Origin: Chitinophagaceae bacterium IBVUCB2
GTDB taxonomy: Bacteria > Bacteroidota > Bacteroidia > Chitinophagales > Chitinophagaceae
Assembly: GCA_002127295.1 (NCBI GenBank)
Contig: NFUV01000001.1
Location: 1,674,001 to 1,738,000, forward strand
Direction: 5' to 3'
Length of the DNA: 64,000 nt
In this document: positions 1-64,000 of the stretch, in pieces
How positions within the stretch are numbered: the stretch's first letter is position 1
How the letters are laid out: each line of letters begins with the position of its first letter
Notes under the pieces: generated by a model
The model's input: only the letters and a program-made list of their open reading frames with translations
What the model was told of the DNA's origin: nothing
The model's database searches: none
Position numbers and translations under genes: made by a program

Positions 1-1014
1 GTAGTGTTTGAAATTCCCGATAACTTGAAAGAAAGTTTTCATTTTCAACAAGGGCAAAGCCTTACCATGCGTAAGACTTTAAACAATGAAGATGTTCGCC
101 GGACTTATTCTATTTGCAGCTCCCCTTTAGATAATGAATGGAGAGTTGCTATCAAAAAAGTGGATGGCGGATTATTTTCCTCTTTTGCAAATAATGAATT
201 AAAGAAAGGCGATATCCTGGAAGTAATGCAGCCGGTGGGTAAATTTTACGTTGAATTAGATCCTGCCAATAAAAAAAACTACCTGGGTATAGCAGCCGGC
301 AGTGGTATTACTCCACTACTTTCTATCATCAAAACTACATTACGAACCGAGCCACATAGCAGTTTCACTTTGGTTTATGGAAATAAAAACCGCAGTTCCA
401 TTATTTTCTTTGAGGAACTGGAAGGCCTTAAAAACAAATACCTGCAACGCTTTAATTTCATCAATATACTTAGCCGGGAAAGAACAGATGCGGCAATTAA
501 TTTTGGAAGAATCAACACTGATAAATTAAATGAGTTAGAGCAGCTGATAGATTATAATTCTTTTGACGAATCGTTTATCTGCGGACCCGAAGAAATGATA
601 TTTGCAGCAAAAGATTTTTTAGAAGCAAAAGGCATTGATAAAAAGAAAATACATTTTGAACTGTTTACTACTCCTGGCCAAAAAATAGCAACTAACAATC
701 AACAACGAACTACGGATAACAGTGGACCTACGAGCCAGGTCACCATTAAATTAGATGGCCGTTCTTTTGATTTCGATTTATCTCTGACCAGCGATACCAC
801 TATATTGGATGCAGCTTTAAAACAAGGAGCGGACTTACCTTTTGCCTGTAAAGGTGGCGTATGCTGTACCTGCAAAGCCAAACTGTTGGAGGGGCAAGTT
901 AGTATGGATGTACATTGGGGATTGGAAGATGAAGAAGTTGAACAAGGCTACATTCTTACCTGCCAGGCCCATCCAACTACAGAAAAGGTAGTTGTTGATT
1001 TTGACATCAAATAG
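1..1014 (+). CDS. paaE: 1,2-phenylacetyl-CoA epoxidase reductase subunit PaaE (5' partial)
   Basis: Reductase of the phenylacetyl-CoA epoxidase: it moves electrons from NAD(P)H through FAD and a [2Fe-2S] centre to the PaaA di-iron site in the cytoplasm. The gene is cut by the window's left edge. The frame is open from base 1, and roughly 20-25 N-terminal residues are missing against a usual ~350-residue PaaE, so the GTG at base 4 is an internal codon. Visible motifs are the FAD-binding RRTYSICS (about residues 32-39), the nucleotide-binding GIAAGSGITP (95-104), and a C-terminal plant-type ferredoxin domain with CKGGVCCTC (CX4CX2C) and a fourth Cys in LTCQ. Unlike the E. coli order paaABCDE, paaE lies upstream of paaA and is separated from it by 262 bases and a terminator. 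The assignment is secure. Confidence 0.95.
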   Translation, partial: VVFEIPDNLKESFHFQQGQSLTMRKTLNNEDVRRTYSICSSPLDNEWRVAIKKVDGGLFSSFANNELKKGDILEVMQPVGKFYVELDPANKKNYLGIAAGSGITPLLSIIKTTLRTEPHSSFTLVYGNKNRSSIIFFEELEGLKNKYLQRFNFINILSRERTDAAINFGRINTDKLNELEQLIDYNSFDESFICGPEEMIFAAKDFLEAKGIDKKKIHFELFTTPGQKIATNNQQRTTDNSGPTSQVTIKLDGRSFDFDLSLTSDTTILDAALKQGADLPFACKGGVCCTCKAKLLEGQVSMDVHWGLEDEEVEQGYILTCQAHPTTEKVVVDFDIK

Positions 1015-1137
1015 CACATCAAGTTTTTTTCTCAATAAAATATACCCTCTCTCAGGTATCAATTAACGTTAATTCAATGTTTTCTTTACAGTAGAGAATA
1101 TACAGCTGTCAAAGTTTTTAAACTGCCGTTCTCTAAA

Positions 1138-1145
1138 TAGTTTTG
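1138..1145 (+). promoter_or_regulatory. Candidate -7 promoter box (TAGTTTTG)
   Basis: TAGTTTTG matches the Bacteroidota -7 consensus TAnnTTTG exactly. No TTG lies 17-23 bases upstream; a T-run (1115-1119) is near the expected place. A start site near 1150 would place transcription only about 15 bases before the terminator at 1164-1192, so this would make either a very short RNA or an attenuated leader for paaA. Confidence 0.4.
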
Positions 1146-1163
1146 TTTTTCATGGTTATACTT

Positions 1164-1192
1164 AAAGGTTGCCTTAATTGGCGGCCTTTTTT
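1164..1192 (+). terminator. Intrinsic terminator between paaE and paaA
   Basis: A 10-bp stem (1164-1173 with 1180-1189, two G-T wobbles), a 6-base loop, and a T-run through 1192. It lies about 150 bases after the paaE stop and about 85 before paaA. It could end paaE transcripts, or act as an attenuator for transcripts begun at the TAGTTTTG box. Confidence 0.75.
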
Positions 1193-1250
1193 ATTAGTGT
1201 TAAAGCCCGTCTTTTCGTCAACAATTCACTCAAACAGGCGTTAGTTTTAG

Positions 1251-1258
1251 TAGATTTG
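1251..1258 (+). promoter_or_regulatory. Candidate -7 promoter box for paaA
   Basis: TAGATTTG matches TAnnTTTG. No good -33 TTG is visible at the usual spacing. The predicted start near 1263 leaves a leader of only about 14 bases before the ATG at 1277, and no Shine-Dalgarno sequence, as is common in this phylum. Confidence 0.5.
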
Positions 1259-1276
1259 TAACCTAAATTGAACGAT

Positions 1277-2218
1277 ATGACTGTTCAGGATTTTGAGCAA
1301 CTTTTTCAGCAAAAGATTGACAACGAAACAAAGATTGAACCTAAAGACTGGATGCCGGATGCATATCGAAAAACAAATATCCGCCAGATCAGTCAGCATG
1401 CCCATAGCGAAATAGTAGGTATGCTGCCCGAAGGCAATTGGATTTCCAGGGCTCCCTCCTTAAAAAGAAAAGCCATACTCATTGCCAAAGTGCAGGACGA
1501 AGCCGGCCATGGTTTGTATCTATATTCTGCTGCTGAAACATTGGGTATGAGCCGGGAGGAAATGATCAATGATCTGAACAGCGGAAAAGCAAAATATTCT
1601 TCCATCTTTAATTACCCCACATTAACATGGGCTGATATGGGTGCTGTTGGCTGGTTGGTTGACGGCGCAGCGATATTGAACCAGGTAATGCTTTGCAGAA
1701 CTTCCTATGGTCCGTATGCTAGAGCTATGGTCAGAATTTGTAAAGAAGAAAGTTTTCATCAACGCCAGGGCTTTGAAACATTATTGGTTTTATCAAGAGG
1801 AACTGATGAACAAAAAGCAATGTGCCAGGATGCAATCAATCGTTGGTGGTGGCCATCGCTGATGATGTTTGGACCAAGAGATTCCGAATCCACCAATAGC
1901 GATCAGAGCATGAAGTGGAAAATAAAAAGAAAAACGAACGATGAGTTGCGTCAACAATTTGTAGATATGGCAGTAGAGCAGGTAAAAGTTCTGGGAATGA
2001 AATTGCCTGATGAAAAATTAACATGGAATGAAGAAAGAAAACATTACGATTTTGGAGAAATAGATTGGAATGAATTCTGGAATGTAGTAAAAGGCAATGG
2101 CCCTTGCAACAAACAACGATTAGAAGCAAGAAGGAAAGCACATGAAGAAGGGCAATGGGTAAGAGAAGCAGCAATGGCATACGCAGAGAAAAGAAGATCA
2201 AAACAGAAAGCAGCTTAA
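1277..2218 (+). CDS. paaA: 1,2-phenylacetyl-CoA epoxidase catalytic subunit PaaA
   Basis: Di-iron oxygenase subunit that forms the ring 1,2-epoxide of phenylacetyl-CoA, working with PaaB, PaaC and PaaE. The protein (313 residues) has the ferritin-like family hallmarks: the near-invariant N-terminal block [10 protein letters not shown] and [15 protein letters not shown], then the iron-ligand motif QDEAGHG and a second ligand set in [11 protein letters not shown]. Length and sequence are normal for PaaA. The ATG at 1277 (MTVQDFEQ) fits the start of other PaaA proteins better than the in-frame TTG at 1268. It is first in a tight run with paaB (16-base gap), paaC and paaD, which supports one transcription unit. 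Confidence 0.97.
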
Positions 2219-2234
2219 CTAGTAAAAAAATATA

Positions 2235-2600
2235 ATGAAAAATTTTATTAGAAAATTTTATTACGGTGATATCCCGGAAGAAAAAAGTGGTGGTGGTTCC
2301 TATCAAACTGTAAATGATACTACCAACTGGCCTCTATGGGAAGTCTTCATCCGTAGCAAACAAGGACTAGATCATAAACATGCCGGAAGCCTTCATGCTG
2401 CAGATGCACAAATGGCAATAGAAAATGCCAGAGATGTTTATACAAGAAGAATGGAAGGGGTAAGCATTTGGGTGGTAGAAAGTAAATATATCACTGCCTC
2501 TAATCCGGATGAAGCCGGCGAATTGTATGAGCCGGCCATTGATAAAGTATATCGTCACCCAACATTTTATGATTTGCCGGATGAAGTGAATCATATGTAA
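2235..2600 (+). CDS. paaB: 1,2-phenylacetyl-CoA epoxidase subunit PaaB
   Basis: Small structural subunit of the epoxidase, thought to bridge the PaaA-PaaC heterodimers. At 121 residues it is about 25 longer than the ~95-residue E. coli PaaB. The extra part is N-terminal (MKNFIRKFYYGDIPEEK and a short Gly-rich stretch), and the family core begins around WPLWEVFIRSKQG (residues ~33-45) with HAGSLHAADA and VYTRRMEG following. It lies 16 bases after paaA and 32 before paaC. The extension looks like a lineage feature rather than a wrong start, because the ATG at 2235 is well placed between the genes. Confidence 0.95.
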   Translation: MKNFIRKFYYGDIPEEKSGGGSYQTVNDTTNWPLWEVFIRSKQGLDHKHAGSLHAADAQMAIENARDVYTRRMEGVSIWVVESKYITASNPDEAGELYEPAIDKVYRHPTFYDLPDEVNHM

Positions 2601-2632
2601 TCACAGGTTGAAATGCTTAAATGATTTGAATA

Positions 2633-3364
2633 ATGAGTTCTCGATTGATTGATTATACATTACACTTAGCCGATACCACACTCATACTTTCACAAAGAAA
2701 TAGTGAGTGGTGCGGGCATGGGCCCATATTGGAACAGGATATTGCCATTACAAACATTTCACTTGATTTACTAGGACAATCAAGAAATTTTTATCAATAC
2801 GCTGCTTCATTAATTGGTGGTGATGCTACCGAAGATTCATTAGCTTACTTAAGAAAAGAAAGAGAGTTTAAAAACCTGCTATTAGTGGAGCAGGCGAATG
2901 GCGATTGGGGACAAACAATTTTACGTCAATATTTATACAGCCAGTTTCAATACTTACTGTTTGAAAAATTACAGCAATGTAATGATGAGCAGTTGATAGC
3001 TATGGCAGCTAAATCAATTAAAGAAACAGCATATCATGTTCGATGGAGTAGTGAATGGGTTATACGCCTTGGGGATGGCACAGAAGAAAGTCATTCCCGC
3101 ATGCTAAAAGCCATTGATGAACTATGGAGATACACTGGCGAAATGTTTATGCCTGCGGGTTATGAAACTATCGTTGAGGTTTCATCCCTAAAAAATGAAT
3201 GGCTGCAAAAGGTGACAAACATTTTTGCAGAGGCTACTTTACCCGTTCCTGAAAAAGTATTTATGCAGGCCGGCGGCAAAGAAGGAAAACATACGGAACA
3301 ACTTGGTTTTATATTAACGGAGTTACAATATATGCAAAGAGCTTATCCGGGAGCCCAATGGTAG
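2633..3364 (+). CDS. paaC: 1,2-phenylacetyl-CoA epoxidase subunit PaaC
   Basis: Structural, non-catalytic ferritin-like partner of PaaA. The 243-residue protein carries the PaaC signatures WCGHGPILEQDIAITN and LDLLGQSRN near the N terminus, then LVEQANGDWGQTILRQ and the helix KETAYHVRWSSEWVIRLGDG. Family knowledge says PaaC keeps the helical fold without a working di-iron centre. Its last codons overlap the start of paaD by 7 bases (3358-3364), a sign of translational coupling. Confidence 0.96.
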   Translation: MSSRLIDYTLHLADTTLILSQRNSEWCGHGPILEQDIAITNISLDLLGQSRNFYQYAASLIGGDATEDSLAYLRKEREFKNLLLVEQANGDWGQTILRQYLYSQFQYLLFEKLQQCNDEQLIAMAAKSIKETAYHVRWSSEWVIRLGDGTEESHSRMLKAIDELWRYTGEMFMPAGYETIVEVSSLKNEWLQKVTNIFAEATLPVPEKVFMQAGGKEGKHTEQLGFILTELQYMQRAYPGAQW

Positions 3365-3861
3365 AATCCCCTACGATAGAACAAAAAAAACTGTGGTCGA
3401 TACTGGAAACTGTAACCGATCCGGAAGTACCGGTTCTAACTATTACTGATCTGGGGATTGTAAGAGAGGTAAAAATAAACGGCGAGGAAGTAGAAGTCAT
3501 CATCACCCCTACTTACACCGGCTGCCCCGCCATGGATATGATTGCTATGAATATAAAAATGGCACTGCTCGAAAACGGCTTTCAGCATATAAAAGTCACT
3601 TCTGTTCTTTCTCCTGTATGGACAACCGATTGGATGAGTGAAGATGGAAAAAGAAAACTAAAAGAATACGGCATTGCGCCGCCGAATCCAACTCAGCAAG
3701 TTTGTAATAATGATTTATTTGCACCTGCCGAAGCTGTACAATGTCCACTTTGTAATTCCTATCATACCCATCGGATCAGTGAGTTTGGCAGCACCGCTTG
3801 TAAAGCTTTATATCAATGCGATGATTGCAAAGAACCCTTTGATTATTTTAAATGCCATTGA
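3358..3861 (+). CDS. paaD: Phenylacetate degradation protein PaaD (MIP18-type)
   Basis: PaaD is required for a working epoxidase and is thought to help mature its iron-sulfur or di-iron centres. The N-terminal ~100 residues form a MIP18/DUF59 domain, with VTDPEVPVLTITDLGIV and the conserved-Cys region TYTGCPAMDMI. The C terminus holds a zinc-ribbon-like segment with CPLC and CDDC pairs plus a final Cys (FKCH). Length (167) is normal. The start ATG at 3358 overlaps the paaC stop. The -33 part of the paaG promoter lies just after the paaD stop. Confidence 0.95.
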   Translation: MVESPTIEQKKLWSILETVTDPEVPVLTITDLGIVREVKINGEEVEVIITPTYTGCPAMDMIAMNIKMALLENGFQHIKVTSVLSPVWTTDWMSEDGKRKLKEYGIAPPNPTQQVCNNDLFAPAEAVQCPLCNSYHTHRISEFGSTACKALYQCDDCKEPFDYFKCH

Positions 3862-3868
3862 AAAATTT

Positions 3869-3897
3869 TTGATTGCCGGTTTAAGCATTTAGATTTG
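3869..3897 (+). promoter_or_regulatory. Promoter for paaG-paaI-paaY
   Basis: A TTG (3869-3871, within a T-run) and TAGATTTG (3890-3897) are spaced by 18 bases, matching the Bacteroidota pattern TTG-N17-23-TAnnTTTG. The predicted start near 3903 gives a leader of about 24 bases before the paaG ATG at 3927. It suggests paaGIY can be transcribed apart from paaABCD. Confidence 0.65.
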
Positions 3898-3926
3898 GTA
3901 CCCATCACTAATAAAAGTTATTCAAC

Positions 3927-4700
3927 ATGTCTTCAATCCTTTTTGAAATAAAAGATGCGATTGGTTTTATTACATTAAATCGTCCGGACAAACTCAATTC
4001 CTTTAACCGTGAAATGGCGTTGATGATGCAGGACGCTTTGGATAAATGCAAAGAGAATGCTGTTCGTTGTGTTTATATTACCGGCGCAGGTAAAGCATTT
4101 AGTGCCGGGCAAGATCTGGCAGAAGTAGCAGACCCTGACGGGCCGGGTATGCAAAGAATATTGAGTGAACATTATAATCCGATCGTAACAAGAATAAAAA
4201 AATTAGAGAAACCCGTTGTAGCCGCTATTAACGGAGTAGCGGCGGGTGCTGGAGCTAATATTGCATTGTGTTGTGACATAGTGGTGGCTTCCGAAAATGC
4301 ATCCTTTATCCAGGCATTTTCTAAAATTGGATTGATTCCAGATAGTGGCGGCACATTTACACTACCCAGATTAATAGGTTGGCAGAAAGCATCAGCCTTG
4401 ATGATGCTGGGAGAAAAAGTTAGTGCGGCCGATGCAGAGAAAATGGGAATGATCTATAAAGTATTTCCTACAGAAGCGTTTCAGGAAAATGCATTACTCA
4501 TTACCCATTATCTTGCTAAAATGCCTACCAAAGGATTAGCCTACACCAAATTGGTGTTAAATAATTCTGTGATCAATTGCTGGGATGAGCAGTTACAGGA
4601 TGAAGATATTTTTCAGCAACGGGCAGCACAAACGGCCGATTATAAAGAAGGTGTACAGGCTTTCCTGGAAAAAAGACAACCCAATTTCAAGGGTGAATAA
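3927..4700 (+). CDS. paaG: 1,2-epoxyphenylacetyl-CoA isomerase PaaG
   Basis: Crotonase-family enzyme that converts the ring epoxide of phenylacetyl-CoA to oxepin-CoA. The 257-residue protein has the CoA/oxyanion motifs FSAGQDL (58-64) and GVAAGAGAN (103-111). The two Glu residues of ordinary enoyl-CoA hydratases are absent, while Asp139 in GLIPDSGGT is present, the acid used by PaaG-type isomerases. The C-terminal SADYREGV-like segment (TADYKEGVQAFLEKR) also matches PaaG. It follows paaD by 65 bases, with its own promoter in the gap, and precedes paaI by 30. The PaaG call is favoured over PaaF because of the Asp motif. Confidence 0.93.
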   Translation: MSSILFEIKDAIGFITLNRPDKLNSFNREMALMMQDALDKCKENAVRCVYITGAGKAFSAGQDLAEVADPDGPGMQRILSEHYNPIVTRIKKLEKPVVAAINGVAAGAGANIALCCDIVVASENASFIQAFSKIGLIPDSGGTFTLPRLIGWQKASALMMLGEKVSAADAEKMGMIYKVFPTEAFQENALLITHYLAKMPTKGLAYTKLVLNNSVINCWDEQLQDEDIFQQRAAQTADYKEGVQAFLEKRQPNFKGE

Positions 4701-4730
4701 CCCGACGATATTTTTTATTAATCGATTTAT

Positions 4731-5165
4731 ATGGATAACGAAAAAAATCAACTTGCCAATACAGTCGTTTCACATATGATGAAAAACGACTTATTCAGTC
4801 AATGGCTCGGTATAGAATTGCTGGATATTAAGGAAGGATATAGCAAAATTAAAATGACGGTGCGGAAAGAAATGATCAATGGTTTTGGAATTGTACATGG
4901 TGGTATTGCTTTTTCATTAGCCGATAGTGCATTTGCATTTGCCTGTAATAATAGAAATGTTTTATCAGTAGCACTGGACACTTCGATCAATTTTATTAAA
5001 CCGGTACATGTGGATGATGTATTAATTGCAGAAGCAAAAGAATTACATAACGGCAAGTCAACGGGGCTTTATCATATTAATATTACCAACCAGAAAGAGC
5101 ATTTAATTGCACAGTTTAAAGGTCTTTGTTACAGAACCGACAAACCGCTTATTCCAAAAACCTGA
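4731..5165 (+). CDS. paaI: Hydroxyphenylacetyl-CoA thioesterase PaaI
   Basis: Hotdog-fold thioesterase that releases CoA from stalled ring-hydroxylated phenylacetyl-CoA products. The 144-residue protein carries the family motif NGFGIVHGGIAFSLADSAFA: HGG at 56-58 and Asp65, equivalent to the catalytic Asp of E. coli PaaI. It lies 30 bases after paaG. The stop at 5165 comes 11 bases before the best start of paaY, so no real overlap is needed. Other small hotdog thioesterases are possible, but the HGG/D spacing and the context make PaaI most likely. Confidence 0.92.
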   Translation: MDNEKNQLANTVVSHMMKNDLFSQWLGIELLDIKEGYSKIKMTVRKEMINGFGIVHGGIAFSLADSAFAFACNNRNVLSVALDTSINFIKPVHVDDVLIAEAKELHNGKSTGLYHINITNQKEHLIAQFKGLCYRTDKPLIPKT

Positions 5166-5176
5166 TTGTATTATTT

Positions 5177-5770
5177 ATGCTGTATGAATTCAAAGGGATA
5201 AAGCCGGTAGTACATGAATCATCATTTGTTCATCCGCAAGCGGCCGTAACGGGCAATGTAATTATTGGGAAAAATTGTTATATAGGTCCGGGTGCAGCTT
5301 TAAGAGGAGATTGGGGGCAAATCATTTTAGAAGATGGTTGCAATGTGCAGGAAAATTGTACCATTCATATGTTTCCGGGTATAACTGTATTATTAAAAGA
5401 AGGTGCCCATATTGGACATGGTGCTATAATCCATGGCGCTACTATCGGCAAAAATTGCCTGGTTGGTATGAATGCAGTAATAATGGATAATGTGCAGTTA
5501 GGCGATGAAAGTATCGTTGGTGCACTAACGTTAGTTAAAGAAGCAGAAATAATTCCTCCCAGAAGTTTAGTAGTGGGCAACCCGGGAAAAATAATTAAGC
5601 AGGTAAGCGATGAAATGATAAGCTGGAAAACCGAAGGCACTGCCTTGTACCAGCAGTTACCTGCGGAATGTCATACTTCATTAAAAATAGTTGGGTCGCA
5701 TTCAATGCCAGAAAATTTAAACAATACAATGCCGGATTCAGCTTATAAAAGTTGGAAACAGGATAAATAA
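5177..5770 (+). CDS. paaY: PaaY, gamma-carbonic-anhydrase-like hexapeptide-repeat protein
   Basis: Left-handed beta-helix protein of the PaaY/gamma-carbonic anhydrase family, with reported thioesterase activity on phenylacetate-pathway intermediates. The 197-residue protein has hexapeptide repeats from about residue 20 to 135 and three likely metal-ligand histidines: His64 (CTIH), His81 (IGHGAI) and His86 (IIHG). The C-terminal helix (DEMISWKTEGTALYQQL) is typical of PaaY. The ATG at 5177 is chosen over an upstream in-frame TTG at 5126, which would overlap paaI by 40 bases and add residues unlike the family. This closes the paa gene run. Confidence 0.93.
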   Translation: MLYEFKGIKPVVHESSFVHPQAAVTGNVIIGKNCYIGPGAALRGDWGQIILEDGCNVQENCTIHMFPGITVLLKEGAHIGHGAIIHGATIGKNCLVGMNAVIMDNVQLGDESIVGALTLVKEAEIIPPRSLVVGNPGKIIKQVSDEMISWKTEGTALYQQLPAECHTSLKIVGSHSMPENLNNTMPDSAYKSWKQDK

Positions 5771-6083
5771 AATTTTATAACCTCCGCTTTGTAAAGGAAA
5801 CTCTACAAAAATTTTGAAAAAAATCTACAAAAGCTTGCATAAGTAAAATCCCGGAGTTAATTTCGCTTTCTCAAATTCCACTCCTCCAAAAAGACCATAG
5901 AATTAAGTTCCACAATTACTCCTCGTTGAAACCACTGAGTCTTACATCCTGTTGATACACCGTACCAAGTCTATTCCTCATTGAAACCTCTGAGTCTCAA
6001 ATCCTGTTGATATGCCGTTCCAATTCTTCTAAAGCCCAACGGTTTAGTATTTACTATTATTTATAACATAAAAATCTCAGAGC
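5771..6083 (+). other. 313-base non-coding leader with a candidate promoter
   Basis: No gene is visible here. TTG (5835-5837) and TAATTTCG (5858-5865), spaced by 20 bases, resemble the phylum promoter with one mismatch (TTCG for TTTG). The predicted start near 5871 would give the T9SS gene at 6084 an unusually long leader of about 213 bases. That leader contains two tandem 49-bp repeats at 5920-6023. I see no clear terminator for the paa operon. Confidence 0.5.
5920..6023 (+). repeat. Two imperfect 49-bp direct repeats, period 55
   Basis: Copy 1 is 5920-5968 and copy 2 is 5975-6023, with a 6-base spacer. They differ at about 7 of 49 positions. Shared cores include TTGAAACC, TGAGTCT and ATCCTGTTGATA. 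They lie 60-160 bases before the start codon of a secreted T9SS protein, inside its probable leader. Two copies with the same flank and almost no spacer are not a CRISPR array. The function is unknown. Confidence 0.85.
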
Positions 6084-8204
6084 ATGAAAAAGTTTACTCT
6101 TTTAAAAGGATTGGCATTGCTTTTCCTAACGTCGGTAACTACCGTTTTAACGGCCCAACCCCCACGAACTGTGACATTAAGTCCAGCAACAACTCAAAAC
6201 ATTAATACAGGTGGTACTGTAAATTTTACTGCTACCAGAAACAGTAACGGTGGTAACTGGGCTGGTGGTAACAGCAGCTTTACTTATACCTGGAGTTCGA
6301 TACCTGCAGGAGCTACATTCACAAACAACCCTGATGTTACAGGTGATAACTCATCTTCAACTGTTGCAACTTTTCCTACACCAGGTTCCTACCAAATAAT
6401 CTGTTTTGTTCAGGAAGGTGGTGGCGGAGGAAATGCCACATCTCCTGCAACTACTGTTAATGTAACAGCACCCCCTCCTCCAACTGTGGTAATTAATCCT
6501 CCAGCTTTAGCTATCACTACAATTTTAACTGGCGGAAACGTTAACTTAACTGCAACCAGAAGTGCAAACGGTACATGGCCTGGTGGTAATGGTAACTTTA
6601 CCTATACCTGGAGCCTGGTTTCTGGACCTGGTGCGGTTGCATTTTCAAACAATCCAACAACTAATACCGGAACAACAGACGCTACAAATGCTACTGGTTT
6701 TGGCGTAGCGGGAATTTATACTATCCGTTGTACTGTACAAGAAGGCGGTACCGGTGGTGCCACTGTAAATTCTTCTACTAAAACTGTACAGGTATTAGCT
6801 GCTGCTCCTACTGCTGCTAACCTTTGGGCAACATCATCTGATGGTACAATTGTTTCAAGTTTTGTAGTTGCTAATGGAACTTGGTTTTCCGGACCAACTA
6901 CTGTATTTACTCCAACTTTTGGAGGAGCAAATGGCGGCTCAAGCACTGCTGCATTAGGCAGAAGCGATAAACTTACTCCCGCAACTGGCTATTTCTATTA
7001 CCTGCCAAACACAGGAGGTAATGCTGGCGTTATTGATATTTATGGTGCTAATGCTAACGGTACTTCAATTGCTGTAGTAGGCACAGTCGATTTAAATGGT
7101 GTTAACAATACTAATAGCCTCGGCTATGTACGTCTTGGTATGGGCCCTGATGGAACAGGTTGGATTTTAGCTGGAGATGGCTCAACTGTTTACCTTGCTA
7201 AATTTGTTCCTAATGCAATAGATGGTTTGCTTGCAGCAACAGTAACTGTTGAAGATAACAATGGTATCACCCTAGTGGGCGGCGCTGCATCTACTTTCCA
7301 AAATGGGGACGTTTGTATTTCGGGTAACGGCAATATTTTTGCCCTTGCAAATGACGGTAGTGGTGTCACACAAATATTTAAAGGTGCCCCTACAGGAAAT
7401 ACAACTACACTAACAAAAATTTTCGACCTGGTTGATAATAATGGAGCTCCTTTTACAGGATCTGTAAATGGTGTTGCTTTTGATTTGGCTGGCTCTTTAT
7501 ATCTTTCTACTGCGGCTGGTTTATATTATGTTGATGCAGCAACAGTAAATGGTCCTGCAGGTACGGTAGGATGTTTCTTGGTACGCAGCCAAACTGGGTT
7601 ACAAGATTTAGCATCGAATGTATTCCCAACTAACTCACCACTTCCTGTTGACCTGATCAGCTTTGCCGGTGCGTACAGCAACCAGAAAACGAACCTTAAC
7701 TGGGTAACTGAAAACTTACAGGACTTTGATCGTTTTGAGGTGGAGCGCAGCACTGATGGAAGCAATTTTGCTACTGTTGCTACAAAAGCTCCGGTACAAA
7801 CTGCAGCCAGAACTACCTATTTGCACACAGATGATTTATCTGCTGTAAATGGTACCGTATTCTACTATCGTCTTAAAATGATAGACATGAACGGACAGTT
7901 CAAATACAGCAATGTAATTCTGGTACGTAAAGATGGTACTATTAAAGGCATCCGCATCAACCCGAACCCTGTGGTAAGTGGTGGTGCAGCTACTTTACGT
8001 TTTGAAGCAACTGCTAAAGGCATTGTTGAATTCAGAATAGTTGATATGGCTGGGCGCATGGTATTGAAGCAGCAGAACAATGTTGCAGAAGGTATCAACA
8101 GCGTTCAGGTTAACAACCTTAACCGTTTGCAACCCGGTACATATATTTTACAAATGAATGATGGTACTGTATTACAGTCAACCAAGTTCATCATAGCACA
8201 ATAA
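6084..8204 (+). CDS. Large secreted T9SS protein with two Ig/PKD-like repeats
   Basis: Predicted surface or secreted protein of 706 residues; function unknown. An N-terminal signal peptide (residues 1-24, cut after LTAQ) is followed by two related Ig/PKD-like domains (about 27-125 and 130-235), each with GN..FTYTWS and a late C.VQEGG segment. A low-complexity Gly/Asn/Thr region (about 240-520) may form a propeller. A module starting LPVDLISF and holding FEVERSTDGSNF (about 525-620) commonly precedes T9SS tails. The last ~80 residues (GIRINPNPV, DMAGR, PGTYILQM) are a type A T9SS sorting domain. It is a single-gene unit: a long leader with tandem repeats upstream and a strong terminator just after the stop. 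Confidence 0.9.
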   Translation: MKKFTLLKGLALLFLTSVTTVLTAQPPRTVTLSPATTQNINTGGTVNFTATRNSNGGNWAGGNSSFTYTWSSIPAGATFTNNPDVTGDNSSSTVATFPTPGSYQIICFVQEGGGGGNATSPATTVNVTAPPPPTVVINPPALAITTILTGGNVNLTATRSANGTWPGGNGNFTYTWSLVSGPGAVAFSNNPTTNTGTTDATNATGFGVAGIYTIRCTVQEGGTGGATVNSSTKTVQVLAAAPTAANLWATSSDGTIVSSFVVANGTWFSGPTTVFTPTFGGANGGSSTAALGRSDKLTPATGYFYYLPNTGGNAGVIDIYGANANGTSIAVVGTVDLNGVNNTNSLGYVRLGMGPDGTGWILAGDGSTVYLAKFVPNAIDGLLAATVTVEDNNGITLVGGAASTFQNGDVCISGNGNIFALANDGSGVTQIFKGAPTGNTTTLTKIFDLVDNNGAPFTGSVNGVAFDLAGSLYLSTAAGLYYVDAATVNGPAGTVGCFLVRSQTGLQDLASNVFPTNSPLPVDLISFAGAYSNQKTNLNWVTENLQDFDRFEVERSTDGSNFATVATKAPVQTAARTTYLHTDDLSAVNGTVFYYRLKMIDMNGQFKYSNVILVRKDGTIKGIRINPNPVVSGGAATLRFEATAKGIVEFRIVDMAGRMVLKQQNNVAEGINSVQVNNLNRLQPGTYILQMNDGTVLQSTKFIIAQ

Positions 8205-8211
8205 TTCTTTA

Positions 8212-8241
8212 AAAGGGATGGCTTCCTGTCATCCCTTTTTT
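8212..8241 (+). terminator. Intrinsic terminator after the T9SS gene
   Basis: A perfect 9-bp stem (8212-8220 with 8230-8238), a 9-base loop, and a T-run to 8241, starting 8 bases after the stop codon of the 706-residue T9SS protein. Confidence 0.92.
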
Positions 8242-8556
8242 ACTTTCCATTTTACTTATAACCCTGCCTTTATTACACAGACCTTATAGAAGATTCAGTT
8301 AGATATGGATAAATGAAAGACTGATAGACGATACATGCTCAAGGGTTTTTATACCTTGAACCCCTCTGGCCGATGCGGAGGGGTTTTTTATTTATCCCGC
8401 CTAAGTTTCAGCCAAGGCGTAAATTCTGCGAGAGCGGATAAACCTAAACTCCAAAAGGCAATTACCCTTGCTAAAACCATCCATAAAAATTTCTTTTTGC
8501 AGCCGCCAAATAGTTGTAATTTAATCTTCGCTTATAGTAATCTAAAACCTTTGTAT
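8242..8556 (+). other. Intergenic region with a possible small RNA or leader
   Basis: This 315-base gap lies between two T9SS genes that each have their own terminator. It holds a small hairpin (CAAGG 8340-8344 with CCTTG 8354-8358) directly followed by a second intrinsic terminator (8359-8389). No upstream gene ends next to that terminator. No exact TAnnTTTG box is seen. An in-frame extension of the next gene runs back through both hairpins, but it encodes nothing family-like and is not accepted as coding. Confidence 0.45.
8359..8389 (+). terminator. Orphan intrinsic terminator
   Basis: An 8-bp stem AACCCCTC/GAGGGGTT (8359-8366 with 8378-8385), an 11-base loop, then T8384-8389. It lies 155 bases after the previous gene's stop and its own terminator, and about 170 before the next ATG. 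It may close a small RNA or act as an attenuator for the gene at 8557. Confidence 0.85.
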
Positions 8557-9816
8557 ATGAGAAAAAGTTTACCTATTCTTTCCCTCCTTTCTGCCACTTT
8601 ATTAGCTTCTTCCACAATCAATGCCCAGCAAACAGATCGTTTTGCATATGCCGTTACAGATATGCAACTGCAAGGTGGCAACTGGAGTTTTCTAAGAAAA
8701 TTAAACCTGCAAACCGGCGAGTACAGCCCCGTACTGCTCAATGGTAATGATGCTTCATTATTAGCTTATAACGCATCAACAAAAAAACAATTAACCGCAC
8801 CGGTAACTGATGCTATCTATGGCAGCGCCGCTAACGCTGCTTTTGGTACTGGTGTTGCCGCAATGTCGTATGATAAAAAGAATAACCGTCTTTATTATAC
8901 TCCCATGCTGATCGATCAATTACGCTACCTGGATTTAAAAACCATGAAAGTGTTTTATGTAACAGATCGTTCCTTCACCGGTAAGCCACAAAAATCTCCC
9001 GACCAGGGAAATATTGTAACCCGCATGGTCATTGCATCCGATGGAAACGGTTATGCAATGACGAATGATGGAAGACAATTAATTCGTTTCAGCACTGGAA
9101 AGAAAATGGACATAACCGATTTAGGTTCTTTAGTTGATAACCCTGCTAACTCAGCTTCTATTCATAGTTCTTGCAGCAGCTTTGGTGGTGATATGATTGC
9201 GGATGACAATGGCAACCTGTTTGTTTTATCTGCCCGCAACAATGTTTTCCAGGTAAATATTGAAACTAAAATTGCAACTCACCTTGGTACTATAAAAGGA
9301 CTACCGGCTAATTTTACTACCAACGGTGCAGTGGTTAACGATGAAAACAAGATCATCATTGGTTCTGCCACTCAATCGGCTTCATATTTTGCATTTGACC
9401 ACAAAACATTAGAAGCTGTTCCTTACAAAATCGCAGGTACAGTTTGGCAAAGTTCGGATTTAGCCAATAGTAATTTATTAGCAACCAGGAGTGTAAATCC
9501 ATCTCCTGTTACTGAAGTAATAAAACCAACGGTTGATAATGTTGCGGCAAGCGATAGCAAAATAAGCATCTTCCCCAACCCGGTTACCGATAATAATTTT
9601 ACCCTTCGCTTCAACAAACTGGAAGCCGGTAATTATTCTGTGCAGGTAACCGACGTAACAGGCCGCCAGGTATTGCAGCAAAACATTAGTATCAATGGCG
9701 ATAACCAGGCTCAACGAATCAATCTTTCCTCATCTGCTTCAAAAGGAGTTTATTTGGTAAAGATTGCAGATGCACAAAGTAAAATAGTGTTTAACACAAA
9801 GATTGTTGTACAATAA
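8557..9816 (+). CDS. Secreted protein with T9SS sorting domain
   Basis: Predicted secreted protein of 419 residues, function unknown. A signal peptide (MRKSLPILSLLSATLLASS, cut near INAQ) precedes a body of about 310 residues with propeller-like spacing of aromatic strand motifs (LRYLDLKTMKVFYVTD, GNGYAMTNDGRQL, NGNLFVLSARNNVF). The last ~80 residues (KISIFPNPV, VTDVTGRQV, GVYLVKI) are a type A T9SS sorting domain. The ATG at 8557 is chosen because the signal peptide starts exactly there. A 74-codon in-frame extension back to 8335 would run across a terminator and is rejected. The gene ends in its own terminator. Confidence 0.88.
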   Translation: MRKSLPILSLLSATLLASSTINAQQTDRFAYAVTDMQLQGGNWSFLRKLNLQTGEYSPVLLNGNDASLLAYNASTKKQLTAPVTDAIYGSAANAAFGTGVAAMSYDKKNNRLYYTPMLIDQLRYLDLKTMKVFYVTDRSFTGKPQKSPDQGNIVTRMVIASDGNGYAMTNDGRQLIRFSTGKKMDITDLGSLVDNPANSASIHSSCSSFGGDMIADDNGNLFVLSARNNVFQVNIETKIATHLGTIKGLPANFTTNGAVVNDENKIIIGSATQSASYFAFDHKTLEAVPYKIAGTVWQSSDLANSNLLATRSVNPSPVTEVIKPTVDNVAASDSKISIFPNPVTDNNFTLRFNKLEAGNYSVQVTDVTGRQVLQQNISINGDNQAQRINLSSSASKGVYLVKIADAQSKIVFNTKIVVQ

Positions 9817-9838
9817 ACAATGTCCCGTCACAACAAAG

Positions 9839-9870
9839 ACCCGTTTTGCGAAAGTAAAGCGGGTTTTTTT
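9839..9870 (+). terminator. Intrinsic terminator
   Basis: A 9-bp stem (ACCCGTTTT 9839-9847 with AAAGCGGGT 9856-9864, one G-T pair), an 8-base loop and seven T residues (9864-9870), 22 bases after the stop of the second T9SS gene. Confidence 0.93.
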
Positions 9871-9908
9871 GTGCAGGTGCTTAAAATGGCAGTCGGCTTT
9901 CGATTAGG

Positions 9909-9916
9909 TATATTTG
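9909..9916 (+). promoter_or_regulatory. Candidate -7 promoter box for obg
   Basis: TATATTTG is an exact TAnnTTTG match about 50 bases before the obg start. No TTG is seen at the usual -33 spacing. It lies downstream of the preceding terminator, as expected for a new transcription unit. Confidence 0.5.
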
Positions 9917-9965
9917 CATTTTCCGCCTGTTGAACATGCGGATTATCATTTTATAATTTACAGTT

Positions 9966-10967
9966 TTGGAGAAAAGTAACTTTGTTGACCAGATAAGAAT
10001 TTTTTGTCGTAGTGGGCATGGTGGTGCAGGCAGCAAGCATTTTGTGCGCAATAAATTTACTGCCATGGGTGGCCCCGATGGTGGTGATGGCGGTAGAGGT
10101 GCACATATCATTTTAAGAGGTAATAGTAATCTATGGACACTGCTCCATCTCCGGTACTATAAAAATGTATTAGCAGAAGACGGTGAAGGCGGTAGCAGCA
10201 ATAACAGTAGCGGCCGTTCGGGCAAAGATGTAATTATAGATGTGCCGCTTGGCACCATTGCAAGAGATGAAGAAACGGGTAAACAGGAAGTAGAAATATT
10301 AGAAGATGGGCAAGAAGTAGTGTGGATACCCGGTGGAAGAGGCGGCCTTGGCAATGCAAATTTTGCAACATCTACTAACCAGGCTCCCGAACATTCGCAA
10401 CCTGGTGAAGCCGGGCTAGAAGGCTGGAAGGTTTTAGAGTTAAAAGTATTGGCTGATGTTGGGTTAGTTGGATTTCCGAATGCAGGCAAGTCTACATTAC
10501 TGTCTGTTATTACCGCAGCCAAACCAAAGATTGCTGATTATGCTTTTACTACAATTACTCCTAATCTTGGTATTGTAGAATACAGGGAAGGGAAAAGTTT
10601 TTGCATTGCCGATCTCCCGGGTATCATAGAAGGTGCCGCAGAAGGTAAAGGTTTAGGTCATCGTTTTCTCCGTCATATCGAACGTAATTCGGTTTTACTT
10701 TTCTTAATTCCTGCAGATAGTGATGATCATAAAAAAGAATTCGACATATTACTGAATGAGCTGGAAAAGTTCAATCCTGAACTATTGAATAAGCAATTTA
10801 TTATTGCGATCAGTAAAAGCGATATGCTGGATGACGAACTAAAAGCGGCCATTGAAAGTGAGTTGCCCGAGAATATTCCCCATCTTTTCATCTCATCGCT
10901 TACTAATAAAGGATTGACAGAATTGAAAGATATGTTATGGAAAGTGTTGAACCAGCCAGTTGTATAG
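9966..10967 (+). CDS. obg: GTPase Obg/CgtA
   Basis: Essential ribosome-associated GTPase in 50S assembly. The 333-residue protein has the Gly-rich Obg fold (about 5-160, with SGHGGAG and [11 protein letters not shown]). The G domain follows, with P-loop GFPNAGKST (169-177), switch region [12 protein letters not shown] (216-219) and SKSD as G4. It ends soon after the G domain, with no C-terminal OCT domain, as in many Bacteroidota. The start is the TTG at 9966: the conserved Obg N terminus (NFVD..) follows at once, and no nearby in-frame ATG would leave it intact. It is probably monocistronic. Confidence 0.95.
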
Positions 10968-11197
10968 ACAGCTATAATCAACCACAATTTATTATAAACA
11001 TCCTGCACAGGTAATATGAACTATTGTTTTGAAAAGAGGATCTGCTTCTACACGTAAAGTTTCCACATAGTCAACATATTTGCTTTCTTAATCAGTTATT
11101 AATATTGTCTTCACTTGCAGGTAATGTATACAATGGACATTTGCAGCATCAAAATATGATTGCCGCCGACTTAGTATTGTAACCAAACACTCATTAT

Positions 11198-11596
11198 ATG
11201 AAGTCGTTTCCATTAAACCTTATCCGAAATTTTTTCTTTTTATTGGTATTAATCCTTTCAATAGGCCGGTTTGCAACAAATGCACAGCCTGTACCAAACA
11301 ACCCGGAAAATGTAACTGTTCGTTATATTGGCATGGAGCTGGACCATCTGGTTTTTGTTGTTCTGGTAGAAAACACAACAAAAGAAAAGCTCCGGTTTAA
11401 AATAAGCGATGAAAACAACAATGTTCTTTTTGAAGATTTATTAAGAAAGCAAAAGTTTGAACAAAAATTTCTCTTCGCAAAAGATGGTATTAAAGATATC
11501 CGCTTTGAGATAAAAGGAAAAAACTATAGTGAATGCCGCCAGTTTGGTATTAGCACCAGAACAATTGAAGAGGTGTCTGTAAAAGAAGCCAGATAA
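11198..11596 (+). CDS. Small exported protein of unknown function
   Basis: A 132-residue protein I do not recognise as a named family. It has a signal peptide (hydrophobic FFFLLVLILSIG, cut after TNAQ near residue 31). The ~100-residue mature part looks like one beta-sandwich: repeated LVFVVLVEN, LRFKISDENNNVLFEDLL and IRFEIKGKNYSEC strands. It is probably periplasmic. The 230 bases upstream, after obg, hold no gene and no clear promoter box; TAGTATTG close to the start is a one-mismatch -7 candidate. A strong terminator shared with the opposing gene follows. Confidence 0.75.
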   Translation: MKSFPLNLIRNFFFLLVLILSIGRFATNAQPVPNNPENVTVRYIGMELDHLVFVVLVENTTKEKLRFKISDENNNVLFEDLLRKQKFEQKFLFAKDGIKDIRFEIKGKNYSECRQFGISTRTIEEVSVKEAR

Positions 11597-11598
11597 AA

Positions 11599-11640
11599 TA
11601 ATAAAGTCCTCCCAATACAAATGGGGGGGGGACTTTATTT
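11599..11640. terminator. Bidirectional terminator between convergent genes
   Basis: A long stem pairs AATAAAGTCCTCCC (from 11600) with the G-run and GACTTTATT (to about 11639), with one wobble and a ~9-base loop. A-T flanks on both sides give U-runs on either strand. The 3' arm includes nine consecutive G residues (11623-11631). It lies between the convergent gene ends at 11596 and 11670. Confidence 0.88.
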
Positions 11641-11669
11641 AAATTAATAATTTTTGAACATCAAACTTA

Positions 11670-13025
11670 TCAATAGGTTCTCCCCACTGTATCACAAGCA
11701 GCTTTTAATAATGAGTTTGCATCTGTTGCATCCTGCCATTTTTCCCAAAGCATAACACCATTGGCAATATCTTTTGCAAGTTTTGCTTTTCGCTTAATGG
11801 TATATTGTCCGTTATAATAAATGGTGTAGTTAGAAAAAGCTCCTGCTGATACCACGGCAGAATCATATTGCGGATTTCCGCCTTGACCTAAAATTGCTTT
11901 ATAGGTAAGTATAGTTCCACTTTGGGTAATACCTGATGGTCTTCCATAAGCAGGCAAACCAAGAACCGCTTTGGAGGCAGGCATTCCTCTTGTTGTTAAC
12001 CAATAATTTAAACAGGTGGTAGCTAATGCATAATCACTATGATGTTTGTAAGGGACTGTTGTATTAAAATCATCATAAGCCATGATATTAAAAAAATCTA
12101 CATAAGGAAAAATTTCATTGCGGATGGCGTCTCTAATACCACCGGCATATTTTCCGGCAGTAACTGCAGATGACAAATAATATTTTGCATCCCGATGGAG
12201 AGAGTCTGATAATTCTTTCATCAATAAAGTAAATGTCAAATCAGTTCCATCTGTAGTAGTAGGAAATTCCCAGTCCATATCCACCCCATCAAAATTATAT
12301 TGCCGCACTTTGGCCATTACATCTTTTATAAAATTATTTCTGCCCGCTGCTGTTGCTGCCATTGCTTTAAAATTTGTTTTACCGTCCCCACTTCCATCAT
12401 TAATACCTACAAACACTTTTGCATTATTGGCTCTTGCTTTTGTTATCACGGCGTCTAAGGTAACCGGGCTGTTTACAGTCAATGTTCCGGCAGTATTAAC
12501 ACCAAAGAAAGCATATACAATAACATTCGTCATTCTGAATTTTACATCCGGTACATCAGCAGGATTGCGATATGACGGAAAATAGCCTACTACATAATAT
12601 CCAAAAGGTACAGGTGTCTGTATAACTATATAGGTAAAAGAGGTAACGGTGGTTGCACAACCCGTAGCGTTGCCTGCTGCATTTTTTGGTTGCACATACC
12701 AATAGTATGTGGCGTTTGCTGTCGCAGGAATGGTATAGTTCAATGTTGTTCCGCTATGATTAGCTGCAACAACAGTAGTGGGAGTACTTGTGGCACCCAA
12801 ATACACATCATAACCTGTTGCACCACTTACAGTACTCCAGGAAAGTGTTACGGAAGTATTCGTAGTAAAGCTGCCATTTATCGGAACACTATTAGTGGCA
12901 CAACCGGGCACGGGGGGAGGTGGTGGTGGCGGTGGTGGTGGAGTAGTTGTTCCTCCATTTTTACTACACGAGTTGATTACAAGAGCAATAACCAACAGGT
13001 ACAGGATAGTTCTGGTACGATTCAT
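11670..13025 (-). CDS. GH18 chitinase-like lipoprotein with FN3 domain
   Basis: Predicted outer-membrane-anchored glycoside hydrolase for chitin or a related beta-1,4-N-acetylglucosamine glycan. A lipoprotein signal (lipobox ending at Cys20 in ALVINSC) precedes a ten-Pro linker (about 29-38). A fibronectin III-like domain follows (about 45-135, LSWSTVSGATGYDVYLG), then a GH18 barrel (about 142-451). The catalytic motif DGVDMDWE is at 246-253 with Glu253 as the acid/base. Other barrel motifs are GYFPSYR, NIMAYDDF and LGLPAYGR. The 451-residue length is normal. It stands alone on the minus strand. Some GH18 proteins bind without hydrolysis, but the full DxxDxDxE motif argues for activity. Confidence 0.9.
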   Translation of the reverse strand: MNRTRTILYLLVIALVINSCSKNGGTTTPPPPPPPPPPVPGCATNSVPINGSFTTNTSVTLSWSTVSGATGYDVYLGATSTPTTVVAANHSGTTLNYTIPATANATYYWYVQPKNAAGNATGCATTVTSFTYIVIQTPVPFGYYVVGYFPSYRNPADVPDVKFRMTNVIVYAFFGVNTAGTLTVNSPVTLDAVITKARANNAKVFVGINDGSGDGKTNFKAMAATAAGRNNFIKDVMAKVRQYNFDGVDMDWEFPTTTDGTDLTFTLLMKELSDSLHRDAKYYLSSAVTAGKYAGGIRDAIRNEIFPYVDFFNIMAYDDFNTTVPYKHHSDYALATTCLNYWLTTRGMPASKAVLGLPAYGRPSGITQSGTILTYKAILGQGGNPQYDSAVVSAGAFSNYTIYYNGQYTIKRKAKLAKDIANGVMLWEKWQDATDANSLLKAACDTVGRTY

Positions 13026-13072
13026 ACAGCTGATTGAGGCAACAATTTACTAAAACCATCCAATGTATTCAT

Positions 13073-13104
13073 TTTGGTTGCCCTTATTTTTTACAGTAGG
13101 TTTG
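13073..13104 (+). promoter_or_regulatory. Promoter of the S46 peptidase gene
   Basis: TTTG (13073-13076) and TAGGTTTG (13097-13104), spaced by 20 bases, match the Bacteroidota promoter at both boxes. The predicted start near 13110 gives a leader of about 13 bases before the ATG at 13123. This also supports that ATG over an in-frame ATG at 13063, which lies upstream of both promoter boxes. Confidence 0.75.
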
Positions 13105-13122
13105 TTCCCTAAATTTTTTTGT

Positions 13123-15288
13123 ATGAAGAAGTTTTTTATAATGATTGTTTTCTCGGTAGGCTTATTCTTTAAGTCATTTGCTGATGAAGGTATGTGGCTT
13201 CCTTTACTGCTCGGACAACAAGTGTATAATGATATGGTGAAAAAAGGATTAAAGCTCAGCAAAGACCAGTTGTATAATATTAATAAAGCTTCATTGAAAG
13301 ACGCCATCATCATTTTTGGCGGTGGATGCACCGGAGAAATTGTAAGTGCTGAAGGTTTGATTTTTACCAATCACCACTGCGGCTATGATGCCATTGCCAA
13401 TGCGAGTACAGTAGAACAAAACTATCTGCAAAATGGGTTTTATGCAAAAAACAAAGGAGAAGAAATACCAACCACACTTTCAGTACAATTTCTGTTACGT
13501 ATTGATGATGTAACGAAAGAAGTACTTGATTCATTACAAGGTCTGAGCGGTGCAGAGCGGTTGCAAAAACAAGCAAGTGTTTTGGCAGGCATTAATAAGA
13601 GGATGAGTGACGCTACTCAAAATATTGAAACCAGGGTGAGCCCTTTGTTTAAAGGGAACCAGTTCCTTGCTTTTGTGTACCAGCGTTATACTGATGTTCG
13701 TTTAGTGGGAACACCTCCTGAAAGTGTAGGAAAATTTGGCGGCGATACTGACAATTGGGAATGGCCACGCCACACCGGAGATTTTTCTGTGTTCCGTGTG
13801 TATGCTGATGCCAATGGTAAACCAGCAAAATATGCCGCATCCAATACGCCCATGAAACCAAAATGGTACTTGCCTGTTTCTTTAAAGCCCCTAAAAGATG
13901 GCGACTTTGCAATGATTTGGGGCTATCCCGGTGGCACCAATCGTTATGAAAGTTCTTACGGTATTGCATTAGCTACTGATGTCAACAATCCAACATTGGT
14001 AAAATTGCGTGATGCCCGATTGAAATACATGTTTGAAGAAATGAAAAAAGATCCTGCGGTAAAATTACAGCTATCATCTTCTTATGCAGGCATTGCCAAC
14101 TACTGGAAATTCTTTGATGGTGAAACCAAACAGTTATTAAAGTATGATGTATTGGGGCAAAAGAAAACAGCGGAAGTAAAATTCAATGCATGGGCTGCTA
14201 ATAAACCTGAATACAAAAATCTTTTTGCAGACTGGGGCAAAGCATACGATGCCTGGAAACCCTATGCAAAATTGCGCCAGTATATGAATGAAGGCATTGC
14301 AGGTTCCCCGTTAATTTCATTTGCTGCTTCATTATTACAAGTGGAAGCTGCCATAGTAAAAACAGGAAGCACACAGGCTGATGTAAGAAAAGCAGTTGAT
14401 GCTGCTGATAAACAGCGGATGGCTTTTTTAGAAGGAGAAAATAAAATTTCTGATCAAAACATTGTGGCCGCAGTTACAAAAATGTTTTATGATGATGTAA
14501 ATAAAGACCAGCACCCGGTTGGCTTTTATGGCACATTAAAAAATACATACGGTCCGTTGGATGATGATGCTACCTATAAAAAATATGCAGCTAACATGTT
14601 CAGTAAAACAATGATTTTTGATGATGCCAAATGGAAAGCTTTTGTAGCTAACCCCGATGCACTAACATTACAAAGCGATCCCGCCTTTGCACATGCCAGC
14701 ACATTTTTTACCAGCTACAATAGTAAGTATGCCCCTTATTTTCAGCAGTTCAATGCGAAGAATGCAGAATTTGGAAGATTGTACTTGAAAGGTATTATGG
14801 AAATGGATCCGGCTAAAGCAAAGATGATGTACCCTGATGCAACGTTTACGATGCGGGTAAGCTATGGTGCAGTAAAATCATACCGTCCCAGGGATGCGGT
14901 GTTTTATGATTATGTAACTACTTCTAAAGGATTACTGGAAAAATACAAGGCTGGCGATTATGAATTTGATTTACCGGCAAAACAAATTGAATTATTGAAG
15001 AAAAAAGATTTCGGCCAGTATATGGATCCTACAAGAAAGGACCTGGTAATTGGCTTTATTACAACCAATGATATTACAGGGGGTAATTCCGGCTCACCGG
15101 TTATAAATGGTAAAGGTGAATTGATTGGATTAGCTTTCGATGGCAACTACGAAGCGCTGAGTCACAAATTGGCTTTTGATAAAGACCTTAACCGCACCAT
15201 TTGTGTTGATATACGCTATGTATTATGGTGTATTGACAAATTAGGCGGTGGTGCTAATATTATTAAAGAGTTGAAATTGGCGAAATAA
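13123..15288 (+). CDS. S46-family dipeptidyl-peptidase, DPP7-like
   Basis: Periplasmic serine peptidase that removes dipeptides from peptide N termini. The 721-residue protein has a signal peptide (MKKFFIMIVFSVGLFFKSFA) and the S46 triad: His85 in TNHHCGYDA, Asp220 in WPRHTGDFS, Ser656 in TGGNSGSPV. The P1-selecting residue, 18 after the Ser, is Gly674 (AFDGNYEAL). From family knowledge, DPP11 enzymes carry Arg there to accept Asp/Glu, so Gly points to DPP7-type preference for hydrophobic P1 residues. It has its own promoter and terminator. The upstream in-frame ATG at 13063 lies before the promoter and is rejected. Confidence 0.94.
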   Translation: MKKFFIMIVFSVGLFFKSFADEGMWLPLLLGQQVYNDMVKKGLKLSKDQLYNINKASLKDAIIIFGGGCTGEIVSAEGLIFTNHHCGYDAIANASTVEQNYLQNGFYAKNKGEEIPTTLSVQFLLRIDDVTKEVLDSLQGLSGAERLQKQASVLAGINKRMSDATQNIETRVSPLFKGNQFLAFVYQRYTDVRLVGTPPESVGKFGGDTDNWEWPRHTGDFSVFRVYADANGKPAKYAASNTPMKPKWYLPVSLKPLKDGDFAMIWGYPGGTNRYESSYGIALATDVNNPTLVKLRDARLKYMFEEMKKDPAVKLQLSSSYAGIANYWKFFDGETKQLLKYDVLGQKKTAEVKFNAWAANKPEYKNLFADWGKAYDAWKPYAKLRQYMNEGIAGSPLISFAASLLQVEAAIVKTGSTQADVRKAVDAADKQRMAFLEGENKISDQNIVAAVTKMFYDDVNKDQHPVGFYGTLKNTYGPLDDDATYKKYAANMFSKTMIFDDAKWKAFVANPDALTLQSDPAFAHASTFFTSYNSKYAPYFQQFNAKNAEFGRLYLKGIMEMDPAKAKMMYPDATFTMRVSYGAVKSYRPRDAVFYDYVTTSKGLLEKYKAGDYEFDLPAKQIELLKKKDFGQYMDPTRKDLVIGFITTNDITGGNSGSPVINGKGELIGLAFDGNYEALSHKLAFDKDLNRTICVDIRYVLWCIDKLGGGANIIKELKLAK

Positions 15289-15306
15289 AAACTTTATCTC
15301 ATGAAA

Positions 15307-15344
15307 AAAGCCATCCTGTATAAACAGGGTGGCTTTCTTATTTT
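15307..15344 (+). terminator. Intrinsic terminator after the S46 gene
   Basis: A 12-bp stem (15307-15318 with 15325-15336, one G-T pair), a 6-base loop and a T-rich tail to 15344, 18 bases after the stop codon. Confidence 0.9.
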
Positions 15345-15385
15345 ACCCATAAATTATTTGCTTAACATTGCAGAACAGTTGTCTA

Positions 15386-16054
15386 TTGAATAAACATTTC
15401 ACCATATCAGTCGTACTCATTGTATTAGCTGGCAAAGCTTTTACGCAGTTTCCCCAACTAAGTATAGCAACAGATATAAGCCTGCAACGAAATTTTAAAA
15501 AGGAACAACGGTACACTTCAGTAGGACAAACCATCAATGCGGTTATACACCTGACTGGCAAAGAGGCTATATATACCAACTTCAATTACTACTCCAATGG
15601 CAAGTTTAAAAATGATGTAACGGCTACTGCAAAATCACCCCTTACACTTCCGCAGCAAATAAATTATGTGAACAGCGGAAAGATGCGGTTGAAACATTTT
15701 TCCATCGGTTATAGAAAATATTTAAGAGGTAGTGCTGATGCAGAAAAAAATTGGAATGTTTATGCCAATGCTGGACTTGGTATAATAATAGGCCGGATTG
15801 AAAACACACATTCCGTTTCAATAGATACCTCCTTATACACAGCGCCTGTATATAGCGGAAAAGCAAATTTTAAAAGATTAACACTTGACCTTGCAGTGGG
15901 TTGGGAAATGCCCATTGGTGGCGATTTCTTTTTTTATACAGAAGGAAGAGTGTGGGTGCCTACCACCGACTATCCAAGTAACTATATTTTTGTAAATGAG
16001 AATGCTCCCTTCGTTGGTATGTTAAACCTGGGCCTTCGCATTTTTTTTAATTAG
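15386..16054 (+). CDS. Predicted outer-membrane beta-barrel protein
   Basis: An unrecognised 222-residue exported protein. A signal peptide (hydrophobic FTISVVLIVLAG, cut after KAFTQ) is followed by alternating amphipathic strands (IYTNFNYYSNGKF, RLKHFSIGYRKYLRG, WNVYANAGLGIIIG, LDLAVGWEMPIG). The C terminus MLNLGLRIFFN ends in aromatic residues, like small outer-membrane barrels. There is no ATG near the start. The TTG at 15386 gives a typical N terminus (MNKHF); the TTG at 15368 is an alternative. A TTATTTG stretch at 15354-15360 resembles a -7 box. The gene ends 5 bases from the convergent lipoprotein gene. Confidence 0.72.
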   Translation: MNKHFTISVVLIVLAGKAFTQFPQLSIATDISLQRNFKKEQRYTSVGQTINAVIHLTGKEAIYTNFNYYSNGKFKNDVTATAKSPLTLPQQINYVNSGKMRLKHFSIGYRKYLRGSADAEKNWNVYANAGLGIIIGRIENTHSVSIDTSLYTAPVYSGKANFKRLTLDLAVGWEMPIGGDFFFYTEGRVWVPTTDYPSNYIFVNENAPFVGMLNLGLRIFFN

Positions 16055-16059
16055 CCGGC

Positions 16060-16596
16060 TTATGGTATTTTCAAATCAAAGCGGCCTTCGCTTACTGTAA
16101 TTTGATTGGCAGGGTCTGCAATATCAGCTGCTGTAAATTGAAAAGTTCCGGCAATAATTCTTGTCACCAGATCAACTTTAGTTATTGTAACAGAACCGGT
16201 GTGAGTAGTTGAAGTAATCCATTGATTGAGCGGCGTCAATCTTCTTTTTATATAATAACCATAACTGGCTGCGGAAGATGGGTATGACACATTAGTATTT
16301 AAAAGATAAGTACCCGGAGCTGTTACACCTTTCAGAAAAAATTCAAATTCAGTTTCTGTTGGAGAAGAAGCAAAATTGCGGGCATGTATATAATAATCCT
16401 GTCCGCCCAGTATTCTTACTTCGAGTATGGTATTAGCATTGATAGGTCCAAAGGCTTTTGGCACCCAAAAAGTTCCGTCTACACTGGCTCCAAAAGTGTT
16501 AGCACCCGTTTGTGTTGCAGGTGGCAACTCTTCTACTTCTTTATTACAGGAGGCAAATAAAAAAACGGACAAGCAAGCGAAAAGAAAATTCTTCAT
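16060..16596 (-). CDS. Lipoprotein, DUF6252-like
   Basis: A 178-residue predicted lipoprotein: signal and lipobox LFASC with Cys17, then a single beta-rich domain. The pattern GASVDGTFWVPK near the start and a late GTFQFTA...VSEGRFD segment resembles DUF6252 lipoproteins common in Bacteroidota. That family name is my recollection and was not checked. Function is unknown. The gene is convergent with the barrel-protein gene, with only 5 bases between the stop codons and no terminator hairpin, so the two transcripts probably overlap. Confidence 0.75.
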   Translation of the reverse strand: MKNFLFACLSVFLFASCNKEVEELPPATQTGANTFGASVDGTFWVPKAFGPINANTILEVRILGGQDYYIHARNFASSPTETEFEFFLKGVTAPGTYLLNTNVSYPSSAASYGYYIKRRLTPLNQWITSTTHTGSVTITKVDLVTRIIAGTFQFTAADIADPANQITVSEGRFDLKIP

Positions 16597-16720
16597 AAAA
16601 ATGGATTCTGTATATAAACGATTTTTTCTTTCTTTTGGTATAGCTTCAGCAAATTGTCAAAAACAAGGCCAGAATAACATAAAGGGAAGCCATTATCTTT
16701 AGGCCTTTTATTAGAAAAAT

Positions 16721-17836
16721 ATGAGCCAGAAACTTACAATACAGGCGGTTGAGTTATACAAACTATCTATTCCGCTTATTGAACCGTTCATTACTTCGTT
16801 AGGAACAGATGAAGCCGCTGAAAATGTAGTCGTTAAAATAATTACCAGCGAAGGTATTATTGGATTTGGCGAATGCAGCCCTTATATGCCGATCAATGGT
16901 GAAAGTCAGGCCAGTTGTTTTATTACCGGGCAATATTTTGCCAAAGCATTAAAAGGAAAAAATGCATTGGATATTGAAAGCTGTATTGCATTAATGGACT
17001 CCATCATTTATGCCAATACCAGTATTAAAAGTGCTTTTGACATTGCCCTGTATGATATTGCTTCGCAACATGCCGGTGTACCACTCTACAAATTTTTAGG
17101 GGGCGACAATACCAAAACAATCATTACCGATTACACCGTAAGCATTGGCGAACCAGAAAAGATGGCAGCCGATGCTATGAAAATAAAAAGCCAGGGTTAC
17201 CCTGCTATAAAAATAAAGTTGGGTAAAAATGGAAAGAAAGATGTAGAAAGGATCAGGGCCATCCGCAAAGCAGTGGGCAATGAAATACCATTACGTATTG
17301 ATGCAAACCAGGGATGGAAAGTAAAAGAAGCGATCGAAACATTAAATGCCTTGCATGAGTTTGATATACAGCATTGCGAAGAACCGATTGCCCGCTGGAA
17401 ATTCATGAAACTAAAAAAAGTAAAAAAGAATAGTCCTATTCCCATTATGGCAGATGAATGCTGCGGTGACGACCATGATGCTCAGCGATTGATCGAATTA
17501 GGTGCTTGCGATTATTTCAATATCAAACTCGGGAAATCGGGTGGTATTTTTAAAGGATTAAAAATGGTGAAGCTGGCCGAAGCTGCCAATATCCATTTGC
17601 AGGTGGGGGCAATGATCGAATCCCGGTTGGCTATGACAGCGTTTGCCCATTTTTCTTTGTGTAGTCCGTTAATAGAACATTTTGATTTTGATACTGCACT
17701 CATGTTCAGAGAAGATCCCGTAACAGGGGGCATACAATATAAAGCGAATGGTGTTGTAGAAGTGCCGGAAGTTGCAGGACTGGGAGCAACGATCGATGAA
17801 AGCTGGCTGAGCAGGATGGAGAAAGTGAGTATTTAG
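16721..17836 (+). CDS. Dipeptide epimerase (enolase superfamily)
   Basis: Enolase-superfamily enzyme likely to epimerise dipeptides such as L-Ala-L-Glu, as in recycling of murein peptides. The 371-residue protein has the N-terminal capping domain (1-130), then the barrel. Catalytic Lys164 and Lys166 are in AIKIKLG, metal ligands are Asp194 (RIDANQGW), Glu220 (CEEP) and Asp245 (MADE), and the second-side Lys269 is in NIKLG. The DFD at 322-324 (FDFDTALM) fits the DxD that binds the substrate ammonium in dipeptide epimerases, and separates it from muconate cycloisomerases. Substrate specificity cannot be read with certainty. A weak -7-like TATCTTTA lies at 16694-16701. Confidence 0.86.
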   Translation: MSQKLTIQAVELYKLSIPLIEPFITSLGTDEAAENVVVKIITSEGIIGFGECSPYMPINGESQASCFITGQYFAKALKGKNALDIESCIALMDSIIYANTSIKSAFDIALYDIASQHAGVPLYKFLGGDNTKTIITDYTVSIGEPEKMAADAMKIKSQGYPAIKIKLGKNGKKDVERIRAIRKAVGNEIPLRIDANQGWKVKEAIETLNALHEFDIQHCEEPIARWKFMKLKKVKKNSPIPIMADECCGDDHDAQRLIELGACDYFNIKLGKSGGIFKGLKMVKLAEAANIHLQVGAMIESRLAMTAFAHFSLCSPLIEHFDFDTALMFREDPVTGGIQYKANGVVEVPEVAGLGATIDESWLSRMEKVSI

Positions 17837-18034
17837 ATTTTTTACTCCCGGTAGAGAGTGCAACCTCAATGTAATAGCTACCTGGCCAGTCCCATGATTT
17901 GGTTATGAACAACCTTTCGGCGAAACCTCAACGGCAGTTGGAAAACAACTACTTCTTTAGACCAAAAAACGCCTTATCCAAACACCTCTTACATTTAATT
18001 CCCGATATTTAATAACTTTATCAGCGTATACAAA

Positions 18035-18484
18035 ATGAATACACTGAAATACAAGATTTTGTTGGCAGACGACGATGAGGATGATTGCACTTTTTTTAAA
18101 GAAGCAATGGATGACTTGCCTTTTTCTGTAACCATTATGACAGTCAGCGATGGAGTACAGTTAATGAAATTTTTATCTGATACATCCTCCATCAACTTAC
18201 CTGATATTCTTTTCCTGGACCTTAATATGCCACGAAAAAGTGGTTTCGAATGCCTGTCGGACATAAAATCGATCGATAAATTAAAACATCTCCCTGTAAT
18301 TATCTTTTCCACTTCCCTTGATTTGGATGTTGTTGATCTGCTTTACAAAAGAGGGGCTATTTATTACATCCGCAAACCCGGCGATTTTTCCAAACTAAGA
18401 AAAGTAATACTTGATGCACTTACTATTACTACCCAAAACAATTTTAAACAACCTGCTAGAGATAATTTTATTCTTCAACCTTAA
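18035..18484 (+). CDS. Single-domain response regulator (Rcp1-like)
   Basis: A 149-residue CheY-like receiver with no output domain. The acidic pocket (ADDDEDD, about 11-17), phosphoacceptor Asp62 (LFLDLNMP), the switch Ser/Thr region IIFSTS and Lys114 (RKPG) are all present. It lies 11 bases upstream of the multi-PAS histidine kinase gene and is surely its operon partner. With no DNA-binding domain, it probably acts by protein contact or as a phosphate shuttle. A -7-like TAACTTTA (18013-18020) precedes it; the final base differs from consensus. Confidence 0.92.
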   Translation: MNTLKYKILLADDDEDDCTFFKEAMDDLPFSVTIMTVSDGVQLMKFLSDTSSINLPDILFLDLNMPRKSGFECLSDIKSIDKLKHLPVIIFSTSLDLDVVDLLYKRGAIYYIRKPGDFSKLRKVILDALTITTQNNFKQPARDNFILQP

Positions 18485-18495
18485 TATATTTTTGA

Positions 18496-21400
18496 ATGGG
18501 TGGTACAAATAAGGGCCATTATTTCCTGGCAGGTGGAGGAGAAATGGGTGAACTGACAAGGGCTAAAGACTGGAGTAAAACACCCTTAGGTGATGTTGAA
18601 GGATGGCCGCAAAGTTTACGTACTACACTCAGCCTTCTTTTAAATTCTAAGTTCCCTATGTTCTTATGGTGGGGAAAAGAACTTACTTGTTTTTATAATG
18701 ATGCCTATCGACCAAGCTTGGGAGAAAATGGAAAACACCCCAACATTTTAGGACAAAAAGCGGAAGACGCCTGGCCAGAGATCTGGCCGATCATTCATCC
18801 GATGATAGAGCAGGTAATGGCAGGTGATGGTTCAACATGGAGTGAGAACCAGCTTATTCCTATATTTCGCAATGGCAAAATTGAAGATGTATACTGGACA
18901 TTCAGCTATAGCCCTGTATATGATGAATCCGAAAAAATCACAGGGGTATTAGTCATCTGTAATGAAACAACAGAAAACGTAACCACATTAAAAAAATTAG
19001 AAGAAAGCAATAGTCGTTATTTAAACAATATCATACAGGCTCCTACTGCCATGTGTATTTTCAGGGGTAAGGATCATGTGGTAGAAATTGCCAATGACAA
19101 GATGCTTGAAATATGGGGTAAACGAAAAGAAGAAGTCATCAACAAACCCATCTTTGAAGGTTTGCCGGAGGCAAAAGGACAAGGCCTTGAGTCTATGCTG
19201 GATGAAGTGTATGAAACGGGGAAAAAATTTATTGCCAATGAACGTCCGGTTAATTTGCCCCGCAATGGAAAGCTGGAACTTATCTATGTTAATTTTGTTT
19301 ACGAAGCATTGAAAGAAGCTGATGGAACAATTTCTGGTGTTGTAGCCATAGCAATAGAAGTAACCGAGCAAGTTATATCCCGTTCCAAAATAGAAGAAAG
19401 CGAACATAAAGTAAGAGCAGTTGTAGAAAATGCTCCTTTCGCTATTGGGGTATATGTGGGAGAAGAAATGCGTATAGAACTTGCCAACCAATCCATTATT
19501 AATATTTGGGGGAAAGGGAATGATGTGATCGGAAAATCCTTCCAAGAAATTCTTCCTGAACTGAGCAATCAACTAATTTTTGAACAAATCAAAAATGTTT
19601 TTGTAACAGGGCAAGCCTTTCACAATACCAATACTGCGCTTGACCTGATCGTTGATGGCAAATTGGGTACTTATTATTTTGATTACAGTTTTATTCCTCT
19701 ATATGATCTCAGCGGCAATATATATGCGGTAATGAATACCGGGGCAGATCTTACTGATTTGTATTTAGCAAAGAAAAGAATAGAAGAAAGTGAGCAGGAT
19801 CTGCAAAGCATGGTGCTACAATCTCCAATAGGTATTTGTTTATTGGATGCTGCTACACTGGTAACCGAAATAGTGAATGAAAGTTTTATTGAAGTTGCCG
19901 GAAAGCGGAGGGATGAAATTGCCGGAAAATACTATTGGGATACTTTCGCTGAGGCAAAACCATATTATGAAGCAGCACTTAAAAATGTAGTTGATACAGG
20001 TGTCCCTTTTTATGCCAATGAAGTAGAAATGATGCTGATCCGGCATGGCAGGGAAGAAATAATATATGTAACGTTTGTATATGCTCCCTTGAAAAACAAA
20101 GAGGGAGAAGTAAAAAAAATAGCTGTTTGGGTGCTGGATAATACACAACAGGTAATAGCCAGACAAAAAATTGAGGAAGCGGATAAACGTTTCCGCAATA
20201 CGGTAAAACAAGCTCCAGTAGGAATAACAATCTTACGAGGAGCTGATTACATGGTGGAAATGGCCAATGAAGCATACCTGGAACTGGTGGGCCGGGAAGA
20301 AACAACTTTTGTTGGCAAACCCCTGTTCGAATCTTTACCGGAAGTAAAAGAAGTAGTAGGTTCCTTATTGGATAATGTTTTTAAAACCGGTATTCCTTAT
20401 CATGGAAATGAAGTAGCTGTTCCAATCAACAAATACGGGAAACAGGAAATTTCTTACTTCGATTTTTTATATCACCCTTTGAAAGAAATAGATGGAGATA
20501 TCTCAGGAATAATTGTAACTGTTACAGATGTAAGTGAAAAAGTTGAGGCCAGGAAGAAAACGGAACAAAATGAACAGCGACTTAATATTATAGTTGAAGC
20601 CAGTGAACTTGGCACCTGGGAATTGAATGCAAAAACAAGGGAGCCCAAATATTCCAGGAGATATCTCGAAATTTTAGGCGGTTATAAAGAGGATATAAAA
20701 TTAACGCATGAACAATTACTTCGGCATTTGCACCCGGATGACATGCCTGTCAGGGAGCAAGCATTTAAAGAAGCTTTTTCAACCGGGCATCTTCATTACG
20801 AAGCGAGAGTAATATGGCTTGATAATTCTATACATTGGATGGAAGGCAAGGGAAATGTTTTTTATGATGCTGATAACCAGCCGGACAAATTAATTGGCAC
20901 CATCAGGGATATTACACAAATAAAAAAACACCAGCAGGAACTGGAAGAAAGTGAAAAGCGGTTCCGTAACCTCGTTATGCAATCTCCAGTACCCAAAGCT
21001 ATTCTACGGGGTAAGGATATGGTGATCGAGATGGCCAATGTGACGTTGCTAAAAAATATATGGAGAAAAAAAGAAAGCGATGTTCAGGGTTATAAACTTT
21101 TTGAGGTATTCCCGGAACTGAAACAACAAAAATATGCTGCGCTGTTAGATGAAGTTTATACAACCGGCAAGGTTCATGCTGAATCGGAAGCACTGCTGTT
21201 GGTCAATGGAGATGATGGGCCTCATGCATTTTATGTGGATTTTGAGTATGCGCCATTGCGTGAATCCGATAACAGTATTTCCGGAATAAAAATTACGGCC
21301 ATTGATGTTACAGAAAAAGTAGAGGCCAGAAAAAAGATTGAAGAAAGTGAAAAGCGATTCCGTTCCTTAACAGAGAGTATTCCCCAGTTAATCTGGGAAA

Positions 21401-22482
21401 CCGATGAGAACGGGAACGCTTTGTTTGCCTCCGGAAAATGGTTGGAATATACGGGCATACGACCTGCAGGAGAAGCCGAATGGAGATCAATGATACACCC
21501 GGACGATTTTGAAGAAAATGCAAACACATGGAGCCATAGCCTTGCAACCGGGGAGATTTACAGGTCTGATGTACGGGTGCGGAGTAAAGATGGCAATTAC
21601 AGGTGGCATGCTATTATTGGAGAACCTGTTTTCGATAAGGACAATAAAATAATAAAATGGGTAGGGGCATTTACAGATATTCATACCGAGAAAGCTTTTA
21701 CACAGGAACTCGAAAAGCAGGTAGCAAAGCGAACGAAAGAGTTGGAGCAAAAAAATATTGACTTAGAGAATATGAATAAGGAACTTCAGTCTTTTGCCTA
21801 TATCTCCAGTCATGATTTACAGGAACCGCTGAGGAAGATCCAAACTTTTGCTACACTGATAGTTGAAAAAGAATCACAGAATTTATCGGAAAATGGAAAA
21901 GATAAATTCCGGAAGATGCAAAATGCCGCCCAGCGAATGCAAACATTAATTAATGACCTGCTCACCTACTCCAGAACCAACACCAACGAAAGGAAATTTG
22001 AAAAAACAGATCTTTCGTTAATTATTAATGAGGTTAATGAAGATCTGAAAGAAGAGCTGGAACAAAAGAATGCCCGCATTGAAAGTGAAGAAGTGGGTGA
22101 GGTAAATATTATTCCATTCCAGTTCAGGCAGTTGTTATACAACCTGGTAAGTAATTCGCTTAAATTTTCGAAAGCCGGCACACCTCCCCTTATAAAAATT
22201 AAAACTGAGATCGTTTCAGGCCAATCCTTCAATAAGTACCTTGCTAAAGAAACCAATTATTGCCATATCAGTATTTCAGATAATGGTATTGGTTTTGAAC
22301 CGCAGTACAGTAAAAAAATATTTGAAGTATTTCAGCGTTTACATGGACGAACGGAATATACCGGAACAGGCATTGGGCTTGCGATAGTAAAGAAAATTGT
22401 AGAAAATCATAACGGCTTTATAACCGCTAAAGGAGAGCCAGGCGAGGGAGCAACTTTTGATATTTATATTCCGGTAAAATAA
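18496..22482 (+). CDS. Soluble sensor histidine kinase with eight PAS-like domains
   Basis: A 1328-residue cytoplasmic kinase without signal peptide or membrane segment. About eight PAS-like modules follow one another (roughly 20-155, 165-295, 300-430, 430-560, 560-690, 690-815, 815-945, 945-1070), joined by a repeated linker of the form KIEESEKRFR and closed by ITG/ISG..DVTE motifs. A coiled-coil (KRTKELEQKN) leads to the dimerisation domain with phosphoacceptor His1106 in SSHDLQEPLRK. The ATPase domain has LLYNLVSNSLKF, SDNGIGFEP and GTGIGLAI. PAS modules 2, 4, 5 and 7 are most alike, pointing to internal duplication. Signals are unknown. It is the second gene of the operon that starts with the receiver. 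Confidence 0.93.
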   Translation: MGGTNKGHYFLAGGGEMGELTRAKDWSKTPLGDVEGWPQSLRTTLSLLLNSKFPMFLWWGKELTCFYNDAYRPSLGENGKHPNILGQKAEDAWPEIWPIIHPMIEQVMAGDGSTWSENQLIPIFRNGKIEDVYWTFSYSPVYDESEKITGVLVICNETTENVTTLKKLEESNSRYLNNIIQAPTAMCIFRGKDHVVEIANDKMLEIWGKRKEEVINKPIFEGLPEAKGQGLESMLDEVYETGKKFIANERPVNLPRNGKLELIYVNFVYEALKEADGTISGVVAIAIEVTEQVISRSKIEESEHKVRAVVENAPFAIGVYVGEEMRIELANQSIINIWGKGNDVIGKSFQEILPELSNQLIFEQIKNVFVTGQAFHNTNTALDLIVDGKLGTYYFDYSFIPLYDLSGNIYAVMNTGADLTDLYLAKKRIEESEQDLQSMVLQSPIGICLLDAATLVTEIVNESFIEVAGKRRDEIAGKYYWDTFAEAKPYYEAALKNVVDTGVPFYANEVEMMLIRHGREEIIYVTFVYAPLKNKEGEVKKIAVWVLDNTQQVIARQKIEEADKRFRNTVKQAPVGITILRGADYMVEMANEAYLELVGREETTFVGKPLFESLPEVKEVVGSLLDNVFKTGIPYHGNEVAVPINKYGKQEISYFDFLYHPLKEIDGDISGIIVTVTDVSEKVEARKKTEQNEQRLNIIVEASELGTWELNAKTREPKYSRRYLEILGGYKEDIKLTHEQLLRHLHPDDMPVREQAFKEAFSTGHLHYEARVIWLDNSIHWMEGKGNVFYDADNQPDKLIGTIRDITQIKKHQQELEESEKRFRNLVMQSPVPKAILRGKDMVIEMANVTLLKNIWRKKESDVQGYKLFEVFPELKQQKYAALLDEVYTTGKVHAESEALLLVNGDDGPHAFYVDFEYAPLRESDNSISGIKITAIDVTEKVEARKKIEESEKRFRSLTESIPQLIWETDENGNALFASGKWLEYTGIRPAGEAEWRSMIHPDDFEENANTWSHSLATGEIYRSDVRVRSKDGNYRWHAIIGEPVFDKDNKIIKWVGAFTDIHTEKAFTQELEKQVAKRTKELEQKNIDLENMNKELQSFAYISSHDLQEPLRKIQTFATLIVEKESQNLSENGKDKFRKMQNAAQRMQTLINDLLTYSRTNTNERKFEKTDLSLIINEVNEDLKEELEQKNARIESEEVGEVNIIPFQFRQLLYNLVSNSLKFSKAGTPPLIKIKTEIVSGQSFNKYLAKETNYCHISISDNGIGFEPQYSKKIFEVFQRLHGRTEYTGTGIGLAIVKKIVENHNGFITAKGEPGEGATFDIYIPVK

Positions 22483-22536
22483 ATCAATCATTACTCAATC
22501 TTTTCGTTGGCATCTTTATTACGCAAAGCTTTTTAT

Positions 22537-23490
22537 ATGAAATGTTTTCTCCTGCTTATTTGTGTCCTTTCGTATAAACTTGCCTATTCCCAACAGGTTC
22601 TAACTTTTGAAAAGCAGTTGAACCTTATACCGGAAGGAATAGCTATTCATCCCGGTAACGGAACCATCTATGTCAGCAGCTTTGCACAGAAAAAGATCAT
22701 TCTGATAAATGCCGATGGCAGCACAGCCAATTTTATTAATGAAGGCCAGGATGATTTTTTGGAAGGACTGGGAATGAAAATAGACACACAAAGAGGTTTT
22801 CTTTGGGCATTATCCAATATCCGGAAGGGGAAACAATTCACTTCACAAATACATGCCTTTGACCTCGCTACCGGGAAAACCACACATCATTTTAAAATAA
22901 CGGATACGATACCCCGGCTCTTTAATGACCTGGTGATCGATCAAGCAGGTGTATTATTAATTACAGATACCTATCACAGTTCGATCTATACATATGATCC
23001 GGCAATCAAAAACCTGGCAGTCCTTATCAATGATACATCAGCACTCAAATGGCCGAATGGTATCGAGTTTTTAGATGATAATAACCTGGTAGTAGCTACG
23101 TATGGAAAAGGTCTTGTCCGGGTAACTATTCCATCAAAAGAAATAAATTCACTAACAGGATACCTGGACAGGACTATAGTTTTTGGCCTTGATGGACTTG
23201 TAGTAAATGGTAATAACTTATATGGGGTTTACAATATTGCAAAAGAAGGAAATCATGGCAATGCTATTATTAAGTATACCTTGGATGAAAAAAAACATCG
23301 TATCATATCAGAAACCGTAATGGACAAAGGCAATCCTGCCTTTGCTGATCCCACCACGGCCGCCAAATTTGGCAACCGGCTGTATGTAATTGCCAACAGT
23401 CATTTGGATCAGTTCAATGCAAATAAAGAAACGGTAAAAGGCATTGAGAATAAACTAACCCCACTGAAGCTGGTATTGTATGCACTTTAA
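22537..23490 (+). CDS. Exported SMP-30/NHL-like beta-propeller protein
   Basis: A 317-residue exported protein with a signal peptide (MKCFLLLICVLSYKLAYS) and a six-bladed-propeller pattern of the SMP-30/gluconolactonase type: IPEGIAIHPGNGTIYVSSF, LFNDLVIDQAGVLLITDT, WPNGIEFLDDNNLVVATYG, FGLDGLVVNGNNLYGV. The NDLVID and WPNGI blocks match the loops that bind metal in SMP-30 proteins, but I cannot confirm catalysis. The ATG at 22537 is preferred to an upstream TTG at 22507, because the signal peptide begins there. It follows the kinase gene by 54 bases with no obvious terminator, so read-through is possible. Confidence 0.8.
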   Translation: MKCFLLLICVLSYKLAYSQQVLTFEKQLNLIPEGIAIHPGNGTIYVSSFAQKKIILINADGSTANFINEGQDDFLEGLGMKIDTQRGFLWALSNIRKGKQFTSQIHAFDLATGKTTHHFKITDTIPRLFNDLVIDQAGVLLITDTYHSSIYTYDPAIKNLAVLINDTSALKWPNGIEFLDDNNLVVATYGKGLVRVTIPSKEINSLTGYLDRTIVFGLDGLVVNGNNLYGVYNIAKEGNHGNAIIKYTLDEKKHRIISETVMDKGNPAFADPTTAAKFGNRLYVIANSHLDQFNANKETVKGIENKLTPLKLVLYAL

Positions 23491-23505
23491 TAATTCTACT
23501 TTCTA

Positions 23506-23979
23506 ATGGGACAAACTGACGACAATCATGTTAAAATACTTTTCCGTTACCATAGCCCTGTTTTAGAGGAGTGGACAGTTGAAACTATGTGGGCAGAAAT
23601 TGTAGATGCTGAAAAAGGTCTATACAAACTTGACAGTATTCCATTCTATGGACCGCTTGTGGCATCCGACGATATAATATTTGCAGAGTATGACAACGAT
23701 GAGGAAAGATTAACTTATAAAAAGACCGTTGAAAATTCAGGAAACTCGATTGTTACCGTAGTGATTATAGACAATACTACCGACATCAACTATATAAGAG
23801 ACATTTTTAAAGAGTTAGGTTGTTTATCGGAACGAGTCAATGATAGATATTTTTCCATGGAAGTTCTTGCAAACAATAATTATCATTTCATAAAACAGAA
23901 GTTAACAAACCTCGAGGACAAAGGAATTATTGATTACGCAGAACCCTGTCTATCGGATAATCATCGACAGCAGATTTAA
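23506..23979 (+). CDS. DUF4265 domain protein
   Basis: A 157-residue cytoplasmic protein of the DUF4265 family, by my recognition of the pattern VKILFRYHSPVLEEWTVETMW, YKLDSIPFYGPLVASDD, AEYDNDEERL and a C-terminal DYAEPCL. Function is unknown; family members occur as scattered accessory genes in many bacteria. It starts 15 bases after the propeller gene. The 165 bases after it contain an imperfect inverted repeat (CTACAG 23989-23994, CTGTTAG 24020-24026) and no gene. Confidence 0.8.
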   Translation: MGQTDDNHVKILFRYHSPVLEEWTVETMWAEIVDAEKGLYKLDSIPFYGPLVASDDIIFAEYDNDEERLTYKKTVENSGNSIVTVVIIDNTTDINYIRDIFKELGCLSERVNDRYFSMEVLANNNYHFIKQKLTNLEDKGIIDYAEPCLSDNHRQQI

Positions 23980-24144
23980 ATCAACTGCCTACAGCATTGG
24001 TTTCCTGCTCTGGGTTTTACTGTTAGCTAATCGGCCGGTTTTATGTTTAAAATAAAAATTCGTTTCTTTAATTGAAGTTTGCCTTGGTGGACACAGCAAC
24101 AATCACCCACAGCAGCAAGCCCCAACATCGCATAATTATATAAG

Positions 24145-24597
24145 ATGAAAAATCTCTTCCACTCAAAAGTCAAAGAAGAAATACTATCCCGAATTGATAA
24201 GCTTACACCAACGGCAAAAGCAAATTGGGGAAAGATGAATGTGAATCAGAATTTGCGTCATATAAGCATGTCTTTTGAAATTGCAACAGGCAAGCTTGAT
24301 CCTACCCCTGTTAAAGTGCCCCCTATACCAAAATGGCTTTTTAAATTGATTCTTTTGAATGCAAAGCCACCAAAAGAAAAAGCGGAAACATTTGAAGAAA
24401 CCAATATGGTTGCCAACAACATCAACCCCGCAGATTTTGAAGAAGAACGAAAAAATCTAAAGAGAGTGATAGAGGATTTTGTTAACAGCGATTCCTTGGT
24501 CCCCGTAAATAAAATTGCCGGTAAATTTAAAAAAGACGACTGGGGAAAACTGAACTATAACCATATAGATCATCATTTAAGACAATTCGGCGTTTAG
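24145..24597 (+). CDS. DUF1569 (DinB-like) protein
   Basis: A 150-residue protein of the DUF1569 family, which is related to DinB-type four-helix bundles. Seen in the sequence: the N-terminal [21 protein letters not shown] block and the C-terminal [14 protein letters not shown], both with His residues that could form a metal site. Activity is unknown; relatives are often guessed to be metal-dependent thiol transferases. A second DUF1569 gene with the same HHLRQFGV ending lies at 52488-52967. The upstream 165 bases show no consensus promoter box. Confidence 0.8.
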
Positions 24598-24647
24598 TAA
24601 TTAATGAACCCTGTATATCCTTACAACCACTACAACACACAATAAAA

Positions 24648-25271
24648 ATGACAGACCCCTGGACTGAAAGATGGAATGAAAGGTACAGTAGAGACGAGTT
24701 TGCTTATGGCGAACAACCGAACAATTATCTAAAGGAGCAATTAGAGAAATTACCTCCCGGCACCATCCTTTTCCCGGCAGAAGGAGAAGGACGGAATGCT
24801 GTTTTTGCAGCTACACTTGGCTGGACTGTTTCTGCGTTTGACATAAGCAATGAAGGAAAAAACAAAGCCATCAAACTTGCTGAAAAAAATAAAGTAACCA
24901 TTGACTACCAGGTTGGCGAATTGCAAACATTGAATTTTACACCCGGGCAATTTGATGCGATCGCCTTAATTTATGCTCACTTTCCTGCAACTATTAAGTC
25001 GCAATACCACAAAATATTTGATAGCTATTTGAAAAAAAATGGACTAATTATTTTTGAAGCTTTCAGCAAAAAACATATTGAATACGTAACGGCTAATGAA
25101 AAAGTTGGCGGACCCAAAGACATTGAAAGTTTATTTTCAATAGAAGAATTACAGCTGGACTTTCCGGGTTATGAAATTATAGAACTGGCGGAAAAAGAAA
25201 TTGAATTAAATGAAGGAGTTTTTCATAACGGAACAGGTTCAGTCATCCGATTTGTTGGGCGAAAGAAGTAA
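24648..25271 (+). CDS. Class I SAM-dependent methyltransferase (TehB/TPMT-like)
   Basis: A 207-residue methyltransferase. The N-terminal [21 protein letters not shown] is typical of the tellurite-resistance/thiopurine methyltransferase-like group. Motif I is present in a variant form ([16 protein letters not shown], about 40-55), followed by the acidic residue of motif II (VSAFDIS) and motif IV ([12 protein letters not shown]). The substrate cannot be told. It lies 50 bases after the DUF1569 gene and is convergent with the DNA glycosylase gene at 25319. Confidence 0.85.
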
Positions 25272-25318
25272 ATAACTCCTGGCGGAAACTTTCTAACCGT
25301 CATAAGATCTCTACGATA

Positions 25319-25957
25319 TTATTTGATTTTCTCCTTGGGTCTCTTTTCTTTTACGATCGGCGCATTGTCTTTCCAACGCCATAAATGTACACAGGCATAC
25401 GTACGGTAAGGACTCCATTTTTTTGAGAGGCGCAGCATATCCTCTTTTAGTTTCTTTTTATCAGTATTGTCCAGCTTGTATAATTTGACCATAGCGTTTT
25501 GAATGCCGAGATCATCTACGGCAAATACATCTTCTCTTCCCAGTGCAAACATCAACAGCATTTCAATGGTCCATCTTCCTACACCTTTAATTACTATTAA
25601 ATATTCAATTACTTCTTCGTTTGTCATTTTGCCCAGCTTCTTTGCATCCATGCCAAACGCTGTTTCAAACTCGGCCACATTTTTTACGTAGCTCACTTTG
25701 TTGTTAGATAAACCAATACCCCGCAACTTTTCAAAAGGGGTGTCGAGAATTTGTTGTGCAGTGGGCTCTTTGTCACCGTATAAACTAAGAAATCGTTTAT
25801 AAATAACATCGGCCACTTTGGTAGATAGCTGCTGGCTCATGATGGAAGCGCAGAGATAAGTGCAGATGTTTTTTCTCTTTATTAATTTGTGAGTCGTTCC
25901 GTTCTCAACAAGTTTTTTAAATTTCTTATCTTTTGACAAGTGAAGAATGTATTCCAT
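25319..25957 (-). CDS. DNA-3-methyladenine glycosylase II family (HhH-GPD)
   Basis: Base-excision repair glycosylase that removes alkylated purines. The 212-residue protein covers the HhH-GPD core. ASIMSQQLSTKVAD is the conserved helix after the N terminus, LIVIKGVGRWTIEML (about 120-134) is the helix-hairpin-helix, and Asp149 in FAVDDLGI is the catalytic Asp. There is no [4Fe-4S] Cys cluster, so it belongs with AlkA-type enzymes, not Nth/MutY. A distant paralogue lies at 46299-46946. It stands alone on the minus strand. Confidence 0.9.
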   Translation of the reverse strand: MEYILHLSKDKKFKKLVENGTTHKLIKRKNICTYLCASIMSQQLSTKVADVIYKRFLSLYGDKEPTAQQILDTPFEKLRGIGLSNNKVSYVKNVAEFETAFGMDAKKLGKMTNEEVIEYLIVIKGVGRWTIEMLLMFALGREDVFAVDDLGIQNAMVKLYKLDNTDKKKLKEDMLRLSKKWSPYRTYACVHLWRWKDNAPIVKEKRPKEKIK

Positions 25958-26016
25958 AGATTATACCTAACCCTCAAAGGGAATTATTAGTTTGAAGTTT
26001 AAACCCAACTCAAGAC

Positions 26017-27597
26017 TCACTTAACACCCGGCTGAACAAGCTTCCAACCTGTTTTTGCTTTCTCAGCATCTACCATTTTCTTTACATCATCCAGTAGTTT
26101 CTTTGCATCATAAATAATTCCATCTTTAATGGTGTATTGCACACCACCTTTTCTTACTACTTCATTCTTATCATTCATAAAAATGGCGCCGGTTCCATAT
26201 AGATATTGAAAATTTTCTAATGGATTGGCATCCACAATTACAATGTCTGCCAGTTTGCCTGCTTCCACCGTTCCAATTTCTTTATCCATACCCAATGCCT
26301 GTGCACCATTGAGTGTGGCGCTGCGAATTACTTCTAATGGATGAAACCCCGCTTCCCGCAATAATTCCAATTCCCGCACATAGCCAAAACCATAGGTTTG
26401 ATAAATAAATCCATTGTCTGAACCCGCAGTTACTCTGCCGCCCCGGTTCTTATATTCATTTACAAATGTCATCCACAACCGGTAATTTTCTTTCCACGCA
26501 ATTTCCTGTTCGGTTCCCCAATTGAACCAATATGAACCATGCGACTCAGGGCTAGGCTCAAAAAATTTCCAGAGTGATGGTAATGTGTAATGCTCATGCC
26601 ACTCGGCTCTTCTTGCACGGTGCAGGTCTCGGTTGGCATCATAAATATTAAAAGTAGGATCAAGAGTAAAATCAAGGGCTAATAATTCATTCATCACTTT
26701 ATTCCAATGTTCACTATATGGTGCGGCAGCTTGCTTCCATAGTTTTCCGGCTTCTTCAAACCGATGTGATTCATTTGCATAATTATAATCAGCCGGATAG
26801 TTCTGTACAGTTCTGTCAGCAAATAATGCTTCCGGTAAACCATACCAATGTTCCATAGAAGTGAGACCTGCCTTAGCACTGTTCACCACATTCCATCTTG
26901 CTACCGACATTTGTGCATGATGACAGCAGGAACGAAGGCCGAGTTTTTTATTTTCCCGTAATGCTGCATCCATGATCTCCGGTGCTGCACCAAAAAATTT
27001 TATCCCGTCTGCTCCTTTCTTTGCATTTTCTCTTACCCATTCAATAGCGAGTTCAGGTGTAGTGAGTGGTTGTTTTGCGCCTGAACCAAAAGCCGTATAA
27101 GCCAATATGCGGGGAGCAGTAATTTTATTTTCCGCACTTAATCTTTTTTCATCCAATGTCCAGTCTAATCCATTACCAGCCGATGGCTCACGGATAGTAG
27201 TGATGCCATGGGCCATCCATAATTTAAAAACATATTCAGCAGGTGTACCTTGTCCGCTGCCGCCAATATGTCCATGCATATCTATAAAACCGGGCAGTGC
27301 ATACATACCCTCGCAATTCAATTCTTTACCGCCTTCTTTTAGTTTGGGCCTGTTCTTACTGGGTGGCATACCCGGACTACCAGCACTGGCTACCTGTACG
27401 ATGCGATTTTTTTCAATCACAATATCTACCGGACCAATCGGCGGCGCACCGTTACCATTTATTAATGTTACTCCACGAATGATGAGTTGTGCAAATTGAC
27501 CTTCCCCTTCTTTTTTTTCAGGGGCTTTGGGTATTTGTGCAAATAGGGAGATGGATAAAAATAATGCAGTAATAAAACTGAAGGTTTTGGCTGGCAT
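26017..27597 (-). CDS. Exported amidohydrolase-family protein
   Basis: A metal-dependent hydrolase of 526 residues, with a signal peptide (FITALFLSISLFAQ, about 8-21), so periplasmic. It has the composite beta-sandwich and barrel fold of imidazolonepropionase/dipeptidase-like amidohydrolases. The metal motif HGH is at 108-110 (GFIDMHGHIGG), later ligands are CCHHAQ and the Asp in TAGSDNGF, and the sandwich returns in GTVEAGKLADIVIVDANPLE. The substrate is not predictable. It follows the LytTR regulator gene by 86 bases on the same strand, without a visible terminator. Confidence 0.9.
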   Translation of the reverse strand: MPAKTFSFITALFLSISLFAQIPKAPEKKEGEGQFAQLIIRGVTLINGNGAPPIGPVDIVIEKNRIVQVASAGSPGMPPSKNRPKLKEGGKELNCEGMYALPGFIDMHGHIGGSGQGTPAEYVFKLWMAHGITTIREPSAGNGLDWTLDEKRLSAENKITAPRILAYTAFGSGAKQPLTTPELAIEWVRENAKKGADGIKFFGAAPEIMDAALRENKKLGLRSCCHHAQMSVARWNVVNSAKAGLTSMEHWYGLPEALFADRTVQNYPADYNYANESHRFEEAGKLWKQAAAPYSEHWNKVMNELLALDFTLDPTFNIYDANRDLHRARRAEWHEHYTLPSLWKFFEPSPESHGSYWFNWGTEQEIAWKENYRLWMTFVNEYKNRGGRVTAGSDNGFIYQTYGFGYVRELELLREAGFHPLEVIRSATLNGAQALGMDKEIGTVEAGKLADIVIVDANPLENFQYLYGTGAIFMNDKNEVVRKGGVQYTIKDGIIYDAKKLLDDVKKMVDAEKAKTGWKLVQPGVK

Positions 27598-27683
27598 GCG
27601 TCTACTGTTTTGTGAGGAACAAATTACAGTATTTTACATTGGCAGCAATTTCTATTGAAGGTTTTTGTTTTAGCTATTTACTT

Positions 27684-28436
27684 TCATGCCTCTGCCCATG
27701 ATCGAAAATGCGCCACCCTATCCCGGCTTATGATCATTTCATCTTGCTGCGTATTTCCTTTTACAGAAAGTTTTAGCCGGCTGTTATAATAGGGTTTCAC
27801 CTGTTGTATGGCATCTATATGTACAATAAAGCTGCGGTTAAAGCGAAAGAAATGTTGCGGATTCAATACATCTTCCAGTTGCTCCATCGTATAATCTACT
27901 ACATATCGGTTGCCTTCCTTATCTACCAAATGAACGATTTTATTATCTGCCTGGAAAAAAGCTATGACACCGGTTTCTAAAAAAAACAGTCGTTGCCCTA
28001 CCTTTCCTAAAAAACGTTTTTTGTATTGCTCTGCAGTAAGTGCAGGAGCCAGTTGCCGAAAGTCAACAGTATTGAAAGTGCCTTCTAATGATTTTAATTT
28101 ATTGATAGCCGCTGCCAATGCTTCCAGGGTAACCGGTTTTAAAATATAATCGATACTAAACAGTTTAAATGCTTCCAACGCATACTGATCGTAAGCCGTA
28201 GTAAATATGATCGGCTTATTATAATTAACCTGCTTAAAAATTTCAAAACTTGGCCCGTCGGATAAATGAATATCCAGCAACAATAAATCCGGGTGCGGAT
28301 GCAGTTTAAAGTATTGAACCGTCTCCTCAATGCTTTCCAAACAGGCAACTACTTCTGCATCTTTATCATATTCCTTTAAGATGGTTTGAAGCCTTTCGGC
28401 CGCCAGTTTTTCGTCTTCCACGATTATTACTTTCAT
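27684..28436 (-). CDS. LytTR-family response regulator
   Basis: A 250-residue transcription factor: receiver domain (1-120; acidic VEDE, phosphoacceptor Asp55 in LLLLDIHLSD, Lys in YILKPV), then a LytTR DNA-binding domain (about 145-250; FLGKVGQRLFFLE, YTMEQLEDVLNP, FFRFNRSFIVHIDAIQQV). It is the partner of the kinase gene 5 bases upstream (28442-29482). Targets are unknown. LytTR regulators often control neighbouring exported proteins; the adjacent amidohydrolase and fasciclin genes are candidates by position only. Confidence 0.95.
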   Translation of the reverse strand: MKVIIVEDEKLAAERLQTILKEYDKDAEVVACLESIEETVQYFKLHPHPDLLLLDIHLSDGPSFEIFKQVNYNKPIIFTTAYDQYALEAFKLFSIDYILKPVTLEALAAAINKLKSLEGTFNTVDFRQLAPALTAEQYKKRFLGKVGQRLFFLETGVIAFFQADNKIVHLVDKEGNRYVVDYTMEQLEDVLNPQHFFRFNRSFIVHIDAIQQVKPYYNSRLKLSVKGNTQQDEMIISRDRVAHFRSWAEA

Positions 28437-28441
28437 CTGTA

Positions 28442-29482
28442 TCAGTTTAAATTGAGCAAGGGCAGACTTACTTCAAATTCTGTGGCTGTTTTTTTAATAT
28501 CGATATCTCTTCCGCTGATAAGCTCATACCGCTTTTTAATATTTTGTAAGCCGATCCTGGTAGACGGCTCCACCATTTGGCGGGGCTGCAGGTTATTTTT
28601 TATTACCAGTGTTTGACTGCCATTGGCATGTATATCTATATACAAAGGCTTATTCCTGCTTACAATGTTGTGCTTGATTGCATTTTCAATCACCATTTGT
28701 AAGGCGGCTGGTACCACATGCCATGTTTTATAATGCTCCGGTATGTTAATAGAAATAACAAGGCCTTCATCAAATCTCTTTTGTAAAAGAAAAAGATAAG
28801 GCCTGATAAATTCCAGCTCTGATCTTAGCTCTACCAATTCTTTATCCTGGTTACTTAAAATATAACGGTACACTTTTGAAAACTCTTCGATGAAATGATT
28901 CGCTTCGGGGTTATTTTTTATTACCATCCCGGATAATACATTCAGATTATTGAACAGGAAATGCGGATTCACCTGGCTTTTTACCAATTGCACCTGTGCC
29001 TGTGCCGTTTTTTTTCGAAGGTCTTCCACCTCCATCCAATGCCTTTTATACTCCCGGAAAAAAAACAATATTGCATTAAGCAGATGAAAGAAAAGATTGA
29101 TCAGGCTCGCATAAATAATATTTAGTTTTAAGGGGTTGCTGTTTTGCTCCCAGGTATAACCATGAAGAATATTGCCAACAAAAAAAACTACCAGTAAGGC
29201 TGAAAGAGGAGCTACTACATTTCCTGCCAGGAAAAAGAAAGCTAAAAAACGGATCTTACTTTTTTGTGTTAGAAATTTCCTTTTAAAATAAGGTTTAATA
29301 AGCCTGTTGCCTTCCCATGTTAAAAAAGTAATACCAACAATAGTTAACAGCGCATAATACCATTCAATTTCAATATTGAAATAATAATACACATCACACA
29401 ACACTGTATTTAAAAAAGTGTATGCAGATAGAATGGCAATAAAGAGGTAACGGTATTTGTGGTTAAATAACATATTGCCCAT
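28442..29482 (-). CDS. LytS-like sensor histidine kinase (His_kinase family)
   Basis: A 346-residue inner-membrane kinase with four predicted transmembrane helices (about 12-34, 41-56, 78-105, 122-142). The cytoplasmic His_kinase domain starts with SQVNPHFLFNNLN (His174). The ATPase domain shows MVIENAIKHN and a shortened G-box region (GLQNIKKRYEL), as usual for this family. There is no periplasmic sensor domain, so sensing must be in the membrane. It forms a two-gene operon with the LytTR regulator. A hairpin separates it from the fasciclin gene upstream. Confidence 0.93.
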   Translation of the reverse strand: MGNMLFNHKYRYLFIAILSAYTFLNTVLCDVYYYFNIEIEWYYALLTIVGITFLTWEGNRLIKPYFKRKFLTQKSKIRFLAFFFLAGNVVAPLSALLVVFFVGNILHGYTWEQNSNPLKLNIIYASLINLFFHLLNAILFFFREYKRHWMEVEDLRKKTAQAQVQLVKSQVNPHFLFNNLNVLSGMVIKNNPEANHFIEEFSKVYRYILSNQDKELVELRSELEFIRPYLFLLQKRFDEGLVISINIPEHYKTWHVVPAALQMVIENAIKHNIVSRNKPLYIDIHANGSQTLVIKNNLQPRQMVEPSTRIGLQNIKKRYELISGRDIDIKKTATEFEVSLPLLNLN

Positions 29483-29487
29483 ATTTA

Positions 29488-29524
29488 ATCAGTCCTGCCC
29501 GTTTAAATAACGAACAGGACTGAT
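29488..29524 (-). terminator. Hairpin between fasciclin and LytS genes
   Basis: A 10-bp perfect stem (29488-29497 with 29515-29524), extended inside by 4 bp (29500-29503 with 29509-29512) across a 2/2 internal loop. On the minus strand it follows the fasciclin stop and ends 5 bases before the LytS start codon. There is no real U-run, so it may be a weak terminator, a processing site, or a structure affecting LytS translation. Confidence 0.5.
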
Positions 29525-29552
29525 AATGGTTTTCCATAATAGGGGTAATTTT

Positions 29553-30569
29553 TTATGGAAGGATCACCCGGTCAATAACATGTACAACTCCATTGGTTTG
29601 TACCAGGTTAACACCGGTAATTTTTGGCCAGTTTGCAGCCGTAGCTCCGTTTCCGGCACCATATACTGCAGGTCCGGTCAAATTAATGGTCAATGTTTTA
29701 GTAGCATCTGTTGCAGTAAGCAGGCTATTAACCGTACCTGCGGAAAGGTCTGAAGAAAACACTCTTGCACCTACTGCATGATGAAGTAATATACTTTGTA
29801 AAGTTGCAACCGGAACCGCATCCAATGATGCATCAGTAGCAAAACCGCTGGTAGCAAAAGCGGCGTTTGTTGGCGCAAAAACGGTAAATGGACCTGCGCC
29901 ACTTAATGCAGCTGCAATATCAGCACCACCATTATTTTTTACCCGGTTAATTGCATATAATAATCTTGAAAAATTTGGATTAGCAGCAACAGCTCCTGTA
30001 ATTGTAACAGCAGGTGGCACCAATACTCTATTAATTACATGAATGATACCATTGCTGGCAGCAACATCAGCCTGCACTACCTCAACTCCATTTATATAAG
30101 CTTTGCCACCATTTATTTTTGCATATAGTGTAGGTCCTGCTCCGGCAGTTGCATACGTTGGAGAGGATATTCCAGCTGTAGTAATTGCACTGGCTGGTAC
30201 TCTTGAAGTAAGTACATGATAGTTCAATACTGCTCTTAACAGATCTAAATTGGCACCGGTTAACGCATTTATTTTTGCTTCTGTATCCAGGTCGGGTACA
30301 CCATCACCGGTAATGTCTAACAGGCGAAACGCATCATCATTGGGAGCAAATACAGTTAAGTTGGCTGTTGTTCCCAATAAACCAGCATATCCAGCTTTTA
30401 CTACGGCTGCTTCAAGCAATGTAAAATTGGCGCCATCCACTACAGTTTCCGTAATCGTTTTTGGCTGAGGAGTTGTGTCATCATCATCTTTATCACAACT
30501 GGTAATAAAGAGAGGTAAGCTTAAGGCCAGTAAAAGACCCGCTTTCTTAAAAAATTGATTTGGTTTCAT
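29553..30569 (-). CDS. Fasciclin (FAS1) repeat lipoprotein
   Basis: A 338-residue predicted lipoprotein (lipobox FITSC, Cys25) with two FAS1 domains (about 40-190 and 195-338). Each has the FAS1 H1 motif (NLTVFAPNDDAF; PFTVFAPTNAAF), a mid-domain YHV or HHA motif and the H2 motif (GIIHVINRVLVPP; GVVHVIDRVILP). FAS1 proteins act in adhesion or polymer binding at the cell surface. The Asp-rich stretch after the lipid-bearing Cys (DKDDDD) may promote surface export, as described for some Bacteroidota lipoproteins. No strong promoter box was found. Confidence 0.93.
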   Translation of the reverse strand: MKPNQFFKKAGLLLALSLPLFITSCDKDDDDTTPQPKTITETVVDGANFTLLEAAVVKAGYAGLLGTTANLTVFAPNDDAFRLLDITGDGVPDLDTEAKINALTGANLDLLRAVLNYHVLTSRVPASAITTAGISSPTYATAGAGPTLYAKINGGKAYINGVEVVQADVAASNGIIHVINRVLVPPAVTITGAVAANPNFSRLLYAINRVKNNGGADIAAALSGAGPFTVFAPTNAAFATSGFATDASLDAVPVATLQSILLHHAVGARVFSSDLSAGTVNSLLTATDATKTLTINLTGPAVYGAGNGATAANWPKITGVNLVQTNGVVHVIDRVILP

Positions 30570-30697
30570 AATTGATTAATTTTTGTTTAATGGAATAACA
30601 AAACCAAAACAACAGGGATGTGCAGAAGAGAACGAATGACCGGCTTGGTGGAGTGAATTGTAGTTTAAAAGGAGTGAATCGTGTTTAAGTACCTGCC

Positions 30698-30730
30698 AAA
30701 AAAATGCCTGTTCTTTTGCAAAAACAGGCA
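30698..30730 (-). terminator. Intrinsic terminator after cysS
   Basis: Read on the minus strand: an 8-bp stem (30723-30730 with 30705-30712), a 10-base loop, then seven T residues (30704-30698). It starts about 22 bases past the cysS stop. Confidence 0.9.
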
Positions 30731-30752
30731 ATCAGGTAAAATAAAATAATTG

Positions 30753-32246
30753 CTATTCGATATTCCAACTCATGTCACCACTCTTCTCATCCTTCAACGT
30801 AATTCCTAATTCGGCAAGCTGGTTTCTTATTTTATCAGAGGTAGCAAAATCTTTTTTTGTTTTGGCTTCTTTCCGAATATCGATCAGTAACTGCATCACT
30901 CCCTGCAACCTGGTATTATCTGCTTCGTTAAAAGGCTTTAATCCAAACACATCTTCCAGGTAGCTTTTAAATTTTGTTTGCAGCAATGTCAGTGTTTCGT
31001 ATGATATTGCCGACAAAGAAATCGTTTTATCTTTTATTGAATTGATAACAGGTACTAACTCAAACATACTGGCCAATACTCTTGCAGTATTAAAGTCATC
31101 ATTCATATGTTCGTCAAACTCCGCAACCAGACCTCTTACTTTTTCATCAAGTTCTGCATTGATGGGTTCATCCCGCTGCTCATAGCTCATCGCTTGCAGC
31201 TTTTCGTAAGCTTCCCATAATCTTTTTAATCCCCTTTCTGCTGCCTGCAATGCTTCGTTACTAAAATCCAATGTACTCCGATAATGTGTTTGCAACATAA
31301 AGAACCGAACATTCATAGGCGAATAGGCTTTTTCCAATAATGGATGAGAGCCGCTGAATAATTCTTCCGGTAAAAATCCATTGCCTGCACTCTTACTCAT
31401 CCGTACGCCATTTACCGTAAGCATATTGGTATGCATCCAGTATTTAACGGGTGATACTTTGTAGCAGGCTTGAGATTGTGCAATTTCATTGGTATGATGC
31501 GTAGCAGCCAGGTCCATTCCGCCACCATGTATATCAAATTGTTTTCCTAAATATTTTTCACTCATGGCCGAACATTCAATATGCCAGCCGGGGAAACCCA
31601 TGCCCCATGGAGAAGGCCATTGCATTAAATGTTCGGGACCAGCTTTTATCCATAGTGCAAAGTCTAATCGTCCTTTTTTTTCATCCTGTCCGCCAAGTTC
31701 TCTTGTTCCTTCTAATAAGTCTTCCAATTTTCTATTGGTCAATATGCCGTAAGGTTTTTCTTTATTATATTTTTCTACATCAAAGTACACCGTACCGTCA
31801 ACAACATAAGCGTAACCATTATCAATGATCTGCTGCGCCATTTTTATTTGTTCAGTGATATGGCCGGTGGCCGTAGGTTCAATCGTTGGCGGTAATGTGT
31901 TGAATAGTTCCATTACTTTATGAAATCCTACGGTGTAACGTTGTACAATTTCCATCGGCTCCAATTGTTCCAGTCTTGCTTTTTTGGAAAATTTATCATC
32001 GCCTTCATCCCGGTCGCCTTCCAAGTGGCCGGCATCAGTTATGTTTCGTACATACCTTACTTTATACCCAACATATTTCAGGTAGCGGTATATAATATCG
32101 AATGAAATAAAAGTGCGGCAATTACCGAGATGCACATCACTATAAACTGTAGGGCCGCAAACATATAAACCAACATGGTTGGGTGTTAGCGGTTCAAAGG
32201 GCTCTTTTGTTCTGGAAAGAGTATTATATATCTTCAATTCACTCAT
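30753..32246 (-). CDS. cysS: Cysteinyl-tRNA synthetase
   Basis: Class I synthetase that charges tRNA-Cys. The 497-residue length is usual. Visible: zinc-ligand Cys30 in LYVCGPTVY, the HIGH-type motif HLGN (39-42), GWHIECSAM with further zinc ligands, and RMSKSAGN as the KMSKS loop. The C-terminal anticodon-binding part includes KDFATSDKIRNQLAELGI. It is flanked by its own promoter and terminator, so it is probably a single-gene unit. Confidence 0.98.
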   Translation of the reverse strand: MSELKIYNTLSRTKEPFEPLTPNHVGLYVCGPTVYSDVHLGNCRTFISFDIIYRYLKYVGYKVRYVRNITDAGHLEGDRDEGDDKFSKKARLEQLEPMEIVQRYTVGFHKVMELFNTLPPTIEPTATGHITEQIKMAQQIIDNGYAYVVDGTVYFDVEKYNKEKPYGILTNRKLEDLLEGTRELGGQDEKKGRLDFALWIKAGPEHLMQWPSPWGMGFPGWHIECSAMSEKYLGKQFDIHGGGMDLAATHHTNEIAQSQACYKVSPVKYWMHTNMLTVNGVRMSKSAGNGFLPEELFSGSHPLLEKAYSPMNVRFFMLQTHYRSTLDFSNEALQAAERGLKRLWEAYEKLQAMSYEQRDEPINAELDEKVRGLVAEFDEHMNDDFNTARVLASMFELVPVINSIKDKTISLSAISYETLTLLQTKFKSYLEDVFGLKPFNEADNTRLQGVMQLLIDIRKEAKTKKDFATSDKIRNQLAELGITLKDEKSGDMSWNIE

Positions 32247-32286
32247 AAAACTGATTGGGAAAATAATTGGAATGTTATCAGCAGGG

Positions 32287-32319
32287 CAAAAGTAGTAATA
32301 ATGCCGTCAACAGGGGCAA
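32287..32319 (-). promoter_or_regulatory. Promoter of cysS
   Basis: On the minus strand, TTG (32319-32317), a 22-base spacer and TACTTTTG (32294-32287) match the Bacteroidota promoter at both boxes. The leader to the ATG at 32246 would be about 35 bases. Confidence 0.7.
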
Positions 32320-32378
32320 TAGCAACAACAGGAAAGAAATGAATAGGTCTGCATCATTTCAAAGATATGAGTTCAGGT

Positions 32379-33497
32379 TTACTTTTTCAACTCCACGTCC
32401 GCCACTATCATGTAGTGGTCAGAATATCTTTTTACAATACGATTGAACTGATGAATCTTAAAATGCTTATCGGCAAAAATATAATCAATACGAAGTGTGG
32501 GTGACAAAGATGAAAAAGTACGGCCAATGCCAAACCCCTTTTTTAAAAATGCATCCTGCATGCTCCCCCGCACCGTTGCATACGTGTAGGAATTAGGTAC
32601 ATCATTCAGATCGGCACAAAACAAAACCGGATGGGGACTGTCGCCAACCACTTTATTTACCACATCAGCCTGCAGGCTGCGGTTGGTAAATCCACGTTTA
32701 ATTTTCGACAATATATTTCTCGAATTTTCTACCATGCTGTCTTCCCCACTTTTTATTTTACCAATGCGATCATAATCTCTTTTGCCAAGTTGCAGTGATT
32801 GCAGGTGGGTTGTATAAATGCGGATAGTATCTTTTCCCAATTTAATATCAGCATGTATGAGTGCATCCGGTAAACTGGGCCTTGGATAACGGATTTTACC
32901 GCTGTCAACAATCGGGTAGCGGGAAAAAATAATAGAACTGTAAAAATGATTGTCGCCATCCGTATCAAAAGAAAAATAGAAATGCGGATAACCTAAGTCC
33001 TGAACCGCTTTTATATTATCGTAGTAAGCCGAGTCAATGGATGTATGAAATTCCTGTAAACAAAGCACATCTGCATTTTGCTCACGGAGCAAGTCCAGCA
33101 TTTTTACTCTTGTCTGGCTTCCTTTATTCGTATTTCGCTTTAGCTCAATAAACCGGGCCACATTCCAGCTAACTACCCGAAGTGTTCCCTTTTCTTTTTT
33201 TACGTTAAAAGAAGTGGGTGCATGAAAAGCCAGAAACACACTAATGCTTTTAAAACCCACTAACATTGCTACAACAGATATAAGTGCCAATTTCGGTTTT
33301 AATACCATCAGCCAGGCAATAGCAAATGCAATAACTCCCACTAATAAAAAAGGAAAAGCCAGGCTTAAAAAAGAAATAAACCACCATTTCCCGGGATTGA
33401 GAGATGAGGCCAGACAAGCCAGCAGAAAGAAAATTACAACGGCTATGTTAGTATAGATAAAAAAACGCCTGGTAAAGACTGCGAACTTATTGGCCAT
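32379..33497 (-). CDS. Membrane-anchored endonuclease/exonuclease/phosphatase family protein
   Basis: A 372-residue protein with three N-terminal transmembrane helices (about 14-31, 37-63, 69-91) and a C-terminal EEP domain of the DNase I/Mg-dependent phosphodiesterase fold. Active-site motifs are VSWNV (109-113), LCLQEF, CADLNDVP, RIDYIFAD and the final SDHYMIV. The substrate may be a nucleic acid, a phospholipid or another phosphodiester, and cannot be told. It lies 124 bases downstream of the two rhomboid genes; I recall this neighbourhood as common in Bacteroidota, but did not check it. Confidence 0.9.
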   Translation of the reverse strand: MANKFAVFTRRFFIYTNIAVVIFFLLACLASSLNPGKWWFISFLSLAFPFLLVGVIAFAIAWLMVLKPKLALISVVAMLVGFKSISVFLAFHAPTSFNVKKEKGTLRVVSWNVARFIELKRNTNKGSQTRVKMLDLLREQNADVLCLQEFHTSIDSAYYDNIKAVQDLGYPHFYFSFDTDGDNHFYSSIIFSRYPIVDSGKIRYPRPSLPDALIHADIKLGKDTIRIYTTHLQSLQLGKRDYDRIGKIKSGEDSMVENSRNILSKIKRGFTNRSLQADVVNKVVGDSPHPVLFCADLNDVPNSYTYATVRGSMQDAFLKKGFGIGRTFSSLSPTLRIDYIFADKHFKIHQFNRIVKRYSDHYMIVADVELKK

Positions 33498-33621
33498 TGA
33501 TGCAATTTAAGAAAAAGAGAAGAATAGCCATCCTTAGAACCCGGGTTTTTGACAACAGGTAGATTTCAATTGGTGAAAAGCAATAGACGATAAAGGGGTA
33601 ACAATATACTGACTCCTAATC

Positions 33622-34554
33622 TTATTCGTTTACTTCATCTTCGCTGGCTCTTCGCAATAGATCTTTCTCTTCTTCTGAAAGTTGGTCGTAACCTTGCTGA
33701 TGAATTTTATCCAGGACTTCATCGATCCGCTGTGCTGTTACGTTCGGAGTTTTAATGTAAGGGGCCGATGTTGATTTATAAAAGAGTTCTTCTTTAAGAT
33801 TCTTATTCTTGCTTTGCTTGTTTGGATTAAAAACATTCCCGAACCACTCAAAGAAATTACTCATCCAGTTGCTCCAGTCATAGCCCCGGCGCAGGAAGAA
33901 TATAAATAAGAATCCTGTTAGTGCACCGGCTATATTAATAATAATATTTATGGTATCGCTAAAAGAAATAGTAAGCAAACTGGTAACCACATAAAAAGCC
34001 GTTAAACCCCACAATGGTATACCACCGCCTAAAAGAGGAAAAATTTTGTAGCCCGGGGCAATCAACGTAATTGTAATTGCAATGGCCATCACACCTGCCG
34101 AAGCTCCCATGGTTGTTGCAAAAGGAAGTTGTTCCTTTAATGAAGGCATCAGGTTAGAAGCTAATAGAAATGCTGTTGCACCTCCTAAAGCGCCGTAAAT
34201 AAATACAGGAATAATTTTTTTATTGCCGGTAATATCCTGCATGATATAGCCGAAAGCCCAGAGCCAGATCATATTGGTGAAAACCTTCCAAACATTATCA
34301 TGCACAAACATGTGAGTGATGATAGTCCATGGTTTACTCAACAACTTGTCTATATCTGCGGGAAGAATAAATAATCCCAGTACATTCTTATTAAAAAACG
34401 GAAGTGCCAGATCTTGTTGGTAAGTGAAATAAGAAACCGCCTTCATAAAAGCAAGCCCAACATACACAATAAGACAGATGGCGATCAGCATCATCAATGC
34501 ATTATCACTTTGTCCCAGCGTTATTTTTTGTTTGTATTTCTTTTCTGAGTACAT
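33622..34554 (-). CDS. Rhomboid-fold membrane protein, probable pseudoprotease
   Basis: A 310-residue rhomboid-family protein with about six or seven membrane helices and an ~85-residue soluble C-terminal tail. Ser152 in MGASAG sits at the nucleophile position. By alignment with its neighbour, the catalytic His of the last core helix is Asn207 (INIAGALTG against AHLGGALTG). The oxyanion-side HxxxN is Lys90-x3-Asn94. With the dyad broken, proteolysis is unlikely unless another residue substitutes. The tail is acidic and ends in DLLRRASEDEVNE. It is 63 bases downstream of the intact rhomboid gene, on the same strand, so the two may form a functional pair. Confidence 0.85.
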   Translation of the reverse strand: MYSEKKYKQKITLGQSDNALMMLIAICLIVYVGLAFMKAVSYFTYQQDLALPFFNKNVLGLFILPADIDKLLSKPWTIITHMFVHDNVWKVFTNMIWLWAFGYIMQDITGNKKIIPVFIYGALGGATAFLLASNLMPSLKEQLPFATTMGASAGVMAIAITITLIAPGYKIFPLLGGGIPLWGLTAFYVVTSLLTISFSDTINIIINIAGALTGFLFIFFLRRGYDWSNWMSNFFEWFGNVFNPNKQSKNKNLKEELFYKSTSAPYIKTPNVTAQRIDEVLDKIHQQGYDQLSEEEKDLLRRASEDEVNE

Positions 34555-34617
34555 CAGGCAGGTAGTGAATGAAATGAATTGTAAAGGTCGTTTTATTTTG
34601 ACTCTTTTATTCTCTTT

Positions 34618-35292
34618 TTAATATAACGTCTTCCGGTTGGTTTTGTTCCAGATAAATACAATTATAAAGCCTGTCAGGGCACCTCCAAGATGAGCAAAGT
34701 GGGCAATATTATCTCCTGATAAGTTTCCAAAGCCTCCAAAAAGGTCTAAAGCTATATACACCAATACCAGCCATTTTGCCTTGATTGGAATAGGAATGGG
34801 TATTATCATCAGCTCGGTATTAGGAAAGAGGTAGGCAAAAGCTATAAAAATACCCATAACTGCACCGGAGGCGCCAACCGCCGGGGCATTTCCCCCCATT
34901 ATAGATTGCATGGCAAGATGCGCTATTGCAGCCCCTACACCACAAGCCAGGTAAAAAAACAAAAATCGTTTTGCGCCCCAGACATTTTCTAATATTCTGC
35001 CAAACATGTATAATGCAAACATGTTAAACAGGATATGAAAAAAGACAATATTATAATTAAGAACTGTACCCGAGTATGACGCATGTGCAAACATGTGAGT
35101 AGCTATCTGGTAGGGATTGAAGTCCGGATCTCCTACAGGATACAATGCAATTTTACTGGTAAGCCACATGGTTAGCTGCCCATCAGATGTGTCATAAATC
35201 AACTGTGCTACCCAAACAAGCACATTAATAATAATAAGATTTTTTACTATAGGCGGAAATCTGTCTACACGGGTTGGTCGAAAATTACTCAT
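34618..35292 (-). CDS. Rhomboid-family intramembrane serine protease
   Basis: A 224-residue inner-membrane protease with the six-helix rhomboid core. The catalytic set is complete: HxxxN as His86 and Asn90 (FFHILFN), Ser142 in GASGAVMG and His201 in HFAHLGGALTG. It cleaves membrane-anchored substrates inside or near the bilayer; none can be named here. It lies 16 bases after an exported-protein gene and 63 before a second, catalytically degraded rhomboid. An exact -7 box lies just before the start codon. Confidence 0.94.
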   Translation of the reverse strand: MSNFRPTRVDRFPPIVKNLIIINVLVWVAQLIYDTSDGQLTMWLTSKIALYPVGDPDFNPYQIATHMFAHASYSGTVLNYNIVFFHILFNMFALYMFGRILENVWGAKRFLFFYLACGVGAAIAHLAMQSIMGGNAPAVGASGAVMGIFIAFAYLFPNTELMIIPIPIPIKAKWLVLVYIALDLFGGFGNLSGDNIAHFAHLGGALTGFIIVFIWNKTNRKTLY

Positions 35293-35296
35293 GGGG

Positions 35297-35304
35297 CAAA
35301 AATA
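35297..35304 (-). promoter_or_regulatory. Candidate -7 box next to the rhomboid start
   Basis: TATTTTTG on the minus strand fits TAnnTTTG, in the 16-base gap before the rhomboid ATG at 35292. If used, transcription would begin about at the start codon, giving a leaderless message. No TTG is seen 17-23 bases upstream, so chance is a real alternative. Confidence 0.3.
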
Positions 35305-35308
35305 GGAT

Positions 35309-36124
35309 TTATTGAATGGCTTTTTGGTTACCGTTCTTCATCAAAAGCAAATCTTTCTTTAATAAAAAACCTGTGGTGGTTGTTCCTTTAGCGTTTGTAA
35401 ATGAGCAATGAATAAAATTTTTAAATTGCTTAAAAGAAACAACTGCGTTATCTTTTACGAGGTATGTGTTTTTAGGCTTCGACTGAAGGTCAGGGCTTTT
35501 ATAAAAATAGGTTTTAGCTGCAATTACTTTCCAGGCAGAGCTATCGGCGTTATAAGAAGGTGTAAACTTTTCAAACAATACATCGCCAATCTCCGTACGA
35601 TTAATAATCGTTTCTTCCGTTGTATTCTCCGGGTCACCCGATTGAAAACTGGAAGATACATGTGATTGCAGGTACCAGTTTTTCTTTACTGCATTATACC
35701 TGAATGTGTAATTAACCGACCAACGCCAGCTGCTTCCACCATAAAAATCAATAGAAAACTCTCCCGGCTTTATAGAAATTCCCTGGTAAGGGTCGCCCAT
35801 AACACCCCCACAATGCTTGCATAGTACAACTGAAGTATTACTGGCTACCGATTGTAATTTTCCATTAGGTTGGCGAATAATAATCAGCAAAGGTCTTACT
35901 GCTTCCCAATCAGGATTTTCAAATGTAAGGGTATCTTCGCCTGCTGTTTTAAGAATAAGAATATAATCATCCAGCTTATCGCTATTCAAATCTCCTTTTA
36001 CAAGATCCATTACCTGGTAACCTTGTAAAACATACGGTTTTAATTCAGCGGGCAATTCAATATCCTGTGCCTGTGCTGAAAAAAAACAAATAATAAAAAA
36101 CAGGGAGCAGAAATAGTTTTTCAT
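35309..36124 (-). CDS. Exported protein of unknown function with SH3-like C terminus
   Basis: A 271-residue exported protein (signal peptide MKNYFCSLFFIICFFSAQAQ). The middle has the pattern KGDLNSDKLDDYILIL, like an FG-GAP/calcium-loop strand, and VVLCKHCGGVMGDPYQGI followed by FSIDFYGGSSWRW, a motif I recognise from uncharacterised bacterial proteins. The C-terminal ~70 residues (AKTYFYKSPD, YLVKDNAVVSF, TGFLLKKDLLL) look like a bacterial SH3 domain. It lies 6 bases after rlmD and 16 before the rhomboid gene, in one operon-like run. Confidence 0.8.
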   Translation of the reverse strand: MKNYFCSLFFIICFFSAQAQDIELPAELKPYVLQGYQVMDLVKGDLNSDKLDDYILILKTAGEDTLTFENPDWEAVRPLLIIIRQPNGKLQSVASNTSVVLCKHCGGVMGDPYQGISIKPGEFSIDFYGGSSWRWSVNYTFRYNAVKKNWYLQSHVSSSFQSGDPENTTEETIINRTEIGDVLFEKFTPSYNADSSAWKVIAAKTYFYKSPDLQSKPKNTYLVKDNAVVSFKQFKNFIHCSFTNAKGTTTTGFLLKKDLLLMKNGNQKAIQ

Positions 36125-36130
36125 AAATGT

Positions 36131-37540
36131 TTATGATTTTAGTTTTAGCTGTACCACATTTTCTATATGATGTGTATGAGGAAACATATCAACCGGCTGC
36201 ACTTTTGTTACATTGTATTTCGCATCCAGGAGTTGCAAATCTCTTGCTTGCGTGGCAGGGTTACAACTTACATACACCACCGTTGGGGCAGCTATATCCA
36301 AAATTCTTTGCACCAGTTTATCATGCATACCGGCTCTCGGTGGATCAGTAATAATTACATCCGGCCGGCCATGTGCAGCAAAAAAATCATCGTTACAGAT
36401 ATCAATTACATCGCCAGCATAAAATTCGGCCTCCGTTAAATTATTCAATGCAGCATTTTCTTTGGCATCCTCTATAGCAGCAGCGATCATTTCTACACCA
36501 ATGATTTTTTTGGCTTTTTCACTTACAAAAATGCCGATGCTACCCGTACCGCAATATAAATCGTACACAATTTCGTTACCAGTTAGTTCTGCAAATTCTC
36601 TCGTTATTTGGTATAACCTTTCTCCTTGTTTGGTATTGGTTTGAAAAAAAGATTTCGGACCTATTTTAAATTGAAAATCTTCCAATTTTTCAATAACATA
36701 TCCTTTGCCGGAATACGTCACCGGCTCCAGGTCAAACAAACTGTCATTCCATTTTAAATTGACCGTATATAATAATGTAGTAATTGCAGGAAACATGGCT
36801 GACACATGCTCCATCAGTAATTTTATTTTATCAGCATCATCCTCACCTACCATTATATTTACCATTAGCTCCCCGGTAGTACAAAGCCTTACCTGCATGG
36901 TTCTTAAAAAACCTACATGATTACGAATATCATAAAAAGGCCAGCCCTGTTGAATAGCGAATTCTTTTACTGCCAATCTTATTTTATTAGTTGGCTCTTC
37001 TTGTAAATAACAGGTTTCAATATCTACCACTTTATCAAAAAATCCTTTTGCATGAAACCCGGCAACGTCCTGCATGCCATTTATGGTTTCATCTTTTATT
37101 TCTTCCTTTAGCAGGTATCGCTTGTTGCCAAAAGTATATTCCAGTTTATTACGATAATACCTTGTTTCTGCTCCGCCAATTATAGGTTCCATTACAGGTA
37201 ATGCTATTTTTCCTATTCTTGTCAATACATCTGTAACCTGCTTGGTTTTATACTGCAATTGCTTTTCATACGGTAGCATTTGCCATTGACAGCCACCACA
37301 TACGCCAAAATGGGAGCAAAAAGGAGTTACCCTGTCGGCCGAAAACGAATGGAACTGCATAGCTTTTCCCTCCGCCCAATCCTTTTTGCTTTTAGAGAGC
37401 TGAATATCCACCACATCACCCGGAACAGCACCTTCTATAAAGACCACTTTACCATCCACCCTTGCCAGGGATTTCCCTTCGGCGGCATAATCCTCTACCA
37501 ATACTTTTTCAAGCAGTATATTTTTCTTTTTTCTTCTCAC
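36131..37540 (-). CDS. rlmD: 23S rRNA (uracil-5-)-methyltransferase RlmD
   Basis: SAM-dependent m5U methyltransferase of the TrmA/RlmD family, expected to modify 23S rRNA U1939. The 469-residue protein has an N-terminal TRAM domain (about 8-65), a [4Fe-4S] site with Cys75, Cys81 and Cys84 (CSHFGVCGGC) plus a later Cys in IETCYL, and a methyltransferase domain with DLYCGTGSIG. ITDPPRAGM and YVSCNPATQ carry the catalytic Cys. RlmC or another m5U paralogue cannot be excluded. The start is a GTG at 37540, with an exact -7 box only a few bases before it. Confidence 0.93.
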   Translation of the reverse strand: MRRKKKNILLEKVLVEDYAAEGKSLARVDGKVVFIEGAVPGDVVDIQLSKSKKDWAEGKAMQFHSFSADRVTPFCSHFGVCGGCQWQMLPYEKQLQYKTKQVTDVLTRIGKIALPVMEPIIGGAETRYYRNKLEYTFGNKRYLLKEEIKDETINGMQDVAGFHAKGFFDKVVDIETCYLQEEPTNKIRLAVKEFAIQQGWPFYDIRNHVGFLRTMQVRLCTTGELMVNIMVGEDDADKIKLLMEHVSAMFPAITTLLYTVNLKWNDSLFDLEPVTYSGKGYVIEKLEDFQFKIGPKSFFQTNTKQGERLYQITREFAELTGNEIVYDLYCGTGSIGIFVSEKAKKIIGVEMIAAAIEDAKENAALNNLTEAEFYAGDVIDICNDDFFAAHGRPDVIITDPPRAGMHDKLVQRILDIAAPTVVYVSCNPATQARDLQLLDAKYNVTKVQPVDMFPHTHHIENVVQLKLKS

Positions 37541-37544
37541 GGCG

Positions 37545-37552
37545 CAAATATA
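37545..37552 (-). promoter_or_regulatory. Candidate -7 box just upstream of rlmD
   Basis: TATATTTG on the minus strand matches TAnnTTTG and ends 4 bases before the GTG start at 37540. Its position predicts a leaderless or nearly leaderless rlmD message. No TTG lies at -33 spacing. Confidence 0.45.
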
Positions 37553-37699
37553 CCCCTAACATTAAAGGGAATAAGCACCCTCTTTTGCGCTCCTGAAAAG
37601 CAACGAAATTGGCATGTTCGGCTTCTTTAGAGAACTTTTCACTTTTACGCTTCAGCTACTTGGAGTTTTTAGATAACTTTACCCGATTTATTCATACAT

Positions 37700-39130
37700 A
37701 TGAAAAAAGGATTATTTCTACTTACACTACTTTGTTCCACTGTTATTTTTGCCCAAAATGCTTATGAGATTAAAGTAACCTTTAAGCCATTTAAGAAGCA
37801 ATACATTTATTTGGGCCATTATTTTGGTAAAACATATCCCATTATCGATTCTGCTTTGCTGAATGAGAATAGCCAGGCCATTTTTAAAGGCACCAAAAAA
37901 CTACCGGGTGGTATTTATTTAGTAGGCTATCCCAATAAGACCGGTTTTTTTGAAATATTAATTGATAAGCAACAAAAATTCTCTGTCATTGCAGACACAG
38001 CCACTATAAAAAATGGTGTTCAGTTTCAGAACTCTCCCGATAATGTAATGTTTACCGGCTACCAGCAATACATGTCCGCAAAAGGACAAAAAATTGCAAG
38101 CTTACAACAACAGATAAAAACAGTTTCAAAAAAAGATTCTGTTTTACTGGCCGCCCAACTTATTAAAGAAGACAGTGCCGTAGCAGCTTATCGTGAAAAT
38201 ATTATCACTAAAAACCAGGGTACTATTCTCAGCTCACTTTTAGCATCTATGCAGGAACCAGTGCTTTCTGGAAAATTAAAAAATCCGGCAACCAAAGAAG
38301 ATTCGCTGGCCGCTTATGCATATTATAAAGGTCATTTCTGGGATGGTGTAAATTTTTGGGATGGCCGATTAGCTTACACCCCCTTTTTTGAAGACAAGGT
38401 TGACAAATACTTTGAGCAATTAGTAGTACCACAACCAGATTCTGTTATAAAAGAATTAGACTTTATACTAGGCCCTGCATCTGTTAATGAAGAGATGAAC
38501 CGCTTTCTGTTGATAAAATTTGTGAACCGCTACCTGAATCAAAAATATATGTGGGAAGACCAGGTATTTGTTCACTTGTTCGAAAAATATTTCTCCAACA
38601 AAAGTTATTCTTGGTTAACGGAACAAGGTAAAAAAACCATTACTGACCGGGCTTATAGCCTGATGGCAAATATTATGGGTACTCCTGCTTCGGAAATTGC
38701 TTTGCCTGACTCTAGCGGCAAAACGATTTCTATGTATGATATGGAAGCGGCTTATACAGTGGTAGCTTTTTGGGATCCTGCTTGCGGTCATTGTAAGGAA
38801 GTGCTTCCAAAACTCGATTCTTTTTATCATGCAAAATGGAAGGCGGCGGGGCTTAAGATATTTGCAGTAGCTAAAGAAACCGATGCACCCAAAAAAGATT
38901 GGATGTCTTTTGTAAATGAGTATCATTTACAGGAGTGGGCACATGTTTACTACTCAAAAGCAGATGACAAAGCAAGAATTACGGCGGGCATTCCGGGTTA
39001 CTCCCAGTTATACGATATCCAGTCTTTTCCTACATTATATTTGTTGGACAAAGACAAACGTATTATTGCAAAGAAACTCAGTTACCAGCAAATAGATGAA
39101 GTACTGCAATTGAAGATGAAGGGACAATAA
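37700..39130 (+). CDS. TlpA-like thiol-disulfide oxidoreductase with DUF4369
   Basis: A 476-residue exported protein (signal peptide MKKGLFLLTLLCSTVIFAQ). The N terminus (about 22-110) is a DUF4369-like beta domain, the middle (about 140-325) is helical like DUF5106, and the C terminus (about 335-476) is a thioredoxin fold with the active site CGHC at 362-365 (FWDPACGHCKEVLP). The cis-Pro region SFPTLYLLD is intact. This arrangement is common in Bacteroidota periplasmic oxidoreductases that reduce or isomerise disulfides. A -7-like TAACTTTA lies at 37674-37681. The next gene, a PPIase, follows after 115 bases; both fit envelope protein folding. Confidence 0.91.
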   Translation: MKKGLFLLTLLCSTVIFAQNAYEIKVTFKPFKKQYIYLGHYFGKTYPIIDSALLNENSQAIFKGTKKLPGGIYLVGYPNKTGFFEILIDKQQKFSVIADTATIKNGVQFQNSPDNVMFTGYQQYMSAKGQKIASLQQQIKTVSKKDSVLLAAQLIKEDSAVAAYRENIITKNQGTILSSLLASMQEPVLSGKLKNPATKEDSLAAYAYYKGHFWDGVNFWDGRLAYTPFFEDKVDKYFEQLVVPQPDSVIKELDFILGPASVNEEMNRFLLIKFVNRYLNQKYMWEDQVFVHLFEKYFSNKSYSWLTEQGKKTITDRAYSLMANIMGTPASEIALPDSSGKTISMYDMEAAYTVVAFWDPACGHCKEVLPKLDSFYHAKWKAAGLKIFAVAKETDAPKKDWMSFVNEYHLQEWAHVYYSKADDKARITAGIPGYSQLYDIQSFPTLYLLDKDKRIIAKKLSYQQIDEVLQLKMKGQ

Positions 39131-39245
39131 GCAACCGTCTTTCTCAATATATACTATGAAATGAGCCACTAATAAATTTTGCCCAAGTATAAATGAATAA
39201 TTAAGGCGAATTACAGGTGGCCAATTTTTAAAACCATACTATCAC

Positions 39246-41189
39246 ATGAAAAAAATCATCCTGGCGGCAATTACTTGTTGTGTAATGACGGCCGCTTCTT
39301 CACAAACGCTTTTTACTTATGGCAACCAATCTGTTGATGCCAAAGAATTTTTAAAAGCTTACAAAAAAAATAATACTGCTACCACAACTAATAAAGCAAA
39401 ATCTATTAGCGATTATCTTGACCTGTATATCAGCTCAAGATTGAAAGTTCGTGAAGCATACGAAAGACGATATGATACACTGTCACAGGTAACCAACGAA
39501 ATAAAAAATCTGCGGGCACAGATCGCAGATAATTATATGACTGACCCCAGTATCATGGAACGTTTGTCAAAAGAAGCTTTTCAGAGAAGTCTGAAAGATA
39601 TTCATGTTGCCCATATTTTTATTTCCTTTAAAAATGCCTATGGTGCTTTAGATACAATTACGGCATGGCAAAAGAAAGAAGCAGCAACAAAGCAATTGAA
39701 TGAAGGGGCAGATTTTTTAACGGTAGCACAGCAATATTCAGACGATCCGGCAGCTAAAACAAACAAAGGCGATTTAGGCTATATAACTGTTTTTACGCTT
39801 CCTTATGAATTTGAAAATGTGATCTACAATACTCCGGCAGGTAAACATTCTTCTTTGTATCGTTCAAAAGCAGGCTTTCATATTTTTAAAAACTTAGGCG
39901 AAAGAAAAGCGGCGGGAAAAATAAAAGTGCAGCAAATATTGTTAGCTATCCCACCAGGCACTGATGAGCCAGCAAAAAAACAAATTGCATTATTGGCAGA
40001 TTCAATATACAAACTACTGCTTGCGGGAAGTGATTTTTCAAAGCTGGCTACCCAATTTAGTAACGATTATGTAAGTGCTGCTACCGGCGGAAACATTCCT
40101 GATATAAGTGTTGGTCAGTATGACCCTGCTTTTGAAAAAATGTTATGGTCGCTGCCAAAAGATGGCGCTATTGGCAAGCCCTTTCTAACATCACATGGCT
40201 GGCATATTGTAAAACGAGTTTCATTAAAGCCCGTTATTACTGATGGATTAAACAAAGCCAACCTGAAAGAACTGGAGCAAAAAATAGTAGCAGATAAGAG
40301 ATGGAAATTTTCAAACAATTTTATATACGAGCGGATAACAAACCTGGGACTTTACAAAAAACGATCCTTCAATCCAGATGCTTTATGGGCGGTGGCTGAT
40401 AGTATGTTTAATTATCAATCCCTGAGAGAGGTTGGAAGATCGGTTAACGAAACAACTCCGCTATTTTCAATTGGAGATTCTATATATACCGTTGGCAGCT
40501 GGATAGAGTATGGCCGTACCAACAGGTTTAACGAAGACGGCAGTGGCGCTAAGCCACACAGCCAGTTGCTGGAAGATTATGAAAAAGCAGCTATGAAAGA
40601 ATATTACCGGAATCACCTGGAAGATTTTAATATCGATTTCAACCAGCAAATGACAGAATTCCGGGACGGTAATATGTTTTTTGAAATAATGCAGCGGGAA
40701 GTATGGGACAAAGCACAGATTGATTCAGTTGCCTTACTTGACCTGTACAATAAAAACAAAAAGAATTATGCCTGGAAACAAAGTGCCGATGCGGTTGTTT
40801 TTTTCTGCTCCGACCAGATTGTGGCTACAACAATTTACAGCGAAATAAAAAAGACACCGGCTGATTGGAGAAAAATAACCAGTGCAGTAAGTGAGAAAGT
40901 AGTTGCTGATTCTTCCAAATATACCTGGGACCAGATTCCTAATCTTGGAAAAACAATTCCTAAACCCGGGCTGCTTACTGCGCCACTAATAAATACAAAT
41001 GACAATACAGCTTCTTTTGCTTATATCGTAAAAGTATATACACAGCCTGTTCAAAGAACCTTTGCAGAAGCAAGAGGTCTGGTTATAAATGACTATCAAA
41101 CTATTTTAGAAAAGCAATGGGATAATGCATTAAGAAAAAAATACCCGGTTGAGGTAGACCGGAAAGTATTGAGTGATATCTCTAAATAA
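39246..41189 (+). CDS. SurA-like periplasmic peptidyl-prolyl isomerase
   Basis: A 647-residue exported foldase (signal peptide MKKIILAAITCCVMTAASSQ). Two parvulin (rotamase) domains are visible: about 117-217 (IHVAHIFISF, NKGDLGYI, SKAGFHIFK) and about 225-330 (IKVQQILLAIPPG, GGNIPDISVGQYD, TSHGWHIVKR). A further ~300-residue helical C-terminal part follows. It is expected to chaperone outer-membrane proteins and may also isomerise prolines. A terminator shared with metF follows. Confidence 0.92.
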   Translation: MKKIILAAITCCVMTAASSQTLFTYGNQSVDAKEFLKAYKKNNTATTTNKAKSISDYLDLYISSRLKVREAYERRYDTLSQVTNEIKNLRAQIADNYMTDPSIMERLSKEAFQRSLKDIHVAHIFISFKNAYGALDTITAWQKKEAATKQLNEGADFLTVAQQYSDDPAAKTNKGDLGYITVFTLPYEFENVIYNTPAGKHSSLYRSKAGFHIFKNLGERKAAGKIKVQQILLAIPPGTDEPAKKQIALLADSIYKLLLAGSDFSKLATQFSNDYVSAATGGNIPDISVGQYDPAFEKMLWSLPKDGAIGKPFLTSHGWHIVKRVSLKPVITDGLNKANLKELEQKIVADKRWKFSNNFIYERITNLGLYKKRSFNPDALWAVADSMFNYQSLREVGRSVNETTPLFSIGDSIYTVGSWIEYGRTNRFNEDGSGAKPHSQLLEDYEKAAMKEYYRNHLEDFNIDFNQQMTEFRDGNMFFEIMQREVWDKAQIDSVALLDLYNKNKKNYAWKQSADAVVFFCSDQIVATTIYSEIKKTPADWRKITSAVSEKVVADSSKYTWDQIPNLGKTIPKPGLLTAPLINTNDNTASFAYIVKVYTQPVQRTFAEARGLVINDYQTILEKQWDNALRKKYPVEVDRKVLSDISK

Positions 41190-41209
41190 TTGTCAACCTG
41201 TTATTGTAC

Positions 41210-41244
41210 AAAAGCCTATCTCCACATTTCGGGATAGGCTTTTT
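41210..41244. terminator. Bidirectional terminator between PPIase and metF
   Basis: An 11-bp perfect stem (41210-41220 with 41233-41243), a 12-base loop, T-run on the plus side and A-run on the other. It lies between convergent stops at 41189 and 41247. Confidence 0.9.
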
Positions 41245-41246
41245 GC

Positions 41247-42197
41247 TTATAAGTTTTTTACAACCTCCGCCACCATCAATGGGCGGCCCAAAGTATAATA
41301 GTGAAGAACCGGCACCCCAGCTTTCTTTAATTCTCTTGATTGATTTAATAACCATTCAATTCCTATTTTCTCTACGTCTTCATCTGTTTTGCATTGCATA
41401 ACAGCCGTGCTGAGATCAGATGGCAGTTCAATAGAGAATGTTTTAGGTAAAACGGTTAATTGCTTCCTGGTATAGATTGGTTTTAACCCCGGAATAATAG
41501 GAACGGTAATACCAATATCCCGGCAAGCTTTTTCAAAGGCAAAGAATTTTGCATTATCAAAAAACATTTGCGTAATAATATAATCAGCACCTGCATCTAC
41601 TTTAGCTTTCAAATATTGCAGGTCAGTATCCATATTAGGTGCTTCAAAATGTTTTTCCGGGTATCCGGCCACACCAATACAAAATTCTGTTTTATGTGTT
41701 CCTTTCAATTCATCTTCTAAATAAATTCCGGCATTAAGATTGGCAACTTGTTTCAGCAAATCACTGGCATATTTATGTCCGCCTGGTTCTGGTTCAAACG
41801 CAGTTTCATTCTTCGCTGCATCACCCCGTAACACCAGTACATTGTCTATGCCGAGATACCGTAAATTTATTAATGCATCTTCAGTATCATTAATACTAAA
41901 ACCACCACAAATAAGATGGGGGACAGTATCCACAGTATATTTATTCATGATGGCAGCACAAATACTTTCCGTACCCGGCCGTTTGCGAATAACTACTTTT
42001 TGAAAATTTCCATCCGCCGTTTTCTTAAATACATGCTCACTGCGGTGATAAGTTACATTTATAAAAGATGGCTTGAACTCCATTAACGGGTCAAGATGCT
42101 TGTATAATGCTTCAATCCCTTTTCCTTTTAGGGGCGGCAATACTTCAAATGAAATAAGAGTGTCTTTAGCCTGTTTTATATGATCAGTTACCTTCAT
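41247..42197 (-). CDS. metF: 5,10-methylenetetrahydrofolate reductase
   Basis: FAD-dependent reductase that makes 5-methyl-tetrahydrofolate for methionine synthesis. The 316-residue barrel protein shows the family blocks SFEVLPPLKG near the start, FINVTYH, TVPHLICGGFS, NVLVLRGD, CIGVAGYPEKH, DYIITQMFFD and PIIPGLKPI. Length is normal for bacterial MetF. It has its own promoter with both boxes and stands alone; no methionine synthase gene is adjacent in this window. Confidence 0.97.
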   Translation of the reverse strand: MKVTDHIKQAKDTLISFEVLPPLKGKGIEALYKHLDPLMEFKPSFINVTYHRSEHVFKKTADGNFQKVVIRKRPGTESICAAIMNKYTVDTVPHLICGGFSINDTEDALINLRYLGIDNVLVLRGDAAKNETAFEPEPGGHKYASDLLKQVANLNAGIYLEDELKGTHKTEFCIGVAGYPEKHFEAPNMDTDLQYLKAKVDAGADYIITQMFFDNAKFFAFEKACRDIGITVPIIPGLKPIYTRKQLTVLPKTFSIELPSDLSTAVMQCKTDEDVEKIGIEWLLNQSRELKKAGVPVLHYYTLGRPLMVAEVVKNL

Positions 42198-42215
42198 TGC
42201 TTGTCAAAATTCCTG

Positions 42216-42245
42216 CAAACATACGCTGGTAGCTAAACATATCAA
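42216..42245 (-). promoter_or_regulatory. Promoter of metF
   Basis: On the minus strand, TTG (42245-42243), a 19-base spacer and TATGTTTG (42223-42216) match both boxes of the Bacteroidota promoter. The leader to the ATG at 42197 would be about 14 bases, too short for a riboswitch. Confidence 0.72.
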
Positions 42246-42289
42246 AAGCAATATGTAAAAGAGATGAGATCGGGTAAAATAATTATTTA

Positions 42290-43027
42290 TTAAAATCTTA
42301 TCCCGATTGAAAGACCAAAGCGAATACCCGGTAAGAACCCACTATAGTTGGTCTTTACATTCCTGCCGGCTGCATTCACAGTTACATCAAGATTATCTTT
42401 TAGCAACGGAATATCATTGACAAAATCATTGATCTCATTTTCAGCATCCTGGGCTTCCGCATTGCTCCAGGGTAAACCGCTACCCGTTTCCTGCGCAATT
42501 AAGTCATGGTTAGAGCTATTTGCTTCCGGACCTAAAAAGTAAAAATCGATCGCTACTCTTTTTGCAATTAAAAACTGAACCCCTAATTGGGCCCCAACTC
42601 CAACACCGCTGTACTCACTGGTTACCAGGAAAGGACGGTTTGTTCCGTCAATTTCAAAATCAGTATTTGTAGTGGCTTCATTTTTCAAATACTTCAGGTA
42701 TGGTTCGAAATACAAACCGTTCATTGGTTTGCTGCCGAAATACATGCGGTAACCGGCCATTACAGAAAATGTTTTCATCATGAGGCTTCGGTCTTCGCCA
42801 TCAATATCTGCCGTAAGTGTTTTTTCAAATGGAATACCCACATTGAAAGTGATGGATTTCTTTTCCTTAAAGTTAAACTCTGATCCCAGTCCAATTTTAC
42901 CAAAAGCCAGGCTGGCTGGAGACCATTTAACGATAATTGATTTATCGAATGCGGATTTGTCTTCTTTTTGTGCTTTAACCCCGGTATAAAAAAACCACAT
43001 CCCTAACAAGAAGATTATTTTTTTCAT
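42290..43027 (-). CDS. Predicted outer-membrane beta-barrel protein
   Basis: A 245-residue exported protein (signal peptide MKKIIFLLGMWFFYTGVKAQ) with alternating strands (KIGLGSEFNFKEKKSITFNVGIPFE, cut here to the first part of the barrel; SVMAGYRMYFG; GVGVGAQLGVQFLI) and a terminal Phe in FGLSIGIRF, the usual end of an outer-membrane barrel. It resembles small DUF3575-type barrels; that name is tentative. Function is unknown. It stands between metF and the divergent lptB operon. No exact promoter box was found upstream. Confidence 0.8.
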   Translation of the reverse strand: MKKIIFLLGMWFFYTGVKAQKEDKSAFDKSIIVKWSPASLAFGKIGLGSEFNFKEKKSITFNVGIPFEKTLTADIDGEDRSLMMKTFSVMAGYRMYFGSKPMNGLYFEPYLKYLKNEATTNTDFEIDGTNRPFLVTSEYSGVGVGAQLGVQFLIAKRVAIDFYFLGPEANSSNHDLIAQETGSGLPWSNAEAQDAENEINDFVNDIPLLKDNLDVTVNAAGRNVKTNYSGFLPGIRFGLSIGIRF

Positions 43028-43117
43028 GTTTGATGTTTTAACTTTTGATTATCTAATATAACATTTTTATTAGAGTTGAGTATCAAATCTGATGACATGC
43101 TTTGGTTTCCGAACCCT

Positions 43118-43125
43118 TAATTTTG
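43118..43125 (+). promoter_or_regulatory. Candidate -7 box for the lptB operon
   Basis: TAATTTTG matches TAnnTTTG and ends 7 bases before the lptB ATG at 43132, predicting an almost leaderless message. A TTTG at 43101-43104 is too close (13 bases) to be a normal -33 element. Confidence 0.45.
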
Positions 43126-43131
43126 CTACTT

Positions 43132-43920
43132 ATGGCAGTTACCATCAGCACAAAAAATCTTGTCAAAAAATACGGCAGCCGAACAGTTGTAAACGATGTT
43201 TCGCTGGAAGTAAAACAAGGAGAGATTGTTGGCTTACTAGGACCAAACGGAGCTGGTAAAACCACTTCTTTTTACCAGGTGGTAGGATTAATAAAGCCGG
43301 ACCAGGGTGATGTTTATCTTAATGATGAAAATATTACAAAGCTCCCCATGTATAAAAGGGCGCAAATGGGTATTGGCTACTTACCACAGGAAGCATCTAT
43401 TTTCCGCAAGCTGAGTGTGGAAGATAATATTAGTGCCATCCTGGAAATGACAAAGCTTACAAAGCAGCAACAAAGAGACAAACTGGAATCCTTGCTTAAT
43501 GAATTTCGGCTGCAGCATGTACGCAAAAGTAATGGCGATGTATTAAGTGGGGGCGAAAGAAGACGAACAGAAATTGCCCGGGCATTATCAGTTGATCCAA
43601 AATTTATTTTACTGGATGAGCCCTTTGCAGGTATCGATCCGATCGCTGTAGAAGATATCCAGGCCATTGTGGCGAAATTGAAATATAAGAACATCGGCAT
43701 TCTGATTACCGATCATAATGTAACAGAGACCTTATCTATTTGCGACAGAGCTTACCTGTTGATCGAAGGAAAAATTTTCAAACACGGTACAGCCGAAGAA
43801 TTGGCAGAAGATGAGCAGGTAAGAAAACTTTATCTCGGCAGAAATTTCGAACTAAAACGCAAAGACTATCTTCATGAAGAGGCGGCTTATAAAGCTGAAG
43901 AAGAGTCTCAACAACAGTAA
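43132..43920 (+). CDS. lptB: LPS export ABC transporter ATP-binding protein LptB
   Basis: Cytoplasmic ATPase that drives lipopolysaccharide extraction by LptFG. The 262-residue protein has Walker A GPNGAGKT (37-44), the Q-loop region [15 protein letters not shown] typical of LptB, signature LSGGERRR, Walker [14 protein letters not shown] and the switch His in ITDHNV. A C-terminal tail ([20 protein letters not shown]) extends beyond E. coli LptB. The ATG at 43132 gives the standard N terminus; ten more in-frame codons upstream cross the promoter box. It is probably the first gene of an operon with the GH3 gene (41-base gap) and fabG. Confidence 0.94.
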
Positions 43921-43961
43921 TTTTTTCCTATTGCTTTAATTTTTCTATTTTGCCTTCAGCA

Positions 43962-45482
43962 ATGAAGCTTTTATCACCTGCCATATCATCCCTTGCCCGT
44001 ATGCGGCTCTGGCGTATTGAAGCCTGGAAAAATAATCCTGTGGATGCGCAGCGGGAAGTATTGCAGGACCTTGTAACATCTGCACAATACACCGAGTTTG
44101 GCAGAAAGTATAATTTCTCTAATCTTTTTACCATCCGTGATTTTAAAGATGCGGTTCCGATTCATGAATACAACGATCTGAAGCCCTACATTGAACGCAT
44201 CATGAATGGGGAGCAGAATATTTTATGGAATACACCAATTTATTGGTTTGCTAAAAGCAGCGGCACCACCAGCGATAAAAGTAAATTCATACCTGTAAGT
44301 GATGAGAGTTTAGAAGATGGACATTTCAAAGCATCGAAAGATGTGTTGTCCATGTACTACCAGTTCAAACCCGATTCTGAATTATTGACCGGCAAAGGCC
44401 TGGTACTAGGTGGCAGTCATAATATTAACCCCATGAATAACGAAGCACAATATGGCGACCTTAGTGCTGTATTATTGCAAAACACTCCTTTCTGGGGACA
44501 TTGGTTAAGAACACCTGATTTAAGTATTGCCTTGATGGATGAATGGGAAAATAAGATCGAAAAATTAGCAGAAAATACGATCAAAGAAAATGTAACGTCT
44601 ATTTCCGGTGTACCAACATGGACATTAGTTTTATTCAGGCGCATTTTAGAAATCACCGGTAAAAAAACAATGAGTGAAGTTTGGCCATCGCTGGAATTAT
44701 ATATGCACGGCGGTGTTGCCTTTGCTCCCTATAAAGAACAATTTCAAAAATTGATTGGAAAAGAAATCAATTACCTGGAAATGTACAATGCCAGCGAAGG
44801 TTTTTTTGCTGCGCAGGATATTCCGGGAGAGGAAGGCATGTTGCTATTTACCGATCATGGCATTTTTATGGAATTTATGCCGGCGAATGAATATGGCAAA
44901 AAAGATCCGCATACAATCGGGTTACAGGAGGTTGAGATTGGGAAAAATTATGCTCTAATTATCAGTACAAACGGTGGATTGTGGAGATACATGCTGGGTG
45001 ATACTATCCAATTCACTTCATTAAAACCTTTCCGGATTAAAGTATCCGGAAGATTGAAACACTACATAAATGCATTTGGCGAAGAAGTGATCGTCGACAA
45101 TTCTGACCAAGCCATTGCTATTGCAGCAGAAAAAACAGGTGCTGTAGTAAATGATTATACAGCAGCCCCGGTTTATTTTTCTGAAGATGCTAACGGTGCC
45201 CATGAGTGGCTGATAGAATTCGAGAAACCACCTTCCAACCTGCAAGACTTTACGAACGAATTGGATACTGCATTAAAAAATATCAATAGCGATTACGAAG
45301 CAAAACGTCATAAGAGCATTGCACTTCGTCTGCCAATTATCCATGCAATAAAAAAAGGAACATTTGCAGAATGGCTTCGCAGCAAAGGAAAACTGGGTGG
45401 ACAGCACAAAGTGCCAAGATTGAGTAATGAAAGAACATTGGTAGAAGAAATTCTATTGATCGATAAAAATTACATTTGCTAA
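43962..45482 (+). CDS. GH3 auxin-responsive promoter family protein
   Basis: A 506-residue bacterial member of the GH3 family, adenylate-forming enzymes that in plants join amino acids to acyl acids. Nucleotide-binding motifs are present: FAKSSGTTSDKSKFIP (P-loop-like), YNASEGFFA and LWRYMLGDTIQF. The role in Bacteroidota is not established; an acyl-acid amide synthetase or acyl-adenylating step is a family-based guess. The ATG at 43962 is chosen over a TTG at 43950. It lies between lptB and fabG (16-base gap to fabG), which hints at lipid or envelope metabolism. Confidence 0.9.
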   Translation: MKLLSPAISSLARMRLWRIEAWKNNPVDAQREVLQDLVTSAQYTEFGRKYNFSNLFTIRDFKDAVPIHEYNDLKPYIERIMNGEQNILWNTPIYWFAKSSGTTSDKSKFIPVSDESLEDGHFKASKDVLSMYYQFKPDSELLTGKGLVLGGSHNINPMNNEAQYGDLSAVLLQNTPFWGHWLRTPDLSIALMDEWENKIEKLAENTIKENVTSISGVPTWTLVLFRRILEITGKKTMSEVWPSLELYMHGGVAFAPYKEQFQKLIGKEINYLEMYNASEGFFAAQDIPGEEGMLLFTDHGIFMEFMPANEYGKKDPHTIGLQEVEIGKNYALIISTNGGLWRYMLGDTIQFTSLKPFRIKVSGRLKHYINAFGEEVIVDNSDQAIAIAAEKTGAVVNDYTAAPVYFSEDANGAHEWLIEFEKPPSNLQDFTNELDTALKNINSDYEAKRHKSIALRLPIIHAIKKGTFAEWLRSKGKLGGQHKVPRLSNERTLVEEILLIDKNYIC

Positions 45483-45498
45483 ACTTAACAATACAATC

Positions 45499-46254
45499 AT
45501 GAAATTATTAGAAGGAAAAGTTGCCATCGTAACGGGTGCTGCCCGTGGAATTGGCGAGGGCATTGCCATAAAATTTGCTGAACAGGGTGCTAACGTAGCA
45601 TTTAGCTATGTAAGCGATAGCAGTGCTGAAAAAGCTGCCGCTTTAGAAACGAGGTTAACAGCATTAGGTGTAAAAGCAAAAGCGTATAAGAGCAACGCAG
45701 GGGATTTTGCACAATGTGAAGCATTTGTAAATGATGTATTGAAGGAGTTTGGCGCAGTTGATATTTGCGTAAACAATGCTGGTATTTCTAAAGACAACCT
45801 GTTACTCCGTATGACACCGGAACAATGGAATGATGTGATACAGGTAAACCTGAACAGTGTTTTTTATATGACCAAACAAGTCATCCGCCCCATGATGAAA
45901 GCAAAGTCGGGTTCTATCATTAATATGAGTTCTATCATTGGTGAAATTGGGAATGCGGGGCAAAGCAGTTATGCAGCCAGCAAGGCCGGTATTATTGGTT
46001 TTACAAAATCAGTAGCCAAAGAATTAGGCAGCCGTAATATCCGTTGCAATGCCATTGCTCCCGGTTTTGTAGAAACAGACATGACCAGTTATTTAAAAGA
46101 AGGTGAGGCGGCAGATAAATACAAAGCCGGAATTCCACTTGGAAAATTTGCCAGTGCAGAAGATATTGCGAATGCTACGCTATTCCTCGCTTCTGATATG
46201 TCTTCTTATATAACGGGGCAGACCTTAAGTGTTTGTGGTGGGTTAAACATGTAA
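45499..46254 (+). CDS. fabG: 3-oxoacyl-ACP reductase FabG
   Basis: NADPH-dependent short-chain reductase of fatty acid synthesis. The 251-residue protein has the cofactor motif TGAARGIGEG (12-21), NNAG (92-95), catalytic Ser145, Tyr158 and Lys162 (SSYAASKAG), and the ETDM segment common in FabG. It follows the GH3 gene by 16 bases and ends in a strong terminator. Bacteria carry many FabG-like reductases, so a specialised role with GH3 is possible. Confidence 0.92.
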   Translation: MKLLEGKVAIVTGAARGIGEGIAIKFAEQGANVAFSYVSDSSAEKAAALETRLTALGVKAKAYKSNAGDFAQCEAFVNDVLKEFGAVDICVNNAGISKDNLLLRMTPEQWNDVIQVNLNSVFYMTKQVIRPMMKAKSGSIINMSSIIGEIGNAGQSSYAASKAGIIGFTKSVAKELGSRNIRCNAIAPGFVETDMTSYLKEGEAADKYKAGIPLGKFASAEDIANATLFLASDMSSYITGQTLSVCGGLNM

Positions 46255-46273
46255 ATAAAGATTTCAAAAATAT

Positions 46274-46300
46274 AAAGACGGTTTATAACCGTCTTTTTTT
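46274..46300 (+). terminator. Intrinsic terminator after fabG
   Basis: A perfect 10-bp stem (46274-46283 with 46287-46296) with a 3-base loop and T-run to 46300. The T-run overlaps the last bases of the convergent glycosylase gene, whose stop lies at 46299-46301. Confidence 0.92.
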
Positions 46301-46946
46301 ATCCCTGTAACTTTATCCCTCTTTTTTTAATATAACTATGCCACAATATCATTGAAGCGACTGTTCTGTATGGGCGCCACGGTTCTGCTATCGCTAACAT
46401 TTCTTCTTTATTAACTTCTTTCGGCAACTGTTTTACTTCCTTCAAGCTATTCACTAATGCAATATCGCCTAAAGGAAACAGGTCTGTTCGTTGCAGCGCA
46501 TGCATCAGGTACACATCAACAGTCCAGTGGCCGATTCCTTTTAATTGGATTAGAATATTTCTTACTTCATCATCTGGTAAATACGCAAGCTTTTTCAATA
46601 CAATTTTTTTAGATTGAATTGCTTCGGCCAATCCCCTTGCATACCCCATTTTTTGCCGGGTAAAATAACAGGCCCGCATTTGTTCATCGGTCAGCTTCAA
46701 TAATTTTGCAGGTGTAATATACCCCACTTTATCTTTTAGTTTTTTAAATGCTGCATATGCTGCAGCTAATGAAACCTGTTGTTCCAAAATCGTAAGAATC
46801 AATGTTTGAAAGGTATTTGGCCTCGTCCACATGGGAGGCAGGCCATGCTGCCTGATGATGTGAGCAAGGTCTGCATCTTTTTTTGCCAGCTTACGGCAAA
46901 TAGATGCAAAACTGGTTTCATTAAATGCAAGATGTGATGACGACAT
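46299..46946 (-). CDS. Second DNA-3-methyladenine glycosylase II family protein
   Basis: A 215-residue HhH-GPD glycosylase. TILEQQVSLAAAYAAF is the conserved helix, LIQLKGIGHWTVDVYLMHA (about 132-150) the helix-hairpin-helix, and Asp161 in FPLGDIAL the catalytic residue. It is paralogous to the enzyme at 25319-25957 but clearly diverged, and begins with a longer N-terminal segment. Substrate range may differ between the two. It is convergent with fabG and shares the terminator region. Confidence 0.89.
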   Translation of the reverse strand: MSSSHLAFNETSFASICRKLAKKDADLAHIIRQHGLPPMWTRPNTFQTLILTILEQQVSLAAAYAAFKKLKDKVGYITPAKLLKLTDEQMRACYFTRQKMGYARGLAEAIQSKKIVLKKLAYLPDDEVRNILIQLKGIGHWTVDVYLMHALQRTDLFPLGDIALVNSLKEVKQLPKEVNKEEMLAIAEPWRPYRTVASMILWHSYIKKRGIKLQG

Positions 46947-46991
46947 TCAAATTATTGTTTAACTTACGGATAGACCTTAAACTCTTCTGCT

Positions 46992-47534
46992 ATGAAAAAG
47001 ATATTTCCTATTCTTTTCATGTTCCTCTCAGCAACTGCGGTTGCTCAAAATAAGGATTATCTCATCAGCTTAGATGGCCTTGGTTCTCTAAAAATTGGAA
47101 TGTCATTAGCCGAATTACAAAAGCAGCTCCAAACAAAAATAATATTAAAAGTAATTGACATTGACTCAGTGAGACTTACAGAAACAGTAAAAGCTAAATA
47201 CAAAGGCATCGATTTAGAAATAGACCTCTTTAAAAGGCAGGATAATATTATTGCTCTTGATGGAATAAGTTCCAGCAGCCCTTTGTGCAAAACAAAATCA
47301 GGAATTGGTATCGGGTCTACTAAGTTGCAGGTCATTGCTGCTTACGACGGTTATCATATTGATGCACGGCCAGATTTTACTTATGTAGAGGAGACTAACA
47401 AGACAATTAAAAGCAAGACCAACAGCTCCATAACCATTAAAGAAGATAGGGAAGGCTATGCTATTGTTTTCAGCCTCCTGAATAATAAAGTGGTCTCTTT
47501 TAGCATATATCCTATCTATGATGATGAAGAGTGA
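46992..47534 (+). CDS. Small exported protein, copy 1 of a tandem pair
   Basis: A 180-residue exported protein of unknown function (signal peptide MKKIFPILFMFLSATAVAQ). Two short blocks recall SmpA/BamE-like ~LxxGMSxxEV motifs: LGSLKIGMSLAELQKQL and, later, GIGIGSTKLQVIAAYDGY. The protein ends FSLLNNKVVSFSIYP. It is clearly homologous to the next gene, sharing SSPLCKT, the GIGxG segment and the LLNxKVVSF ending. The 53 bases between the two genes' best boundaries show no terminator. Confidence 0.8.
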   Translation: MKKIFPILFMFLSATAVAQNKDYLISLDGLGSLKIGMSLAELQKQLQTKIILKVIDIDSVRLTETVKAKYKGIDLEIDLFKRQDNIIALDGISSSSPLCKTKSGIGIGSTKLQVIAAYDGYHIDARPDFTYVEETNKTIKSKTNSSITIKEDREGYAIVFSLLNNKVVSFSIYPIYDDEE

Positions 47535-47587
47535 TCCGGTTGATATTTCGAGTATTAAAACAGCAAAAATTAACTAAACCTCTTTGT

Positions 47588-48163
47588 ATGAAAAAAATAT
47601 GGTTTATCGTTTTCATAGTAATTGGTGCCTGCACATCTGCCCAAAAAAAGGAGCAAATTATCAGTATGCAAGGCCTGGGTGAATTAAAACTGGGAATGTC
47701 GCAAGCCGAAGTAGAAAAATTATTGAATGAGAAAATCGTTTTACCAAATTCACTCGATACTGTAACCTACAACTACCAGGATACTGCAAAAACAAAGTAT
47801 AAAAATATTAATGTGCAGTTAGAATTTAACAGGAGCTATTATGCTCCGAATGTTTTTCGTATGCGATTAATTGGAATACGGGCCAACAGTCCGCTATGCA
47901 AGACAGCAACAGGCATTGGAGTTGGTACAGATAGATTAAAAATCATTACAGCTTATGATAATTACCATGTAAATATTCAACCCGGCTTTGTAAATTATTT
48001 TCAAACAGAAGAGGGACCTGGAAAAAGCACACTCAGTGTTTTAGATGATGCGGCAAGTACTATGGAGTATTGGTCAGATGCCTACACCATGGTATTTTAC
48101 CTGCTCAATAAAAAAGTAGTATCCTTTGAGTTAAAAGCTAAATTAAAAGACGAACGAGACTAA
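47588..48163 (+). CDS. Small exported protein, copy 2 of a tandem pair
   Basis: A 191-residue paralogue of the preceding gene: LGELKLGMSQAEVEKLL, NSPLCKTATGIGVGTDRLKI and FYLLNKKVVSFEL match the same blocks in order. The signal (MKKIWFIVFIVIGAC) could be a lipoprotein signal with Cys15, or be cut after TSAQ. The ATG at 47588 is preferred over an upstream GTG/ATG-type extension from 47531, which would overlap copy 1 and place residues before the signal peptide. Its stop is 9 bases from the convergent crotonase gene. Confidence 0.8.
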   Translation: MKKIWFIVFIVIGACTSAQKKEQIISMQGLGELKLGMSQAEVEKLLNEKIVLPNSLDTVTYNYQDTAKTKYKNINVQLEFNRSYYAPNVFRMRLIGIRANSPLCKTATGIGVGTDRLKIITAYDNYHVNIQPGFVNYFQTEEGPGKSTLSVLDDAASTMEYWSDAYTMVFYLLNKKVVSFELKAKLKDERD

Positions 48164-48172
48164 CGATAAAGT

Positions 48173-48928
48173 CTATTTTGTTTTAAATTTTGCAATTGCC
48201 TTTTTGGTGAAATCACTTAGCACCAAACGTCCACTAATTTTTGCCCGGGCCATTAAGAGCTCATTCCAATGTTCGGTACCCTGCCAGAATATTTTTTTCA
48301 TTTCGGCCATTGCTTCCGGGCTTGAATGAGATAAGGTAGTGGCTAATTTAGTTATAGATTCATCCATTCCCTGCACATCAGGATGTAACTCTGCAAACAA
48401 TCCTTTTCTTCTTGCCCAATCAGCATTGCGCCACGTAGCTGCATCAATGGCCAGTTGAGAAAATTCAGATAAGCCTATCTTTCTTTCAACCGCCGGACCA
48501 ACTACAAAGGGTCCAATACCAACGGCCAACTCACTCAATTTTACATCAGCCCCCTCTGTGGCAATAGCATAATCAACGGCCGAAGCCAATCCAACTCCGC
48601 CCCCAACACATTTACCATGTATACGGCCAATAATAAATTTGGGGCAGGTACGCATGGCATTAATAGCATGGGCAAAGCCGCTGAAAAATTTCAACCCCTC
48701 CTCTTCATTTTGTATCGCTACTAATTCATCAAAAGAAGCGCCGGCACAAAATGCCTTTCCCCCCGCCGAACGAAGTATGATAACAATGGTGTTCGGGTCT
48801 TCGCCGGCTCTGCGAATAGCTAGTGCCAGGTCAGCCAATATATGAGCTGGTAATGAATTACTCTGCGGATGAAAGAATTCGATACTGGTAACACCGTTAT
48901 GCGTGGCTGATTTTACGTAAGCTTCCAT
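48173..48928 (-). CDS. Enoyl-CoA hydratase/isomerase family protein
   Basis: A 251-residue crotonase-fold protein. The oxyanion motifs AFCAGASFDEL and GKCVGGGVGLAS are present. Of the two catalytic Glu of enoyl-CoA hydratases, the first position is Gly (GGGVGLA) and only the second (LSELAVGI) is kept. GPFVVGPAVERKIG resembles methylglutaconyl-CoA hydratase-like proteins. It is third in a minus-strand run after paaZ and the MOSC gene, so it could serve phenylacetate beta-oxidation in place of paaF. The exact reaction is uncertain. Confidence 0.82.
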   Translation of the reverse strand: MEAYVKSATHNGVTSIEFFHPQSNSLPAHILADLALAIRRAGEDPNTIVIILRSAGGKAFCAGASFDELVAIQNEEEGLKFFSGFAHAINAMRTCPKFIIGRIHGKCVGGGVGLASAVDYAIATEGADVKLSELAVGIGPFVVGPAVERKIGLSEFSQLAIDAATWRNADWARRKGLFAELHPDVQGMDESITKLATTLSHSSPEAMAEMKKIFWQGTEHWNELLMARAKISGRLVLSDFTKKAIAKFKTK

Positions 48929-49018
48929 AATTGTAATAAAGTATAAAGTTATAAAGAAGATGGGAGGCTTTGTCCAATGATTTCAATACCGAACATCTCC
49001 ATAGTATCGTTACAAGAT

Positions 49019-49825
49019 TTAATCCTGATGAACTTTAATTTCCTGTCCTACTTTCACTATGCCATTGCCTTTGTGCAACAGGTTCATACCAAATTTTATT
49101 TTTTTATCAACCGTACGATAAGTGGCTAAGGTTTTTGTTGGCTCCTTACTTGCTACAGCAGTATCCTGGTTGATAGTAGGAATGTCGCAGCGTCCACAGG
49201 TTTTTACCCCAAAGAAATCAATTGTATTAATGGTAAAATGATTCCAGCTGTCTTCGATAAATGGTGTAGCTCCTGTAAAAACAATATTGGGCCTAAAGCG
49301 ATTAATGGGAATTGGATCGTCTAACCTGCTATTCAGTTCGTCCAGCGATGATTGACCAATGATAAGAAAAGGGTAGCCATCAGAGAAGGAAGTAATCTCA
49401 TTATTTTTTGCATATGGAGTTTCCACCATCCTTTTGGTAGTATCCGGCATATATACCAATTCGCAATCAACCCCCAGCATTTCATTGAACCAGGCGTCCA
49501 TTGCAGGATCATCATAGCACCAGGCATCGCAGGTATCATCCCACACCTGTACCTTTTTTGTACAGTGACCGGATTTTATAAAAGGAATAGTGATATTTTT
49601 TTCGGGGAAATGTTTGTGTGCAATATATAATCCTTCCGGAATAATTGCTGTTTGCAATAGCGCCATCGCAGCAATCTTTCGTTGCGTTAAAAACATTCCA
49701 TCCCTGTCAACAAGCATCCATCTCCTGTCATGTTCAAAACCAGTAGCAGTAACCTTTGCTTCTTCAACACTAAAACCGCCAAGTGATTTTACAGGATAGA
49801 TATATAATTCGAAAACAAAAAACAT
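49019..49825 (-). CDS. MOSC domain protein (YcbX-like, without ferredoxin domain)
   Basis: A 268-residue protein with an N-terminal MOSC beta-barrel domain (LYIYPVKSLGGFSVEEA, FEHDRRWMLVDRDG) and a C-terminal MOSC domain (PINRFRPNIVF, the Cys pair in CGRCDIPTI, FGMNLLHKG). The conserved Cys suggests molybdenum-cofactor sulfur chemistry or N-hydroxylated-compound reduction, as for YcbX/mARC relatives. E. coli YcbX has a fused [2Fe-2S] domain that is absent here. It lies 12 bases after paaZ on the same strand. Why it sits with paaZ is not clear. Confidence 0.88.
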   Translation of the reverse strand: MFFVFELYIYPVKSLGGFSVEEAKVTATGFEHDRRWMLVDRDGMFLTQRKIAAMALLQTAIIPEGLYIAHKHFPEKNITIPFIKSGHCTKKVQVWDDTCDAWCYDDPAMDAWFNEMLGVDCELVYMPDTTKRMVETPYAKNNEITSFSDGYPFLIIGQSSLDELNSRLDDPIPINRFRPNIVFTGATPFIEDSWNHFTINTIDFFGVKTCGRCDIPTINQDTAVASKEPTKTLATYRTVDKKIKFGMNLLHKGNGIVKVGQEIKVHQD

Positions 49826-49837
49826 AGAATAAGTAGT

Positions 49838-51910
49838 TTAGGATTTTTTCGCTACCATGGTGAGTATTGTAGCCACACCTGTTATTTCATCTGTCTCATC
49901 CAAAAATTCTACCAGCCATTTTACAATACCTTTATCAATATCATCTCCTCTTTTAAAATCTTCCGGCTTTTCAATAATGCGTTTGTCGTTAGGCAGTTTT
50001 TCTTTACAAGTAAATCGTATATATACTTCTGCACCGGGATAAACTGGTTTGGTAAATCGCAATTCATCAATACCATAATTTAAGAGTACCGGATTTTTAT
50101 CATAACTATCCACAAATAAACCAGCGGCCAGGCTCATTATAAAATAGCCATGCGCCACCTGCTGTTCGAACATAGTACCTGTAAAGTCAGTTGTTTTGAT
50201 ATGGGCATAAAAATGATCTCCGCTTAAATCTGCAAACTTGTCTATGTCTTCTGAAGTGATAACTCTTTTCTCCGTAATAATCTGCTCTCCCACCTGCAGC
50301 TCTTCAAAATACTTTTTGAAAGGATGCTTATTCGTTTTTTTACCAATAGCATTTGGTTGATAAACATTAGTAATTGCTGTTATCGTAGTAGGCGAACCTT
50401 GCAACGCTGTTCTTTGCAAATAATGTTTTACTCCCCGCAAGCCACCCATTTCTTCTCCACCACCTGCACGGCCCGGACCGCCATGTACTAATAATGGCAA
50501 TGGCGAACCATGGCCGGTACTTTCTTTTGCACACTCATTATTCAATACTAAAATTCTACCATGATGTGAGGCTGCACCAACTACATATTGTTTTGCCTGC
50601 TTATAATCTGCAGTAACGATTGTACTCACCAAACTTCCTTTACCGAGTTTACTTAGTACAACCGCTTCTTCCAAATTTTTATACGGCATGATGGTACTTA
50701 CCGGGCCAAAAGCTTCTACCTCATGTGCTTCTTTTGCAGCAAACGGATTCTCATTCATTAATAAAACCGGCGACATAAATGCCCCTTTCTCTGCGTCGGC
50801 ATCTATAACACTCACACTATCTAATGAACCGTACACAATTTGAGAAGAAGCTAACAACTTTTGTATTTGCTCTTTTACTTCATTGCGTTGTGTTTGCCCG
50901 GCCAGAGAACCCATTCTTACTGTGGAGTTCAGCGGGTTACCAATTGCAGTTTGTGATAATGATGTTGCAATGGCTTTCCATACATCTTCCATTTTATTCT
51001 CCGGTACAAATATTCTGCGAATGCCGGTACAGCGTTGCCCGGCTTTTAATGTCATTTCTTTTCTAATCTCTTTTACAAATATGTCCCACTCAGGCATACC
51101 CGGGTGTACATCTTCTCCCATCACTATACAATTTAGGGAATCAGCTTCCATATTAAATGGAACATTGTTTTCTAAAATCGCTGCTGTTTTCTTCAACATT
51201 AATCCTGTTGAGGCACTGCCCGTAAATGTTACTACGTCCTGCGAAGTAACATGATCAAGCAAGTCACCTGCGCTACCGCAAATCAATTGCAAACTTCCTT
51301 CCGGTAAAATTTTTGATGCAATGATTTCTTTTACTACGGCTTCCGTTAAATAACTGGTGACCGTTGCAGGTTTTACAATACAAGGCATTCCTGCTAACAA
51401 GTTCACCGCAATTTTTTCTAGCATACCCCACACCGGAAAATTAAATGCGTTGATATGAATGGCCACTCCTTCTTTAGGAACCAGGATATGCGTTCCCATA
51501 AAAGTGTTATTCTTACTAAAGTTGTGACTTTCCCCATCGATACAAAAAACTTCATCTGGAAATTTTCTTCGAAGTGAAGCATTAGCAAATAAATTACCGA
51601 TACCACCTTCAATATCTACCCAACTATCTGCTTTAGTAGCCCCGGTTTGATAAGAAATTTTATAAAATAAATCAAGATGATTCCGAAGATGCATCGCTAA
51701 TGCTTTAAGCATATTCCCTCTTGCATGAAAAGTCATTTTGCGTAAGGCAGGGTTGCCCACCGTTCTTGCATATTCAGTAATTGCTTTAAAGTCTAATCCT
51801 TTTGTAGTAGCGACAGCAATTGATTCTCCTGTTACTGCATTGTATAGGGGTTGTCCTTCCCCATCACCTGTAATCCAACTCCCGTTAATATAGTTTCCCA
51901 GTTTTGTCAT
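49838..51910 (-). CDS. paaZ: PaaZ, bifunctional oxepin-CoA hydrolase / semialdehyde dehydrogenase
   Basis: Ring-opening enzyme of the phenylacetate pathway. The C-terminal MaoC-like hydratase (about 545-690) opens oxepin-CoA, and the N-terminal aldehyde dehydrogenase (1-525) oxidises the resulting semialdehyde with NADP. Seen: the substrate Glu in FNMEADSLN, the catalytic Cys in GQRCTGIRRIF, and the MaoC acid/His motif DLSGDHFYAH. The length (690) matches PaaZ fusions. The ATG at 51910 is used; another ATG lies 3 codons upstream at 51919. It is first of a three-gene run with MOSC and crotonase genes, about 44 kb from the main paa cluster. Confidence 0.95.
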   Translation of the reverse strand: MTKLGNYINGSWITGDGEGQPLYNAVTGESIAVATTKGLDFKAITEYARTVGNPALRKMTFHARGNMLKALAMHLRNHLDLFYKISYQTGATKADSWVDIEGGIGNLFANASLRRKFPDEVFCIDGESHNFSKNNTFMGTHILVPKEGVAIHINAFNFPVWGMLEKIAVNLLAGMPCIVKPATVTSYLTEAVVKEIIASKILPEGSLQLICGSAGDLLDHVTSQDVVTFTGSASTGLMLKKTAAILENNVPFNMEADSLNCIVMGEDVHPGMPEWDIFVKEIRKEMTLKAGQRCTGIRRIFVPENKMEDVWKAIATSLSQTAIGNPLNSTVRMGSLAGQTQRNEVKEQIQKLLASSQIVYGSLDSVSVIDADAEKGAFMSPVLLMNENPFAAKEAHEVEAFGPVSTIMPYKNLEEAVVLSKLGKGSLVSTIVTADYKQAKQYVVGAASHHGRILVLNNECAKESTGHGSPLPLLVHGGPGRAGGGEEMGGLRGVKHYLQRTALQGSPTTITAITNVYQPNAIGKKTNKHPFKKYFEELQVGEQIITEKRVITSEDIDKFADLSGDHFYAHIKTTDFTGTMFEQQVAHGYFIMSLAAGLFVDSYDKNPVLLNYGIDELRFTKPVYPGAEVYIRFTCKEKLPNDKRIIEKPEDFKRGDDIDKGIVKWLVEFLDETDEITGVATILTMVAKKS

Positions 51911-51997
51911 AGCAATCATTATAGTTCAACGAAATTACCTGAATTCCAAAAATTATAAGAAGATTGATTTATGAGAGATAACAATTATTGCGAAACC

Positions 51998-52005
51998 TAT
52001 CTTTG
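51998..52005 (+). promoter_or_regulatory. Candidate -7 box for a small lipoprotein gene
   Basis: TATCTTTG matches TAnnTTTG, 19 bases before the ATG at 52024. No -33 TTG at normal spacing. It supports the 52024 start over an upstream TTG at 51988. Confidence 0.5.
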
Positions 52006-52023
52006 CAGCCTAAAGAAATTTGT

Positions 52024-52491
52024 ATGAAAAAGACCAGCTTGTTGAGCATTCTTATTGTTTGTCTAACCATAATTGCCTGCAATAATTCCAAATCGGATGA
52101 TAAAAAAGTTGACCCTTTGCAAGCACAAGCCGACAGCCTTGAAAAACAAGTAGTAGAAGGACATGATGTGGCCATGCCAAAATCCATGAAGATCCCCAAG
52201 CTGCAAAAAGAAGCGCAACGGCTGATCGATTCAATATCAACGTTGCCAGATAAGGCAAGACAAGCTTCTGCTCCGCTTAAAGCAAAACTGGAAGAATTAG
52301 TAAATGAGCTTAACTATGCCGACAACGCCATGAATAAATGGATGGCTGAAATAAATTTTGATTCTGCGGTTAACAACCTGGGGCAACGCATCAAATATTT
52401 TGCTGATGAAAAAATTAAAGTAGATAAAGTTAAAGAGGCTGTGCTGAAGAGCATTGCTAAAGCAGACTCTTTACTAAAAGCAAAGCTTTAA
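52024..52491 (+). CDS. Small helical lipoprotein
   Basis: A 155-residue predicted lipoprotein of unknown function: lipobox IIAC with Cys19, then an Asn/Ser/Asp-rich stretch and an almost wholly helical body with heptad-like repeats (QAQADSLEKQV, KLQKEAQRLIDSIS, LEELVNELNYADNAMNKW), probably coiled coil. The gene's stop overlaps the stop of the convergent DUF1569 gene by 4 bases, around the near-palindrome TTAACTAGTTA, which supplies stop codons to both strands. It is divergent from paaZ. Confidence 0.8.
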   Translation: MKKTSLLSILIVCLTIIACNNSKSDDKKVDPLQAQADSLEKQVVEGHDVAMPKSMKIPKLQKEAQRLIDSISTLPDKARQASAPLKAKLEELVNELNYADNAMNKWMAEINFDSAVNNLGQRIKYFADEKIKVDKVKEAVLKSIAKADSLLKAKL

Positions 52492-52967
52492 CTAGTTAGC
52501 GGCACCACACCAAATTGCCGCAGGTGATGTAGGGCATGTTTATACAACAGTTGTACATTTTGCTCAAAATTTAAATCGCCAAAAAAAGGATTGCGAATAA
52601 TAAGCTGGGGATTTTTTTCGAAGGCTTCAAAAAAATAAATTAATTCCTGCTGCAAAGCACCAATAGCAGCCTGCACTGTTTTATAGCGCAATGGAAGCGG
52701 GTCTTCACCCATTAGTGGATTCTTAGTATTTTCTTTAAAGGGTTTATCACTCATCATAAACTCCCGCATCCGTTCAAGATTTTCAGGAGGGGTGATAATT
52801 TTATCCATCTTCAGCCGGCCATTGGCATTGCGTACTGCATCTCCTCCATAATGTTCTACCATTTGCTGCACACTCATTTTACCCCATCGAGGAGAAGTGG
52901 CAGGGTCTAACCGTTGCAGGTACGAAATAAGTTTAGTACGTAGAAAATTTTCTTTCTCGAGGCTCAT
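52488..52967 (-). CDS. DUF1569 (DinB-like) protein, second copy
   Basis: A 159-residue protein with the DUF1569 pattern: LDPATSPRWGKMSVQQMVEHY at the N terminus and [14 protein letters not shown] near the C terminus. The middle holds GEDPLPLRYKTVQAA. It is paralogous to the gene at 24145-24597 (same ending HHLRQFGV). Activity is unknown; the conserved His residues may bind a metal. It lies downstream of adk on the same strand, but the terminator at 53011-53035 separates them. Confidence 0.8.
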   Translation of the reverse strand: MSLEKENFLRTKLISYLQRLDPATSPRWGKMSVQQMVEHYGGDAVRNANGRLKMDKIITPPENLERMREFMMSDKPFKENTKNPLMGEDPLPLRYKTVQAAIGALQQELIYFFEAFEKNPQLIIRNPFFGDLNFEQNVQLLYKHALHHLRQFGVVPLTS

Positions 52968-53010
52968 ATGGCAATGTTCTGAATTGCAAGTTTACGAAAA
53001 GCTATTAATG

Positions 53011-53035
53011 AAAAAGCCCCCTCTTTGAAGGGGGC
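53011..53035 (-). terminator. Intrinsic terminator after adk
   Basis: On the minus strand: GCCCCCT (53035-53029), a 6-base loop, AGGGGGC (53022-53016), then five T residues (53015-53011). It lies 18 bases past the adk stop. Confidence 0.92.
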
Positions 53036-53053
53036 CCATATTGTGTTGGCAGT

Positions 53054-53632
53054 CTATTTCATTTTTTTATCAATGATAGCAGAAAGACGTTCAAAAATAT
53101 CATCAACATCTCCCATACCATTTATACTTGCTACTTTCTTTGCTTTTGTGTAGTAAGAGGCCACCGGTAAAGTTTCCTTTTTATACACTTCCTGGCGGTT
53201 TCGCTGCACTTTTTCATCCATATCATCGCTTCTGCCAGATGTTTTACCCCGGTTGACTAACCGGCTGATAAGCTCCTCCTCATCTACATCCAGTATCAGC
53301 ACTTTTCCTATCTCTGTTTTTTTAAGTTCCAGCAAATTGTCGAGGGCTTTTGCCTGCGCTACGGTACGGGGAAAACCGTCAAATAAAAAACCTTTCGCAC
53401 CCTTGTGCTGGTCAAAATAAGAGTCAACCATCCCAATCACTACTTCATCGGGAACCAGCTGGCCCTTGTCTATAAAGCTCTTAGCCTCAATACCTAAAGG
53501 AGTCTTGTCTTTAATTTCTTGCCTTAAAAGATTACCGGTTGAAAGATGTACCAAATCATATTTTTCAACCAGTTTTTCTGATTGTGTACCTTTTCCACTA
53601 CCCGGCGGACCAAACAATATCAAATTAAACAT
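53054..53632 (-). CDS. adk: Adenylate kinase
   Basis: Interconverts ATP + AMP and 2 ADP. The 192-residue protein has P-loop GPPGSGKGT (7-15), AMP-site LSTGNLLR and GFPRTVAQAKAL, and LID Arg residues in NRGKTSGRSDD. It is a short-LID form without zinc-binding Cys residues, usual in this phylum. It is bounded by its own terminator and a -7 box upstream. Confidence 0.97.
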   Translation of the reverse strand: MFNLILFGPPGSGKGTQSEKLVEKYDLVHLSTGNLLRQEIKDKTPLGIEAKSFIDKGQLVPDEVVIGMVDSYFDQHKGAKGFLFDGFPRTVAQAKALDNLLELKKTEIGKVLILDVDEEELISRLVNRGKTSGRSDDMDEKVQRNRQEVYKKETLPVASYYTKAKKVASINGMGDVDDIFERLSAIIDKKMK

Positions 53633-53657
53633 AAGCTACTTTAACCTTGGTTAGTGA

Positions 53658-53665
53658 CAAATATA
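53658..53665 (-). promoter_or_regulatory. Candidate -7 box for adk
   Basis: TATATTTG on the minus strand matches TAnnTTTG, 25 bases before the adk ATG at 53632. No -33 TTG at usual spacing. Confidence 0.5.
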
Positions 53666-53786
53666 ATATACACAGGCTAAATTCCTCGCTGCCCGACCAA
53701 GTTTTACCGCAAATCAACCCGGTACATAAATTGTTAAGAATAGAAGGCTGTCATTAATAAGACAATCCAGCCAAACAAGCTTGCCG

Positions 53787-53794
53787 TAAGTTTG
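53787..53794 (+). promoter_or_regulatory. Candidate -7 box for msrB
   Basis: TAAGTTTG matches TAnnTTTG, 19 bases before the msrB ATG at 53814. No -33 TTG is seen at usual spacing. Confidence 0.5.
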
Positions 53795-53813
53795 TTATAT
53801 CAATAACCGCAAT

Positions 53814-54386
53814 ATGATGATTAAATTAATACCGATATTGGCATTCACAGCCCTGTTGCAGCAATGCAGCTATTCGCAAAATAATTCTTCCACTACTAAT
53901 TCCTCAAAAATGGACACTACGAAAAATAACAATCCTGTTTATTCTAAATCAGACACTGCTAAAGTGGTGCTTGCTGATGAGGAATGGAAAAAAATTTTAC
54001 CGCAGGACGTTTTTTACATAGCCCGTATGAAAGGCACCGAAAGACCCGGCACCAGTAAGTATGATAAGTTTGCCGAAACGGGTACTTATTACTGTGCTGC
54101 TTGTGGTAATAGCCTCTTCAAAAGTGATACAAAGTTTGAAAGTGGTTGTGGCTGGCCAAGCTTTTATGAGCCGGTAAGCAAAAGCAGTATTATCTATACT
54201 CCTGATAATACGCATGGTATGCAAAGAACAGAGGTGCAATGCGGAAGATGCAAAGCACATTTAGGACATGTATTTGATGATGGCCCGCCTCCTACAGGTT
54301 TGCGTTATTGTATTAATGGTGTTGTTCTCGATTTTGAAAAAGCCAAAGAGGCAGAAAAGAATTATAAAGAAAAGCCCAAACAATAA
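53814..54386 (+). CDS. msrB: Exported peptide-methionine (R)-S-oxide reductase MsrB
   Basis: Repairs methionine-R-sulfoxide in proteins. The 190-residue protein has an N-terminal export signal (LIPILAFTALLQQC; Cys18 might be a non-canonical lipid site) and an Asn/Ser/Thr-rich linker, so it is likely periplasmic. The MsrB domain shows zinc ligands CxxC at 94-97 and 143-146, GCGWPSF, and the catalytic Cys166 in LRYCINGV. ATG at 53814 or the next codon (53817) could be the start. It is followed by a terminator, separating it from the M16 protease gene. Confidence 0.94.
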   Translation: MMIKLIPILAFTALLQQCSYSQNNSSTTNSSKMDTTKNNNPVYSKSDTAKVVLADEEWKKILPQDVFYIARMKGTERPGTSKYDKFAETGTYYCAACGNSLFKSDTKFESGCGWPSFYEPVSKSSIIYTPDNTHGMQRTEVQCGRCKAHLGHVFDDGPPPTGLRYCINGVVLDFEKAKEAEKNYKEKPKQ

Positions 54387-54410
54387 TGGATTCGTCCAAA
54401 CAATCGTTAC

Positions 54411-54439
54411 CCTCCTTTTCTAATAAAAGGAGGTTTTTT
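54411..54439 (+). terminator. Intrinsic terminator after msrB
   Basis: A perfect 9-bp stem CCTCCTTTT/AAAAGGAGG (54411-54419 with 54425-54433), a 5-base loop and six T residues to 54439, 24 bases after the msrB stop. Confidence 0.93.
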
Positions 54440-54487
54440 ATTTTACAAAGCAACGGCGGTTGGATAAATTTACGTTCACAACGTAAA

Positions 54488-57325
54488 ATGATGCAGGTGG
54501 TTAAAAAGCTGATGGTATTAGTGATGTTGTTTAGCTCAACATCAACATTCTCCCAAATTAATATTACACAGGTAATGCCTGTAGATCCCAATGTAAAAAT
54601 TGGAAAACTATCTAATGGACTTACTTATTATATCCGGAAGAATACGTTACCTGAAAAAAGAGTGGAGCTGCGCCTGGTAGTTAATGCAGGTTCTGTACTC
54701 GAAGATGATGACCAGCAAGGATTGGCGCATTTTATGGAACACATGAATTTTAACGGCACCAAACGTTTTCCAAAAAATGAATTGGTAAGTTACCTGCAAG
54801 GAATAGGTGTAGAATTTGGGGCCGATCTTAATGCTTACACCAGTTTTGATGAAACAGTTTATATTCTTCCCGTGCCTACAGATAAACCCGGACTTGTAGA
54901 AAAAGGTTTGGAGATATTAGAAGATTGGGCACATAATGCGTTGCTTGATTCGCTTGAGATAGAAAAAGAAAGAGGAGTTGTAGTTGAAGAGTGGAGATTA
55001 AGCAGGGGTGCGGATGAAAGAATGATGAAGCAAACATTGCCGGTTCAATACCAGGGCTCCAAATATGCTGACAGATTACCCATTGGAAAAATTGAAACCT
55101 TGCAGCATTTCTCGCATGCTGCACTAAAACGTTTTTATAAAGATTGGTATCGTCCGGATTTGCAAGCAGTAGTTGTAGTAGGCGATATTGATGTAAGTGA
55201 TATGGAACAGTTGATCATAAAAATATTCAGCGATATTCCTGCTGCCCTATCGCCCAGAAGAAGAGATGTATTTGCAGTACCCGACCATACAGAAGCTTTA
55301 TCGGTTGTTGCAAAAGACAAGGAGACAGATTTTCCTACTGTAGAAGTTTTGTTTAAGAAAGAGCCGCAGTCAGCAACTACTATTGGCGATTACTGTCGTT
55401 ACATAAATCAGCTCCTGTTTACAGGTATGCTGAATACCCGTTTGCGGGAAATAACTTTAAAATCAAATCCCCCCTTTGTAGCTGCAGGTTCTTACTATGG
55501 CAGCAGTCTTGCCAGAACAAAAGATGCGTATCAACTGTATGCTAATACCAGTGATACAGGAATGGCCCGTTCCCTGTATGCAATGCTCCAGGAAAACCGC
55601 CGCATCTTGTTATATGGTTTTACCAACGGAGAATTTGACTTGCAGAAAAAGCAATTACAGAGTTTCTATGACCGGATTTTTAATGAACGGGAAAAAGAGG
55701 AATCCTTCCATTATGTAGATGAATATGTCAATAATTTTCTTATTCATGAACCTATCCCGGGTATTGAGTGGGAATATGATTTTGTAAAGCAATACCTCAA
55801 CACAGTAAAACTGGAAGATATAAACAAGCTTGCTTCCCAATGGATCACCAAAAACAATATGGTGGTAACTTTCAATGCCCCGGATAAGGAGGGAGTAAAA
55901 ATTCCAACCGCAACAGAAATCAATGATCTACTAAATGCGGTGGATGTAGCGACCATTGAACCTTATAAAGAAAAAATATTGGCTGCTACACTAATGGATG
56001 CAGGCAAACTGAAAGCTGGGAAAATTGTAAATACTACTACTAACGATGAAATCGGCACCACGACTATTAAATTATCAAACGGCGCAACTGTTATTTTAAA
56101 ATCAACCAATTTTAAAAATGATGAAATTGTATTCAGAGCATTCAGTAAAGGTGGCCATTCATTAGTAAGTGATGCAGATTATTACTCTGCCACCAATGCT
56201 GCCGCCATCATTGCACAAAGTGGTGTGGGGAATTTTACAGCTATTGATCTTGGCAATATGCTGAAAGGAAAAAGTACTTCACTATCACCAAATATTTCGT
56301 TGTATAGCGAAGGATTAAACGGTGGTACAACTCCAAAAGAAACAGAAACTTTATTACAACTTATTCATTTGTATTTTACTGCTCCACGAAAAGATAAGGA
56401 TGCGTTTGAATCATACAAAACAAGACAAAAGCAAGTATATACAAACCTGGCAGCCAACCCCCAGATTTATTACAGTGCTGAGTTTCAAAAAACGATGACA
56501 CAAGGTCATCCCCGTGCAGGTGGTCTTCCCAAGCCGGAAGATTTTGATAAGATCAATTTAGACCGCAGCATTCAGATTTATAAAGAACGTTTTGCCAATG
56601 CTGGTGATTTCACCTTCCTGTTTGTTGGTTCTTTTGAAGAAGCCGTTATTAAGCCATTACTGGAAAAATATATCGGCAGTCTTCCCTTCACTCAAAAGAA
56701 AGAAGACTTCAAAGACCTGGGTATTCGTCCTCCTGTCGGAAAAATTGATAAGGTAATTACAAAAGGCACAGACCCTAAAAGCCAGGTTAATTTAGTATTT
56801 ACCAGTTCTGCCAGCTATAACAGCAATGATGCTTTTGCGCTTAGAAGCCTTGCTGATGTAGTAGACATAAAACTAATAGAACAATTGCGGGAAGAGAAAG
56901 GTAGTGTGTACGGTGTAAGTGCACAGGGAAGTCTCAGCCGCATTCCTTATTCTTATTCCACCTTTAGCATTTCATTCCCTTGTGCACCGGAGAATGTTGA
57001 TACATTAAGCAAGGCTGCTATTGATGAACTACAAAAAATAATTACAGCAGGTGTAAGCAATGAAGACATTGAAAAAGTGAAAGAACAACAGAAGAGAAAA
57101 TTAGAAGTGGATATAAAACAGAATTCATTTTGGCTTAATAGTCTTTTTGAAGCGTATTACCTCGGCAATAATCCATCCGATATAATGAAAAGACAAAAGC
57201 AATCGCAAACGCTTAGTTCAAAAATGCTACAGGATGTTGCAAAAAAATATATCAACCTGAATAGCTATATCCGTGTTACATTAAAACCTGATAAAAAAGA
57301 AGATAACCCATTAAAAGGGTTTTAA
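54488..57325 (+). CDS. M16-family zinc protease
   Basis: A 945-residue exported metalloprotease (signal peptide from MMQVVKKLMVLVMLF, cut near TFSQ). The inverted zinc motif HFMEH gives His81, Glu84 and His85; the distal Glu is in GVVVEEWRLSRG. A second M16 half is present (from about residue 520), with the substrate-side FREEKG-like LREEKGSVYGVS near the C terminus. This is the active two-domain pitrilysin/PqqL-like form. The ATG at 54488 is chosen because upstream in-frame codons cross the msrB terminator. A -7-like TAAATTTA lies at 54465-54472. The SRPBCC gene follows after 32 bases. Confidence 0.93.
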   Translation: MMQVVKKLMVLVMLFSSTSTFSQINITQVMPVDPNVKIGKLSNGLTYYIRKNTLPEKRVELRLVVNAGSVLEDDDQQGLAHFMEHMNFNGTKRFPKNELVSYLQGIGVEFGADLNAYTSFDETVYILPVPTDKPGLVEKGLEILEDWAHNALLDSLEIEKERGVVVEEWRLSRGADERMMKQTLPVQYQGSKYADRLPIGKIETLQHFSHAALKRFYKDWYRPDLQAVVVVGDIDVSDMEQLIIKIFSDIPAALSPRRRDVFAVPDHTEALSVVAKDKETDFPTVEVLFKKEPQSATTIGDYCRYINQLLFTGMLNTRLREITLKSNPPFVAAGSYYGSSLARTKDAYQLYANTSDTGMARSLYAMLQENRRILLYGFTNGEFDLQKKQLQSFYDRIFNEREKEESFHYVDEYVNNFLIHEPIPGIEWEYDFVKQYLNTVKLEDINKLASQWITKNNMVVTFNAPDKEGVKIPTATEINDLLNAVDVATIEPYKEKILAATLMDAGKLKAGKIVNTTTNDEIGTTTIKLSNGATVILKSTNFKNDEIVFRAFSKGGHSLVSDADYYSATNAAAIIAQSGVGNFTAIDLGNMLKGKSTSLSPNISLYSEGLNGGTTPKETETLLQLIHLYFTAPRKDKDAFESYKTRQKQVYTNLAANPQIYYSAEFQKTMTQGHPRAGGLPKPEDFDKINLDRSIQIYKERFANAGDFTFLFVGSFEEAVIKPLLEKYIGSLPFTQKKEDFKDLGIRPPVGKIDKVITKGTDPKSQVNLVFTSSASYNSNDAFALRSLADVVDIKLIEQLREEKGSVYGVSAQGSLSRIPYSYSTFSISFPCAPENVDTLSKAAIDELQKIITAGVSNEDIEKVKEQQKRKLEVDIKQNSFWLNSLFEAYYLGNNPSDIMKRQKQSQTLSSKMLQDVAKKYINLNSYIRVTLKPDKKEDNPLKGF

Positions 57326-57357
57326 TTAACAAATATTCTCTACGCTTAATTTACAGC

Positions 57358-57915
57358 ATGAAATTTTTCCGTCTTTTTATTTTCTTTTTATTGTCGGTGA
57401 TTATCATCATAGCAGTGATGACATTTATGCTCCCCACCACTCAAAAGATCAGTCGTTCAACAATTATCAAAGCTCCTGCCGCTTCTATATATAATTATAT
57501 TGAAAAGCTGGAGAATTTCAATAACTGGGCAGTATGGACATTAGAAGATTCTTCTGCGACCTATACGCTAACCGGCACAGATGGAAAAGTTGGTGCAGTA
57601 ACTGAGTGGAAAGGTCATCCCGAAATATCAGGAGAAGGGAAAATTGAAATTGTCACATTGGAAAAGGATAGAAAAATAGTTCAGCATTTTTATTTTATTA
57701 AACCGAAAAAAATAGATGCAACATCCACGATGCTGCTGAATGAAACAGAAAAATCAACTACCACCGTTACCTGGGATTTTTCCATAGCCACACCAAGACC
57801 CTGGAATATCTTTAATCTCTTCAGTAGTATTGACAAACAAATCGGAAAGGATTTTGAAGATGGATTAAGTAATTTAAAAACTATTATCGAAAAAAATCAG
57901 CCGATTACACAGTAG
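57358..57915 (+). CDS. Membrane-anchored SRPBCC (START-like) protein
   Basis: A 185-residue protein with one N-terminal membrane helix (FFRLFIFFLLSVIIIIAVMTFML) and a SRPBCC/polyketide-cyclase-like domain (STIIKAPAASIYNYIEKLENFNNW, VTEWKGHPEISGEG, TTVTWDFSIATPRPWNI). Such domains bind hydrophobic ligands; this one is tethered to the membrane. The ligand is unknown. It lies 32 bases after the M16 protease, on the same strand, so is likely co-transcribed. A perfect hairpin follows. Confidence 0.83.
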   Translation: MKFFRLFIFFLLSVIIIIAVMTFMLPTTQKISRSTIIKAPAASIYNYIEKLENFNNWAVWTLEDSSATYTLTGTDGKVGAVTEWKGHPEISGEGKIEIVTLEKDRKIVQHFYFIKPKKIDATSTMLLNETEKSTTTVTWDFSIATPRPWNIFNLFSSIDKQIGKDFEDGLSNLKTIIEKNQPITQ

Positions 57916-57936
57916 CTGCATTACCAAGAAAAAGTA

Positions 57937-57962
57937 AAAGGTTTACAAAATGGTAAACCTTT
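57937..57962. terminator. Hairpin between convergent genes
   Basis: A perfect 10-bp stem AAAGGTTTAC/GTAAACCTTT (57937-57946 with 57953-57962) with a 6-base loop. The T-run is short (3), and on the opposite strand the 3' side also ends in T-rich sequence. It lies between stops at 57915 and 57993 and probably ends both transcripts weakly. Confidence 0.65.
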
Positions 57963-57992
57963 GATCTAACAAACAGACTATAAAAAACTGTA

Positions 57993-58844
57993 TTAATTTC
58001 CTATTTCAAGAATCCATTGCTGTACAAACTCCCTCGCTGGCTCTACCACTTCTTTTCCGGATCTGAACGCCATCTTCCATCGATTACCTTTGCTTTCATA
58101 CGCTTTATTTACAAAATATTTTTTGCCATTTTTTGTAATCAGCTCAGCACTATAATCAATATCTTTTGTTTCATCGAGGAATTGCAACAACCGTCCCTTT
58201 ATAAACAGGTGGTGATTAACAGGATATTGCTTCTCCCAATCCGCTAATAATTTTTGGTTATTGGCCTCTGTACTTTTAACAATCGAAGGATAATTCTTTC
58301 TGTAATTAGCAACTCCTTTATTGTTAGGGTCTTCAAAATCCTGTAATTGTTTTTTAGCACTTAGCAGTACATCCTCAAATATTTTTTTGTTTGCTGCATC
58401 TGCTTTTTTAATACTGGCTTCCAAATCGGCAATACCTTTTTTACTTTGCGCAATCATTTGCTCTTGCATATCCTCCGGTGTTTGTACACTAATAAGTTTC
58501 GGTTTTTGATTTTCACGAAGGGTTGTATATTCTTTTGCAAAGGCCGGGGCATTAACATACTGCTTCGTATATGCAAGCAGGTTTTTAGTTACAGCGGTCC
58601 GATTACCTATTGCAATGTTTTTTGCATTACGTACTCCATATTCATCTAAGTAACCGCCAAGAATGCTGTTGGTAATTTTGCTATTCGCATCTGTTTTCGT
58701 TATGCCTAACTGTTTTAAAAATTCTTCGTTTATTTTCTTGTATAGTGTAAAAGAAAATAGTGCGGCAATAACCACCGAAATAAACATTGCGACAAAAACC
58801 AGCCGGGCTATCGTTTTAGTTTTTTTGTCTGAAATCGTTGTCAT
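57993..58844 (-). CDS. Single-pass membrane protein of unknown function
   Basis: A 283-residue protein I do not recognise. One N-terminal membrane helix (about 15-38) is followed by a mainly helical extracytoplasmic part. A Lys/Ala/Glu-rich coiled-coil-like stretch (about 115-175, IADLEASIKKADAANKKIFED) leads to a C-terminal beta segment (HHLFIKGRLLQFLDE, AELITKNGKKYFVNKAYESKG). The ATG at 58844 is chosen: it starts directly before the membrane helix and sits 21 bases after a promoter box. A 44-codon in-frame extension to 58976 crosses that promoter and is rejected. Confidence 0.72.
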   Translation of the reverse strand: MTTISDKKTKTIARLVFVAMFISVVIAALFSFTLYKKINEEFLKQLGITKTDANSKITNSILGGYLDEYGVRNAKNIAIGNRTAVTKNLLAYTKQYVNAPAFAKEYTTLRENQKPKLISVQTPEDMQEQMIAQSKKGIADLEASIKKADAANKKIFEDVLLSAKKQLQDFEDPNNKGVANYRKNYPSIVKSTEANNQKLLADWEKQYPVNHHLFIKGRLLQFLDETKDIDYSAELITKNGKKYFVNKAYESKGNRWKMAFRSGKEVVEPAREFVQQWILEIGN

Positions 58845-58864
58845 GATAAGGTTTTTTGTTTGCA

Positions 58865-58892
58865 CAAATATTCTCACTCTATCCCGGTGCAA
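58865..58892 (-). promoter_or_regulatory. Promoter of the membrane protein gene
   Basis: On the minus strand, TTG (58892-58890), a 17-base spacer and AATATTTG (58872-58865; one mismatch to TAnnTTTG). The leader to the ATG at 58844 would be about 15 bases. Confidence 0.5.
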
Positions 58893-59112
58893 AATCCCAT
58901 AATTGCACGAATTGATTAAACGCTGGTATGAAATGTTAGAAATTCCGGTAATACATATATCTGTTATAGAGCTCATATATTAATGTTTACGAATTTGTAG
59001 CACTTATCTTATCCTTCTAAAAATAACCTTCCGCTCTTCTTAAAACCATCCATCCTAAATTTTTCCATACTCCTATTTTATCAGTAAGTTTAATGTTCCA
59101 AAACTTATATAC

Positions 59113-62100
59113 ATGAGAAAGCCGATTTTATTGTTATTGTCTTCTGCATTTTGTCTTATAGCAGTTGCGCAAAAAGTTTCATTAGATCAATTTAAAAACA
59201 TGAAGGCCCGCAACATCGGACCATCGGGTATGAGTGGTCGTATTGTGGCGATTGATGCTGTACACAAAAATCCATCAATCATTTATCTTGGCGCTGCTTC
59301 CGGTGGTATCTGGAAAACAGAAAATGGGGGTGCTGACTGGAAACCAATTTTTGATGATCAGCCCATTTTAAATATTGGTTCATTGGCAATTCAACAATCA
59401 AATCCATCTGTAGTATGGGCAGGTACAGGTGAGGGTAATCCCCGCAACTCTTTGAATATCGGCGAAGGCATTTATAAAAGTTTGGATGCAGGTAAAACCT
59501 GGAAGCGAATGGGGCTGGAAAAAACAAGAAATATCCATCGTGTAATTATTGACCCTAATGATCCTAATACAGTTTATGCTGCAGCAATTGGTAATCCTTA
59601 TGCGCAACATACTGAAAGAGGTGTATACAAAACAACAAATGGTGGTGAAACATGGAGTCGTATTCTTTTTGTGAATGATACTACCGGGTGTGCGGAGTTA
59701 GTGATGGATCCATCCAATCCTAATAAAATGATTGCTTCTATGTGGCAACATTTTCGCCAGCCCTGGCGGATGACAAGTGGTGGTGCTGGCAGTGGCATGT
59801 ATATTACGATTGATGGAGGTAAAAACTGGAAACGGCTGACTAAACAAGATGGAATGCCGGATGGGCATCTTGGTCGTATAGGTATCGCATTTGCCCGTAG
59901 TATGCCATCAAGGGTGTATGCAAAAATAGAAGCAACAAAAAATGGTTTGTATAAAAGTGATGATGGTGGCTTTAACTGGCAACTGGTAAATAATAATGCG
60001 GCTGATGTTACAGACCGTCCTTTTTATTACCAGGAAATATATGTAGATCCGAAAAATGAAAATCGTATTTATGACATTCACTCTACCGTAACATTTAGTG
60101 AAGATGGTGGAAAAACATTCGGTACCATGTTACCATACAATGGCATTCACCCCGATCATCATGCCTGGTGGATTCATCCGGAGGATCCTAATCTTATTAT
60201 TGAAGGCAATGACGGTGGTATCGGTATTTCAAGAGACCGTGGTAAGACCTGGGTGTTTGATGAAAAATTACCCGTAGGACAATTCTATCACATTAATGTT
60301 GATAATGATTTTCCATATAATGTAATGGGCGGTATGCAGGACAATGGAACCTGGCACGGCCCTGCTTATACTTTTACGAATGGTGGCATCCGGAATTACT
60401 ATTGGAGTAATATTGGGGGTGGCGATGGTTTTGATGCTATGCCTGACCCCGATGGTGATGGATGGGTATATAGTATGAGCCAGGGAGGAAATGTAGGCCG
60501 GGTTAATTATAAAACGGGTGAACGTTGGAATATTCGTCCTCCATATTTAGATACTGATGAAAAAAAGGTTTTCCGTTTTAACTGGAACGCCGCTATTGCA
60601 CAAGACCCATTTGATAAAGCAACTATTTATTACGGAAGTCAGCATGTGCATAAAAGCAATAATAAAGGTGCAAGCTGGGAAACAATTTCACCTGACTTAA
60701 CTACAAATGATTCTGCAAAAATGGATCAGACTACAACCGGTGGATTAACCCTGGATATTACCGGTGCTGAAAACCATTGTACCATTTTAGCTATCGAACC
60801 ATCTTCCAAACAAAAAGGTGTGATATGGGTGGGTACAGATGATGGCAATGTGCAATTGACAACGGATGGCGGAAAAACCTGGACGAATTTCAGAGGAAAA
60901 ATTCCTGGCTTACCAATTGGTGCATGGGTGCCACAAATAAAAGCATCAAGATATAATGCAGCAGAAGCATTTGTTGTTGCGAACGATTATCGCCGGGGGG
61001 ATTTTAAACCTTATATTTTCCGCACAACTGATTTTGGAAAAACATGGACAAGATTAGTAGATGAGAAAAAAGTAGTTGGTTATGCATTGTGTATGATACA
61101 GGATCCGGCAGAACCTAATTTAATTTTCGTAGGAACAGAACAAGGTCTGTGGGTGAGCTTAGACAATGGCGCAAATTTCCAGCAATGGAAAAACGATTAC
61201 CCATCTGTGTCAACGTATGATTTAGCCATACAGGAAAGGGAAGCTGATTTAGCAATTGCCACCTTTGGCCGCTCACTTTGGATTCTGGATGATATTCGTC
61301 CATTAAGAAAAGCTGCTGCTAATAAAGGTGCTCTTGCAAAAAAGCTTACCGTATTTTCAGCACCCGATGCATACCAGTTACAATACCGTGCTGCCCCTGG
61401 CTACGAATGGAGCACCATGGGATTATGGGATGCGGCCAATCGGAGCCGTGGCGCTGCTGTTACATTTTTTGTAAATCATGGATCTGATACAGCTACCAAA
61501 AAAATGAAAGCAGATAGTGTATTGGTAAATATCTACAATGATAAAAATGAAAATATCAGGAACTTAAAATGGAAAGTTGATTCTGGTTACAATCGCCGGT
61601 ATTGGAATATGGAAGAAAAAGGTTTCCGACAACCCGGTTCTCCTAAGCCAAGACCCGGAGCCCCTGAGCCCGGAGGTTTCCAGGTATTACCAGGCACTTA
61701 TAAAGTGGTATTGTTATTAAACAAAGACATGGATTCTACTTATGTGACGGTAAATGATGATCCACGATTAGGCAATCGAAATGCAGTAAAACAAGCACAA
61801 AGAAATATGTATGATCGTATTAGAAAAAGTGCCAACAAACTTACCGAAGCAATGGATCAGCTTACTGAAAGTGAGGAGGTTTGTACAAAAGTAATGGCAC
61901 AATTAAAAGATCTTACAGGAAAAGATGTTGATTCACTTCGTAAGTCAACAAAAGCCATGCAGGATAGCATTAAAGCCATTAGAGAAACGATCAGTGGTAA
62001 GGTTTCTGATAAGCAAGGTATCAATAGAGATGCAGGTCCTACCGTTATGAGATCCATGCAAGTAGCCATGCAGTACATCGGATCTAAAAATGTAGCACCG

Positions 62101-62259
62101 GGTGCGCAAGAAGAAAAATTGATATTGATTGCAGAAGAAAAAATTGATGAGACTATAAAACGAATCAATAGTTTCTACCGAAATAATTGGCCGGCTTACC
62201 GTCAACAAGTAGAGGGAACGAAGCTTAGTTTATTTAAAGATTATAAACCTATCGAATAA
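59113..62259 (+). CDS. Large exported BNR/VPS10-like propeller protein
   Basis: A 1048-residue exported protein (signal peptide MRKPILLLLSSAFCLIAVAQ). The first ~730 residues carry many Asp-box/BNR repeats of the form S.DGG.TW (TENGGADWKP, TTNGGETWSR, TIDGGKNWKR, TTDGGKTWTNF, TTDFGKTWTR), which fold as one or two sortilin-type beta-propellers. A beta segment (about 760-880) and a helical tail with coiled-coil character (about 895-1048, KAMQDSIKAIRETIS) follow. No T9SS tail is present. The BNR fold is known from sialidases and sortilins, but no sialidase catalytic set is recognisable. Ligand unknown. A -7-like TAAGTTTA is at 59085-59092. Confidence 0.88.
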   Translation: MRKPILLLLSSAFCLIAVAQKVSLDQFKNMKARNIGPSGMSGRIVAIDAVHKNPSIIYLGAASGGIWKTENGGADWKPIFDDQPILNIGSLAIQQSNPSVVWAGTGEGNPRNSLNIGEGIYKSLDAGKTWKRMGLEKTRNIHRVIIDPNDPNTVYAAAIGNPYAQHTERGVYKTTNGGETWSRILFVNDTTGCAELVMDPSNPNKMIASMWQHFRQPWRMTSGGAGSGMYITIDGGKNWKRLTKQDGMPDGHLGRIGIAFARSMPSRVYAKIEATKNGLYKSDDGGFNWQLVNNNAADVTDRPFYYQEIYVDPKNENRIYDIHSTVTFSEDGGKTFGTMLPYNGIHPDHHAWWIHPEDPNLIIEGNDGGIGISRDRGKTWVFDEKLPVGQFYHINVDNDFPYNVMGGMQDNGTWHGPAYTFTNGGIRNYYWSNIGGGDGFDAMPDPDGDGWVYSMSQGGNVGRVNYKTGERWNIRPPYLDTDEKKVFRFNWNAAIAQDPFDKATIYYGSQHVHKSNNKGASWETISPDLTTNDSAKMDQTTTGGLTLDITGAENHCTILAIEPSSKQKGVIWVGTDDGNVQLTTDGGKTWTNFRGKIPGLPIGAWVPQIKASRYNAAEAFVVANDYRRGDFKPYIFRTTDFGKTWTRLVDEKKVVGYALCMIQDPAEPNLIFVGTEQGLWVSLDNGANFQQWKNDYPSVSTYDLAIQEREADLAIATFGRSLWILDDIRPLRKAAANKGALAKKLTVFSAPDAYQLQYRAAPGYEWSTMGLWDAANRSRGAAVTFFVNHGSDTATKKMKADSVLVNIYNDKNENIRNLKWKVDSGYNRRYWNMEEKGFRQPGSPKPRPGAPEPGGFQVLPGTYKVVLLLNKDMDSTYVTVNDDPRLGNRNAVKQAQRNMYDRIRKSANKLTEAMDQLTESEEVCTKVMAQLKDLTGKDVDSLRKSTKAMQDSIKAIRETISGKVSDKQGINRDAGPTVMRSMQVAMQYIGSKNVAPGAQEEKLILIAEEKIDETIKRINSFYRNNWPAYRQQVEGTKLSLFKDYKPIE

Positions 62260-62275
62260 TTTTAAATCGTTTACT

Positions 62276-62304
62276 AAAGGGTTGCTGAAAAGCAGCCCTT
62301 TTTT
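62276..62304 (+). terminator. Intrinsic terminator after the BNR gene
   Basis: An 11-bp stem (62276-62286 with 62291-62301, one G-T pair) with a GAAA tetraloop and T-run to 62304, 17 bases after the stop. Confidence 0.93.
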
Positions 62305-62334
62305 GTTTAAATTACCAATACAAAATTATCGCTT

Positions 62335-63111
62335 ATGCTTAAAATGAATGCAGGAGCTTGGATTGGCATTATCGGTGGCGTCATCGGCTTACTGGTTGGT
62401 GTAGGGGCCGTTGTTGCAACCGCAGGATCAACGGGTATTTATATCGGGTTGGGCATGCTGGCTCTTTTTGGTGGTATGTTTTATTTGTTTTATCGTTTGT
62501 TTTTTAAACCGATGATCAATGCAAGCCGTTTGCAAAAAACAGGGCTGCCTGGTAAAGCAAAAATTTTGGAAGTAAGGGATACAGGCGTTACTATAAATAA
62601 CAATCCCCAGGTAAAGTTGATACTGGAAGTAAAAAATAGTTTGGGTCAAAAATATACCATAGAGACCCGGGTGCTGGTATCAAGAATAAATCCCGGTGCA
62701 TATGTTCCGGGCATGGAATTACCAGTAAAAATTGATCCCAAAAATGAAATGAATGTAGTGATCGATTTTGGTAGTGCGCAACAAACCAATACTACTGCGG
62801 GTCAGCCAAACGAAATTTCATTGAAAGCAGAATTGGAACAAATGCAAAAAGACAATGAAACTATTACAGCATCAGGAAGAGAAGCAAGAGCTATTGTAAA
62901 AAAATATACCTGGCTTGGTGTAAATGTAAATGGTAATAATCCTTATGTGGAGTTAGAGGTAGAAGTGCTACCAAATAATTCCGTTTCATTTAGCGGTAAA
63001 ACGAAAGGCGTAATTGCCGAAACATCCGTTAATAAATACCAGCCCGGAAACGAAATTTTTGTAAAATATGATTACTATGACAACAGTAAAATAGCAATTC
63101 ATCATTCATAA
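62335..63111 (+). CDS. Two-helix membrane protein with repeated beta domains
   Basis: A 258-residue protein with two N-terminal membrane helices (about 7-30 and 34-57, Gly-rich) and two similar DUF3592-like modules: GLPGKAKILEVRDTGVTINNNPQVKLILEV (62-91, given here only for its pattern of Ala-Lys-Ile then NNNPxVxLxLEV) and a second from about residue 180 with NNPYVELEVEV. Both end in a strand holding PG.E.-V-.D. Function is unknown; it is likely exposed to cytoplasm or periplasm at the inner membrane. ATG at 62335 or 62344 could be the start. Confidence 0.75.
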   Translation: MLKMNAGAWIGIIGGVIGLLVGVGAVVATAGSTGIYIGLGMLALFGGMFYLFYRLFFKPMINASRLQKTGLPGKAKILEVRDTGVTINNNPQVKLILEVKNSLGQKYTIETRVLVSRINPGAYVPGMELPVKIDPKNEMNVVIDFGSAQQTNTTAGQPNEISLKAELEQMQKDNETITASGREARAIVKKYTWLGVNVNGNNPYVELEVEVLPNNSVSFSGKTKGVIAETSVNKYQPGNEIFVKYDYYDNSKIAIHHS

Positions 63112-63217
63112 TTTCTTCATGCAGATAACTGCCTATTAAAAATTAATAGAAAATTTTGGCTTATTATTTACCCCGCTTTGGCACTGTCTTTGGGAAAAGT
63201 TCGTAAAGTCAAAAACT

Positions 63218-63691
63218 ATGAAAAAGATACTGTTGGGCGGATTGTTTTTACTATCAATCCTTTCTTTTCAAAAAGTATCAGCACAAGTTCGTGTAAATGT
63301 AAATGTCAATATAGGCTCGCAACCTAACTGGGGCCCTTCAGGGTATGACTATGTTGAATATTATTACCTGCCTGACATTGAATCCTATTATTATGTTCCT
63401 ACCCGCCAGTTTATTTATTTATCGGGAGGCAACTGGGTATTTTCCGCTGGCTTACCTCCAATGTACCGCAGTTATAATTTGTATTCTGGATACAAGGTGG
63501 TAATCAACAGACCGAAGGCTTATCTATATCACCCTTCGTATAAAGTAAAATATGCCGGTTATAAAGGGAACCGATCGCAGTCAGTTATTAAGTATGGCAA
63601 GGCTCCAAAATATAAAAAATCAAATGGTCATTCTTCCGGAAAACAAAAACGGGGTAATAATGGCCGGGGGGCGGCATTAAACAACAATTAA
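63218..63691 (+). CDS. Small exported Tyr-rich protein with basic tail
   Basis: A 157-residue exported protein (signal peptide MKKILLGGLFLLSILSFQKVSAQ). The mature part is Tyr-rich (YDYVEYYYLPDIESYYYVP, RQFIYLSGGNWVF, LPPMYRSYNLYSGYKVV), a pattern I recognise from a widespread uncharacterised Bacteroidota family. The last ~50 residues are basic, rich in Lys/Gly/Asn/Ser, and likely disordered. Function is unknown. TGTCTTTG just upstream is a one-mismatch -7 candidate. A terminator follows the stop. Confidence 0.8.
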   Translation: MKKILLGGLFLLSILSFQKVSAQVRVNVNVNIGSQPNWGPSGYDYVEYYYLPDIESYYYVPTRQFIYLSGGNWVFSAGLPPMYRSYNLYSGYKVVINRPKAYLYHPSYKVKYAGYKGNRSQSVIKYGKAPKYKKSNGHSSGKQKRGNNGRGAALNNN

Positions 63692-63700
63692 TCATTTTCT

Positions 63701-63726
63701 AATGGCCGCTTTAATGTGGCCATTTT
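63701..63726 (+). terminator. Intrinsic terminator
   Basis: A 9-bp stem (63701-63709 with 63716-63724, one G-T pair), a 6-base loop and a short T-run to 63726, 10 bases after the stop of the Tyr-rich protein gene. Confidence 0.8.
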
Positions 63727-63771
63727 CATTCTTTTCTGAGAATTAAAGGGTGATATGGCCGGTACAGAGTC

Positions 63772-63801
63772 TTGTCATCTCCGGCAATCCCTTTACTTTT
63801 G
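63772..63801 (+). promoter_or_regulatory. Promoter of the aminotransferase gene
   Basis: TTG (63772-63774), a 19-base spacer and TACTTTTG (63794-63801) match both boxes of the Bacteroidota promoter. The predicted start near 63807 gives a leader of about 11 bases before the ATG at 63818. Confidence 0.72.
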
Positions 63802-63817
63802 CGGCAAAGGATAGGTT

Positions 63818-64000
63818 ATGAAGTTGTCGCATTTATCAGAGACATTGATAGGTTCGGAAATAGTAAAACTCGGTGGAGAGATCAGAGAGAAAATTCGCCA
63901 GGGTGAACGTATTTATAATTTTACCGTGGGAGATTTCGACCCCTCTATTTTTCCTATTCCTAAAGAACTGGAAGATGCGATTGTTGAAGCTTACCGAAAA
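63818..64000 (+). CDS. PLP-dependent class I/II aminotransferase (3' partial)
   Basis: The first 61 codons of a gene that runs off the right edge. The translation starts MKLSHLSETLIGSEIVKL and continues with REKIRQGERIYNFTVGDFDP and FPIPKELEDAIVEAY. This is the N-terminal arm and first strand of aspartate/aromatic-type aminotransferases: the NFTVGDFDP block corresponds to the LxxGDPD-type motif. The substrate cannot be told from this part. The start is supported by a full promoter just upstream. Confidence 0.85.
   Translation, partial: MKLSHLSETLIGSEIVKLGGEIREKIRQGERIYNFTVGDFDPSIFPIPKELEDAIVEAYRK

Follow-up and report, generated by a model that had tools for sequence, protein, structure and literature searches.

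Repeated natural loss of the predicted catalytic dyad in a retained rhomboid-DUF6576 protein encoded beside an intact rhomboid in Bacteroidota

Introduction

Why would a bacterium keep, directly beside a rhomboid with a complete active site, a second rhomboid in which the catalytic histidine has been replaced? Rhomboid pseudoproteases are a subject of research in eukaryotes, and the way they arise is still an open question. The known examples, according to excerpts of PMC12615303, include the iRhoms and Derlins. We found no report of a naturally inactive bacterial rhomboid of the group described here in the literature searched, which left most subscription papers outside its scope; the closest papers were those on YqgP and Rhom7 and a mycobacterial survey, and the excerpts of a Streptomyces rhomboid survey do not mention inactive rhomboids (PMC4467639).

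The gene pair analysed here lies in a window of 64,000 nucleotides at positions 1674001-1738000 of contig C1, from a genome of 4.0 Mb in 3 contigs, whose family (hereafter the host family) is most likely Chitinophagaceae. The original prediction, made from the DNA alone, described an inactive rhomboid beside an active one and likened the pair to the iRhoms. Here we examine whether the dyad is really missing, how widely it has been lost among relatives, and what the retained protein might do.

Results

The two genes and their active-site positions are as follows.

33622..34554, minus strand: P0001, 310 aa, predicted rhomboid-fold pseudoprotease with a C-terminal DUF6576 (open reading frame, Pfam, alignment, model)
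33640..33732, minus strand: DUF6576 tail of P0001, residues 275-305 (PF20216, E 8.2e-7)
33934..33936, minus strand: Asn207 codon of P0001, at the catalytic His position (DNA and alignment)
34099..34101, minus strand: Ser152 codon of P0001, at the nucleophile position, kept (DNA and alignment)
34285..34287, minus strand: Lys90 codon of P0001, at the HxxxN His position, GlpG His150 (DNA and alignment)
34618..35292, minus strand: P0002, 224 aa, rhomboid with a complete active site of His86, Asn90, Ser142 and His201 (open reading frame, Pfam, alignment, model)

Both open reading frames are intact, with P0001 downstream of P0002 after a gap of 63 bp. Both proteins match Pfam Rhomboid (E 1.2e-15 and 7e-25), P0001 reaching 58.4 bits against a cut-off of 22.6 for PF01694, and BLASTP aligns them with each other at E 2e-9 and 26% identity over 163 columns. 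His86, Asn90, Ser142 and His201 of P0002 share alignment columns with Lys90, Asn94, Ser152 and Asn207 of P0001; the E. coli GlpG equivalents given in excerpts of PMC2989971 are His150, Asn154, Ser201 and His254. The Ser-His dyad of an active rhomboid protease is thus present in P0002 (Ser142/His201) and broken in P0001 (Ser152/Asn207), and the alignment agrees with every residue that had been named in the original prediction; the codons of Lys90, Ser152 and Asn207 agree with the DNA. By itself Lys90 should not inactivate P0001 and says little, because the same excerpts of PMC2989971 describe His145, His150 and Asn154 of GlpG as not essential. Asn207 is the decisive change, since in the bacterial rhomboid Rhom7 a single His to Ala substitution, like Ser to Ala, abolished activity, as reported in excerpts of PMC7232013. 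Judged by these residues, one rhomboid of the pair is intact and the other, P0001, is very probably dead as a catalyst. P0001 is also the only one of the four rhomboids of its genome without the dyad; P0002 and the other two (L001 and L003) keep Ser and His.

A sequencing or assembly error was ruled out, as two other genomes, with 92% identical proteins, carry the same Asn, and two of four single-contig genomes of the family lack the dyad as well (G018 and G055; G004 and G022 keep it).

Despite the missing histidine, the predicted structure supports retention of the rhomboid fold. The AlphaFold2 model of P0001, built from an alignment of 53 chosen rows (pLDDT 79.9, pTM 0.70), found its best PDB match in GlpG (Z 18.6, rmsd 2.9, 169 residues), with H. 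influenzae GlpG at Z 17.1, followed by iRhom1 (9xy4; Z 15.9, rmsd 3.9, 191 aligned), iRhom2 (Z 14.2) and Derlin-1 (7czb; Z 13.7, rmsd 3.5, 186 aligned). The control model of P0002, from 30 chosen rows, likewise matched GlpG (pLDDT 91.1; Z 19.1), and GlpG chains were also the solved sequences closest to P0001, with weak E-values. The first membrane helix of the P0001 model begins at residue 19 and leaves about 18 residues before TM1.

The soluble tail of about 85 residues that had been noticed on P0001 is real; it comprises 96 residues after Gly214 of TM6 and contains DUF6576 (PF20216; 29.5 bits against a cut-off of 27.3), in its sole copy in the source genome. In the model it forms helices at 228-242 and 244-250, followed by a hairpin of two helices (274-287/294-308) predicted with moderate confidence (pLDDT about 58-78); most of residues 247-270 score below 50. 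Leu281, Lys283, Gly288 and Leu300 of DUF6576 are invariant within the host family. No paper on DUF6576 was found in the literature searched.

A homologue of P0001 is present in 58/60 host-family genomes, 39/42 genomes of the same genus and 155/198 genomes across the phylum. We compared 174 downstream (P0001-type) and 141 upstream (P0002-type) proteins; L001-L004 and L179-L182, which are other loci or duplicates, were dropped from the counts, and L076 was counted among the downstream proteins by hand despite its short tail. Ser, His or both are lacking at 69 of 99 downstream loci of the host family, in 38 of 60 genera. Both residues are kept at the remaining 30 (one a fragment), namely 23/60 loci of other genera and 7/39 of the same genus (among these the fragment), and the HxxxN His is kept as well at 10 of them. 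Outside the host family both are kept in 74 of 75 sampled proteins (30 families, 62 genera); these 75 were taken from about 147 matching genomes, picked down the ranking and not at random, the skipped ones being mostly lower. The upstream partners keep Ser in 141/141 and His in 141/141.

The replacements are heterogeneous. Across the host family, the counts for the Ser column are Ser 40, Gly 18, Thr 14, Ala 9, Asn 6, Gln 4, Tyr 2 and Lys 2, with single Pro, His, Asp and Val; those for the His column are His 50, Leu 24, Gln 9, Asn 3 and Ile 3, with Pro, Met, Tyr and Cys twice each and Glu and Ala once each. The local alignment around both columns appears sound in the 30 loci printed for inspection, deep losers included. 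The His to Asn change itself, which the original prediction had proposed to look for as fixed across genera, is not fixed; it occurs in 3/39 same-genus homologues and nowhere else among the 99 family loci, and the wider phenomenon is loss of the dyad. The inactive state is nevertheless more than a single-strain change. The concern that orthologues might mostly keep the His holds outside the family, where nearly all keep both residues, and by half inside it, where 50 of 99 keep the His; many of these have lost Ser instead.

Some loci deserve separate mention. The sole loser among the 75 outside loci (L123, 2315-3229, family f3) keeps Ser, has Tyr for His, and has also changed the HxxxN His and Asn. 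Genome G006 encodes, apart from L076, which lost dyad and tail, a solitary intact copy (L083) that groups with a sister family. Some host-family genomes carry a second subfamily of DUF6576-bearing rhomboids (L185-L196). Ser and His are retained in most of the 12 proteins fetched, but Gly replaces Ser in L193, L189 shows strong decay, and L191, a short membrane protein, has DUF6576 and lacks the rhomboid core.

How often the dyad was lost was estimated on a maximum-likelihood tree of 170 rows with the catalytic columns masked (fragments L170, L153, L080 and L176 excluded); the search was quick and some branches are weak, so that the counts are approximate. The host family together with 5 sister-family rows forms one clade with support 100. 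P0001 falls within the Rhomboid-DUF6576 group of Bacteroidota by both its tail domain and its clustering, and the comparison shows its descent from an active-looking protease of that phylum with the same Rhomboid-DUF6576 architecture. The tree requires at least 21 dyad losses under irreversible loss, 16 when weak branches are collapsed so as to minimise the number of events, and 17 changes when regain is permitted; one of the losses lies outside the host family (L123). The losers form one deep group and many shallow ones and the loci are not independent; on this reconstruction the dyad would have been lost independently about 16-21 times.

Per-column parsimony (94 family rows with L083 left off the family side, 75 outside rows, 239 columns) ranks Ser152 as the most accelerated column in the host family, with 35 changes against 0 outside, followed by Lys90 in second place (45 vs 1), Ala151 in fourth and Asn207 in fifth (20 vs 1). 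Other columns are nearly fixed inside the family and variable outside it, namely Trp97 (0 vs 26), Phe101 (0 vs 17), Pro244 (2 vs 37) and Gly224 (2 vs 20), and Pro116 and Pro180 also change far less inside than outside. This pattern suggests that constraint was lifted specifically from the active site while new constraint arose on TM2 and just after TM6, although the newly fixed positions could reflect packing after the change instead of a new function. Across 13 close pairs dN/dS is 0.025-0.148, many dS values exceeding 1 and being saturated; because dN/dS is low, these are proteins under maintenance by selection. The core motif of DUF6576 is kept in 68/69 host-family losers, L076 being the exception. 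Taken together, these comparisons show repeated natural loss of the dyad with the protein retained, its fold and DUF6576 under purifying selection. That the gene is simply being lost, with its catalytic columns drifting first, is hardly credible; L076 could be read so, as its genome holds a second intact copy, but the gene is kept as a full-length open frame in nearly all family and genus genomes, dN/dS is far below 1, and several columns are more conserved than outside the family.

The genes around the pair bear on whether P0001 depends on its active neighbour.

32379..33497, minus strand: membrane-anchored protein of the endonuclease/exonuclease/phosphatase fold (PF03372, 8e-19), 3' neighbour of P0001
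35309..36124, minus strand: P0004, 271-aa protein of no known family, within the replaced segment with the active rhomboid

A gene of the endonuclease/exonuclease/phosphatase fold lies 3' on the same strand at 52/60 family loci of other genera and at 18/39 of the same genus; the protein at 32379-33497 has N-terminal hydrophobic stretches, and a link with the rhomboid pair is possible. Among family losers with 700 bp or more of room, 66/66 have the short active rhomboid directly beside the downstream gene and in the same orientation (3 more losers are at contig edges). This arrangement recurs at the sole outside loser and also at 27/30 intact family loci (2 more at contig edges). Outside the family 47/75 loci have such a same-strand pair, 46 of these with the dyad intact, the pair occurring in 28/28 loci of the same class and 4/5 of the same order, while 26 outside homologues with the dyad intact are solitary. 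Adjacency was therefore rejected as a proof that one gene depends on the other; it is ancestral and weak evidence of dependence because it is equally common at intact same-class loci, and its distribution indicates that the pairing is older than the inactivation.

The two members of the pair also differ in their histories. The DNA of P0001 and its flanks is about 84% identical to two near relatives, whereas identity falls to about 70% or less over window positions 34600-36100, with the P0002 gene at about 70% and P0004 largely unmatched. At the protein level P0001 is 92% identical to its nearest relatives (L142/L143), whereas P0002 is 71-72% identical to the proteins there and finds its nearest relative in L147 (81-83%). 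L155 and L156, of the same genus, provide a second case, their pseudoproteases being 93% and their active neighbours 73% identical. The active rhomboid and the preceding P0004 thus look replaced, as an allele or cassette. The genes at 36131-37540 and 30753-32246, which we take from their sequences to be methyltransferase-like and cysteinyl-tRNA synthetase-like, lie outside the replaced block.

Discussion

We tentatively favour, at somewhat less than an even chance, the reading that P0001 is a maintained rhomboid pseudoprotease serving as an adaptor that binds clients and carries an effector tail in the cytosol. The rhomboid core would capture membrane proteins that are damaged or unassembled by their transmembrane segments. 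The C-terminal tail, cytosolic if the topology is GlpG-like, would hand these clients to a degradative or other effector. The first candidate effector would be FtsH, chosen by analogy with YqgP; the source genome has one FtsH (M41) gene. The neighbouring true protease P0002 could cut independently. We infer that a non-cutting job was already present in the ancestor and that losing catalysis therefore cost little in the host family. Excerpts of PMC7231995 report that YqgP S288A still presents MgtE to FtsH, and argue that the adaptor role comes before the loss of catalysis. Against the adaptor reading, P0001 has no N-terminal domain of the YqgP type, and Ser, His and HxxxN His are all kept at 10 family loci, so that some relatives may still rely on catalysis. 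A bolder version, possible but more doubtful, is that the core function is ancestrally non-catalytic, with proteolysis discarded some 15-20 times, and that P0001 is a bacterial counterpart of the Derlins in which DUF6576 couples captured clients to cytosolic machinery.

An iRhom-like role, in which P0001 would bind the active rhomboid next door and either deliver substrates to this partner, stabilise it or inhibit it, is unlikely but is the strongest competitor. Such a role would fit the same-strand adjacency at every loser with room, a likely shared operon given the short gap, and an upstream partner that never lost its dyad. However, the class inherited this adjacency at loci with and without catalysis alike, and the active neighbour was replaced in two lineages while the pseudoprotease stayed, which counts mildly against this role because a co-adapted pair should not easily exchange one member. 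Of the original prediction, then, the inactive-beside-active pair is borne out by the sequence, while the likeness to iRhoms as first proposed is weakened by a pairing that predates inactivation, by solitary intact homologues and by the replaced neighbours. It is at least equally likely that P0001 works as an adaptor without involving the neighbour.

It is less probable again that the DUF6576 tail carries the whole function and the rhomboid core serves merely as membrane anchor. Residues of DUF6576 are among the most conserved and L191 dispenses with the core altogether, but Trp76, Phe101, Gly102, Gly214, Pro167 and Pro180 of the core are as conserved as the tail, so that the core is more than an anchor. 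Residual hydrolysis by P0001, with Ser152 activated by another residue or through different chemistry, seems more improbable still. Ser152 is retained in all three Asn207 genomes, yet equally full-length relatives of the same genus have lost Ser to Tyr, Ala, Thr, Gly or Pro, the loss of His alone inactivated Rhom7 in the experiments excerpted from PMC7232013, and inspection by eye of the 30 printed loci revealed no conserved substitute acid or base near Ser or TM6.

The findings matter beyond this locus. In closely related bacteria the same gene occurs in active-looking, half-lost and fully lost forms, with an always-intact paralogue as control, and the origin of pseudoproteases could be tested here by exchanging natural variants. 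DUF6576 gains a concrete context. That the sister protein is kept intact despite many catalytic losses suggests a non-cutting job, for example handing membrane proteins to other machinery.

Among known systems, YqgP (GluP) of Bacillus subtilis resembles P0001 as a bacterial rhomboid with an extra cytosolic domain, and a further likeness is proposed in its non-catalytic client presentation, which survives loss of the catalytic Ser according to excerpts of PMC7231995. YqgP, by contrast, is proteolytically active and carries a metal-binding domain at its N-terminus. P0001 naturally lacks the dyad, its N-terminus is short and its extra domain is the C-terminal DUF6576; the N-terminal domain that marks an FtsH adaptor of the YqgP type is thus missing.

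iRhom1 and iRhom2 (RHBDF1/2) share with P0001 a natural loss of catalysis, here through Asn207, and a retained fold. The iRhoms have a large iRhom homology domain and a long N-terminal cytosolic domain, and a Pro precedes the Ser position of their motif. P0001, with 310 aa in total, has neither domain, and its model passes from helix 19-44 to helix 88-109 with no large TM1-TM2 loop domain. It is also bacterial, it has Ala, not Pro, before Ser, and the losses in its family are heterogeneous, in contrast to one fixed change in the iRhoms. The homology domain and N-terminus of iRhom are mentioned in excerpts of PMC12615303.

The Derlins (Derlin-1, Der1/Dfm1) are, as P0001 very probably is, rhomboid pseudoproteases, and act in membrane protein extraction. 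Their hallmark is a WR motif in loop 1, and P0001 has Trp76-Thr77 where GlpG has Trp-Arg; its model is also nearer to GlpG than to the Derlins (Z 18.6 vs 13.7). GlpG of E. coli and H. influenzae is the closest fold and the closest solved sequence, but has Ser201 and His254 against Ser and Asn in P0001. Sequence, tail and position all place P0001 with the Pfam Rhomboid plus DUF6576 proteins of Bacteroidota, which outside the host family keep Ser and His in 74/75 sampled cases, whereas P0001 has lost the His.
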